Shown: piece after piece, positions 1-64,000 of the stretch
Layout: every line of letters begins with the position of its first letter
Numbering within the stretch: the stretch's first letter is position 1
Source of the DNA: Luscinia megarhynchos
Lineage: Eukaryota > Chordata > Aves > Passeriformes > Turdidae
Length of the DNA: 64,000 nucleotides
Reading direction: 5' to 3'
Assembly: GCA_034336665.1 (NCBI GenBank)
Contig: CM067592.1
Location: 52,194,473-52,258,472, forward strand
Translations under genes and position numbers: made by a program
Notes under the pieces: generated by a model
Seen by the model: only the letters and a program-made list of their open reading frames with translations
Databases searched by the model: none
Told to the model about the DNA's origin: nothing

Positions 1-355
1 TTGGTAGAGGTGTTCCAGTTCCCAGATCATCTTTGTGTCCCTCCTCTGAAATCACTCAGAAGAACCACATCTTTTCTGTGCTGGGGAGCCCAGGACTGGA
101 CACAACACTCCAGGTGCGGTCTCACCAGAAGGGAACAGAGGGGCAAAACTAACCTCCCTCAACCTGCTGCTCAGGCTGCTTTTGCTGCAGCCCAGGACAT
201 GGTAGGCCTTTTGGGCTGCCAGTGCACATTTCTGAGACACGCTCAGCTTTCTGCGCACCAGTACCCCCAATTCCTTCTCTGCTCTCAACCCCTTCATCCT
301 GTATTGATACAGGGGGCTGTCCCTCAAGCCTGTCAAGGTCCCTCTGGATGAACAC
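1..355 (-). mobile_element. CR1 LINE fragment, runs off the left edge
   Basis: The complement reads as the CR1 region around 'gtactggtgc...aaagctgagc...gcagcccaggacatgg' and '...tggagtgttgtgtccagtcctgggctccccag', a standard bird CR1 3' part. The element is cut by the window edge. Open frames here are remnants of it. Confidence 0.85.
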
Positions 356-3300
356 TTTTTTGATAATGTGATGAACAAAGGGCTGGTTCTGCATTTGTTT
401 CTGTGCCAGCGAGGGAAGACCCCAGCAGCTTAAAAGAGAGAAGAGCTGCTCCTCAGCGCCAGCTCTGCAAGCTGGCACTCCACGCTGTCCCGGGACACGC
501 TGTCCCCTCCCGGTGTCACAGACGCTCTCTGGCACCCAGCTGTCAGCAACAGCTCTGCACAGAGCGGGGCAGGCTCCCGGGAAAACAGAGACAGCTTTGT
601 CTGCTCAGCCTCCCCACGGGTTGCTGTGGATGCAGCCCCAGGACGGGCTGCTGACACATCGGGACGGGCCGGGCGCTGCCGGCAGGGAGCCGCCAGATCC
701 TACCCCGCTATGGCAAGGCAGGCAGGAACAGTAACACGGCAGACAGGAGCAAGGAGCTCTGCCCTCCTGGCCCTGTGCTGAGCAGGAGCGGCGGAGGGAT
801 GCTCAGAGCCTGAGCCAGCGCTCCCTGCTCAGCGCCTTCCTGCTGGGCCACGGCCGACGGCATCACACAGGGAACACAAGTGCTGCCCGGGGTCATCAAA
901 TTACCCCTCGTCAGCAGCTGAGTGACTGCACACGTGCCCCTGGCTACACTGTGAAAGGGATGAAGCAGTGGTTACTGATAATCGCAGCAGGACCCAGGCA
1001 GGGGGGTGGAGATGGAAGCTGCGGCCTGGCACTGCCGCTGCCCCCACAGACGGCGCGGGAGGCAGAGCCGCGTAACATTCGTGTTCCTCACTGGTGCTCC
1101 TTAACATCTGTTCATCAGGCTATTGTCAATAATCAAGTTATGCTTATTCAGTTCTGGACCCTTTTGCTGAACTTATTCTCAGCTTTGATTATTTAGGTTC
1201 TACACACTGACTCAGACAATTAAAAGGGAGAGCAAAAAATCATGTTTGATGTAAGCTTAACAATACTAGTCTCTTTCCCCCATCCACCTATTATTCCATT
1301 TCTTTTTCCTCTCTAATGCATGCAATAGTTTTGTCATTTGGGATTAATTTATGAACAAAAATGTTACATTTCAATCATGGCCTGAGTTGTTTTTTTTTTA
1401 ATTGAAGTCCTTTACCATTGCTTGCCAGGAAAAAACTCTTGCCATGCTATTATGTGAAATGACAGAGCAAAACATGTTTTTTTCTAATTTTTTTTTCTCT
1501 CCTTGTAGCAAATAAAGTCTCTTTCTTGTGGTAAGCCACTCTTAGTGGCAGCTTCCAACAGCAAAACCAATCTTTCTGAGCTGCAGTTCCTAGCACAGCT
1601 GATGTTACACACAAAGGTAAGTTCACCTTTTGCACGTTCAGTGGCCTTCCTAATGCTGAAGGTTTTTCTCTTCCACACAGATGAAGTGCTGCACTTATGT
1701 GTGCATGCCCACCTGCCTGTCTGGATATGGTCTGTGCTGTACCCTCGATATGAGTGCACTGCAGCTCAGATTTCCCATTCCATACATCTGAGATGAGTGC
1801 TCGGTTCAGACCACAATCAGAAATGAGAGACTGCATGCACCCAGTACTGTATCCCATGAGGCACAGAGACCAAATCCACCTTTTGGATTCAACACATTAT
1901 CTTTCTCCTGGATACCACTGCCTCCTTCAGCAAAAAACTGAAAAATGTACAACAAAAATCAGCTTCAGGTGAGGAGGAACCAGAGGAAAAATCAACTTTA
2001 AAGTAACGAAAGGTATAGAAATGTCCCTGACTCGTCTCCAGGGAGAAAGCAGGGAGGAAACAAGACTCTTCCAGACTTGCATCCCTTGCTTTAAAAGCTG
2101 GAGTTTAAAAGGGACAAGGGGATTTTTAAATGGCTTTCTTTGGCACAGGATGCCGAGGCAACATCACTGCCCATGGCTGGAGGAAGTTTTGATCCTCACA
2201 GAAGGCCCAGACTCTCCTCTGCAGGAGGGGACCTCTGCCAACAGCACCAGTGCTCTGATGGTGACACTCAGCAACACACCACTGCTCCAGCTGAAGCCCA
2301 GGGCTAATATTCCTTGGGAGGTCCCTTGCTAGGGCTTGCAGCACCACAATAAACACACAGAAGTGTGGCACTTTGAAGGAGAAATGTATGACATTCTCAA
2401 GCTGGCTTTCTATCTCTGGTTAGATTAAACATATTCTCTCTTGAGTTTCAACAGTCTCTGAGAGAGGAACAGCAGATAGGGGAGAGTTAAGTTAATCAAA
2501 ACATAACATAGCAAGTCCCAGCAGTACCTGCTGGAAGAGCTCTTGCATGTGTGTGCATTAACTCTACTTGACCCCCTCCCTGCAAGTGTAATCATGCTAG
2601 TTATGAAATGATACACGAGGCTCAATAACAGATGCAATTCTATGCTCATAAGTATTTTGCATACTACAGAAATTATTAACTTCTCATGGACAAGCAGGTG
2701 AGGAATGGCTTTTTTCTTTTTCTATTTATCCAAAGTGGCTTCTAGGTATAAAATGGGCATATTTCTCCCTTTTTATTAAGAAAAGCATTTTGGAGATGGC
2801 TCTGATGAAGCTGTTGACCTTCCACTTTGAGAAAGTTTCACTTAGGGTAAGAATTAGCCTGCTTTAAGCACCACTAACATTAAATTTCACTTAAACATAG
2901 ACGTACCATTTGCAAAGGGATAGCACAGTTATGTCACTTGAAGTGCAGCTGGTTTTCTGCATGAAGTAATTCTAAGGCAGAAAAATGCTAGTCACAGGGA
3001 TAAGCAGTTAGTTCAGTGGAGCTGGGAAGGTTGGCATTGTGGGAGGCTCATAAGAAGGATAGAGGGATTTTTAGAGCTTATGGAAGTAGCTTCACTAGGG
3101 GCCTTGTTAGAGTAGATCAGCTCTCTGAAAACTGCTGAAATAAAACTATGGTAATTTGAATGTAAGAGAGGGGGAAAATGCAAGCTTTTAATATTCAGGA
3201 GGGTCAACATGACATTACTTACTTGTTTATTTATTTAGAGGCAACTTTATTTGTGATGTCAAGAGCAGTCAAGAGGCTCGTTCTGGGATCTGGCAATATG

Positions 3301-4146
3301 TTTGCTTGATAACTGAGATCTTTTTAAGCAGAGCAGAAGAAACTGTGCAGCGACCTTGCCTCACAAAAGTACCACATTTGCAGAAGGTTAGAGAATTATT
3401 TTTGTCCTTGGAAAAGTACATACATATTTTAGCCACTAGTTCCTATAAAAGGGCTTTGAAGTAATAAAAAGCAGAAATATTATGTTTTGGGCAAGGTTGG
3501 TTTTACAGCACACTGCCTGAGACCCCAAGAGATCCCAGGCTTCCTTCCTGCCTCTGCTACAAGTTCCCTTGTGTTGTCTTGTCAGTGGACTCTTTCTTCT
3601 TTTTCTGTTTCTTTGCCTAGTAGAAACATGAAAGTGCATCTCTTGGGAGTGTTTTGCCACTTAAATCATTTGCCCTAGGCCCTAGGTTGAAAGGTTCCAT
3701 AAAAGTCCATTGATAAATACAGTAAAGATTGCAATTTAATTGAAGTCCTCCAATTATTTAGGGAAATATTTAGGGAAGAAGAAATATAAACCAGAAGCTG
3801 CCAGATGTTCTTTGCAGTCTTTTTGAAATTTCTCTGTCAATAAATTAGTGAGATTTTGTGCTCCTGGGAAGTTTCCTTCAGCTTTCAGTCTCTTCTTACA
3901 TACCCTGTTGGAAAGAAATCCATATAGCTGTACTTAACAGCTGTGCGAATAATTTTCTTCAGACATGTGACCTTATAAAAAAGATACTGACACAAACCCA
4001 AAAAGCCCCAAAATCTGCCAATGTTTACTCTGGAATAGATATCACCATTCACTTATTGTTCAGCATAGGGAAAGATGCATTGAAACCACGTCCTTTAAAG
4101 TGTAATCCAGTCATGGAGAAGAGTGTGCATTGTAGGTACAGAGGGA
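356..4146. other. no gene seen
   Basis: Mixed-composition intergenic DNA. The first 700 bases are GC-richer with a few CpGs but no promoter-like island. Short frames only. Confidence 0.7.
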
Positions 4147-4656
4147 GAAACACAGAAACACAGAATGGTTTGGCTTGGAAGTCCCTCCTGCCACAGAAGC
4201 AGGTTGCTCAGATCTTCCTCCAGCCTGGCCTTGGACAATTTCAGTGATGGGGCATCCACAGCACCTCCGGGCAACCTGCTCCAGTGCTCCACCACACTTG
4301 TAGTAAAGAATTCTAGTATCCAATCTAAATATTTTCTCTTGCAGTTTAAAGCCATCATCCCTTGTCCTATCACTTCATGCTCTCATAAAAAGCCCTTCTC
4401 CAGCTTTGTTGTAGGTCAATAATGTCTCCCTGGAGCCTTCTCCTCTTCAGGCTGAGCAATCCCCAACTCTCTCAGCCTGTCTTCATAGCAGAGGTGCTCC
4501 ATCCTTCGTGGTCTTCTTCCCAACTTGCTCCAGCAGATCCCTGTATTTCTCGTGATGGAGACCTCAGAACTGGATGCAGAACTCCAAGTGGGTCCATCTC
4601 ACCAGAAGAGAGGGGCACAAAAGTCTCACTCGCTGCTGGCCACACTGCTTTTGATT
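4147..4656 (-). mobile_element. CR1 LINE 3' fragment
   Basis: Starts at the plus-strand side with acagaatggtttggcttgg, the complement of the CR1 tail, then runs through 'gggcatccacagcacctccgggcaacctgctccagtg' and 'cttctcctcttcaggctgagcaatcccc' to the 'lcactcgctgctggccac' region (read on the plus strand as ctcactcgctgctggccac). About 500 bases of a 5'-truncated copy, diverged. Confidence 0.88.
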
Positions 4657-7600
4657 TAAGAAGATATTACACCCAAGTTGCAAAGATTAAAATAAATGCC
4701 TTGAATAGTTCTGTGCTCAGTATTATATCCATGGTCCTAAATACGTTGTTCTGTATGAGTTGCTCTAGAATTATGTCAGAAGACTGTGATAAGGCGCAGC
4801 ACTGGTCTCAGTGCAGGGCAAAGCTGTGCCCCCACACCCTGTGATGTACCTTTTACACACTGCGCTGCCTGGCACTAACCTGGGGGCAAGGAGCGGCTTT
4901 TGGCTCATGGAAAATCCATGGCCACAGTGACTCATCTGGCATTTATTGTCTTCACCGGTGACACGAGGAAGAGTGAGATTAAAAGGGCTGAGTTCAGCAC
5001 TTTTACGCCAGACCAGCAAACAGGCCACGCAGCCCGGGTCACTAACAACAGCTGGGAGTTCTGGCTGCCTGCTGCTCTAGTGTCCCTCCCTTGGGAGATG
5101 ATTACTCCTGAGATGGGGCGGGAATGACCAAAGTTCCCCACAGTGACCTCTCTTCAAAGACAGCCCCGTCAAATGCTGGGCTACATAAAAATGATAGCTC
5201 ATTATTTCCTCAGGAAAGAAGGTTTTTCAAGAGTAGCAAAGGCACATAGTGCAGAGAGAGACAGGTATGTTTCACTTTGAGAGGTCTTTCTAGTTATCTT
5301 AGATGGTATAGACAAGAACCAAGAGGCTGGGAATAGACTAAGGAGTACACAAATCTTTGATTACAAACAATTTTCTGCCTACTAATGATAGTTTAATTAA
5401 TTTTGATGAGGCTCTTGTTTTTTGTCTGGGATGTCCTAAACATTTACAGCAGGCCTCAGACTCTGAAGTGCTAAGAGGTGCATAAACTGCTGGTGCAAGG
5501 ATGTCAAGAGCCTCCTTTACTGAGAACCAGGCTTTATCCACACCAGAAACTGTTGATTTCAAGCTTAAAAACACAGACAATATAGAGTTTCCTTCCTCTT
5601 GAAATAAATCAACCATGTGTGATCACATTGTTACTTGCTACATAACACCCTTCTATATTCACATGCATCACCTTGTTATTTTTCAGTTTTCATACTTTCA
5701 CTTTTTTTTTTTTGCAGCAACTAACCTTCTAACAGCTCCAGGACTCTGTATCATTCAGGTTTCACATGTGGACAGTCCCATCACTCTAAATCACCTCTGG
5801 TCTGCAGGCTCCTATCACCTGCTAATCCACTTCATAAAATCAAACAAGGTCTTCACCTGCAAAGCTCTTAGGGGCTTAAGACATGGTATACTACTTGGTC
5901 CCTAGCTCATCTCTTCACAGCAACCCTTGCCAGCCACAGCTCATACTAAACATCCACATCTAAGTTTCTCAACAGCTAGAGAAGAAACTCTTGAGTACAG
6001 AACCCAAATTTTGCATCCGCTTCCAAGGAGATGTGCTTCTGTCCCAGTGTGACTGCCATCATGCCAAAGTGCATCAAATTCCAAATGATACTCAGAAAAA
6101 CACACAAACACATTACTAAGGGGAGCACATTAACCCCTTCCTCTATTTCCTCACAAATTCCTCCTTTGTGATTCCCAGGGGTATGTGAGCTGGCAGAGAT
6201 GAACCCTTTGAAATGGGGGGCAGAGGAGAACTTTTTTATTGTTACCAGCAGAGGATGATTTTCTCCTGCACTTTTACAGTCTGATTTTTAGAGGCAGGCA
6301 TCATCCCTGTATCAATCTGAAATTTCACACACTGGGTTCAGATACATCAATTTCCAAACTTTTACCCATTAACTTGCTTGCCTTGAAAGTGTACAGGTGA
6401 AGGTGACCCTACACAAGTCACCATAATTTTCCTTTCTTACTGCCTGGTAGCTCTTACATTGAATTTCATCAGTATCTACTAACTCAATACACACAGCCTA
6501 AGTAGGTCATTCTGAATTTAGTTACTGCCCTCCTTCTCCTCCAAACCCAACCTTGTTAAGTGTCTGTGGCTACACTGAACTGCACTCACCAAGGGAGAAC
6601 TGCTGTAGGGTCTAAATCTTCCACCCAAGATCACTGTCAGCCTAAGGAGGGTGAGATCAATCTCACTGACCTCTCAGCAAGCTACAGCCACTGTCACAAA
6701 GGCCTTAAGGCTGCCATAAACAGCATGTAAAAGAAAGGTGATCTGCATTGCACAAAATGAGAAGGACAGAATGCATCCTTCCCAAGCCTGTGGCTGAGGA
6801 CAGACAGTACACCAGGTCTGCATTAGCACTGCATTGGTTTACCATTTAGCTGTCAGTATCATTTTCTAACAAAGATTTTGATTTCCCAGCAAGTCTCCAG
6901 CTGGCAGATTGGTACTTGAAATTTAGCTGCTCCTTCTGTGCAGAATTATTACATAATCTCTCCATCCAGCCTCGTGCAGGCCCTCCTAAATTTGACAGAT
7001 TAGTTGGTTTGACTTCCTGCTCTGCTGGTGACATGCAACGAATTCATCCCAGCCTAACTGGTGATTACATCACCTTTGTACAGACTCCAGGTGGGACTGA
7101 AAATTACAGAAAGTCTTGAAATACCTGTGTAGATGACAATCAGGAAAATGACAGCCCTAGTGGGGGTGACTGATTTGGAAAGGAAAGCCAGACTAGATCT
7201 TCGTGGAACAGAAGAGTTTGCAGATGTCAGCTTTCTGAGGTGTCTTTTAAAGCCTGTGGCTTCCAAATTCTTTTGATTGCTCACCCCTCTCAATTAAAAA
7301 AAAATCTTTGAGCTAAATAGTACATACATTATAAAACCTATATAAAAGTAGAAATTAAAAAAGGATGAAATAATCACTGTTTTAAAATGATAAATTAATC
7401 TTATTTAGTAATGGTACAAAAGATATTTTCTTCCTGTATCCTAGTGGGTTGTCTTGCAACCTTAGGTGGTGACCTAAGGTTCACACCCCTCCACCTTGGA
7501 GACCAGTGTTGCACCCTACCAGACCAAGATGAGATGGGGGCTCCATGCAGCAAGCTGTTGAAAGGTGGTTAGAAGGGAAAGGGACAAAAATAGAGCTGTG

Positions 7601-10600
7601 CAATGAACACCGTGCTCATGTACTACATGTCTGGCTATTCTAGGGTTGAGAGAAGCACAGCTTCTGAAACAAGATCTTCATTAACTGCTCTTCCCAGGCT
7701 CATTATCCACAGATGTTATCGGCACTTTTCTGTGCCAACCCAGACAGCTGCGAACTGTGCTCTTAGAGGCACAGCAGGAAGAAAATGTGCAAGACCATGG
7801 AGGGATTTTGCTGGTCCTGGTTTTACAAAAAGGAACATAAGGTGAAAAAGCCCATTCTTAGGCACTTAAGCAAGCAGTATGCAGAGTGACACAGGTCAGG
7901 CCCTGCCAGATCCCCCGCCGACCGGCAGAAGGACACACAGGTGGCAGGTTTGGGATCCGGGGTGCAAAAGGCAGAGCTGCAGAATGCCAGCATGCACTCA
8001 GCAATACAAGACAAGGTGAAGCAAAACAGGAACAGCTCACCAGCATGAGATCAGTCTGGTCCCATATTTCAGTCAGACATCAACCAGCAATAACTGCTTA
8101 TAGCAGGAGCATAAAGGACAAAAAGCAGTCCTTCCCCTAGCATGCAATCTGGAAATCAATAGATTTCCCCCCTGGCTGAGGGCTTCAGGTGCATGCAGGC
8201 TATGTAGCATTTCCTTGAAATGCCAGTTTAACAATCTAATCCCTTTCTAGACCTACTGGTACTTTTAATCACTTCTGTCCTGCGACAAAGTTGCAGCAAA
8301 AAGTGCAAACTGCAGGCAAAATGCAAATTAGCACAGCTAGGCAGTGGCCAGCAATGGTACTGCCTACAGTGGGACCTTACTGGTCACTTCCTAGCGATGG
8401 TGCAGTTTCAGACACAGCTTTAGGATCCCCTCTCCTAGCCAATGCAGGGGCTCCAGTTGTTTGATCTGACCTTCAGAAGTGTATTCTGTTCTTCAACACG
8501 GCAGAAGCATACACTTTCCTGGAGAGTTTCCAACACTTGGGTCTTCTGAAATGGGTACTCTTTTCACACTGAAGCAGTGTACCTAAACAAACATCTATTA
8601 ATAATGTAGCCCTCAGTTTCAATTTAATTTGTTTATTCTGAGGCCCTGTAAAACATAAATTGCTTAATTTAGTTAACGTTATTCTTTTGGGTTATCATCA
8701 CTTGGTGGTAAACAGTAAAACAAAGAACAATTCAACTAACAGTTTCTCTGGGGCTTCTTGGTTAGATTGCTTAGTTGTTGGTTTCAGCAAGACATTAAAT
8801 TAATTTCTAAAAGGTGGCAAAGCAGTGCCATACTTGGTAGCACTGTGTTGCTATTTCACACTTCAGTGCCTGTGTTCAGAAGCTTCATTGGTAGAAGTGT
8901 AACACCAAGTCTTAGCAATATTTTATCTGTTTTCATATATCAGTTAGCTTCTGTGCCTGGCCTAAAGTCAAGAATCTGCTACCAAAGCCACCTTTCTCTG
9001 GGTTAAGACCATTTGTTCCCACCTTCGAAGAGAGTGGGAAATTTCAATGTGAAAAAAAACCCCTTTAGTTTCTATAAGATCACACTTGGCTGAAAGGTCC
9101 TTCCTTGCCTAAAGTTCAAGAAATGCATTAAGAAGGGTTTTTGCAATGCAATATTTTACCCACTTAAACAAGAAATTAAGTAACTCCCTGGTATATTTGT
9201 TTAGGAAAAGTAACTGAGCTCCTCAGAAGAGAATTTGCACATGGAAAATCCTCCACATTGTGAAGTAATAGTAGTACAGAGAAAACAGGACTGACCCCAA
9301 ATCTGCACTATTTCCTTTCTTTTTTTACCTTCAGATTTTTTTTTTTCTGTGACACCCTTGAACACACAGTACACAAGAGCAGTAACTAGATTTTCTTTCT
9401 GTCAAGACACCATGGTCAAGAAAACTGGAATCCAATAGTCAGAATGATATCAGTATTTCTTTCTGTGGGACCTCAGCCCCTGCTTTGGGGGGCTGCCATG
9501 GATCCCCGCACCCTAACTGTCCCACAGCTGAGCACAGCTGCTCCTGTTCTGCCATGCCAGGAGCTGCCATCCCAAGCCTTGCCCTCCCGGGCACACGCAT
9601 GTCATACAGAGCAGATGCTTCCTCACTTGAGACTCCAGAGCTGATTTGAGACACGCAAGAAACCAGCAGGAGCCTTCTCAGGGATCTCAGAGGCTGCAGC
9701 TGGGTCGCTCAAAGCTAAACCCAGGCGCAGCAAAGCCTCACTCACATCCCTCCAGGTCCGGCTGCTCCCGGCAGAGCAGAGCACAGGAGGGGCAGTGAGG
9801 AACGGGGTAATGCCACCAACTTCCCACACTAGCACCCACCTCACACAGGGAGGAGGAGGAGGCACAGGCTTAGGGAAACAGTGGGGATCTGCAGCAGTTG
9901 AGTATTTTGTTGTATTTTGCCTGGGTGTAACAATCCACACAGTTCAGCACCTGCTACAAAACGTAATGGCACCTCTACATAAACCATTAAAGCCACACAG
10001 CTATAAGCCCTTGTAATATTTCACTCACTGATCATTGCTCCTTTGCTACACTTGGGAGAACATCAAATGTGCATTAATGGCAGGATTTTTCCTTTGGAGG
10101 AAAGCTGATACATGCTGAAGGTAATAAAAAGTTTTCTCATTTTGTTCTCAGCTTTATTCTGTGCTATCAAACAAATACTTCTTTTAAAGGAATGCAAACA
10201 GATTTGCAGAGAACTGTGAAGAAAAGATCATGTTAAATTTAGAAGATACTATTTTGGTTTCTTCAGCAAATTCACATTTACTTTAAAAGTCAGATACTTT
10301 ATTTCTGTTTATGAAGAACAATGATACCAAGGATTATTGACCCTTAGCACTATTAATCAAAGAACAAATCAAAAGTAAGCAAAGTGAACAACAGAATTTT
10401 TCTAACTGCTAATATATTTGAGTTTTTTCAAGGCATCAACTCAGTTTATCATTCTCAAGGATCTCTTTTTTTCCTCTGACAGCCTGCAATGTCTGAGGCT
10501 CTCCTTCCACAGCTGCTAAAAACCTGAGTTCCCAGTGCTGCCCAGTGCTTCACTTTTCCAGCCTGGGGATGCAGAAACTGAGACATGAAAAATAACCAGA

Positions 10601-10932
10601 TGCATTTGAAATTAACAGACTTGAGTAACTACTTGGAAGCTGATGGATCATGGTGCAAGCAAGATAGCCACTTTGCCTCTCAGGGATTTCAATATAGATA
10701 ATGATAAACATATATGATATTTTCAGAAGGTGGGTGGTTTCCTCCCATGGCCTCAGTCCTCCATGTCATAGAAATCAGCAGTTCTCAGATTGCAGCCCTC
10801 TGGAACGTGTCCAGGATGGCAGCTGGGATCACCTTTCCTTCTAGAGGTGACAGACAGTGAATTGCACAGGTGCTGCCAGTATCCATACACACATTGCTTA
10901 GCCAAATCCTCACAGCTGAGCTGCTGAGCTAG

Positions 10933-10963
<31 letters not shown>

Positions 10964-13900
10964 ACTACTACTACTACTGCTGCGAGCATCCCTCTTTATC
11001 CCTCTTCATTATGACACCTGACACCTCACCAGCCACTTCAGCAGGCACCAGAGGGGACTCCTGTGGTGATCCTGCTGCCACCTGGCATCTCCCACTACAG
11101 GTCAGTAGCCACAGGAGCCCCCAGCAGTTCCTTTCACCAACATCTCCCCAAAATAAACAAATTCCCCTCAAAATAGCCCCAGCCAAGCAGTCTGGTCCAC
11201 CAGACCTGTCTGCTGAGCAGGTGGCAGGCAGGAGGCATCCAGATCTTCTACCAAGTCACTTCAGTCACTGCTTGGCCAGCTGTCTATAGTGCTAGAGAGC
11301 CTGGGAGATAAGTTCCCTTTATAGGTCGTGTTACAAGCAGCGCGTGCCTGGCCCAGAGCAAAAGGAGGGTCTGCCTCTTCCCTACCCATGGTTAGTCCTT
11401 GTTCCCAAACTCTTTTTAAAGTTAAAAAAGGGAGAAAGACAGGGAAAAGAGAAGGGGGCAAAGATAAAACCTCTCTGTGTTCTGTATCTGTTGCAGTTAG
11501 TTGCATTTCTCTCCTCCTGAGGATGAGTATTGACTCAGTCATGACCTGCAGCATAACCCACAGAGATTAGTGGGCTGTTGGCAATATTAAGACATTTGGT
11601 ATTAACAAATGTATAGAGCCATAAACCAGAGACCTCATATAAATATAATCATGGTAGGAGGGGGAGGCAGGGGACATAATCAAGCAGCTGCACTGTCAGA
11701 AGAAGTTTATAATAATCTTTGACCCCTTGTGTCATCCCATGTAAGAAATGGTAGCCCTTCTCATCAAGTTGTGATTGTGATGCTAGAAGATGAGAGGAGC
11801 AGTAAGAAATACATTTTAGGATCTGGTCTTAAAACAATATTGAAATGCAGCTAATGCAAGATAAATAGCTGTCTAATAAATTCCTCCTTCTGGAGTCTTC
11901 TTATAGAAGTGTCATTTCCAGTTACTATCTGATTTTAACCGCTTTTCAAAATGAAACATTTCTTTGGAAATGAAACTGTATTGCTTCCTCACAAGCCTTT
12001 GGACAGGATTAGCACCACACTCATTTCACATTGGTTACACACTTCACAGGGGGCTCACGTTCTGCCATTGTCCACAGGGAGCAGGCAGCATCAAGTACAT
12101 CTTTCCTATTTATATGTTTCCATGCTCAGGCAAATTACATTTTAGTACATGCAGACATGCTAAAATGCTATGGCAACACTGAGGTGGTGCCAGAGAGGAA
12201 GTGAAATAGTAAATTCAGCATGAAGGATTACAGACAGGCCACTCCTCGTGTTACAAAAGAAAACCATGAGGCAGTGACTGGGCATACCATCAGTCCCAAA
12301 ACACAGATTTCCCACTCATGCCAGCTCTTTTTATTGTGTAAGTGCTATTTAGTGGCTGTGTAATGCTTTGTCACCTGGTTTCCCAGGATAATTTACATGT
12401 CATCTTTTACTTCCTCCCGCCATTTCTCATATAGCCTCAAACTAGATCAGACCCTGAGGCACCTCATTCCCATCTGCAAAGGAGAGCTAGAAATCTGTAT
12501 TATGCAGACCTCATACATCTCACTACTTTGCTTTCTAGAAGCATTTTTTAGAAGGTTTTTTATCAACAAAAGTAAGAGCATGCCCTGCTCTGCATTACAG
12601 CATGCCAGAGCACCCTGTGGCCACCAGCTTCCCAAGAAGGTGCTTCTCTAAGGACAGCAAAGGGTTCCTGTGTCTTCTCCTGTGGTCTGGCACTAATCTG
12701 CCATAGATTAGCTAGCTGCAAGTTTCACTGATCATAAAGGTGTTTGTAAAATATAGGCCAGCTGTAACTACATCCTCTATGTCCTGTCCCAATCTACAGA
12801 CAGACTTCTCTGCTGTCTGGGGCAGAGGCTACAGAGATTTTTATTTTAGGGGACATGCCACATAAAGGCCAACAAGAAGTTGAAAAATATATGTCTATTC
12901 TCTATGACAAATAACTCGTTTGCTTCAGTAAACTAAATTTCATGTGACTGACTGCCATGGCTAGGTATGACAGGTGAGGATGATGAGTTTACTGAGGAAC
13001 AACTGGGTGAGGCCATCTAGTTTGTTTGGATTTTAGTCACAGAGGTATGCACTACTGTATTTCAAATACACCCAACCTCTGAAAGATCTTGTCCCTTTTT
13101 TCCTCTCCAACATTCTTTCAGCCTATTTAGTTGCCTACAATTTTTGCAACAAAAATTTGCCCTTTGACAGTGTTCAGGTAAGAATAATCTTTATGCTCAA
13201 ATCACCACATTTGATTATGGACTTTTGTAACTATTAATCCACTTTCATACTACCTAGAAGATCTGACAATACCATACAAGATTTAAACACTAACCACTAC
13301 TTTACTCTAAACCTGCATACCTGCTTTTTAATTTGTGCATGAAATCACTGGTGTGGCTGCATATCTGCCCCCAGTATTTTGCTGTGGACAAAGCCCTGCA
13401 GCTACTGTCAGTGCTAATTCATGGTATGGTGATTCAAAGCCAAAGATGCCAACTGTACTGAGAAGTGCTGCCGAGATTGTATTTTCGTGGTGGAGTGTAG
13501 GTTGCTTAGTGACCTGCCACCAAAACAAATGCATTCACTAGTATATTTAAAGAGCAGCCTTTCCTGAACAGTCCAGCATTTTGTGGAGACACCTGTTTCT
13601 TGCATGCTTGAAATTTCTGTCCTGAAATGACAGGCTTCTTGTTGTACTCCATCTGGTTAACACTTTTTTATAAGGAAGTTGTGCAACATATGTGTAATCC
13701 TCTCTGACTCATCTCACACCAGCGCTGGTTAAATCACACTTCAAGGTTCAAGTCGTCAGACCGACTCTGTAAGCAACAAGAGTCAATAACGCACTGCCTT
13801 TTCCAGACACGTGGAAGCTGACACATTTGTTTCTCATTCGTTCATCCCTGGTGAAAACTGAAGGTATATCGCACACTTCCTATCAAAATACACCACCCAG

Positions 13901-16900
13901 TTGCATGTGAACAATGGGGCAGTATCTGAGGGAGGGTGCTTACCACCAGCAAGTTGCCCTGCATTGTCAGATCACCCCACACACCCAAACACGGGCTGAG
14001 CATGGAGTCCTACTCACGTAGGGGGAGGGCTCTGCCCTGGAAAGGTCATATTTCATATTTCATATTTCATATTCTGTGGCTGGAGGTTGCATGGCGCACT
14101 CGAGAGCTGTGAGTGCAGGTTGGAGGTCCGTGGCACACAGTGCAAGCTCTGGGGTATACAAAGAGTCCAAGTATATCCAGTTTTTTCTCCTTACACTCAA
14201 TTCAAAACTAGCTGAAGTGTCAGTAAATACTAAATGAGTAAGAGATTTATGTAATAAGGCTTCAAGTATCTGTAATAACAGAGTGAATGACACCAAAATG
14301 ATGGGAACTTAAGAGTCGCTGATATCCACACGCACATCTTGTCCTCACCTCAGCTTGTCACCCACAAAACATAAAAAGCCCCAAGCCTAACAAAATGAAA
14401 ATGAATAGAGAACCTATCATTTGCATTAGCATGCCTATCATATCTGATTGTGGTTTTGTTTTAATTTAGAGCTTGAGAAACATTCCTAATGCTGTCTTAA
14501 CTAGCAAGCTGTACAAGAACACTCTTTGGGGCTGAGAAGAGGAAGACTCCTGAAGAAACATTTCCCCCATTTCCCTTGCCCATTGTGATGCTATTACTCC
14601 ATTATAAACCTCGTACACAAGGTGCAATATAGTCAGAAAAAAAGCCAATTCAGCTGCTTTCCACTCCATTTTGACTTGGGAAAATTTTAACTTTCTAGGG
14701 GACCTGTGCCAAGCAGCTGCCCCAAAGGTCCCTCCCTGATTTATAAAGCCTAAATCCCATTGATGGAACACGGAAAGATTCCCTTCTGCCAAGGCACTAC
14801 ATCTCATCCCTCCTCTACCCTTTAGCAGTCAGGCTACCTCAGTTTTGAATGCTATCCATATCCTATCTGGCAAAACCTATCAAATTTGATTGCAGAGTGC
14901 CCGGAAACATTAAGAAATACCTTGAGTTCCTGAAAGGGAGAGTCCCAGCAGCCTGCAATGGGAGTGCTTTGTTTGTATGAGTGTTCTGACAGCACAAACT
15001 TCCTGTGTTGGCAAGCCCTTAACACAACTTAGACATCCTCCCAGAGAAGCTTTTCAGCCTCAAAGAGCAGAAAATGGCCATTTTAGTTGGATGAACACAT
15101 TGCCACTAGCAAGGCAGTGACTTCTGTGCCAGAAAGGAACAAGAAAGCAGCCCAGGTATCCTTCCACTGGAGGTGTTACCCTTCCAAGGGAGATGTTACA
15201 CTCAGAGCTCATCTTAAATGATGCAAGTCTGAAGGAAGTCTGAAAAAATACTGCAGAGGGATTGCATGTGACCAAGTGCATGGCACTGGGACGGAGGCAG
15301 TAGGAGTCAGGAAAATCTAGGAATGTGATGGCAACCTCCTAAGCTTCACAAAGGCTTCAGAGTCAGTGCAACAGTATTAATAATCTTGACATTTCTTTGT
15401 CTTTCCAGGAGCTTTAGCTGGTATTTGCATAGCTAACAATGCTGTGCACCACTGTGAGCTTTCACCATCGTCACCCTGGAGAGAAGGCTGGAAAACAACT
15501 TGCTCCGAAATGCCAAAGTTTCAGGCTGCCTGCAAACATGAGAACTCTACCATTGGTTCACTCCTTAATGCTAGCATAACAGTCACAAAAATTAATGTTC
15601 TTTATTTGATTTTAAAACACACAGGTCAGGAGTTAGGAAGTGAGCAAAAAGGAGAGGTGTTACTTCTGCAAACAGCCACCTCTGTTCTTCCCTGCTGTTG
15701 ATAATTCACACTTGCAAATTGCACTATATCAGAGGTGCCTCTTCCCAGTACATGTTTTGCAGCACAAAATAGCTAGGGACATATTTTGGCAATAGCAATT
15801 ACATACTGAGATAAATGCCAACTGAATGATGCTCTCTCTACTGCAGCATCTCACTGGGCATGATGAAGAATTTCTGTACTTTGACCCCTCTCAGAGACTG
15901 CAGGCAAGACAAATATATCTGTAATGTTCATTTCTGTGTAGAACCAGACAAGTTCCTAGTTGAGTAGTTTTGCAAGTGAGATACTTAAGGAAACAGCATT
16001 TCCACTTTGCAGAGAGAATGATCATTTTGAGGTAAAATTCAGTTGCTTTATTGCAGCTTTCTTCTATTCACAGAAACTCCACTTGGAGAAAGAAAAACAG
16101 CAACCAACAAAAAATTGTAAGAAAAAAAAATCCTACAGAACTTGAGTCTGCAGGTGTTCCTCTTAAAAACATCTTAAGGAAAACACCCTTCTTCCACTCA
16201 GTAAGCTGTCTCAATGGAGATGCTCTGTGAATACCTGTCACATTTAATGCAAGAGACACCTGCTTGGGCGCCAGGGCAGAAGTGTACGTGGAGGCTTGCA
16301 ATTGGTTGTAAAATGCTCACAGCACAAAAACAAATCAAGGCAGTTTTAGATTTCGTTAACCTTAAACATTATGCTGTCACATACTTTTCTAACCATGCCA
16401 AACCAGAAAAAATACCATCTCCTTATCCATATATGTGGTTGCATCATATGCCACTAAGTACACAAAATATGGTAATATCTATAAAAATCAGTGTTCTGCT
16501 CAGTGCATGTTTTCTGCCAAGGCCGGTATCACATCAAGCCACACAAGCCATAAACCAATGACTGTTAACACTTCTGGTTTTCGTAATGCCTCAGTTTTGC
16601 TTTCCAGCACCTCTGCACTGGCCTCAAGACCAAGCCACTCTGCTTTGTCTTTGCTACTTCGGTCAAGTGAAGGGACATGTTAAAAGCACGACTAATGACT
16701 AAAGAAGGTTCACAGGTCTCCAAGTACGTGCATGCCTATGAACTCAGTGATTTGCTACACATGCACATACATACTTATGGGGTGAACTACACACACACAC
16801 GCTGACACAATGCAGGCACGCTTGCTGGGCATTGCATGCTTAACAAGGATGGAATGCCTCACCCTCTTTCACACTGTTACTCATCACACAGGTGCTCAAC

Positions 16901-19172
16901 CCCAGGTGCTAAGCTGCGGAGTTTCAAGACACCTTTCAGCAGTGTATGTGGTTCAAATACTCTGTGGAAACAGCGACTAAAAATTCTGTGAAATTGTTTG
17001 ATTTGTAAGTCTTTCTGGTACCCTTGGTTAAAAATCCAGCTTCTGTATGAAAGCAAATGATTTCACTGATTTGAATAAAAGTTCTTCCTGGAAGAAGCAT
17101 CATCATCCATCTTCCAGAGAACATAAAATAAAAGATCTAGATAACATTACTTACTCTTTTTCTTTTAGAGGTTTTTATACAACTTTTACAGATAAAACAA
17201 ATGTTTGTGAATAGACTGGTTTCCTGAATTAAAGAAAAGCTGTACATTTCTACCCGCCTTCTGAAATTTTTCTTTTGAACAAGAACTTATTCAAGATTGA
17301 GAGGATTTTTAGGTTTTGAATGCTTTTACATAATGCTTAGAACACTTCTGTCTCTGTGTTTCAAAGAGTATTTCCTCATTTCAAAAGTGTTTTTTCAGAT
17401 GAGCAGATTGCTTAACAGTTGACTGTCTAAACAACTTTGCCTAGAAGGTAAAGTGCTCATTGCTGAGAAATCTTTTTCAAAAGACGCTGCAGTTACCTTG
17501 CATCAATCACAGTGGAAATTTAAGGAATTTTTAGCATCATGTCAGGAATGGTTCTATGACTACACACAAAATCTGAACTTCTTAGAAAAGACATAAAGCT
17601 ACATTTCTGCTTGTGTTTCTTTTACTGGGATCAAACCTTGTCAAAATTACTGAAGTGATGTTTCAGATTTCAAGACTGACAGTTCACAATATGTGAGCAA
17701 AGACCCTGTTCTCTCTGATGTTCTGTGTCTAATGCCTTGCACTATTAGTACATTAGCAATACTTCATTTTCTCACTGAGTGTTCCAGAACCTTTTCACCC
17801 CCCAAATAAAATTTACTGTTGCCTGTTAAATCAGACTGGCTTTGCAGTAGCTGCATGTCCTTCTTTCACTTTTTCTTTTTGGCTGCTTTCTGCTGGTATC
17901 AGATCAATGTCACACAGCCAAAGACTGAAGCAGGGTGTGAGGATTCATTAGGAAAGAGAGGTAATGCCCCAGCTTTTCTTCACACTTCTTTCAGAGCAGT
18001 ATCTTCGGATACCGCTGTTGCACCACTGCTGGCTGCCGGAGAAGTGCAGAATTCTCAGCCTCATCCCTCACACTTACTGCAACAGGAACAAGCTTAAACC
18101 TTCAACCATCGTGCAAGATGGAGGGTAAAGACTGCTATGAGGAGCTGGTAAATGCAGAGGTTGACAGACATCCCTCTGTGGTACCATTAAATTACATACA
18201 GCCTGGTAAAATCCAACTGGCCACTACATCTTCCTCCTTCTGAAAGACCCTTCCTGGCCTTTCTTCCTCTTCTGCTGCAAAACACAATCCACTGTCAGTG
18301 CAATGTTCGATTTTCTTTTACCTCTTTGCCAAGAAGTCTTCAGCCAGGTCTGTGCATTTAGCATTAATTGCTCTAAGTACTGGAAGGTCTAATTATCTAA
18401 GTTATCAGTAGCCGGGTTGCAAACAGGGCCAGCAGTGAATTTGCTTGCTTCTCCAGTTCCACCTTGTTTTTAATTTACTAGAAGTATGTCCAGCTTCCTT
18501 TTATTTTCTCCTTTTTGGATTTAAGAAAACAGTTCCATATTCAATTCAAAAGACATGAAAAAAGCATGTTAAAACATGTTTCTACAGTGGGAATTTAAAA
18601 ATTTTCATCATAACAAATTTTAAATTTTCTTTTTAGCCTACTAGACTTCAGTCTACTAGAACTTATCCTCTGAGGTAAATGACCCTTACCTTGTTAATGG
18701 CAAGAGAGAACCAGACTGCACACTCTGTAAGAGGCAGTTTTAATGCACTTCCCACTTTTGCAGAGTCAATAAACATCTTCAGAAGAAACACAGGAAATGT
18801 CACATTTCTAATACTACCACATATTTCTATGGCAGAGAAGGTCAAAAGAGTCATAACGCAGGAACCCAGTGGACAAAGTAGTGGGATCTGGAAAGGCACT
18901 GAGAGAATGACACTTTTTAAAGGCAGATTCTCAAGAGCAAAAGATCAGCAAGTTAGGAAACAGAACAGGGTTTAAAAGAGGCACAGAGCTTATCAAGTAC
19001 CCTCTGCATGTGAGGAAATCCAGTTATTACTGATTCCAGGATGAGATCTGCTTATGGAATTTTTAACAGCTTACATCAGCAATACCTGCAGAGTACATTG
19101 GCAACATTACGTGAAACAAACCCCACTGTGCCGTGTGATTAACAGAGCCCACATTTCACACTAATGAGGAGG
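4657..19172. other. no gene seen
   Basis: AT-rich intergenic DNA of 14.5 kb, broken only by the triplet array at 10.93 kb. I find no splice-bounded frame, no CpG island and no known protein. Old repeats and conserved non-coding elements cannot be excluded by eye. Confidence 0.7.
10933..10986 (+). repeat. CTG/CTA compound triplet array
   Basis: About ten CTG units, then about five CTA units, then CTGCTG. On the minus strand it reads as poly-Ala and poly-Val (GCA/GTA) inside a 78-codon frame that I do not regard as a gene. Confidence 0.9.
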
Positions 19173-19726
19173 TGTGCTGGTTTCAGCTGGGGTACAGTTT
19201 TCTCCATTGGCTAGTACAGGATTTGTGCTGAACACAGGGTTGATAATACAGAGCTGTTTGTTGTTGCTGAGCAGGGCTTACACAGAGCCAAGGTCTTTTG
19301 TGCTTTTTGTATTGCCACACTGGTGAGGGAGTTGGGAGTGCATGAGACATTGGGAAGTGACACAACTGGGACAGGTGACCCCAACTGACCAAAGGGATAT
19401 TCCAGACCATATGACCAGTACATAAAGCTGGGCAGAAGGAGGAAGAATGTGGACAATAGGGGTAATGGTGTTTGTCCTGCCAAGTCACCAGTGCATGTGA
19501 TGGGGCCCTGCTCTCCTGGGGATGGTTAAACACCTACCTGCCCATGGGAAGCAGAGAATCAACTTGTTTTGTTTTGCTTGCTTTTGTTTTCCATATTAAC
19601 CTGTCTTTACCTTAACCCATGTGCTTTCTGGCTTTTACCTTTCAATTCTCTCCCCGATCCCACTGGTGCGGGAATGAGTGAGCAGCTGCCTGAGTTTTGG
19701 CTGCTGACTGGGGTGAAACCATGACA
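19173..19726 (+). mobile_element. solo LTR of an endogenous retrovirus
   Basis: A 554-base segment starting TGTGCTGGTTTCAGC and ending AACCATGACA (TG...CA ends). It shares its order of blocks with the copy at 36976-37532: gctgagcagggctt, tgccacactggtgagg, 'agggatattccaga', 'ctgcccatgggaagc', taacctgtc/cttaaccca, and ggctgctg. I recall this LTR family from bird genomes but cannot name it with certainty. There is no retroviral coding sequence next to it. Flanks ggagg and ggaaa agree at only three of five bases, so a target duplication is not proven. Confidence 0.82.
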
Positions 19727-22700
19727 GGAAATTAAGCACCCTCACCAGGCAGATGAAGAAAGAACAAGCAAGCTGCATCCTGCATTTCTTCCAGTCTTTC
19801 TGCTTCCCAACTGACACAGCTTAGAAACAGCACAGGCTGCCTAAGGCATATCAAGCGCCAAATCTCCCCAAGCATTTCCCATTTCAGTGCAGGCTTGACT
19901 CAGCCACAATGGCAGCAGGGGGAGGTAAGAAGCTCAAGGAGCCACTGGGAACAATAAAGGCAGGCAGCAGAGAACACGATGATGATGAGCAATGACGCAT
20001 TTAGAAAGGGTCACAAAGGATGGAGGGAAATCTGATCATTTAGTTTTACTTTTATTTTTAAATAGCTGCCATTGCATATCACCTGCACTGGACTTTCCCA
20101 GGGATCACTGTCAGAGAAGGGCCGACTAGCTTAGCAGCTGGCTTTCAGTGGCAGCCCAGGGCAAGGACAGTCACCATGCACTGCAGCTTTCAGAGGGGCA
20201 TGAGGGAAAAGCCTTAACAGCTGGAGAAACACTGCTGTACAAAGAATTCATGAGAGCTAGAAAATTAAGCTAAGGCATGGACAAAACCAGGGATCTCAGG
20301 AAAACTTCCACTGGAGGCACAGGGGAGAGTAGACATCATTGGGCAGAGTTGCCAGAACCATTTTTCCACAGAACAGTTCTTCACCAGATACATGTTTTCT
20401 CTTACAGATTTCATGTCACTTTGAGCTTTTCAATAAAACAGTTTCCAGACTTGAGAACTGAAATGAAGGTTTTTGAAAAGAGGTGATCACATTCTGGTCT
20501 TGCTTGTTACTTGTACCAAAGTCAATAGAAATCATGATGCCAAAAATGTCAGAACTCTTACAGATGAACTACGAGTCATGGTTTCCACCAGCTTGGTTAG
20601 CAGGCAGTAACAACTACTCAACAGAATTAACTTCAGACCATTTTGGCATGTACAGTAACACAGACAGTAAACAGCCATAGAAGGTCCTAGAGTTTTTGTG
20701 CAGCTTGGCCCATTTTAATTTACATTCTGTGCTGTTACAGCAAACTCTGCACACTGAGTGCCTAATGAGGGAGATTAGACTATAAAAACCAGGATAATCT
20801 GATGCTCAAATGCTACCACCTCAATGAACTGGTACAGTGACTGTATACGATGTAATGCAAGTATGGCACATCCTGAACAGTGCAAACAGGAGATCTGATG
20901 CTCTCTAGTAAAGCCAGGGCTGTGATCAAAGACTTTTTCATTGTCCTAAGTATTTTAATTCCTGTCTGGATTCTCTCATGCCCAGTAAGAGTCAGGCTCC
21001 TGCCAAATCCTCCTCTTCAGTGGGAACTGTTAGTACAGACTCTGCCATCTGCTCACTCTGGTGTTCTCAAGGAAGTTACAGACATACATAGGCTACTCTA
21101 TTTCTGTTGAGTTTATTAAACTGGCCTAACATGCACAAAAATTAGGGAGAGGAAGGATAGAATTTCCCTAAGAAATTCTTAGTGGTTTGGTTTTGTTTTG
21201 TTTTATAGCAGTTTTCGTTTATGAAATTATTGATGTCAAACCTACTTGGAGCAAAGAGTCTCAAAATTAAAGTCTCTGGAGCCAGATGATCCGAACTCTG
21301 TTTCTTGCTACAGCCCATACTTCCTGTGGTAATTTTAAGAGGTCACTGAGTGTGTGCCTTAGTTTCTGCCTTTGTATAATGGAGCAAATATTTCTTTACA
21401 ACATATCAACAGCACTTTGTACTAAGGTCAGTCATGCTGTCAGGAGGAAGTATCAGCGTTGTATGTGGCACAGCTGACTCATTTTCCAATGGTTAATGAT
21501 GTGGTAGACCCACCTTTAGCAAGCAACATCACCTCATTTTCATGACCCAGCTCAAAGCAGAACACGGGTTATGGGATGTTACGCACGATAGGCAGTAACC
21601 ACCTACAAGCAAGAGGAAAAACAAGCCAGTGTATGTGTCAACTTATGTTTAACATCAGAAGAGAAACTGAAAACTACGGTTACACTTGAATTAGAAAGGA
21701 GATCTGTAGAATGAAGGAATTGATGCCAAAGGATCAAAAGTCTGTGACACTCTGGGGGAGTAGAGGAGGAATGGGAGAAAACAAAGGGGTTATTTCAGAA
21801 CAAATAGTCTGCTCCAAACTGGATAGCCATTAGTGATCAAAGCCTGTTAGCTGAGATTTTGGAACACTCCTTTAAGCTCAAGTGCATTCAAAAGTAACAT
21901 AGGTTATGCATTAAAAGAATTCAGTGACATGAACCCAAACAAGCAAAGGATGGGCAATGGGGAGACTCACTTGAAAAACACATCCCTGATGTGAACAGCA
22001 GCACTGGGGTGGGGGCAGCCTTCTCACAGAACTATCTGCTGTCTGGCCCTAAGGTTACCGCAAGGTGGGACTGGAAGTAAGCTATCCACACACCTCATGG
22101 CAACCCACGGGGCATTTGCCTCACACAGTGTATTTTGTTTCTTTACAGCAGGTCCTGTTCTCTGGTTTGGTTTTGAGCGTTTTGTTGGCAATTTTTTATT
22201 TTTGTTTGGGGTTTGGTTTTTTTTGGCTGAGTTTTTGTTGGGATTTTTTTGTTTGTTCTATTGGTTTTTAACTCCCTGAAGTTTTCACTTCATGCACTAC
22301 AGGAAAACAAAGCATGACAAAGTCGGGGATGTGCTTCCCCTATCCAGCAAACCAGAAAGAGCGCAGCCATCCTAGAAGGACCCCATCTTACAGGCTAGGC
22401 AACAAAAAGTACAGACTAGCCAGTAAAATGCCTGGTAGCCACACATGTAAAAAGAAAGGAGAAAAAGGCAAGTTCACTATTTTGAACCTATGGGATGGAA
22501 ACAAAAAATAATGCAAGTCTGGCTCATTCACTAAACGTTTTGCCTCACATACCAGTTAGGATAATGCTGTGTGTGAATGGAACAAAGCGACATCCAGGCA
22601 CCTAAAATATTAGAAAAGAACAATACAAGCTACAGAATCTGAAAACAATCGCCTGTTTACTGTAAAAAATATCCCTCCCATTGTAAAAAGGAACAAATTG

Positions 22701-25700
22701 GCAATTTAAATTGCAGGTTCAGCAGCAAAAAGTTTAGTTAACCAGTGGGTCCTGAGGGTTTTTTGGTAGCATACAATCAAGAGAAGGGAAAACTGTTGAG
22801 CTTACTTGACTCTAGATGATTCTGATTTTTGCTCATCCTTACAGCCTGGGGGTTCTTCTGGTTGGTTGATTTAGCCTGGCCATATGAAGGCTGAGAGAGG
22901 ACAACTATCTCTGAAGGACTGACAAGTGCTGAAACTATGACAAGATCACACATACAAAGCTAGGAAAACATGCATTTCAAATTGGAATTAAGTATCTAAT
23001 TACTGATAGATGAAAATTCCAGATAACCTTTTAAGGCGAATTTTTGATAGGGAACTTACGACTTGATAAATCTTCAGGAAATATGACAGAAGCAGCCCTT
23101 TGAACTTCAGAGAAGAACCCAGATCATGTTTCACAATCACGTCTTATGATCTGATGGGAGATGTGCTTGCCATTTTCATTATTTACATTGCCTCACAATC
23201 ACTGGCTTTTGACAGATACTTACATGAGTCAGAAAGCAATTGTTTTTTTCCCCTGCGTGCACAACTCAACACTGTTGTCCGTAACTTCTGAGTATAGACT
23301 CTTCTCAATCTTTCTGAATGCTGGAGATCACTCACTTTGGAGTGAGAGAGAAAGGCCTTCTGCTGTTCACTGCATTTGGCCCTTTGGATATTATGTGCAA
23401 AGTAAAAGTATTGCCTTTGCCAGAGCAGCACACTCACAGTGGTCTCCTTTGCTCTAATCCCACATTACATTGTATGATGAGTTTTGGTCTTCAAGTACCA
23501 GTCAGCACTTGCTACTGCCAAGACACATTTTTGGATGGTTACGTAGCTTAGCTAACAGCAGACATCTTTCATCATCTGCAACTGCAGAAGGATGAATAAT
23601 GATGTAAATGATCCTTTCCAGTATTTCCCTTTCCTAATTCACTAAAGCCATCTGTGTGACAATTATACTTTCAGAAAGTTCTGGAGAAGTTTTCCTCATC
23701 CAGAACCTCATCTGTTTTGATCCTATTGTTACTGATCAGGCCTAATCTAAAATTCCACCTCTCTAAAATGTACACATCCTTAAAGGACAGGATTCTGACT
23801 ACTGGGCCTAACTACAAAGATATTCTGAAATTACAAGGTTAATGCTCTTCAAAGTCTTCAATTCTCCAGCTGCCTCTAATAAGGATCTTCTGCTTCTCTC
23901 ACTCTTGTAATGTTCCTCTCTTTTTCAACTTGTTCATGCAAGATGGAAGATCCTTCAAAAGCCTGAATCAGAAAATTAATTTGTCCAGCTTTTTTGAAAA
24001 CTGTCTGCTGATTACTTCTTACAAGGCATTGCTATCTACTTTCAGGTTACAAACTGAAATGTTTCCCCCGCATTTAACAGTATGACTAACTGCTTTTTCT
24101 ATAAAGAAGGAAAACAATTTCTCCTCTATCATCCAGTTTAAGCTTTTTCTTTACTACTACCCACCACCAAAATGTAAAGGCTTTGCCAGACCACAAAAAG
24201 AAAGAGCATGAATCACGACCTTTTGCTTAAGGTACAACTCTTAATGACAGGGAGGTTGAAGCTGCAGCATTCACATTTAGCTACTCAACAGGAAAAGTAG
24301 CTTACCAACCAGTACTGAAATACCCCAGAGAAAACAGATATATACACTCGGACAAGTGTTCTTCAAAACATATTTTTAATGTAATCTGCATTTGGAGCCT
24401 AAAGAGAGTAGGAGCAGAGAAATATGCTTGTTATTCCTTTTTTACATTACTGTTAAAGCTAAATTACTTCACGTAAAAAAGAAACTGCAATATTTCCATA
24501 CACAGAGCTAGCCCTGCATAGGAAGTCTTTGCAATAGAATGGAACACAAATACAACATTATTTAAAACCAAACCAACAATAACTTTTCGCTCTGCCCTCA
24601 CTGAGGGCTCAACAGTTACTTTTACACTCAAAGCCAAGAAATATGAGCAGTCTAGTATGTCTCTCATCAAAACTTCCAAAATTACTTTGAAGCGTAAAAT
24701 ACCAGTTGGAGTCATTGTAGTCACAGAAGGTAAAATTAGTGTTTAGTCTACTTTTTCATGCTTCTCAATGTTTTAGAGTATAACAGTCATTCCACTCTAT
24801 ATTTCAAAGCATGAGGAAGCTATTTCAAGAGCAGCCATATCCTGCTACTGTCACCTTGCAGCTGACACAAAACTGAGGAGAGGCACGCTTTTCCTCAAAA
24901 GGTTTTTATCTAATTACAAATCCTCCTTTAAGGATTTGCTATAGCACTGCATTACTTTCTTTAAACTAGTGTTTGTAAAAAAAGAAAGAGGTTAATTTTA
25001 ACCAGTTGCAAAACAATTGTTAAAAGACAGCTCTTTGTGGACTTAGGAAACGCATGAGACTACTTCCTATCCAGGGAGTGTTGTGAAGTATATATGGAAA
25101 ACTAACCACAATGTTGCCTTGCATTTAAGAAAGTGTCTTTACACTGCACTTAAACAGAACAGAGACACTGCAAACAGCTGGAATTCTGTTACCAGCCTTA
25201 GTGATAAAAAAATAGGAATATAATTTTAGATTTTTTTAATGAGAATATTTTTTATCTTCTTGTTGAAGTACTTCAGTTGATACCCACAAGTACTAGAAGA
25301 AAAGCTGCTTTATGCATTTATCCCTTTCCCCCAAGATATAACTTAGAGGTCTCAACAAGCAATGAGGTACCAGTTTCTCTGTCTCTAGGGAAGTGATACC
25401 TGTAAGCTGTTTAATCAATTTAAAACCTGTTTCATCCGTGCAGGGCATATAATTATTTTTGCAGTGTTCTCAGCATTTTTCTGTGTCAGTAGCCCAGAAG
25501 CAGTATGTTTCATCAGAAAAAAAAGCCAAATAGGAATAAAAGAGAAAAATGGTAAAAGAATGAGTTAAAAATACTACAAAATTAAAATGAAGATAAATAA
25601 AACAGAGTAGTGTAAACACACAGGTCTAAATGCAAAGTGACATAAATGTATGAACTCATCTGCCAGGACACTTAAGTCCAAGTTATCTGTGAAGATAAGT

Positions 25701-26001
25701 ATTCTCTTCAGCAGAGAGCTTCATCACCATGAAAAATTAAATTCAGCATGGAGGCGATAAATTCTTCGGACTGATGCACATCAGTAGATATTTAGACAGA
25801 AATTCGTGCAATCAGTATGTACTCGTAGCCTGGTTTGTTTCTAAAGAGCAGCTAACACAGAAAGTCTTTCTTGTTGCAATATTCCCTAGATTTACATAGA
25901 ACTAATAGTGATATGTTTTCACTTTTGGGAATGCTTTCCATTTAAAGAATTGCTAACAATTAACAATTTTTACATTGTATTTCTGGACTAATGATCATAA
26001 A
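19727..26001. other. no gene seen
   Basis: Intergenic DNA between the solo LTR and the CR1 pair. It includes a T/G-rich patch at about 22.14-22.28 kb that gives a Phe-rich frame. Part of 24-26 kb could belong to a longer FEM1C 3' UTR. Confidence 0.65.
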
Positions 26002-26395
26002 TCAAAGAACGATCTGGGTTGGAAGGGACCTTAAAGATCACCTAGTTCTAACCTCTCTGCCATGTGCAGAGACACCTTCCACCAGATCAGAGCCCCATCC
26101 AGCCTGGTCTGGAACAGTTCCAGGAATGGGGCATCCACAACTCCTCTGGATAACCTGTGCCAGTGCCTCACCACACTCACGGTAAAAAATTTCTTCCTCA
26201 TAGCTAAGCTAAATCTCACCCTTTTCAGTTTAAAGCCATTCCCCCCTTGTCCTTTCACCCCACGACTTTGTAGAAAGTCCCTCTCCAGCTCTTTTGTAGT
26301 CCCCTTTATGACTGAAATGTCCTATAAGGTCTCCCCCTGCAGCCTTCTCTTTCTGGAGCTGAACAATCAACTAATAATGTCCATCTAAACTTAAA
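26002..26395 (-). mobile_element. CR1 LINE 3' fragment (minus orientation)
   Basis: Contains gatctgggttggaagggacc followed by ttaaagatcacctagttcta, the complement of the CR1 3' end, then ggggcatccacaactcctct and gccattccccccttgtcc. It lies beyond the probable FEM1C 3' end and faces the next copy. Confidence 0.9.
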
Positions 26396-26729
26396 CAGGG
26401 CACTTGTCTGTTACAAAGACAGAAATTTAAACTAAAACCACTGCAGAGCAGAACAGATTCCAAAGTAAAGAACTCTAAAAATCCTTTTCTCTGTGACCTA
26501 TACAAAAAGAAATATTTTTATGTCTTGATGTATAGTGTGTTTCTAGCATGGTATGATTTGCTGATTATCCCCACTTATAGAGCAGCAGAAAAGCATTAAA
26601 ATGTATAAATTCAAAAGCCAAACTACACATCCTCACAAATGAAAAGCTGAGTGGCATGTGTCCTAAGCATTACAAATCACAGCAATTCAGTCAATTGACT
26701 AGAGTTTAGTCTTCTGTGAAGCAAGAGAA

Positions 26730-27305
26730 ACCTGTATCCTGGCCTGTATCAGCAACGGTGTGGCCAGCAGGATCAGGGCAGTGATTGTCTCCCAGTACTG
26801 GGCACCAGTGAAGCCATGCCTTATGTGCTGTGTTCAGTTTTAGGTCCCTCACTACATGAAAGATATCAAGGTGCCAGAGCGTGTCCAGGAAAGGGCAGAA
26901 CAGCTGGGGAAGGGCTTGGAGCACAAGTCTGACGAGGAGCAGCTGAGGGAACTGGGGTTGTTCAGCCTGGAGAAAATTTTCAATTACTTGAAAGGAGGTT
27001 TTGATAAGGTGGCAGTTGGCTTCTCCTTCTGAGTAATGAGCGGTACAACAAGGAGAAATTGCCTCAAGTTGAATTAGGGGAGAAAATGATTGGATATTAG
27101 AAAAAACGTCTTCATGGAAAGAGTGATTAACCAATGTAACAGGCTGCCCAAAAGAAGCAGTTGAGTCACTATGGCCAGAGGTATTTGAAAGACATGTAGA
27201 TGTGGCACTTAAGGACATGGTTTAGTGCTGGGCTTGGCAGTGCTGGGTTAAGGGTTGGACTCGATAATCTGAAGGACCTTTTCCAACCTAAATGATTCTA
27301 TGATT
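26730..27305 (+). mobile_element. CR1 LINE 3' fragment (plus orientation)
   Basis: Reads in CR1 sense: a 'ctgtgttcagttttaggtcc' block, 'gaggagcagctgagggaact', 'gttgttcagcctggagaaaa', and the 3' end ggttggactcgataatctga...ccaacctaaatgattctatg. A 170-codon frame on the opposite strand is an accident of this element. Confidence 0.92.
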
Positions 27306-27879
27306 TTTGTAATAGTATGTAACACAGACATGGCAAGGGACAAACCAGTGAAAATTGCTCTAAAACAGCAAGTCTAGTAGTGACAATACACAAACAGCAC
27401 TGCTTTCAACATATCTTTGCTTAAAAACATCCCCATAATTTTTGCAAAAATGGCTAAGCTAGTAGGCACCTGTACACTGCCGTACACTGGCAGGAATGCC
27501 GAAACAGAACAAAAACAAGGAAGGGCTATTCTTATGTGCTCCCAAGACACGTTCTTCCTCAAGTTCAATCACAAATGACAAACATGTTCTAACATCAGCT
27601 TAAAAATTAAAGTATTGAAAAGACCCTCCTAACCTAATCAATTTGGATTCTAAGTATCTCTTATCTCTGACAAAGGCATAAAACAAGTTGTTGGATTTCT
27701 GGAGCAAGAATCCCATAGGTACACTTACTGCCCACGACTGAAATGAAACATTAAGTCAAAAATATCCAATATGCTAGACAACTAAATTTGCAAGTAAACT
27801 GTATCCTATCCAACAGAATTTAATTTCACTTTAAGACATTTGTAGGGCTAATGTGCCATAATAAATCCTACTATTAATC

Positions 27880-29238
27880 AGTATTAAAGTGCTGAATTTT
27901 ATTAATTACCTGAATCGCACTCACATTTATGATCTTCATTTAGACTTCTTATCAAGTCAAAAGAGCCCTTTCTGTTGCAAAAGCTAAGCTAAGCTGTTGT
28001 GCAAATATTATAAAAAATAGGTACTTTAATAGGAGCTATATACACAACAGAACTTCTGCTTTTGTTAAGTACAACTGACATAGTAGAGATGAAAAATTCA
28101 TGCAAGTATTTATAAAGATACATAAAATAAAGAAAAAAGGACACTGCTATAGAACTTTCAATACCCTGGCAGACAGCCACTTACTATACTATATGATGTC
28201 TAGATCTGGACTGATAAACATCATGCCATCAACATGCTTTAGTTTTCTTTCGCAGCTAAAGCTGATTTGCAGATTTTAAAGCAGAGCATATATTTGATCT
28301 ATTTCTCATAGAAGTGTATCATTAAGGTTTGAGGTTAAACTTTGAGCAAACTTCACATCTAGTCACATAACCAGCACAAGCAAGACATTAGTGCAGAGGG
28401 GAAGGTGTCAGTTGTACATCATGAGGACTCTTCCCCCAGCTGCACGATGCAACAGAACAATATTCAGATTTAAAGTTGAAGTGGACTATGAAGAGAAAAA
28501 GATTTTCTTCTCCCCAATTTCAGAAAAAATTCCAGAGGATCAAAATGAAAGCAACCTCAGTTACAGCAGTCAAAGAAGTCAAACCCAGGTTTGGAGAGGT
28601 GATAAATAACTCCAAAATTCACCATGCTATGAAGACAGCATTCTCAAGAGAGCTCTAAACAAACTGCAAAACAAGAGTGGCATTTAAGTTGAAATTGGCC
28701 AAGTGCTGCATAGAAATATGCTCACACACAACAGTCATGTTTAAGCCAGTGCATAGAGAAGATAAAAGCACTTATGGTAGTTGCAAATGTTAACAAGTCC
28801 ATACAACTTGCACAGTTTAGCAATGAGTCCATAGAAAAAGAAGAGAGTAAGAGTAGAAACACCAAAGCAAAACCAAAAAAAGATGACCTTCCAACCGTAT
28901 AAAATCCACATAACAGTTATAGTAAAAAGACATCAGTGGAAAATACTCAACTCAGTCTCAAACACCCAACAGGCAAATAAAACCAGAAAAGACAAGCCTT
29001 TGGCAGACAATTTAAAAAGTCTAAATATGGCATTACATTTCTAAATAATCCACAAAATATATTATATGGCATATTCATATTAAATACTGGGTAACCAACT
29101 CTGCAGATCTGCTGCTAACACACTAGCCAATGAGAGCAAAATGGAGCAAGCTAAGGGAACGCTGGTGTATCACAACAGTGCTCAAGGAAAATATCACCAT
29201 GTCGTGCTTCAAAAACAGTACTCTGGAACGCCACACTA
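27880..29238 (-). other. FEM1C: probable FEM1C 3' UTR
   Basis: From the FEM1C stop codon the only AATAAA I find on the minus strand in the next 5 kb is at 27898-27903 (tttatt on the plus strand), giving a 3' UTR of about 1.36 kb. ATTAAA variants exist at about 28024-28029 and 27818-27823. Mammalian FEM1C has a longer 3' UTR, so a more distal end is possible. Confidence 0.45.
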
Positions 29239-30548
29239 TCATCTATGGAGCAAAACAAAGTTCTCTAGTTTTTCAGGGATATGCCCTGCATAGCGTATGT
29301 TATGATTCACTATTACACGAGCAGCAAGACACTGCAAAGTAGTATGATTTATGGGCTGGATTAAATTCTTTGCTATTTCCTTCTCATCCAGCAAATCACT
29401 AGCTGTTTGTTTACATGAGTTTGTGGCATCAAAATGTGAACCTGACTTGATAAGAAGATTCATGATGTCTGGATGGTTGTTCAGTGCAGCAATGTGCAAT
29501 GGACTGTTGTTATCGGAGTCTCTGACATTTACATCAGCACCACATTCCACCAGGATCGCAGTAACTTGTAGAGAGGGGAATTTACAAACTGGGTAGCGAC
29601 CGACACATGTAGTATTATTGTCGACAGCAAGGTGAAGTGGACTGAAGTTATTCTTTCCTCTAGGCTGAAGTTTAAGAAACTTGTAAATAGTTTGTTTCTT
29701 AAAATGTTCCTGTTCTGAGCTGCAAGGTACTTTCTCCAACAAGCAAATTAAATGCAAAATGATGGAAAGGGCTTTGTTCAGCTGTATTGGATCAGGAAGA
29801 CATTGGGTTTGCTTCATGGCCCGTTCTATTTCAAGAACGCTTTTGCACAGTATACCCATTAGATCATCAAAAGTGACAGTAGTGCCTAGCAGGCCTTTTG
29901 CCCTATCCTGAAGCATGAAGGAGAAAAGTTCAGCAAATGACAGCAAACTGCTGGCTGTCATCGGGCTCAGCGGATCAAGATTGCTCTGCTGCATGTCCAA
30001 AGCATACTTCCATAAATTGATGCAACGCTTGAAGTTTCCGGAATCTGCATACACAGCACCTCTGTATCTAATATAGTAGGATGTGTCTGGGTGAGAAGGG
30101 CCAAGAATACGTTCTCTAATTAGTAATGCTTGCATTCTCATTTCATCTGGGTCTGCAATAAGATTTTCTAGCTCTTCTGAGCTGTTTACCTCTTTAGCAT
30201 AATCATAAGCCATAATCAGTGTTTGTGGCACAGGTTTGCTGAGGATATTAGTCCTATCGCTGTATCTCATTTCCATAGCTCTTTTCCAGTATTTCAAAGC
30301 ACCAAGCAGATCTCTCTTTTTGTCCACAAATGTTGCTCCTAGAAGTTCCAGGGCATTTATGCGCTCAGCCTTACTGGTCTGTACATGCTGGGTCAGAAAG
30401 TCCACTATATTTGTGTGGCCTGTCACACTGGCTGACAGAAGGGGAGTCATTCCATAACCATCCTTTTCCATTTTAGCACAATACTTCAGAAGCATCTTCA
30501 TGATCTCCAAACTTCCAGATTCTGCACAGTCATGTAGTGCTGTATTTC
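29239..30548 (-). CDS. FEM1C: FEM1C coding exon 2 (rest of residue 182 to 617, stop)
   Basis: Large last coding exon of FEM1C. The acceptor is ttatcttgcag at 30549-30559; reading resumes as ga-AAT-ACA, giving Gly-Asn-Thr-Ala-Leu-His-Asp, the expected start of ankyrin repeat 6. Order: ankyrin repeats 6-7 (about 181-242), a first TPR-like helix pair (about 245-279, ERINALELLGATFVDKKRDL), a second (about 338-371, YAD-GNFKRCINLWKYALDM), the region used for CUL2 binding in this family, and C-terminal ankyrin repeats 8-9 (about 481-556). The end is HIPEKLENFVLLHR then TGA. The two exons give 1854 nt, or 617 codons plus stop, equal to human FEM1C. No frameshift or premature stop is present, so the gene looks functional. 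Reading past the acceptor adds nine intronic codons (MCNCVCYLA) that are not part of the protein. Confidence 0.97.
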
Positions 30549-30869
30549 CTGCAAGATAACAAACACAATTACACAAATTGTATCAAATTACAGTCCAAAT
30601 CTCACCATGCTACTAGTTAAAAAAAAGGGTAAAGAACCCCCAAATATTAATGGTTTTCAACTAGCTTTTGCTTCTCCATTTAGGTACTATGAAAGCAAGG
30701 CTGCCAAGCAGTTATAAAAAAAAATGTTTGATATTATTATCTGAAAAAATTACACAGATTTAAGAAAAACCCACAAACCAGAATTAAAATTGAATTCTTC
30801 ACTACATAGAAGTACAAGAATTGACAATTCCTTTGTATCAAAAGTCAAGCAAACAGGACAGGAGATCAG

Positions 30870-31840
30870 TTTGATTGGACAGAAAACTCCTCTTGGAGCT
30901 CAGGAGGAAAAAGAAATTATATGCTGTCTGGAAACAAGCTGAGATTTTGCATGAATTTGACAGAGCTGTGGTTCATACATGCATGGGACAAGATGCAAAA
31001 GACCAAAGCTCAATCAGCATTGAAACTGACCAGTACTGTGTCAGACAACAAGAAGGGTTTTTAAAGTACACTAATAGAAAGAGGAGGTCTAAAGAAAAGA
31101 CTTATTGAAGATGGTCAACTGATTGTTAAGGGTGGAGAAGTGTGGAGACATTCAAGCTTTCCTCTGCCTCAGTCTTTAATACCGCAGATAAACCACCATC
31201 TGCCCAGTCCCTGGATTTAGAGGATGACTTCAGGAATAGTGACTTCCCATTTGTTTAGACACTTCTCAGGGACGAGCTGTAGCAGTTCACAGTTCATAAG
31301 TCTATGGGATGTGACGGGATTTACCAGAGTATTGAGGAAGCTAATGTTTGCTATAGCAGAACCGCTCTCCAGCAGCTACTAAAGGGATTGGGAGTCTGGG
31401 GAGGTCCCTACTGAAGAGAAGCTAACCAATGTTATTTCGCTTTATAGAAACGGAAAGAGGGATTACTCAGGAACCTACAGACCCGTTAGTCTCACCTCAA
31501 CACTCAGAAAACTTAGGGAGAAGACTATCCTGAGTGCTACTGTAAGGCGTTTAAAGGATAGTGAAATCATCAGGTATCATCAGCTTGGGTTGACAAGGGT
31601 AAAGTCCTGTTTTAACTAGTTTGTTAACCTTCTAGAATAAGGTCATCCATCCAGTAGATGAAGGGATGACAGTTGGTGTAGGATTTTTGCCTTTTTTGTC
31701 TTTTATATTGTCCCCCACAACATCCTTGTGGACAACTTATCCAACTGTGGGATGAGTAGGGTCATGGTGCACTGGGTATCGAACTGTCTGAAGGACAGAG
31801 CTCAAAGGATTGCAGTGAATGGGGCTACCAAATCTAGCTG
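30870..31840 (+). mobile_element. CR1 LINE internal fragment (reverse transcriptase part) in FEM1C intron
   Basis: A plus-strand open stretch from 30875 has the CR1 ORF2 linker (KKKLYAVWKQ ... EGFLKYTNRKRRSKEK). It is followed by degenerate reverse-transcriptase sequence with cctacagacccgttagtctc, gtcccccacaacatccttgt and gacagagctcaaaggattgc. It is antisense to FEM1C and full of stops. Confidence 0.85.
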
Positions 31841-33776
31841 ACATACTAATGAAATTCATACGAAAGATGAGAAAAAAGTTATTTTCTAAAGCTTATGACT
31901 CAGTTTTTTGCAATTATACCAGAGTTATGAACATACTTTGTCCCCTGAATCATATTTTAATATCATATTTAATCCAAACATTTTAAGGAAAAAAAAATAC
32001 TAGACTGCTTCATTTATTAACAGTGCACTTTACTTTCAAAATGTATTTTCTTGAAGTGTTTCTGAATAGTGACCAGTGATTTTACAATAATTTAATAACA
32101 GGTAAACTGAGGAAGACATCCCAACACAAAGTGGCCCATGAAACTACCTATTAGATCAAGACTCAAGCTCATACAAAGGGAAGTTATTTTCTACCTAATA
32201 CCTTGGGCAATTTTTAACATTAATAGCACTAAGTCTGTTATACATCTGGTCACACTACAATCTCTACCTAGACTAACAAAATTTTCAATAGCAGAAGCAG
32301 AGATTAAAGCAAATTTGGGTGGATTGAAAGTTGGGGGATTTGGCATACATGGCTTATCAACTATAATTCTGTCACTATCTGACATCACAGACTAGAAAAC
32401 TGTTAATATGTCAACTGAGAAAGGACAAGACCTTGACATTCCTAACAGAGGAAGATGTCAAATGCAGATCTATGTACAAACTTACCAATACACATGCACC
32501 TTATTCGTCTTGCTATGCTGTTGAAAGTCTAGTTAAAATTAGACTACAGCAGTCAGTCCAGAACTAAAGAATTGCTCGTCCCTCAGACCATCTTCACTTC
32601 TGCATTTATTGATAAAGGCAAAACTAGATGGATGTTGGCTGAACCAGCAACTAACACAGCTGTTTCAGGGTGTACTCAACTCCATACACTATCCTTCACA
32701 GCAGAGCTCTGCAACTGGCAGCTGTTTCTACCTTCAAGTAAATAATTTCAATATATTTAAAAAATAGTAACATTAAAGCATATTAAAGACAAATAAGTCA
32801 AAAAGCATCAGTAACATCTATTAATATGTATTTTGCTACCTTTGACAACCAGAACAGCACTACGTATGCATATTACATACTCCACATCCATCACCAGTAA
32901 TGCTGCTTTTGACACTCTTTGATCAACTGCCAGGCATACACACTATGACTGAAAAAAATCCACACAAAATAAGCTTGGCCATTGTCCAGGTAAACTCAAT
33001 CCAGCAGTCTGTACGTCATTAATTTACAATACAGTTACGTAGAACTCCAAGGAATTTCACTGCCCTTTTCAACTGGATGCACTAAATTTAAAACAGTTCT
33101 TTTTAGTTCTTTTTATTGATATTACAATTACTGATTTCAGTTTAAACAGCCTATCAGAAGTAATTTTCCAGTTATTTATACTGCAGTAGCCCTTAGAATT
33201 AAAATAACTACAGTTTAAATTATGCCATGTATAATCAAATAATGCAAGTCCATCACCACTAATTTTTAGTGGCTGCACCCAACTGAAGTTTGATTGGATG
33301 GTAGAGATACAGCAGTGGGAAGAGAACTTTGTGAGGAACACAAGTTTCCATAGAAAAGTGTCTAGGAATAGACAGATATTTGAGAGTTGACAACTTAAAA
33401 AACCCCCAAACATAAACCCCAGCCTTAAGAAGTAACACTGCCAGCCATATACACCTAGCAAGTATCTACTGTTAAATTAGAGGAAGAATTTGAAAGAAAA
33501 CATGGGAGCAGCCCTAATGTGTAAATCAAAGCCTACACACTGGTCACAAATCGACAGGGATTAAACAGCTCAAATAAACACAGCGAATCAACCACTATTC
33601 TGTGAATTAACTCATTAATTCCAAAACATTAGATTGTCTATAGTGTCTCCATAGTGACTGGATAGTCTATAGTGATAAACAGCAGCTGAACACAATTCAG
33701 CAGTTAATTTTTGTAGCATTATCTATTCAGTAACAAACTAAACAAACTTAGAAATCCATATATAGATATATATCTA

Positions 33777-33778
<2 letters not shown>

Positions 33779-33827
<49 letters not shown>
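33779..33827 (+). repeat. (AT)n microsatellite in FEM1C intron
   Basis: 49 bases of uninterrupted AT, preceded by an imperfect tatatagatatatatctatg stretch. Confidence 0.97.
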
Positions 33828-33828
<1 letters not shown>

Positions 33829-35305
33829 CTGTATTAAGAAGAAAAAAAGGCCAATAAAAAGCAAAAAGTAATTTGAAAGTCATTCTCTTTGACAACCAAA
33901 TTTCCAAGAAACACACATAGTGGGTTTGGTCAAATTAAATTAATTTTTAAAGGTGGCGATGATTATGGCAAAGTAGGTTTCATTTAATTTTTTAAATCAA
34001 TTTTAAATTGTAAAATGACCTGCAGGAATTTAATCACACATCAAAGATAACTAGTGTTATCATAACATGAAAGACTCCTCCTTGCACAGGCAAAAAACTG
34101 GACTGCAGATGGTTCTGGTAGTCCTGACACTTCTCTGCTAAATATTAAATGTCACTATATTGTATTGCTAATACTGCTTACAAACTGCTTCTATCTGTAT
34201 AAAAATTTACTATTCACATTACGTAATAACTTCCCCTTATTAAAAATAGTAACCCCAATTCCAGTCCTTCCAAATCTTGCAGATATAAAATATGGAAAAA
34301 GGTATGGCTAGTTGGCATTGTATTGTCACATTTCACTCTTTTGTTAACAGAACTCCATGAACATTCCAGAAATACTTAATGTATCACAAAATTAACTACT
34401 ACCCAGTGTTTCCAAAAGGTTACTGGAGTGGGGGTGGGTATTCAAATTCATAAGGAGGACAGGCCTTTCTATGTCAGAAGCAAGTAATTCCCAAAATAGA
34501 CTGATAGCTTGTGACAAGGGAATGAAAGAAAATTAAGCCATGACACAGAAAATTATTTGACTTGATTTGCAACCAATTTAGTGCATCCACTTCCTAATAC
34601 TTCCAAAATGCTTTATCCAATTCCCACGTTGCAAAACTTGCATTAAAACTTAACACCAATCTGATTTTCTATCCAAGATCATTAAAAACAAAAGGAAAAA
34701 GGCATTTAATTTAAATGACTGACCAGTGTGTAAAATTAACCACCTGTATATATTTTTTGCAGCCTGACAAATGAATTGATCACTTTTATAAAGTGAAATT
34801 TTTCACGTAACATTCATTTCTTTGTCTATCACAGTACTTAAAGTAATTCAGTCTTCCAAGAGTCCTTACTGATTTTAAAGACAAGTATGATAAAGTAAAG
34901 ATACATACAAACAAGGACAGTGCATAGGAAAACTGTTATACACAAAGCAAACAAAAACTAAAGGTCTTTCCTTCAAGAAACTAACTAAAAAATGCAAAGA
35001 ACTGCTTATCTCAACAACTTATTTTAATCTAACTTCCATATGCTGAGGGAATAATTGTTGTCCTGCTCAGTACTTCACGAGAACTTGTATTACCAAGATT
35101 ACAAATTATTAAATGAAAAACAGCATGGGGTAATAATTTAATTTCTACAAAAACTTTTTAGTTAGAATTAAACTGTATCTTTATCTTCTCTATTTAACTT
35201 ACAGACATTCCTCCTGAAGTTCAGTTTCCACACACGGTCACACACAACGGATCTACAAGTTTCAGTGCCCTGAACCATGCCATACTTACCAAAAAAGGTC
35301 AAAAA

Positions 35306-35480
35306 GCAACCTGTCCCCCCCCCCAAAAAAAAACCAAAAAAAACACAGCACACTTTCAGAGCAAGTGTTTATTCACAGGGAGAATTAAAAAAAAACAAAA
35401 AAACCCAACAAAACAACAAAAAAGGCAACAAGTAGAAATAAAACCCAAGGACCTTTGTTTTTTTTTTTTCACCCCCTCCC
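35306..35480 (+). repeat. A/C-rich and T homopolymer patch in FEM1C intron
   Basis: A run of about 10 C followed by A9, then aaaacaaaaaaac words, and a T12 run near 35.46 kb. This is simple sequence only. Confidence 0.85.
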
Positions 35481-36975
35481 TGCCCCCTCAAAGACTCCAT
35501 GAACCTTGGCAACCAGAGCAGATAAACACCCTGAGAAGAAAACAAACCTGTCAAGACTCCTTAATGTTTACTACACAAGAAAATTAATTATTTTTAACAC
35601 ATACTAGACCACACTTGTCATAAAGGAAAGAGCATGGCTCTCTAAACTTCCTACTTCTGGGTCTGCCATGACTGTAAAGATTTTTTTCCCTTACCAGCAG
35701 GTTTGAGTGTTATACTTTCCAGTAGCCCTTATAAACAACAATACTGAAATAGCACTAGCCCTTGATACAGTACCCATAGAAACAGAGGTTTGTATGCTTC
35801 TGTACTTCCCAAAATGAGGAAACAATGTCAACAAACCTCCTTTACCATATTATTTTACAAAACTATCAAATACTATGCCAGTGGAATTTAAGAGTCACAG
35901 TATTTTTTAAAAAATGCAATTAAAGACTCCTGTGGATGTCTCAAGGAAGGACAACTGAGAGAATGCCTAGTCCAGCATTTCTTAGAGGAAATTTTGATTT
36001 TCTAATATTCTGGAGGAGAAAAACCAGCTTTTAGACTAGCTGCTGAGTTAACTACAGAAGGTAGGCAAAGCTGGTGAAAACCACTAACAAAACCACAGAA
36101 AACACTTTGAAGAGAGAGACCACGTACCAAGCCACTGAGCAACGGAAAGACTTAGCAGCTATGTTCAGGTAACACATCTGCCTTTCAAGCATGTACTTTG
36201 AAAAAAGGTTACAATTCCCTTGCAGTCGGCCCATCCTAGTTGCCAGCATGTGCATACTTTATCTATAATCTAACTCCTTAACTGTTGCAATAATGGATTT
36301 TTTTCCCCTGCCGTTCTGCAAATTTGGCAGATGAGAATAAAGTATAACACAAACTATTAAAATGTGAACTGCAGATTTTCAAAATGCAAGATCTTAATTG
36401 TCCTGTCTGGAATTGAAGCAGAAGTATAAGATGTCTTTGCAATCAGTCTGAACCAAAAATAGTTCTACTGGGAAACTTACAATGAAATATTGCACCTTAA
36501 ATAAAAAGTCAAACAAAGACTGCCCCAAAGACCCAAAATCTGTAATCTGGAATCCCTAAAATGACTGACACTTGTATTAAAGACAGTAAGCATTTCCCTG
36601 CCTGTACATCACCAAATCAAGACTGCACAGAAACACATCAGCAAAACACTGTATTTGAGAATGCAATGGTCTGTCTGTTCTGAAGGTAATGGTAAGGTAG
36701 CACCACTCTGAAAACAAATCACTGGCAGGCTTCACAATGCAGCAGACACAGAACATGCTCCTCATCTGGCACAGAGACAAAACTGTGCATCATTTGAGGT
36801 TTTAGTTCTAGGATTCCACCTTCTGAAAAAAAATATGTTTCTGCTATTCTAATATTATTCACACTCTTCCTACTTTTAGGAACAGCATAAAAACTTGTCA
36901 TCTGAGAGATCACTAACCACAAGTGAAACTCATTAAACTTTCTTTTTCATTTACAGCTTCTTACATGAATTGTTC

Positions 36976-37532
36976 TGCTGGTTTCAGCTAGGGTAGAGTT
37001 AATTTTCTTCACAGTGGCTGCTACAGGGCTGTGTTCTGGATTTGTGCTGAGCACAGGGTGGACAATACAGAGATGTTTTTGTTATTGCTGAGCAGGGCTT
37101 GCACAGAGCCACGAGCTTTTCTGTTGTCTGTACTGCCACACTGGTGAGGAAGTTGGGGGTGCATGAGAGGCTGGAGCAGACACAGCTGGGACAGGTGACT
37201 CCAACCCACCACAGGGATATTCCAGACATGGGACACCATGCTCAGTGCACAAAGCTGAGGGGAAGAAAGAGAAAAGGGGGAACATTTGGAGTGATGACTT
37301 TTGTCTTCTCAGGCAGGTACTGCACAGGATGGGCTCTGTTCTCCTGGAGCTGGCTGAACACCTGCCTGCCATGGGAAGCGGTGAATTAATTCCTTGTTTT
37401 GTTTTGCTTGTGTGCTTTTGTTTTCCCTATTAAACTGTCTATACCTCAACCCACGAGTATTCTCTCCCTAGTCTCACTGGTGAGCAAGTGGCTGCCTGGG
37501 GCTTGGCTGCTGGCTGGCATTAAACCATGACA
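36976..37532 (+). mobile_element. solo LTR of the same family, inside FEM1C intron
   Basis: About 557 bases from TGCTGGTTTCAGC to AACCATGACA, aligned in order with the 19.17 kb copy. Near its end tattaaactgtc...acctcaaccca is the likely polyadenylation region. It is antisense to FEM1C, so its signals do not read in the gene's direction. No internal retroviral genes are seen. The exact left end is uncertain by about five bases. Confidence 0.82.
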
Positions 37533-40500
37533 GTAGTACACTGGAAAAAGCTGTGAATCAGAGACAGTGGTAAATTAATCCAGTTTATGAAGTATGGCTT
37601 AGGCTGCTTCGTATCTACTGATACCTTTCCACAATTACAAAGTAATAAAACACATCCATCCTTCTGACTGCACCTATCAGTTTGTCCCCATTGTTCATAT
37701 ACACTAAAATATATTTTTTAAAAAAATCCTTTGCTTACAGTTCTGCAGACTAAATCCAACACAGAAGTTCATGGAAACTGTGAGAAAGTTCTGGTCTGCA
37801 AAACAGTAGAAACAAATACCACCAAAAGCTTGTACTTTAAATTCAGAACCATCGGCCATCTTTCACGGTTGAGGACTCATCTACCCAAATATCCTTCTTT
37901 AGCACCATCTACCATGCTACACTGCCAGATGTACACTTCACTTCACTTACTTCAGTGTAGCATCTTGCCTCACACACTCTGAAATCTTTATGAACATCTT
38001 AATTACCTGGCTGTAATTCTGTACTTTTATAACTTCTTCAAAAACCTCTAAATTCTGTATTTCCATAGTCCAAAACAAAGCTGTGGGATTCTGCATTTTA
38101 GAAGCAGGACTCCATCACATGTTTTCACCTACTCTTTCATACATTTAGCTGCATGTGAATGTACCTATTTTTTCCTATCAAAGTACTCAGATGTTTCCCT
38201 GGAATTGTCAACACTTTGGAACATTTTCGTATCTGTATGTTCATGAGATTTAAAAACTTATATTAAGTTCTACTTTGCAATATGAAAGTCCAGTGGAAAA
38301 ATCGAAAGACATAGTTGAAGTAATTCTGCCCCCTACCCTCACACAAGCTCCAAGAATAATATCTGAAAAAGGATCTACAGCAATATCCCACAACAGCAAC
38401 TCTAATGAAGTTACATAATTCTGGCCTTATAAGGAGTATCACAATTTAAAATGCAGCAGTTTTTATTTTCCTTTTTTTTTTTTACATCTGTCATGGAACA
38501 ACAGGCTTCTCTATATATGGTCCAGGAAGGGGCCTGTCTAAAAAGAACTCACATACAAGTGCAGCAAAAAACTTCTACTAGTCAGGAGCAGAACACTCAG
38601 GTACTCTGTTATCTTCCTGCTACAAGCACAGGACACACTGTCAGCTATTTAGTACACAGCAGGGAGGAGTAGAAACTGAAAGTAGTAAACAAGACTCTTT
38701 GACAGGGAGGGTAGCAATGTAGAATTGATTCTGTAGGATTGTTTTTAAAATCAAACAAAACTGAGGTTACCTGCTGAATCTCAGCCACCGTTACAGTACT
38801 TATGGCTACCAATTTTCCTCAGTTCTTCTGCCTTTCCAAAGATGACTTTCAGGGTTTATAGTACTTTTTTGCTTGCTTGCTTTACCTCACCATTGCTTAT
38901 TCAGTAACTTCAGAGATCATACTTATTTAAGATATCAAAAAGTATGCTCCTGTCCTATCAGAGGGGATTTCCACACATTACCAACAGATAGCTAGTAAGT
39001 ACACACATCCACTTGTACACACGACAGTTTGAAGAATAAAATGAGTTTTAATGAGCTGAACCATATCCAATCCAACTTCTTTAATTAAGGATCATTTATC
39101 CACCATAAGAACCCTTGCTCGTGCAAGTCACACAGAAACTAAAGGAAGTAGAAAGGAATTAAGATAATAATTGACAGCACTGAGAAAACCCTCAGTCATT
39201 TAAACAAAGACAAATAATGCTAATTTACTAATAAAGTGGATAAAAAGGATGAGTAAGGTAAAGCCTACTCCACCAACACAAAATGGGGGAGAAAAAGATC
39301 TGCAGAATTACATATTTTTCCCTATTAAATCAAATATTTAACAGCATTGCCTGGCTCACACCTATCATATAAAGGGATAGGCTTAAAACTAAAACCCAAG
39401 TTTTCAGCTGCTTACACATGTTATATTTAGCTTGCTATTCCCAGAATGTTATTTAGAAAAGACATTTTTATCCTAGCACAAGTCCATGATGATTCATAAG
39501 AAACCTCAAAACCCTTACAAAAGAAGATTTATTTTGCTCTGCCCACCTCCATGACAAATCTGTAGTTCAGCTTTCTTTACGCTAAACCCACATTTTTGCA
39601 TGATTTGCTGAAAAAAAGCATATTTACCCAAGCAGCTATTCTAAAGATTACTCTCACATTTGGTACTTGCCAGTATCATAAAATAATCTAGACACAAAGG
39701 ATATTTTAACACAAATAACTGGGAGATACAGAATACAGTTACAAATATAATTAATCTGAAAAAGGCAGTAGAAGTATTACGCTACAAAAAGAACTGCCAG
39801 CAGATTTGTTTTTATATATAGTGATATATATTAAAATACCCAAAACCTGTTGAAATATAATCCTAGCTCAGAAAGATAAAAAATTAACCGTAACTTGCAG
39901 AAACTGGTGCGCTTTCCAGGCTATCACAATTAAATACAAGTCTGATATGCAATAAAAAATGTGTATGTCCAAATGATTATGATCACAGGAAAAAAAGCCA
40001 GAAACCTCAACTCTGCGTGGCAACACCACAGCAACTGAAAGCAAGAGCAAATGGGTTTGAGATCTGTGGGGCACTGGAAGTTCTTCTGTTGACATCACAG
40101 TCACCTATATCTTTACTTCTTTAATCGTAATACATACTTTTTGTTTACTAACACCGAAGAAGGTACAAAATAACTCAGTAATTTGGGGGAGTGGGTGAAG
40201 AACAAAGTAGTTATTCTTTTTCCAATGCAGAAAGTAATTGTTCTCTTTTATGCATATATCGTCAGATCAGCCTTATTGGCACAGATCAGTTTTATGAGCA
40301 GCATACCTGATTTCTTGGGAAATAGTACGAAAACATGCTCATGTATTTGAGTATGCTGTTAGACCAACCTACTACACAGAGTGATTCCCAGCAAGTTCAG
40401 TAGCTTTTAACACATGCATAAATGTGACATTTCATATGATTAAGTGCTTTAAGAATTAGGGATTTAAGATTAAAATGTTTCTATTTAAGACTAAATTTTA

Positions 40501-40670
40501 TAATCCACGATAAAAAGAGTAAATTAAAAACTAAAAACATAGCTATAAACACTTTATATCTCATGCTTTATGAGAACAGACAAATACTTTTTTTAATGTC
40601 ATACTCCTGAAGAAGTAAATGAGTGACTTTACCTCTATTTACCACAATGAAAGTGAAAAAACTAACTCAC

Positions 40671-41214
40671 CTTTAACACTTTTTCTGTTCACATCAGCTC
40701 CTTTTTCAAGCAAATACTGAGCAATCTCTTTGTGGCCTTTGTAACATGAGATCATCAAGCACGTATGCCCGTGACGGTTTGATACTTCCAGGTCTGCTTT
40801 GTGCTCCACTAGGTATTTGACTATTTCCAGGTGACCATCAAAACAGGCAGCTCTAAGCGGCGTTGAGTTTGTCAGCGTTGTGTTGTTGACAGACGCACCA
40901 TGATCCAAGAGACACTGAACAACCTTCAAGTGGCCGGCGGCTGATGCTGCCCACAACGGCGGAGCCCCCTCGATGGTCTCACCATCAAAATTCACCGAGC
41001 CACCAACCTCTATCGAGGCAGAGCAATGGTCCAACAAGTATTCCACCATGTCGAGGTGACCGTAGCGGGCTGCCATCAGAAGTGGCGTGGCACCATTGGT
41101 TTTTTCTGACATCAGCTGGGCCACCTCTTCCCTTGTTTTGCTCGCCAGTAGCTTGGAAAGGAGCCGCAGCTTGCCATCACGAGCTGCGTTGAAGACTGCT
41201 GTCTTTAGATCCAT
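40671..41214 (-). CDS. FEM1C: FEM1C coding exon 1 (residues 1-181 and first base of codon 182)
   Basis: First coding exon of FEM1C, the substrate receptor of a CUL2-RING ubiquitin ligase that recognises C-terminal Arg degrons. It starts MDLKTAVFNAARDGKL, as I recall for vertebrate FEM1C. It encodes ankyrin repeats 1-5 (about residues 2-31, 40-70, 82-111, 115-145, 149-178), with typical G-TPL and GH-EIV/KYL motifs. Residues reported to line the degron pocket are present: Asp77, Ser117 and Asp126. The exon ends in ...aaag followed by the donor gtgagt (complement of 40665-40670), splitting a Gly codon after its first base. The exon is 544 nt, so phase 1. The ATG sits in the context actaaATGg. 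FEM1A and FEM1B are paralogues, but the near-identity I recall in repeats 2-5 is with FEM1C. The boundary is firm because the next exon rejoins in frame. Confidence 0.97.
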
Positions 41215-41398
41215 TTAGTCTGTACCTTTCTGCTTCCTGATGGATACACACCTGATTTTTTCAGCCAAGAGTTTATTCGAAGTACTTAGCCCAAACAGAA
41301 TGTCCCCAGCTTCTTCTCAGATCAGTTTCATCCAGATAGGACAACATGGAGACTCCGAGCAGGGTCCTGACGAAGCGCAGGCTATGCTTATGACAAAT
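41215..41398 (-). other. FEM1C: probable FEM1C 5' UTR, second-exon part
   Basis: On the minus strand ttctccttttgcag (complement of 41399-41412) is a good acceptor with a pyrimidine tract 185 bases before the FEM1C ATG. Human FEM1C is known to have an untranslated first exon. The leader would then contain an upstream ATG at 41345-41347 that opens a 24-codon frame. The exact acceptor is inferred from the motif alone. Confidence 0.5.
41273..41347 (-). other. upstream open reading frame in FEM1C leader (24 codons)
   Basis: ATG at 41345-41347 opens 24 codons ending in TAA at 41273-41275, 58 bases before the FEM1C ATG. It lies in the leader whichever first exon is used, provided the acceptor at 41399 or one further upstream is used. 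Such frames usually reduce translation of the main frame; that effect is inferred. Confidence 0.45.
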
Positions 41399-41930
41399 CT
41401 GCAAAAGGAGAATTCTCGATGTTTTCACCTCCTACTTCGCAAACAAGCAACCGCATTGTATTTTCCCACAGCTACACCCGAACAAGTCGCTGTTGTGGCG
41501 CGCCGGCGTCCAGCTGCATTCCTCGGGACTCTCCCGGGCCGCGCGGAGCCCCCGAGGAAAGCCCCGGGGAGGAGGGGCCGATCCCACCACCGCGTTATCC
41601 ACACCAGGCACACAACGATCCTCTTCTCCCTCGTTCCGCCGTGAGCTGCACCCCCGACGCGTTTCGGGGCGTACCCCAAGTACAGAGCCCCCGGCTCCCG
41701 CCAGAAGACCCGCAGCCACGCGTCTCCAGGGCAGCCGGGCGGGGAAGGCGACGGCCGCACTCCGGCCAAGCCCCGGGGGAGAGCCCGAGCCATCCGCTCG
41801 CCTCACGACCGGACCCGCTCCGTCCAGAGCCCGGCGGCCCCATCCCCCTCCCTCCTTCCCTCACGGCACCCCACACCCGCGACCGCCGCGCTCGGAGCCG
41901 GCCGGAAAGGCCCGGCAGACCGCGCGCTAC

Positions 41931-42040
41931 CTTCCCGGGGCGCTCCGGGCCGCCTCCGCTCCCCCCGCTGCCGCTCTCAGAGGGACGCGCCCGCCGCCGC
42001 TGCCCGCGCTCCGTCCGGCGCCTCCATGACAGCCGGGCCC
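41931..42040 (-). other. FEM1C: probable FEM1C untranslated first exon
   Basis: Within the CpG island a minus-strand donor ccgggaag/gtagcg is found with its last exon base at 41931. Paired with the acceptor at 41399 it makes an intron of about 530 bases. The 5' limit is a guess, set just downstream of the GC and CCAAT boxes at 42065-42095. A short upstream frame (41977-42027) falls inside. Confidence 0.4.
41977..42027 (-). other. upstream open reading frame in FEM1C leader (16 codons)
   Basis: On the minus strand ATG GAG GCG opens a 16-codon frame that ends in TGA at 41977-41979, before the proposed donor at 41931. The base after the ATG is G, which is favourable. It matters only if transcription starts upstream of 42027. 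Confidence 0.4.
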
Positions 42041-42064
42041 CGCCGCCAGGGCCGGCCCTGCGCA

Positions 42065-42095
42065 GGGGGCGGGGCGGCCCCGCCGCGGCCAATCA
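42065..42095 (-). promoter_or_regulatory. GC box plus CCAAT box pair
   Basis: The motif gggggcgggg (SP-family site) is followed 14 bases later by ccaatca (NF-Y site). On the minus strand the CCAAT box reads as tgattgg and lies upstream of the GC box, a usual spacing ahead of a start site near 42.03 kb. Confidence 0.6.
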
Positions 42096-42226
42096 GAGCC
42101 ACGCCCCGCGCGCCCGGGGCGGGACTACGCCGCCGCCCGAGGGCGCCGGGCGGGCGCCGAGCGCGCCGCTAGGGGGCGCCGGGGAGCAGCAGCGCGGGGC
42201 CCTGTGGTGAGGGCGCGGAGGTGCCG

Positions 42227-42286
42227 CAGGATCCCGCAGAATCCCACAGGATCCCACAGGATCCCAGAGAATCCCACAGGATCCCA
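42227..42286 (+). repeat. decamer tandem array, 6 units
   Basis: Six adjacent 10-base units of consensus caggatccca (variants caggatcccg, cagaatccca, gagaatccca) between the CpG island and the CR1 copy. It sits upstream of FEM1C. Confidence 0.93.
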
Positions 42287-42297
42287 CGGAGGTATTT

Positions 42298-42850
42298 TGG
42301 GAATGCCCTCACAGGCACACCGTGGGCTTTGTACGAACACATCCGTGCTGTATACCGCCAGTGCTGCGTCCCGTCCTGTGCTCCGCAGCACAGGGGAGAC
42401 AAGGAGCTGCCGAAGAGGGTCGGCGGAGACCACAAGGATGGTTTGGGATCAGGAGCAGCTCCCTTACGAGGACAGACTGCGGGAGCTGGGCTTGTGTAGT
42501 CGGGAGAAGAGAAGACATGCGTACAATACGTCAAAGGCGGGTGCCGGGAGGATGGTGCCAGACTCTTTTCAGTGGTGCTCAGCAGTAATACGAGGACTAA
42601 TAGCCATAAACTACAACACAGGAAACTCCACCTCAGCCTGAGGAAGAACTGTACACTGAGGGTGGCAGAGCACTGGAACAGGCTGCTTTGGAGGTTGTGT
42701 AGTCTCCCACTCTGAAGATACTCAAAACGCACCTGGATGCATTCCTGTGTCACCTGCTCCAGGGGACCCTGCCTTGGCGGGGGATTAGGACTGGCGCATC
42801 TCCAGGGATCCCTTCCATCCTTACTTATTTTATGATTCTGCGATTCTGTG
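42298..42850 (+). mobile_element. CR1 LINE 3' fragment next to FEM1C promoter
   Basis: Sense CR1: 'cttacgaggacagactgcgg' then 'gagctgggcttgtgtagtcg', 'gcagagcactggaacaggct', and the tail ttatgattctgcgattctgtg. It begins about 100 bases beyond the CpG island and points away from FEM1C. Confidence 0.88.
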
Positions 42851-45800
42851 CATATATGCCTCATGAATTTAAAAATTTGGGATTAAAAGTCCAATTTTTG
42901 CAGCACAGGGGATGCTCTGGCTCTTGACAATGTTTCTGTTTGGTTCAAAACTTGCTTTTCTTGAGATTGCACATGGTTTGCTACAGGCTTAGGATGTGGC
43001 ATTTATTGTGTTCCTGTGGTAATAGAAAGGGGGAAAAATCCTGAAAGAGCTGCACCTGAGCAAGGGAGTGTAAATTCTGTCACAACCAAGTCTTCAAGCC
43101 TCAGAAAGGAGCCACATGCAGAAACAAACTCAAGTCTTATAAGCATTAATGGGCAGTAGTTCGGACATAAATCTGAAATGCAATCTGGTAGCTTCCCCAC
43201 TTCAAAACAAAGGCGGGGGGAAGGGAGAGAGAGAGAAAATAGTTCAATTTGTAATTTTATGTACGAAAGCAATGTTATCAGAGCCTGGGTGGCCCTTTGT
43301 CCCTTTGTACTCAGTGCTGGCAAGATGGTGCACTGGCTGCTCGCTATTTTGTTTGCATGACTCAGAAGAAGAAAGATCATAAGAAACTGATAGGAATTTA
43401 GAGTAAAACCATTAAAATTTTTAAGGAAGTGGTGGTATTAATTTATGTACAGGTGTTAAAAGACCTAACAGTGTGAAAACACTAAATTAAAAGAAAGTGA
43501 GGTAAAGAAGAATAAATAGCATTTTCAAGAAATGTCATTGGAATGGAGGACTTATTTGAAGAAATTTGCCAGGTGTAGTCAACAGCAGTTGGAAACAAAA
43601 TGAACAGATGAAAAAGCATACTTAGCATCAAAAATAATAGGCTGGTAGGGAGGCTCTGCCAAGCCAGAAAAATAATTTGAAGGTTATGGGAGCTACTCAA
43701 TCTGTGCTGGAGGGGACATGGAGATGATAACCTGACTGACCTTCCCCTTCAGTCGCTGGAGTTCTCAGGGCAGGCAGTAAGCAGTGCAGCCAGCACTGAC
43801 AGGCTTGCAAACTACAGGGCAGTGGGTGCAGTAATGCATCTGTGGGTGTCACACACAGCCTGTCCTCACCCCCTCCCAGCTCTGAGTTAGACCAAGGTCC
43901 TGGGACAGGGTCCAGGGGAGGAATATTGGTCAAGTAGGCCACAGAGGAATAGGAATGACTTCTGTAGAGTTGTAATGCCTGGACCATGGTAGACGATAAG
44001 CCCTTGCAGGCAACCACAAGGCACAGTGATGGAGAGTTCAGACACTGCATGTCAGACCACTGGGCCTCTTCTTTATATAAAAATATCTTACTCCTCTGGC
44101 AAATAATAAGTCTGCCTTGATATTTCTGAAATCTACCTTAGAGTAACTAGGTGTAGTCAGCTATTAATTAAGTAGAGAAATAAATTATTAAAGAAAATTT
44201 TTACAGGAGTTGCACTTCTCTAAGTGCCCTGCTGCCATTTTTCTCTTTCTTATCTCATTATACATACATCTTCAATAATCATTTAATCATATTTATATTT
44301 TAAGACTGTAGTTCTCATGATGTAAGTGGACTTCGGGAAGCCTGACAATGTGGCTGCCTCCTGACTGCTGCTGTATGAGTTTCACACTTTCATACTGCCT
44401 TGTGGAGGAAGCACTTGCTTGGCAATACCTGGCTCTGGGGGCACTGAAAATCAGCACGGTATGGCCCCAGCCTGCACTTGCCTGCTGCAGTTACTGACTT
44501 GCTCTCAGAATAAACCTAAGCCCTACTTCCCAGAGTTAAAAACAGATACTTTGACCTAGTGTACCAGAAGCACCATCAAAAACAAAATATACCAATCCAT
44601 GCTTTAAGGTTTCAACTTCCATCCTTCATATGTAGTCAATCTTTCATGGGCACACAGTGCCAGTGACAATTTATTTGTCTTACCTCCCCCTCTCTTTGGC
44701 TCATGCTGGATGTAGGAAAAATGGCCCCATGTTCATGGGGAAGAGGGGTGTTGATGTCAGGCTGGGATCTTTGATGGTGCCACAAACACAATGCATGCCA
44801 TTGAAAAGAGCAAGTTAGTTTTGATGCTTGCTCAGTTTTGCAGTTTCCTGCCTCTTGTTTTGAAAGCTATGAATGGAGAATGGTGTTAAGTGAAATAATA
44901 GTGTTGCAAATACATAGTTCTCCCCTCATGCAATTCTTGTGCTCACAGCTTTTCACAGTAGACAGCAGAAGGGATTTGTCACACACGAGGGACTAACTTG
45001 CTACCCATCTTGTAGACACCTCTGGTTTTGTGTGGAGCAGTGGTCCCCTCAGTGTCTGGGTCATAGCTCTGTAGCACTGTGTCTCATACACCAGTGCTGT
45101 ACTGTTGCATTCACATCTCTCATTCCAGATTGAAGAATTGATACTCATTTTGCGTACAAATGGCAATACCACAATGAAAAAGTCACTGGTCACTAGACAG
45201 CTCTTGACAGTGCTTGGTCTGAACCAGCTGAAGGGTTTTCAAGATTGCCATTGATAATGTTTTGGAAGTCTGATTCTGACTTCAGCAAGAGATGTGGCTG
45301 TAAAGTGCTGCATTCAATTTCAACCCTTAACTTCCTTATCCCTATGACACAAGGTGTAGAGGTTTCTTCATCCTCAAGGCAGATTATGCTCAGCAATACA
45401 GCAAAGAGAAATCTAATCTAATCCACATCTCAGTTTTTAACTTTGGTACTAGAAGGCATATATATTTGTGCATTAATACAGTGATTTCTTCAAATTCTTT
45501 ATCCCACTTTTGTTCATGCAACAGTTGGTATCCCCAGCATGACTGTATTTCTCTCAGTCCCCAAGCTAACTCAGAAAAATCTGTGTTACACCTTGCAAGT
45601 TGGAGTGCTTGTCCACACCAACTGCTCTATTTATGTCTGCAGTGTGTGTCTTCCCTAAACTGGCACCCAATTGCCTACACGTGTCAGGTCAGGAAGGCAA
45701 TATAGGATGTTACATCAAGTAGGCTTCCAAAAAGGGGAGCTAGAGCAAATGGCAAGCTGAGCAGACGTGTAAAGCGTTTGTGCAACTGCCTACATGTGAG

Positions 45801-48800
45801 CTAGGGCTAAATTATTCAATAAATTGAAACATCTGTTAAAGCATAGCCTGAATCCTAGGTCTTCCCTGAGGTACTGTGACTCCTGGGCAACACGGGAGGG
45901 ATGGCAAGCTCCTGTCAGCTGCTGCCAGACTCATCTTAGTAAAGCCCCTTCCTGGTTGCCAGTACTTGCCCACACCTCTGCCAGCAGTAGTATCACATGC
46001 TACATGCAATCACTGAAGCTTGCTCTTAACCATGAATATTTATGTATTTTCATATAAAGCAGAAGAGCTTTGTGAGGGAAGAGACAGCTGTGCTGGAAAT
46101 GTCTGTTGCCAAGGGCTGAGATACAGGGGGGAGACCCCTGCACTGGCTGGCCAGGAATACAAGCCTGCACCACTGGGCCAGGGCCAGGATAAGGGCTCAA
46201 GGAACCTTCTCACCTTGCATGAGTCTGTGCAATGTCTGTGTGTGCTGCATCACAAAATACGCCTCTCTCCCTCAGGACAGCAAGCACCATGTGCCTTAGA
46301 CACACCCTCAGCTTGGGGAGATTGTACACATGGTGTAATTGCATATAGAGGCTTTGTCTCCTAAACTGTGTTTGCTCACATTAGGTGAGCAAGACATCGA
46401 ATATCTAGATTTTCAGCTTCTGATCTAGAAACCCAGCCTTTATATGGAATTGCACTCTGGACAAGCCAGATGAAATGTTTCTTCCTTTAACTGGAAACTC
46501 TTCTTTCTATCATCCTGACAATAAAATTCTGGAAGCTGAATCGTTAGTTTGTTATGTAAACAAACAGATTCATGCAGATTGATGTTAAAATCACAATAAA
46601 TTGTGGAGATGTGGCTGGAGATGTGAGTCAGTAAGATCTGAAAAGTTTTGGCATGTTTGCTGAACCCCTGCAAGCTGTGAGCTTTCCTTGTCCCTTGGTG
46701 TTTAACTCACAGCTGACAGCAGAAACTGTCTGCAGTCTGTATCTGGATACAGGCTGAGACAGAGAAGACTGGTTTCAGGAGGTGCCTCTTTTCTTATGAG
46801 GAAATAAACATCTCTACCTATTCACCCTGGGGTGCAAGGGTGACATTTTGTTTCTAGGGGGGTTTTGTATCCATAACAGTATTTGGTTCTCTAATTTCTT
46901 CTGTACTATGAAAACAGGGAAATAAGAAGATAATCTAAGTTTGTTTACAATATGTAAAAAGTTTTACAAATAATACTAATTTTATAGCTATTAAATCATA
47001 CATTTTTATAGCTGTATGCCTGCAGGTATATATTTTCATATAACAGAAATAATTTATAAATTAACTTCCCTCAAATACACACAGTAATTTAGTAATGGAA
47101 ATATGCTACAGGACACAGATGATATTCCATATGATGCAAGGATTTCTAACAGGCATAAATAAGGCAATTTTAAATGAATTCAGAGGGTTTATGCATTCGA
47201 ATTAACCTACATCATTTTAGAGTTTGATGTACAAGTTGCAAAATTTCCTTTCCTCTCTCTCTGGTGTTATTTCAAGAGGAGGTTGAAAGTACATTGACAG
47301 AGATTGCAATTTACAGATATTCAACACTTACATCTTTAAAATCAGCAGCAGTGGTGCACCTAGCTTTTAAGGCAGTATTTGCAAAGCCTGTGAATGCTGA
47401 ATTTCTCTCCCAGAAGACAAAATTTTCTCCCTCTCCTGACAATCCCTGGCATGCATAATAAAAGACCTGCATGTCTGAATTCAAATACCCTAAAATATTC
47501 CTGCTAGCCAGTGCATGACCGTACATGGCCTCTTCAGTATGACATTGTGGTAGAAACTGCTCTAGGCTCCATAGCAGATCTTGAGCACAAAGACTTGTAC
47601 ATTTACAAGGTAGGATTTAAATGTAGCAAAATCAAGTCCCAGAGTAAATTTCACTACTAAAGCAACATTTGCAAAATACGAGATAGTCTCATATTCACCA
47701 GAACAGTGGATTAAAGCTGTCAGTTGTTTAAGACAGAGATTTTTAAAATGGCTTAATTTAACAAATTAGCTAGCTTAGCTCATAGTACTTTAACTGTGCC
47801 ACTATTAGGTAAAGCCAGGTGTGTTCATTTTGCTACTTAGGCTGGGATTGAACAGTGCCCTGCCATGGTGTGATCTTCTACCAGAGACATGTTGGGGATG
47901 TACTGTGATTTTGTTTACAATTGATTGGTTTGACTAATAGTTATGCTTCTGGTGTCCCTCAGTCTGTACTCATTCTGATACATTAAAGATGTGTAACATT
48001 CAGAACAATCTACTAACAGTCTTCTTGCTGCCCTTTTTTGAAGCTGCACAAATTATCTGCAGCTATTTTTGTTTCTTAGTTCCCAAGCCAAGGAAAAGAT
48101 GGGCCTAACAGTGTTGATAAACAGAATTTAACTATTGAATTTGTAAGACTTCCACAGTGAGTGGGATAAAAAATATATTACATCCTCTGCTTTCCACGTA
48201 TAGAACAGTTATTTCACCTACAATGAAACCTACTAGGCTAATCTTGATACTTGGGAATATGCATACTTAACTCCCAAGCATTTGCACAGACCTCTGCTAA
48301 TTCATTGCAGAGAAAAACTACAGAGCTGATCAACTAGTGAGCAGTCTGGGTTAATGGAATGTTCTAAAGGCTCCAGGGAGTTCAAAAGAGTTGGAAGCAA
48401 ATATCCGTGTGGTAAAGCTACTTTTCCTCAAATATATGGCAGTAGAAAGGGGTGCCCAGGGGTAATTGGATGAAAACTCCGTTTATCCTAAGCCCCAGCC
48501 AGCACAATCAGAGAGAGCAAACAAAACAGAGTATGAGTGCTAGGCAACGGTTTGGACTGCGGCACGCCACACGCTGCAGCTCTCACAGAAGCTGCTGAGT
48601 GGCTGGGAGCAGGCGGGTAGTATTTCAGTCCTTGGCTTCAGATGCGAGTGCTGTAAGCATCCCTACATTTCAGTCATCTGCAGCTGTACCTGTCACTGGA
48701 AGTCTGAAGAGGCATTGAGCTGTGCAGACTAGCCATGACCTTTTACACTGCCAGATATATTTATATATCCTGAAACCATTCTGTTTGTCAGAAATAATCC

Positions 48801-51800
48801 CAGTTCCCAGTGGTTTCTGGCCACGTGGGTGTGTGTGTGAGTATACATGCACGCTGTCACATGCTTGCATGCTTCGGAAAGTTCTGCTGTCATTTTCTGC
48901 CTTCTAACAATTTCCATAAGCAGCTGGCCAGAGTCAAGTGTGTGGCCTTTTTATGAAGAGTTCTCTGGAGATAGCTTCCTACTAAATCATGACTAAGGAC
49001 TCTTCTGTTAGTCTATCTCTCTTTGCTGAAGAAAGACAGGGCATGGACTAACAGGAAAGCTATTTCCAAACCCGGCTTAAGCCTACATTAGGAGGCAAAG
49101 GTTTTTTTCAAATGACATAGGTTCTCAGTTCCCTTGTGCAGAAGTGTCTCTGCCTGTCTGGTGATTTTTTGGTAACACTAGTCTCATTTTGGCAGTAGTT
49201 CTTTTCTTTGTGGAGCTACTGCTGATCCCAGCCATGCCCTTGGCATTGTCCCACATCCTCCTCTCCAGACAACCAGTTCTGCTTGAGGAAAGTCCACAAG
49301 CTCTTGGCACTTGCCTTTGATAATGTGTTTCACATTTCTGCATTGGTCTACTAGAAACACTCATGTAACCAGTTCCTTCCTTATCTAGGCTGCCATTTCC
49401 ATTGCTGCAGGGTGTAAGCATCTGCTCCATCTTCTTCTGCAAGCTGGATGCATTTTACTGGGGTTTCTTGCAAGCAGGCCTCAGAAGATGCAGTTAGAAC
49501 AGAGTAGAGATGTTTGCTTAGCTTTTAATGCTAACTGTGCCGACCTCGTTAAAGATGTCCTCCACAGATTGCCTTAGCTTATTTAAGAATAATAAATCCC
49601 TGGGATATATGCCATTAGTACCTTGGGTACCCAGGTACTGTCCTTGGTACCTTGGGTATCTCTGAACTCTGGCTATCAGTCAGGGAGTGCAGGCAGACCA
49701 TCCCAGCAGTGAAATCTGAGGAGAAGCTGCCTTATCTCTTCTTTGGGTTCTGCTTTTTTCTCTCCCTTTTAGTGGTTACACCAAATGAGATTGATGGTTT
49801 TCTGAGATGGAAAAGCTGCTGTTTTTACTTTGCCCTTTCTCTAAGGGATAAATACACTGTGGGGCGAGATGGCAGCTGCAAGATTTCACATTTTCCACAG
49901 GTCAAGTTGATAGAGAAACATGTAAAATGAATGCCAGAAATCTTGGAATAGGATTCTACTTTTAAGAGAAAAAAAAATCCCAGAAAATGGCTTATTCCAG
50001 TTAATATGTCTCAGCATTTTTGCAGAAATCCTTATAGGCCTTCAGGCAGAACAAAGAAAAATTTAAGATCACAAACATTCCGCTGCAGAGAAAGCCAAAT
50101 AAACCATTACACATATGGAATGTGTTAGCTCTGCTTTCCATTGTACAAGGTCTATAAGACTTTTAAATAAAATACGTGTAGCCTTCTGTGACATGAAGAC
50201 CATTGTCTTCATTTAAAAGCTGAGCATAGCAAAGAGTGGGGACATCTCTGAACACCTAATCTGCTTTGGGGAGAGGGGGCTGAGACTGATGCCAGAGAGC
50301 CTTTTTCCAGTGTGTTGCCTTGCTGGCCCAGCTATTTTGGCCTGACCACTACCTTTCCTCATCTGCTTGGGCACTTTGGATGTCCAACCATTAATAAAGT
50401 ATCTGCTTCAAACAGATACTTCTGTTGAACCAGGTGACCCCATGCCTTGCCTGTACCACCCAGGCCGGTTTCCTTTCACTCAAGTCCACATGATGCTCAG
50501 TATTCGCCAAGGTCTCTCCCCATCTCTGACCCTTTGTGTACTCCTGCCAGGATACAAAGGGGACAGGTGTTATCAAGGTAACATTTGGAACCTCCAGAGG
50601 AGGAGACAATGCAGAGTGTGCTGGTTGCAGAGTACTCTGAGATGCAGGATAAAAGACTCCTTTGCAAATGCAATAGTCATGGCAACGGTTTTCTTCAGCT
50701 TTTCCTGCAGAGCAGTAATTCAGCTTTAGATATAATTCCATATATTTGATTTGTAGTCAAAGCTCTGGAACTCATTTTCTTTTACCATTCCAAATGCAGG
50801 GGAGGGTTGCTCAGTTTGCTTTTCCAGTACTAGCATCAATGACTGTGAGAGCAGGATCAGGTCACAGCTTGATGAAATGCTCATGTCTTAGACTTTTCTC
50901 ATAGAAGGATACAAATATCCACCCTTTGCCAGAGTATCCCTGCATACCCTTTTGAGTGCTGCATTCTGCTGCAGTGCTCAGGAAACTCTGCACGTAGCAG
51001 GAAGACAGCAGCCTGGGAGAGGTACGGCAGAGCTGCAGTCAGCAGCGAGTACAGCCTGAGCCAAGTAACAGGAGCTTCATTTGGCTGGAGTTGCAGCAGT
51101 AGCCAGCCAGCAGGTCTGCACACTAAGTGTGCTGATAAGTGTGGCAGGAAGATGGGCAGTGGTAAGTAGTGGCAAGGAACACATCTCAGCATTGAAATTA
51201 GATGGTTATTTTTATTTGCAGGCTCTCAGTGTTCAAGAGAGCTGTCTGTGTGGTTCTTGAAGGAACTACGCAGAGATATGAGCAGACATTAACACTTGTG
51301 AGAACACTTTTTCTAACTAGCTATGGAAAGAGAATAACATTAAAGTGTAAATGACCTGAGGACTTTAACTGCTGAACATTGGCTGAGAGCTACGCAGTAG
51401 GATACTACCTGCAATATGGGCTTCTCACCAGCAAAGCAACTGGTACCTTCTGGGATCACACAGAAGGGATGATTTTATAGACGTGGAAGAAATAACTAGC
51501 AACAACAATACAACAGCTCAGGAGCCCAAGAACAGGAGTCTCTGGGTTGCTGAGGTTTGGTCCAAGCCGGTTTTTCCTTTTGTAAACATTCATCTGCATA
51601 AGATTTCAGATTTTTTTTTCTGCATCTACCCCTATTTCTCTTAGACATCTTCCCATTTTATTTTCCTTCTGTTTTCTTTTCATAATCTCCCCATTGGTGT
51701 AATTTATAGGCTGTATGCTATAGACATGTTGTCTTTTATCTACCATTTTAAATATCACAGAAAAAGGTACGTTTACGCTGTGAGAAAAAATAAAAAAAGG

Positions 51801-53508
51801 TTATAAATACTGTAGACAGCACTTCAATGAATCAGCACTGGCAGAAGAATGCCAAAAGCCTCCCACAGCTGAAACTCTCCACCCTTGCTTACAATGCTGT
51901 GGCACTCCTCAAGGAGCTTGGGTGGCTCTCGCCACCCCACTGTGGCAAAGGAAGCACAGAAGAGCACAGAAGAGCACAGAAGAGCAGAGGCCCAGCCCCA
52001 TCCTGCTTATGGTGACCTTGCACTGCTGCCTGTTATTGACAGATACCACTCACAGCCTTGGGGACACTGGGAGTGATTAATTGAGAAACCCTCTTGCTCA
52101 GGTGTTTCTGCCCTCCCAGGCACCCAGACTTGCTGCATTGAGGATGTTTTGCAAGGGCTGTGGACACCCAGCAGCCTCTTGACTCCATAAACTTACTTTC
52201 TGGCAGCACAAGGGCACAGCCTGCATGTGGCTGAAGCACATGGTGTGTCCAAAAACGATCCTTGGCCTAAATTTTTGAGACAGAGGTACACAGCTGTTAT
52301 TCTCCTCATTTGCAGAAAAAGGAACAGTCAGAGCACAAAGCATTGTACCAAAAATTACACCACATGCAAGTACTGTCACAGCTAGCACACTAGCTGCCTC
52401 CTACAAACATAATGTTTCACCACATGAGAAACATAGATACTGATCCAGACACTAAGGTCCCTTTTACTGTCTTTTCAGCAAGGAACTAATTATTTCTCAG
52501 AGGTAACTGTCCTTATTTTGGATCAGGCAGTTTTCAGTATTCAGAAAATAATAAATAATTAAATATTTATTTTAATTACTACCAGTGCTATTTTAGTAAT
52601 TACATTTCGTATCACCAATAGAAAACAATAGTGATACCTAATGCAAGCTGGCTTACTGACTCACTGCTAGCAGTCCTATCAAGTACTGGGGAAGAAAAGA
52701 ACACTGAAGAACTGTCTTAAATCTATTCAAATATCCTTGAGAGCTAGCATACACAAAATGAAAAAAAAAAAATCAAATGGATGTTGTTTCGTTGTTTCTG
52801 TTGTTCTCCTTTTCCAGCCTCGGATCAAAACACTTCCATCGCAGACAAACACAGACTATCTCACTATTCTCTACAACATAATTGTTGTCTAATATTTTTC
52901 TGTAAAGAATGTGCCAAGCAAAGTTTAGTTACAATGATCTCAGAAAATGTTTATTGATATTAAAAAAACACATCAGCAAATGCCTTTTTTTTAGAAAAAC
53001 ACCTTCAAGTGTAACAAAAACAAAATAGCTTTGAAAGGTCTGTTTCCCAAAGCAGAAGGCATTTCATAGAATGCCTTCTATAATGCATTGATTTCATTTA
53101 GATGACCAGAGCTCCTCTTCTATTAACATTTTTCAGTATCAGCTATGAGATGTGAGAAGCTGCACATTGTTAATAATAAACAATACATGTCTGCCAGAGC
53201 TCACAAGACAAAGCTGAACACCGCTAAGGTTTCAGTTTGGCTTAGAGGCAACTTGTGCCTCTAAGCAGACACAGTGACAGTCATGCCTTCGTGTATGGCA
53301 AGCATTCACCAGTACTTAATTAAAACGCCTAAACAGAGAACTATACCACTAGTTTTGTCATGTGAAGGGTTTCCCTTCCTTCATAAAAGAATGGCAATGA
53401 ATATAACTTCTGCTTTATTCTAAACATGGTCTGCTTAAAGAGTTTTCCACCATGACAAGTACTACAGTTTCTGTTTCCTTCTTTCCTCCCTCTATATCTC
53501 TGTATCTC
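42851..53508. other. no gene seen between FEM1C promoter and TICAM2 relic
   Basis: 10.7 kb with only short frames. A CpG-bearing patch lies at about 48.54-48.66 kb, containing ctaggcaacgg, but it is too small to call a promoter. A 120-codon frame at 50367-50729 has no homology I recognise. Confidence 0.65.
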
Positions 53509-54090
53509 TCACTTTTGTGTGTATGTAGAGTCACGGAAAATTTTCTCCCCTTGTTTTTTTTGCAAGGTCAGGGCTATTCTCTTACAGTGCATTAACAGTC
53601 TGCAAAACAAAAATGTTTCTGGGTAAGCAGGCTGCTTAATGGCCTCAGAAGTGTTGTAATTTATGCAGTTAAAAGCATTGACAAGGGAGGTGAAGGACTG
53701 AAACACATAACAGGATTAATTCAGAAAATTTGGTTGATAGCATAACAGTCCATGCTGAGCCATTCACAATATTTAAGTTTTCAAAGACAGGCTCATTACA
53801 AGGTGGCACTGCAAAGATTATTCCAGACTTAGAACAAAATTTATTCTGCAGCTGAATGTTGATGGCTTCATCTGCATCATTGTCAGCAGGCAGAATCTCA
53901 GACTTAGAACAAGCAGCCATATTGTCATTACTGCTGCAAACTTCTGAAATGCTGTTTATAGGCTCTGTAAATTCAGCAGAGGAGCCCAATAGTTTGTTAA
54001 TTGGCTTGGAGTCTCCCAGGCCTGTACTAAGTCATTAGCCTCCTGCTGCTCTCTACTGAGAGTGGTATATCTGGAGTTACTACTTCCCAT
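53509..54090 (-). pseudogene. TICAM2: TICAM2 (TRAM) pseudogene, single-exon coding relic
   Basis: Relic of TICAM2, the TIR-domain adaptor that bridges TLR4 to TRIF on endosomes. Three frames read in order. Frame A (54090-54031) starts MGSSNSRY, which fits an N-myristoylation signal like the one at the start of TRAM. Frame B (54031-53731) gives DADEAI, SGIIFAVPPC and VNGSAWTVML, matching DTDEAL, PGIIFAEMPC and VNGSAWTILL of human TRAM; the Pro-Cys of the BB loop is kept. Frame C (53730-53509) gives NFLN-stop-SCYVFQSFTSLVNAFN against NFLRDTWCNFQFYTSLMNSVN, then KIFRDSTY against RIFQESVY. Defects: a frameshift near 54030, another near 53731, TAA at 53716-53718, and an early stop at 53509-53511. 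The position next to FEM1C, the strand and the single-exon form match human TICAM2. The N-terminal part is less certain than the TIR part. Human sequences are from memory. Confidence 0.88.
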
Positions 54091-54114
54091 TACAAAAAGG
54101 ACACACACATAATC

Positions 54115-54652
54115 CCACTCTGTGGGGCAGCCTCACCTTGCATATTGTGTGCAGTTTTGGTCACTGCAATAAAAGACACTGAGCTGTCAGAGAGTGTCCA
54201 AAGGAGGCCGTGAGGGTGTGAAGGGTTTGGAGGGGAAGCCGTGTGAGCAGTGGCTGAGGGCACTTGGTCTGCTCAGCCTGGAGGAGACTGAGGGGAGACC
54301 TCACTGCAGTCACAGCTTCTTGTGAGGGAGCAGGAGAGGCAGGCACTGATCCCTGCTCTGTGGGGACAGGGACAGGACCCAGCAGAATTACCTGAATTTG
54401 TATCAGGGAAGGATAGGTTGGATATCAGGGAAAGTTTCTTCACCCAGATGGTGGTTGGGCAGAGGAACCGGCTCCCCAGGAAAGTAGTCACAGCACCAGC
54501 CTGACAGAGCATCAGAGGTGTTGGACAACACTCTCAGGCACATGGCATAATTCTTGGGAATGGAGCTGTGCAGTGCCAGGAGTTGTATTTGATGATCCTT
54601 GTGGGTCCCTTCTAAATCAGCTTATTCTGTGATTCTGTAATTCTGTGATAAA
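54115..54652 (+). mobile_element. CR1 LINE 3' fragment abutting the TICAM2 relic
   Basis: Sense CR1: gtctgctcagcctggaggag, ttggatatcagggaaagttt, 'ggttgggcagaggaaccggc', ending attctgtgattctgtaattctg. Its left end is about 25 bases upstream of the relic's presumed ATG and it runs opposite to the relic. Confidence 0.9.
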
Positions 54653-54685
54653 AATGTTTTCATAGTGACTAATGTCTGCTTTCTC

Positions 54686-54790
54686 CATTCATTAAAAAAA
54701 AAAAAACCAAGGCAAAACCCAACCAAATAATAAACAAATAAAAACAAAAAAGAGAAGTAAGAGAAAGGAAAATACAGAAGAGCTGCTACT
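54686..54790 (+). repeat. A-rich low-complexity patch
   Basis: An A13 run followed by aaccaaataataaacaaataaaaacaa-type words, about 100 bases, just past the CR1 copy. Confidence 0.8.
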
Positions 54791-57700
54791 GGGACAGGGT
54801 GGAAACAGGAATTTTTTGCTTTTCTTGGAACAACCAGCTTGTTTGACTGGGTGAAAGAAATGCAGAAATAAAAGAAATCAGAAATGCTGAAAGAAAAACT
54901 GATATATATATTTCCCAGACTGTTTCGCTGGTGAACTCATTGCTGAGCACTCTGGCCTGCAACAAGGACAAGTACTTACCACAAAGACCCATCAGCCACC
55001 ACTAGTAGAAAAGTCCATCCAGGGCAGCAGAGCTCTTCTTGTATTCGTGTGATGCAAAGGGAGGTAATTTGCTGGAGATGTTGGCATAGAGATGGCAGGA
55101 TGGAAGCTTATACATCCCCTGTGTGATCTGTGCTCTCGCTCAAATGAAATCAGTGACACTCAGACAGAGGGTTGGTCCTACTGCTCAACACTATGAAGCC
55201 ACTCAGCTCAGAAGGGGTTGATACAAGAAGCACCACCTGCAGAAACAAATGGTCAGCTTTTCACCCTCTCATTCCTGTTTATTTCTTTAATCATTGTTTG
55301 CACAGCTCAAGCTGAACTTATAGGAATCTCCTCCCTTTCTGCAAAGACGTTGGAGGAGCTGGGGTTTTTAATTCTGCTAAGGCTGCTTGCAGATTTGAGC
55401 AAACCCTAGAGGGAGCAGAAGGGGTCCTGCTGCTTTCAGCAGCTGCCAAACCAATTTAGTTGTAGCATGAAAGTGCACCCAAGGCTCACACCCTCCAGGG
55501 AATTCATACAACTGAACTTGCCTTTAAATTAATCTGAACTCCAGTGCTCTTGTACAAGTTACAGAGGACAAGCGAGGCAGAACCAGGTCTTGTATATGAG
55601 TGGTGCCTACAAAGGAAAGAGCCTTTGCCTGCCATAACACCACAACTTCCATTCTCTGTCTTTCCCCACCACTCTTTCAATCTCTTTCCTCTTAAAATGC
55701 AGGTTCATGCACAGCATCCTGGCTAAGGAGAAATCAGCAGGGTCACTGGTGGGATCACTGTTTTTCCCCTTCACCAGCCAGAGAAATTTCTGACAGTTTT
55801 CTTCTGTATCTGGTACTATCTGAATACCTTCCTGTGGTCTTGATGCTCTCTCAGCACCTCCTGCTCTGAGAAGCCTGCCAAGGTCTTCCACAACTAGGTC
55901 TTGGTCTGACCCAAGGCTTTTCTTTTTTTGTATACAAGGTTAAGCTGGCATTAATGTGTTCAAATCTAAGCATAGAACAGGTGGCAGGATTCATCCACCA
56001 CTTTGTGTTTTCCCACAATTCTAGCCTTGTGCTAGAACAGTGTGCTCCAGTCTTTAAACATTAGTTTCATTTTATCAGTAGAGCTCCAGTTTTCCAATTA
56101 ATGAGTAAAGAGCCAGCAATGATGTTTGCTCAGAGAGCAAGAGCAGCTTGTCCTGCACTAACACAAAACCCACACAGACCTTCCCTTTCCACCTCAATTT
56201 TATCAGGCCATTTTTCTCATTAAGTGAAAATCTGCTGTGAATGTTGTGTTTTACTGTAATCTCAAAAATATGGGCAGCAGAACTAATTGTCTCCAGAGAT
56301 AGGGGGCAAAACACTGCAGGCCCTTTGGGGATAAAAATAATTACCTGTATTGAAACCAATCAAGTTACTATGTTTTTTAATAAAGCATATTCAGGCCAGA
56401 ATAATTCAATAAATACTGCAATAAACATGTCTTTAAGGCTATGTGGTGATCTGGTTGTGTAGCGGGACACATGAAGGAGTTGGCTCTGGATATTAAAAGA
56501 ATGATGGATTTGAAAGAAAGTGCTGCCCTTTGGACATCAGAGCCTGTGTTATGTGTAATGAGGCCCGCAGTAGGAAGCTGACAGCATGAACAGTGATATA
56601 TATTACACATGGAAACAAAGACATAGTGTAGCTGTTCACTTCTTACATACGTCTAGTCCTTTGCAAAACCATGAAAAGGCAGGTGTGGGATTCATGCCTT
56701 CTACACAGCATCCCCAGAGCAGTGCGTGCTGTTCATCCGTCCACAGGATATATTTTCGAATGTTTCACAGAAATTTTGGCTTATTTATTTTATTTGAAAG
56801 AAAACAGAAAGAAAAAAGTGCAATTCAGAGGTTTGCTTTTACAGTAAGGACAAACTAACAGCAAGTTAAGTGCAGCAGGCAGTAATTATAGTAAGGCACA
56901 GACCTCCTCTTCTAATGATTATTTCTATTCCCATGTGACTTAATATAGGGCCAGGCATGCAGTTTCTGTGCTTATTTGCTGCCCTCTCTTGGCAACATAA
57001 CCAGCCTCTGGGAGAGAAAACTGAAGCTTCTGTCAAGAAGAGCAAAGAATCAAAGCAAAGTCATTCAGAGAAAGAGTCTTGTGCCAAAGAAAAATGAAAT
57101 ATTTGCATATTTTTACACACTGGAGAAAGAATTAATCTCATCTAAGAAATTAGATTTCCTCTCTTCTATATGGTTCATTGACTCAATGTGAGCAAGAAGG
57201 AGAATTGGTTCTGGTGATGAGCCTGTTACTGAGAAACATCATCCTTTCCTACACATTATTGTAAGCATCTACCAGATACCTTTCCCTTCTTCCTCCTCAA
57301 AAGCAAGTTTCTAAAGAAGAAAGATTTTTTCTTTTCAGTCCCTAGCACAATATTTGAGCATACTTCCAAGACCTCAATTGCTTCCATATAGATTCCCATC
57401 TGCAATAGACGTATATGTATCTTTTGTTATCAGTGCCAAAAAGGCTAAAAAGCAACTGGATCCTGTGAATAGCAGTAATCCTCTATAGCAAATATGAAAC
57501 TTGCTTTTCATGACAAGTGTTCTTCTATCTCTAGTTTCAAGAAGAGGAATCCATGTCATTCAGGATCCTCTTTGCAGATAACAAAATACAAGCCACATAA
57601 CAGTTGATTATCAAATCTCTGTGCTATGAGACCAATCTGCTATGAACCAATGTGTTCACAGACCATGCACACAGGTCATTCATATTCTAGAAGGCTGTGA

Positions 57701-58633
57701 GCAAACAGCTTTCTGTTTACCCAGCGAGAAATACTTTTCTACTTGCAAATCTTCTGTGTCTGTCATGTTCAATATCTCATTTATGCATAAGAAAACACAT
57801 ACTACCTTTTCAGATAATGAAGGTTCTCCCATGGAGGAAATATTCCTCATGTTCTTTCTGGAAAGTAGTGGTTTCAACCTTAAGAACATCCTTCTGCTAA
57901 CAAGATCATGTTGACACAAACCCTTAACCAGGGAGCACAAACAGCGTTCTCCAGTCAGCTGCCTTCCTCCAGCATCCTGAGCACCCAGAGAGACCATCAT
58001 TTGAAATAACAGTGCCAAAGAGGCTTGTCAACAGATCCTCTTGGCTTGGTTCCCCATGAAAAGAATATGTATCATATTTTAGGCTGAACATCTCTGAAAA
58101 ATGAAGAAGATGGGTAATTAATTAACATGGAGAATACATAACTTTTAAGGTTTCTCAGAGGATTCCCTTGGAATTCCTCACTACAAAGCATTTTTGCCAA
58201 TGGCAGCTTTCTTTGGGGAATCTTTGCTCTTGTACCCTGCTGAGCAGCAGCCACAGCACTAGCACTGCCCAAGCAGTTGGCACTGGGACATACAGTTCTT
58301 AGGGGGGAAGCCACCCCATCTCCCTCCTTGGCTCACTCTGTCTCCAGATGTGACATCACTCTTCTCCACTGCTCCACGACACAAACTATGTATTATAGAG
58401 CAGAGGGACACCAGGGGCATTGCCAGAGAGACCTGATGTCCCTTCTCTGAGAGGGACATCCCACAGCAAATCTCAGATCCCTGTGGAGATGTGAGTGCTG
58501 AGTCTTAGGCCATACCTCCCCATGACAAGGCCAGCAGCAGCACCATCGAGTGCCTTGCAGAGGGGAACCTGGGCACATGCTGGGAGCAGGAGGCCATGGC
58601 CTGGGGAGGAGGCCCTCTCAGGCATGGCAGTGA
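54791..58633. other. no gene seen upstream of TICAM2 relic
   Basis: This is where an upstream non-coding exon or promoter of TICAM2 would be expected. I see neither a CpG island nor a clear splice donor. Short frames only. Confidence 0.6.
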
Positions 58634-58670
58634 CAGCACCCTACCTAGCCTCCCCTCCCCTCCCCTGAAA

Positions 58671-58705
<35 letters not shown>

Positions 58706-58800
58706 CCCCCACCCCCGCCTCTCTCCTTCCCCTCGCCCTCTCCCTCCTCCTTCTTCTTTCCTTTTTTACTTCTTCCTTATTTTTAATTTTTTTCCCACGT
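58634..58800 (+). repeat. long polypyrimidine tract
   Basis: Nearly all C and T: (CCCCT)n, then (CT)n broken by one TTT, a C run, CCTT blocks and T runs. It can be copied or aligned only with difficulty and gives false open frames rich in Ser, Leu and Pro. Confidence 0.9.
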
Positions 58801-59183
58801 ATCCCACACTAGCTACCTCATTCTAGAGACACATCTGGTAAGCTTCTCTGTTTTCATTTCAGGTGCCACCACAGGCATGCAGAAAACATGCAAGAGATGC
58901 AGGTGGGCAGATAATGGTTTCTGCAAGGGTTGGGTGGTTCTGTGCTGCCGTGAACCTTCTGAAAACCGTTTTGCAGTTACTACAACCACGCTCATCTGTT
59001 TTGGTTATGTTCCTCCGGGTCAGTGAGTGTTAGTGACAGAGATCTTGCCCCTGTGAACTGCCACCAGATGGCAAAGTACTCATCAGCTGCGCTCCCGAGC
59101 CTGCTCGCCAGCACCACAGGCTGGAGATGAGGCTGCAGGAGAGCCATGCCCAAAAGATAGGCTGGGAATAAATCCCCATAGAC

Positions 59184-59675
59184 CAATGTCTGTAGAGCAG
59201 GTATTTGTGTATTGCAGTGCTGATGGTGAGGGGGCTGTCTCCACCTAACTCACCCTTTGTTAAGTGCCGTGGTGTCTCTATACAGTAAGTGTTGCTTAGT
59301 GTTATTACGTCACTATAACATCATCATTTATGCACCAGAACTAGTTTATGTAGTACGGTCTCATGGTTATTAGTTCTTTTGCACTGCACTTGTGCCTCCC
59401 CAATTTGGGGGTCGTCAGGGGTTTTTGATGAAGGCTTCCAAGGTCTTCTTCACATCTGAACTTTTCAACTTTGTCTTCAGAGCGTGTGTGATTACAATGT
59501 TCCTTGGTCTGTCCGGCTCTAACCAACCTAAATTCTTTATTTTGTGGCTAATTGGCTTTGCATTTGCCAATTTCTCCTTAGTACTACATTTATCTATCTC
59601 TAAAGCTATCCACTTGGTAAGTGGGGTTTTTTGTGCTTTTTTTTTGTCTATTCAGCATTAAGCTAACTACATACT
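59184..59675 (-). mobile_element. possible LTR-like repeat
   Basis: The stretch from tgtagagcaggtatttgtgt through ttcttgcaccg-type short blocks to aactaggtttt-like T runs has the feel of a bird LTR in reverse: a gagcaggtatttgtgtattgc block that resembles an antisense LTR end, and several CpG-bearing motifs (gtcgtcagg, gtacggtctc, gtccggctct) that stand out from the flanks. I recall related sequence from songbird genomes, without certainty. No termini or target duplications could be fixed. Confidence 0.35.
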
Positions 59676-59689
59676 AACCACTACATTGT

Positions 59690-59865
59690 ATAGAAAGTTA
59701 TTTATATCAAGTTATATAGGTATACAAAGTTATTATTCAGTTTATATAGGTATAACAGGCTATGATTTAGGTTATATTGATATCAAGTTATACAGATAAA
59801 TCAAGTTATAACTAGAGCTATATAAGCACCTTATAACTTTGACCCAAGTTATATAGGCATCAAGA
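59690..59865 (+). repeat. degenerate TA-rich minisatellite
   Basis: The word (c)aagttatataggtat(c) or close variants recurs about eight times: agttatttatatc, aagttatataggtata, agtttatataggtata, aggttatattgatatc, aagttatacagataaatc, aagttataac, aagttatataggcatc. Unit length is about 16-24 bases and irregular. Confidence 0.75.
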
Positions 59866-61739
59866 GGAGAAAGTGGCAGTCCAAGGCAGAGCATGCAACT
59901 GCTCCCATCAGGTATGAAACTCTCCAAAATGTCCTTGCCACTCACTGGGCCTTACCTTCAAGCCTGACTTCTCACAGATCTGATTGATTTTGGCAGTCTG
60001 CTTCACAGGTCTCCCTAGGAAGGAGTTTTCTCAGCTCTTGTATAATTAAAGCAGTGATCCATTAAGACTATCTCCTGACTTTTTAGCATTCCAAATGGAA
60101 GATGTGTTACAGCTGCAGTAGTTCAAATTGAACAAACTGACACTGTACATAAAACTGAGTTGCAGACAGTTCCCACTTAGTGACATCATTATACAGTAAC
60201 CAGTAATGTAGAATACATTGATCAAGGTAATGTTATATTTGCAATGTATTTGAGTGGTCCCTGGGTGTTTTCAGCTCTCTGCTGGCAGCAATCTTAAGGG
60301 ATTTCAGAGTTGCCATGAAATGCTAGTTAATCCTGGATGTCTTGCTGACCATCAGAATGAAAAATTACTTTGACTGATATAACTGTACAGAAGTGAATAT
60401 TTTCTTTTTGAGGGTATGTATCTTAGAAGAAGAAAGTACTGCACAACTGAAGAACTTTAAAAATGAAGTTTCAATAATTTTTCTTCATTTTGGAAAAAGA
60501 GTTGAGTCCTGGCAATACTTCTCTCAGCCTAGAAAGATCAGTAACCACTGTACTTATACATGAGACTAGGCTTTCCAGGTTCTTTGGTCTAAGGATGCTG
60601 ACTGGATCAAATACAACTCCTCCCCTCTCTAACAAGACAGGCAGGGTTTTTTCTAAATTGGAATTAAGAATTAACACTGGATGATTGCATAGCAGTAAGC
60701 CTAAAGCCCTTTCAGATATACCCCATTCTGCCCAGGTCTGTAATACTCATGGGAATGTCATCCAGAAGGAGGGAGTGTTGATAGCTGACGAGTGATGTTT
60801 CCTGGGAAGGAGATCTTTGCCCTTCAAAACCTGTGGAGCTTCACGTGGAATTTGAGCTCTTGAATTCCTTTCTCTTTTGGACTCATGCCGAGTTTCCAGA
60901 GGTTGTAGGCTTTGATTGAACTGCATACTGAAGTATAAATAAATGCTTTTTTAAAAAATTTTCTATCTGGCCATATTTCTGGGTTTCAACTTAAATGTGT
61001 ATCTCAAAGATATGATGTCTCTATAACAGACAGGTATCTACTAATATCTGCTAATAAAATATCTGCTAATTTCATTCTTGTAAATTCTGTAACTCTTCCC
61101 TGTTATTCTAATATGCAAGTTGTCATAATAAAATCCAGATTCATGTTAACTAACATTTGGATGATCCTTTGTTTTGGTTTTGCATTTCTTAATGTCCTTG
61201 TAGCTATTTTCTACATGCATCACAGAGAACTCTGCCTAATGCTCGCATCAGCTCCACAGCCAACCTTTCTCATCTAGCAATGCCACTGAAAGGCCAAGAA
61301 ATGCAAATCTGCAAAGCACTGAATAATTTCAAAACCAGTGGGGAGGCTATTTTCGCAGCATCTTTACCACCCACATAGACATTAGCTAAGTTACACTTGA
61401 GAGAAACCTTTGCAAAAATTGTTATGATGACTACACAAACACCCATTTCTTTAACTCCCTTCATAATCTATCATAAACACTACAGGAGAAGAGATACAAG
61501 TTATAATCATGGGAAAAATATTCAATGTGATTGGCCTGTTGTTTCCTATCCTCAAGTGCTAAGCAACAGCTAGATGTAATGTGTAGCTCGTGGCCTCAAC
61601 ACTATTACCAGAACAAAAGCTGGATTCTCTCTGGCTGTTTGACCTTCCAGGTAAGCCCCTTTAAACATATGGGGGTGTTTTTCCTGTTGTTTTTAAAATC
61701 CCACATTTCCAAATAATGAATGATCTGGTGGTGATTTCT
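59866..61739. other. no gene seen
   Basis: AT-rich intergenic DNA with short frames only. TMED7, the next gene in human, is not found here or elsewhere in the window. Confidence 0.6.
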
Positions 61740-62005
61740 GGTTTTGTTTTGTTTTGATTTTGTTTTGCTTTGGTTTGTTTTTTTCTTGGGTTTTTCTTGG
61801 GGTTTTTTTTGGGAGGGTGGGGTTGGCTTTTTTGTTTCTTTGTTTTTTTCTTTTTTGGTTTATTTTTGTTGTTTGTTTGGGGTTTTTTGGTTTTGGTTTT
61901 GTTTTTTTTGGAGGGATTCAAGGGGCTTTGTTTTTTTATGGGGTTTGTTTTGGTTTTTTTGGGGAATTTTTTGTGGTTTTTGTTGCATGTTTTGTTTTGT
62001 TTTGG
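61740..62005 (+). repeat. T/G-rich low-complexity tract
   Basis: About 265 bases almost entirely of T and G, made of ttttg, ttttgttt and gggtttttt words. It produces long Phe/Gly-rich frames on the plus strand and Lys/Asn/Pro-rich frames on the minus strand, none of which is a gene. Confidence 0.92.
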
Positions 62006-62284
62006 CATGCTAACAGGAACATTGGCAAGTAAACTCTTTCTGGGATGCCCACTTAGTATGGACAGTCTTACTGTGCTGATAATGAAGTTGTTCAAAAATC
62101 CACATATATATATATTTTTTCCCCTTTTTTCCCCTCCCATGTGGTCTACTTCTCAGCATCATTCAAAATGTACCTCAAATCAACCAGAATTTTTCAAGTC
62201 TGTTCTAAATTCTTTTGCACTTCTTCTTGTCTTTCTCTCCATTGCTCATATAGTGGACTCTAGAACAGCACACCCCACATATGC

Positions 62285-63062
62285 CAGAAAATCATGGAAG
62301 GGACCTTGGAAAATGCTCAAGTCATTTTGTGGATAGATTATTTAGCACTTCATCTCATTTCACCTTGAAAACCACCAGCAGTGAGAACTCCACCAAGTCC
62401 CTAGAGCGGTTGTTCCACTGCTTGTTCTTGTTTTAAAAAATGTCTTTCTTAGGTCAAAAAGAAGCTTTATCCACTGCAACTTCTATCACTTCCCTATGTC
62501 TTCTGCATGTAGCACTTTGTGAAGACAGCGTCCATCATCTTTGTAGATGCCCCAGAAGTACTCAAATAATGTGATTAGGTCCCTTCCAAGCTTTATCTTC
62601 TCCTTGGAGAAGAGATCTAACTCCTTCAGTCTTTCCTCATGGGACAGGGTCTCTAGCCTTTTGCCATTGTTGTGGCTGTAGTGCACTGCTGAATCATGTC
62701 TGGCTTGTTGTCCATCAGGACACTCTGGTCCCTTTTAGCAAGGCTGATCCTAGCATGTTCTGGGTTCTTTGGTTTTTTTTCCCAGACGCAGGACTTTACA
62801 CTTCACTGTGCTCTTTCTTGCCCACTCCTTCAGCCTGTCAGGGTTTCTCTCTAAGATGGCTTTTCCATCATTCTGATGGATTCATCTCATCACCTGATTT
62901 GGCATCAGCAGTGAAGCTAGAGAAGGTGCTTTCAATCCCACCATCCAGATAGTTTATGAAGATGTTGAACGGTGTGGAGCCAGGCTGGCAACCTGAGTCA
63001 AATACATATTGATCACTATTTATTCCACCCATCAGTGTAAAGATATACAACTCCCATGACAA
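62285..63062 (-). mobile_element. CR1 LINE fragment, older copy
   Basis: Complement orientation: 'aatcatggaagggaccttgg', 'gagaactccaccaagtccct', 'tctttcctcatgggacaggg', 'aggactttacacttcactgt', and 'tgaagatgttgaacggtgtg' are recognisable CR1 3' blocks in the right order. It is more diverged than the other copies. Confidence 0.8.
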
Positions 63063-63432
63063 GCCAAGTGTGTGCAAGGTGGGTGTGCTAGTCGTGTTTG
63101 TATTAGTAAGAGCCGGTTATTTACAAAGAAGAAAGTGCTTTTAGTATAGTAGCAGTCTATATAAGAACTCCAGAGCTGTAGCACAATGGAACACTGATAA
63201 TGACACAGTAGCAAGGTCTGAGGACTAAATACCTGACTGAAATTTAAGTCCTGAGAGATTTCCCTCATTAGTGTGTGAAGCAACTTCTCTGGATTTCCAT
63301 TTCCTTAATGATGAAACGGTTCTCATGATGGTCACTTACATTCTAAACTGCTTTCTGCTGGTGGAAAAGGCTATATAAGAGGTAAAGGAACTTGTTACAG
63401 TATAGGTCATCACGCTGCGCCCAAAGATGCTT

Positions 63433-63960
63433 TCATTTGACATGGAATAACTGCAACTCTCTGGTTATGAGTGCATCGACAACATGGAAAGAGGACGAGC
63501 CAGAGCGCAGAGGCTGGTACTGAACCAACTTCCTTTTCAGCCTCAGATCCCATTGAAGTGATCTTCTGACCACTTCTTGTATCAAATCATTGCTGATTGT
63601 TGCTATATAGTATAATGTTGCCCATCGCACTGTCACTTGGAGCTAAATATGCAAACTCTGGTTTTGAACATGCTAAATTCCTTGTTGCATTAGGTACATG
63701 ACAAGACACCTTGTTGGGTTTTTTGTTGTTTCCTAGTACTTCAAACCATTTTCTGTCTTTATGGGCTATACTACAATACACCTGTTTCTTAGGATTGAAG
63801 TAATTCCTAGTAGTTATCACTTTCAGTGCAGTGTAAAAAGGAAACTTTAAAATATGAGTAACTGACAAAGTACAGAATTGAAAAGCACTGATTTGAAATA
63901 CCTCAGGTCAAGAGAGACATTTTGTTGTTTGCTTTCCCCCCTACAGATTTGACTGTTTTG
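63433..63960 (-). other. unrecognised open stretch split by a frameshift, possibly a decayed element gene
   Basis: On the minus strand one frame is open from about 63.91 kb to 63587, with Cys, Trp and an N-A-T glycosylation triplet. A second frame, open from 63636 or earlier to 63433, carries on with WATLYYIATISNDLIQEVV and VVDALITREL. The two overlap by about 50 bases, as expected for one older frame broken by a single indel. I do not recognise the protein. An endogenous retroviral or other element relic is one option, chance the other. Confidence 0.25.
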
Positions 63961-64000
63961 AGAGCATGAATCACTATGGTTCTTTGAATACCTTATGTAC

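Follow-up and report, generated by a model that had tools for sequence, protein, structure and literature searches.

The window, that is, the whole 64,000-nucleotide stretch of nightingale DNA analyzed here, carries the decayed single coding exon of TICAM2, the TRAM gene, about 12 kb upstream of the first coding exon of FEM1C and on the same strand (Table 1). Frameshift-aware alignment of this relic to emu TICAM2 gave 115 identical residues among 203 aligned and a score of 396; 40 dinucleotide shuffles reached at most 50, and 40 other stretches of the window at most 48. A sequence-only reading had placed TIR-domain homology on the minus strand between 53509 and 54090. All four peptides it quoted were found there, and the score lies far above the shuffles. 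The homology starts at the ATG at 54090, probably continues past 53509 to about 53465 and occupies two reading frames rather than the three proposed.

The surviving coding sequence is recognizable by structure. Searched alone against the PDB, the longest remaining open frame (106 aa) matched TRAM TIR structures with E = 5.7e-10, and a frame-joined reading of the relic did so across the TIR domain with E = 8.3e-22. The domain is nearest to TICAM2 and not to TICAM1 or the TLRs: all three PDB matches of the 106-aa frame and three out of four matches of the joined reading (the fourth at E 0.47) were TICAM2, as were the four entries carrying names among seven matches of a protein search. Neither the 106-aa frame nor the joined reading matched Pfam at E up to 10. 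The former start of the relic resembles those of gecko (MGSSNSKI) and emu (MGSTNSKP) TICAM2, and also MGSTNSRQ, all being of the N-myristoylation type, with myristoylation predicted; the start MGSTNS is found in emu, kiwi and crocodile TICAM2.

Relative to emu TICAM2, the reading of the relic is broken by at least four frame changes and by three in-frame stops, and no continuous frame crosses the TIR domain. Two residues are also missing where emu QNLLQ is reduced to QLQ, two single-residue gaps occur elsewhere, and the TRAF6-type motif PxExxP, present as PREKIP in emu, has no counterpart in the aligned relic. Placement of the lesions depends on the reference: some move by a few codons, and gecko TICAM2 as reference yields more frame changes. 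The frame changes near 54030 and 53731 and the TAA at 53718-53716 that the earlier reading had named are all present on the minus strand; its list was incomplete downstream of 53652, where more lesions exist.

Table 1 Features of the TICAM2 relic and its surroundings (positions in the window)
Feature	Position	Strand	Evidence
FEM1C large 3' exon, open frame, intact neighbor	29239..30576	-	PDB 'Protein fem-1 homolog C', E 1.5e-282
FEM1C first coding exon, open frame	40639..41214	-	Named by reading and alignment to W-type copy
TICAM2 (TRAM) unitary pseudogene, single coding exon	53465..54090	-	Frameshift-aware alignment to emu and chance control
TAG opposite Trp near emu TICAM2 C-terminus	53492..53494	-	Alignment
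TGA or frame change	53509..53511	-	Alignment
Frame change near A8 and G4 runs, ~53556	53548..53566	-	Reading and alignment
In-frame stop TAA, after NAL	53582..53584	-	Reading and alignment
Missing residues and frame change; emu PxExxP stretch (PREKIP) without full counterpart	53626..53652	-	Alignment
Longest surviving open frame, 106 aa, takes in first half of TIR domain	53669..53989	-	ORF and PDB search
In-frame stop TAA in resumed frame	53716..53718	-	Reading and alignment
2-base loss ~53731, common to P0001, P0002, P0061, P0126 and P0127	53726..53733	-	Alignment and comparison
Frame change, N-terminal part; bases vary with reference used	54027..54062	-	Alignments
Former start codon, reads MGSSNSRY	54088..54090	-	Comparison with gecko and emu starts
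CR1-like repeat fragment (CR1 presumed) upstream of old start	54190..54641		Two similar stretches, in L002 and L012, at 76% and 74% identity

FEM1C and the relic lie at 52.22-52.25 Mb of contig C36, on its minus strand. TMED7 (56586625-56591227, three exons matching at 75, 92 and 94%) and CDO1 (56539811-56546501) lie on the plus strand of the same contig, about 4.3 Mb away. Hence neither is the upstream neighbor of the relic, and TMED7 has no match within 150 kb upstream of the window. Fusion models of TMED7 with TICAM2 in Pogona (P0031) and panda (P0073) suggest that the two genes are adjacent in these species, and FEM1C and CDO1 have been reported as TICAM2 neighbors (PMC9440496). Set against the gap in the nightingale, both point to a rearrangement that split TMED7 from TICAM2 in the nightingale lineage. 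The syntenic placement made from the sequence alone was therefore correct on the FEM1C side, where the genes adjoin on one strand, but not on the TMED7 side (4.34 Mb off, opposite strand), and the FEM1C-TMED7 interval it proposed to align across birds does not exist here. Its central proposal, a TICAM2 gene that decayed in place, is borne out by alignment, lesions and FEM1C adjacency. Judged by eye, the repeat upstream of the old start may extend to 54110.

Three protein searches returned 7, 188 and 145 matches, of which the best 120 of 188 and the best 120 of 145 were considered. Among the matches listed, open TICAM2 genes with a TIR_2 domain came from emu, kiwi (Apteryx owenii), ostrich, tinamou (Eudromia, partial), Crocodylus porosus, turtles and squamates; a tuatara TICAM2 model was also listed, without a Pfam domain. 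By sequence, the palaeognath and crocodile genes are the same gene as the relic and share its TIR core, but they read through (the tinamou one in part), in contrast to the broken relic. Emu and kiwi share 208 of 218 residues, emu and crocodile 150 of 216. The split between birds and crocodiles is older than the splits within birds, and yet the relic is less similar to emu than the crocodile gene is, which counts in favor of a pseudogene. Emu and kiwi open with MGSTNSK, but the ostrich model P0012 has different residues at its N-terminus, perhaps because its start was mis-modelled.

Sixteen rows were of neognath type: the window, 12 fragments, an Apaloderma vittatum model labelled LOW QUALITY and two proteins of Calidris pygmaea. 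No galloanserine protein was found among the matches listed (best 120 of 188, best 120 of 145). At the site of the 2-base loss, the sequence in emu, kiwi, ostrich, tinamou, crocodile, three turtles, tuatara and gecko is LLTE, which occurs in 141 out of 156 proteins compared. The window and P0001, P0002, P0061, P0126 and P0127 instead read TKFSE or TKISE, a reading made by the loss of two bases from intact TE.F, and no other protein compared contained TK[FI]SE. Judging by their sequences and the tree, these five proteins are bird-like. Seven of the 16 neognath-type rows read through the site, six of them with the lesion and P0128 without it, whereas nine do not; in Calidris pygmaea and Apaloderma vittatum, the named neognaths compared, the gene models skip the site.

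The out-of-frame tails that follow the lesion also agree with the window, at 18/21 residues in P0127, 16/21 in P0061 and 13/19 in P0126. P0002 ends after seven residues of this tail, six of which agree, and agreement for P0001 is just 9/22 because it re-enters frame after eight residues. Outside the scored rows, P0123 ends in MLPTFS, which fits the lesion frame. Judged from the proteins, the DNA change would be identical in all lesion-bearing rows. For tree building, the lesion reading in these rows was removed or set to X; mapped on the resulting tree, the lesion required one change over the 17 rows scored. A second candidate for sharing, the N-terminal frame change, was dropped, as the shift in P0001 looks different by its letters; the 2-base loss was the one lesion counted as shared, and most others in the relic look private.

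Repeated independent deletions, or separate losses, could also have produced the TKFSE reading. A short A/T-rich run surrounds the site, and P0128, a member of another clade, keeps LLTENFL and, by reading, leaves frame after KYN, at another place, so independent loss seems to occur. Against this stand the same net change at the same place in every row reaching the site but P0128 and its single origin on the tree, which make recurrent deletion unlikely. Since the loss recurs in neognath-type rows and is absent from palaeognaths, TICAM2 was probably dead already in the common ancestor of the lesion-sharing birds, after the palaeognath split; the single event and this timing are what we infer from the distribution of the lesion. 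The idea that the defects could date the loss across birds thus begins to hold. The general statement that birds lost TRAM is too broad, because palaeognaths keep open reading frames.

Three CHD1-type matches fell one each on C36 (74.4 Mb, holding the window), C33 (4.8 Mb) and C14, with stops inside the C36 and C33 matches. FEM1C is present on C36 and, with an open frame, on C33 at 94% protein identity. Both lines of evidence point to C36 as the Z and C33 as the W chromosome. CHD1W is listed as a W gene in PMC4468903, which also gives FEM1CW of the collared flycatcher as a W gametolog whose partner lies at 53.79 Mb of the Z; FEM1C is on Z and W there, as it appears to be in the nightingale, where it lies at 52.22 Mb of C36. 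The same source describes Z 28.6-68.6 Mb of the flycatcher, which includes the FEM1C position, as a stratum in which recombination stopped before the chicken-flycatcher split, and its passages on FEM1CW do not treat TICAM2. The C33 copy of FEM1C, with its last exon open, lies at G000:C33:1920262-1934132 (L034, L041).

Searching the assembly with emu TICAM2 returned nine matches at E up to 1 among the best-scoring candidates: the relic (46%, with eight stops along a single frame), a piece of the relic that overlaps this match, TRIF on contig C31 and six weak ones. The 106-aa frame of the relic found a single match, the relic itself. An intact TICAM2 elsewhere in the same genome, named beforehand as the observation that would contradict decay, was accordingly not found with the emu query, and an intact copy in this assembly was rejected; the block is supported as a TICAM2 relic next to FEM1C, with no intact copy found in the assembly. 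The relic might still be a spare, with a working gene on the W or in an unassembled stretch. The assembly, at 1,235 contigs, may be incomplete, the emu search scored the best candidates only, FEM1C persists on the W-type contig, and a TRAM model of the passerine Neopelma is in use (PMC11788365). This explanation is nevertheless improbable: nothing besides the relic scored above TRIF, the relic adjoins its ancestral neighbor FEM1C, and on C33, across the 36 kb that precede the first FEM1C exon, ten queries gave chance-level TICAM2 matches (best E 0.24) and no DNA could be aligned with window positions 41518-60000.

Residual function of the 106-aa frame, or of RNA from the locus, is more doubtful again: the frame is the longest ORF at the locus and covers half a TIR domain, but it has lost residues, begins downstream of the old start and, like the joined reading, finds no Pfam domain, and other bird sequences keep different short frames. 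Least credible is an intact TICAM2 broken by assembly or base-calling errors. One of the frame changes does coincide with an A8/G4 run, and TRIF in the same assembly is frame-changed between TIR and RHIM near C/G runs. Indel errors, however, do not account for in-frame stops, missing residues or 57% identity to emu, and five sequences taken from other records show the 2-base loss as well, which rules out error or an assembly gap as the main cause and upholds the proposed loss by mutation.

We therefore favor, with a probability of roughly 0.84, a Z-linked TICAM2 unitary pseudogene that decayed in place beside FEM1C, carries a probably ancestral 2-base loss and can no longer give full TRAM. In mammals, TRAM recruits TRIF to TLR4. 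Intact TRAM is anchored to membranes by N-myristoylation, and its TIR domain links TLR4 to TRIF for interferon induction. Since no full TRAM can be made in the nightingale, TLR4 should signal through MyD88 only, unless another bridge from TLR4 to TRIF exists. With TRAM gone and TRIF kept, TLR3-TRIF signaling could persist while TLR4 would lose that arm.

In the tree, 13 rows formed one clade (support 100/100), in which the window belongs to a group of five rows (100/96), and P0125, P0128 and Calidris P0132 formed a second (98/96). Grouping of all 16 neognath-type rows was weak (79/75), and nine of these rows fill less than half of the columns. TICAM2 adjoining FEM1C should share the Z/W history of its neighbor, so two old clades would be expected, with one copy per species in each; Calidris, with one copy in each clade, fits. 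On sequence grounds, the two clades may thus be Z and W copies, P0125, P0128 and P0132 being candidate W copies. Calidris pygmaea P0131 and P0132 are two different TICAM2-derived models from one bird. Placing both in one clade was rejected (p-AU 0.0004), as was a duplication confined to Charadriiformes that joins P0131 with P0125, P0128 and P0132 (p-AU 0.009), the groups in both tests having been chosen after the tree was seen.

A wider scenario, which we put at slightly under even odds, is that neognath TRAM was lost as a sex-linked gene. Z and W would have stopped recombining around FEM1C, the Z copy would have taken the 2-base deletion, which would have become fixed before the radiation, and the W copy would have broken on its own, while palaeognaths kept the gene; the rearrangement between TMED7 and TICAM2 would be a possible first blow. 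If true, the TLR4-TRIF arm would mark an old split within living birds, present in ratites and tinamous and absent from the sampled neognath lineages.

That most birds lack TRAM, or lack a functional one, has already been published (PMC11788365, PMC9440496, PMC6043800). TRAM is given as absent in chicken and most birds in PMC7157566, PMC11788365 and PMC6043800, which concern the same gene and reach the same functional conclusion as we do; they report absence, whereas we describe a relic, its lesions, one shared lesion and a palaeognath exception. Chicken is described as having no TRAM and no interferon induction (PMC7157566, PMC6043800), although in some chicken studies LPS or bacteria elicited TRIF-type or interferon responses (PMC7157566, PMC3389315, PMC6870463), and in goose TICAM2 is listed with loss-of-function variants (PMC8249929). 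PMC11788365 modelled the TRAM TIR domain of the passerine Neopelma chrysocephalum (XP 027564076.1), stated to have neither myristoylation nor TRAF6 motifs; this model counts against loss in all neognaths, and the protein was absent among the matches listed. PMC9440496, which covers the avian locus of the relic and in its text treats Aves as one group, found avian TRAM orthologues, described models that lack a TIR and contain a reverse-transcriptase domain, and suspected that Aves have no functional TRAM. Apteryx, Struthio and Dromaius are not named in its main text, and palaeognath genes may be among its avian orthologues. The repeat just upstream of the relic may explain the reverse-transcriptase domain of such models. 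Among titles and abstract openings, mostly outside subscription journals, we found nothing that dealt with the relic or the shared deletion, nor with retention in palaeognaths or with Z/W copies. The question of the avian TLR4-TRIF arm had rested on failure to find TRAM in chicken; a relic whose lesion is shared replaces that absence with a datable mutation, the open palaeognath genes offer a contrast within birds for LPS-induced interferon, and sex linkage, if correct, would provide a context in which the loss may have proceeded in stages.

TRIF (TICAM1) on C31 has an open frame of 829 and is 34% identical to emu TICAM2. Its identity was confirmed by a TRIF-NTD match (E 2.2e-31) and a TIR_2 match (2.6e-4) that falls short of Pfam's own cut-off. 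Together, the emu search and this domain check indicate that the assembly keeps TRIF, with its RHIM out of frame, and not TRAM. At G000:C31:1725863-1729318 (L018), TRIF-NTD and TIR share one frame and the RHIM (IIQHASMVQIGNHNVM) lies in another; the change before the RHIM falls close to runs of C and G and may be either a base-run error or real, and it warns about trusting lesions near base runs. About 5 kb separate TRIF from a FEM1 paralog (66%) (G000:C31:1721431-1722873 and 1727363-1727818), an arrangement that mirrors the FEM1C-TICAM2 pair, and the two pairs are perhaps an old paralogous block.
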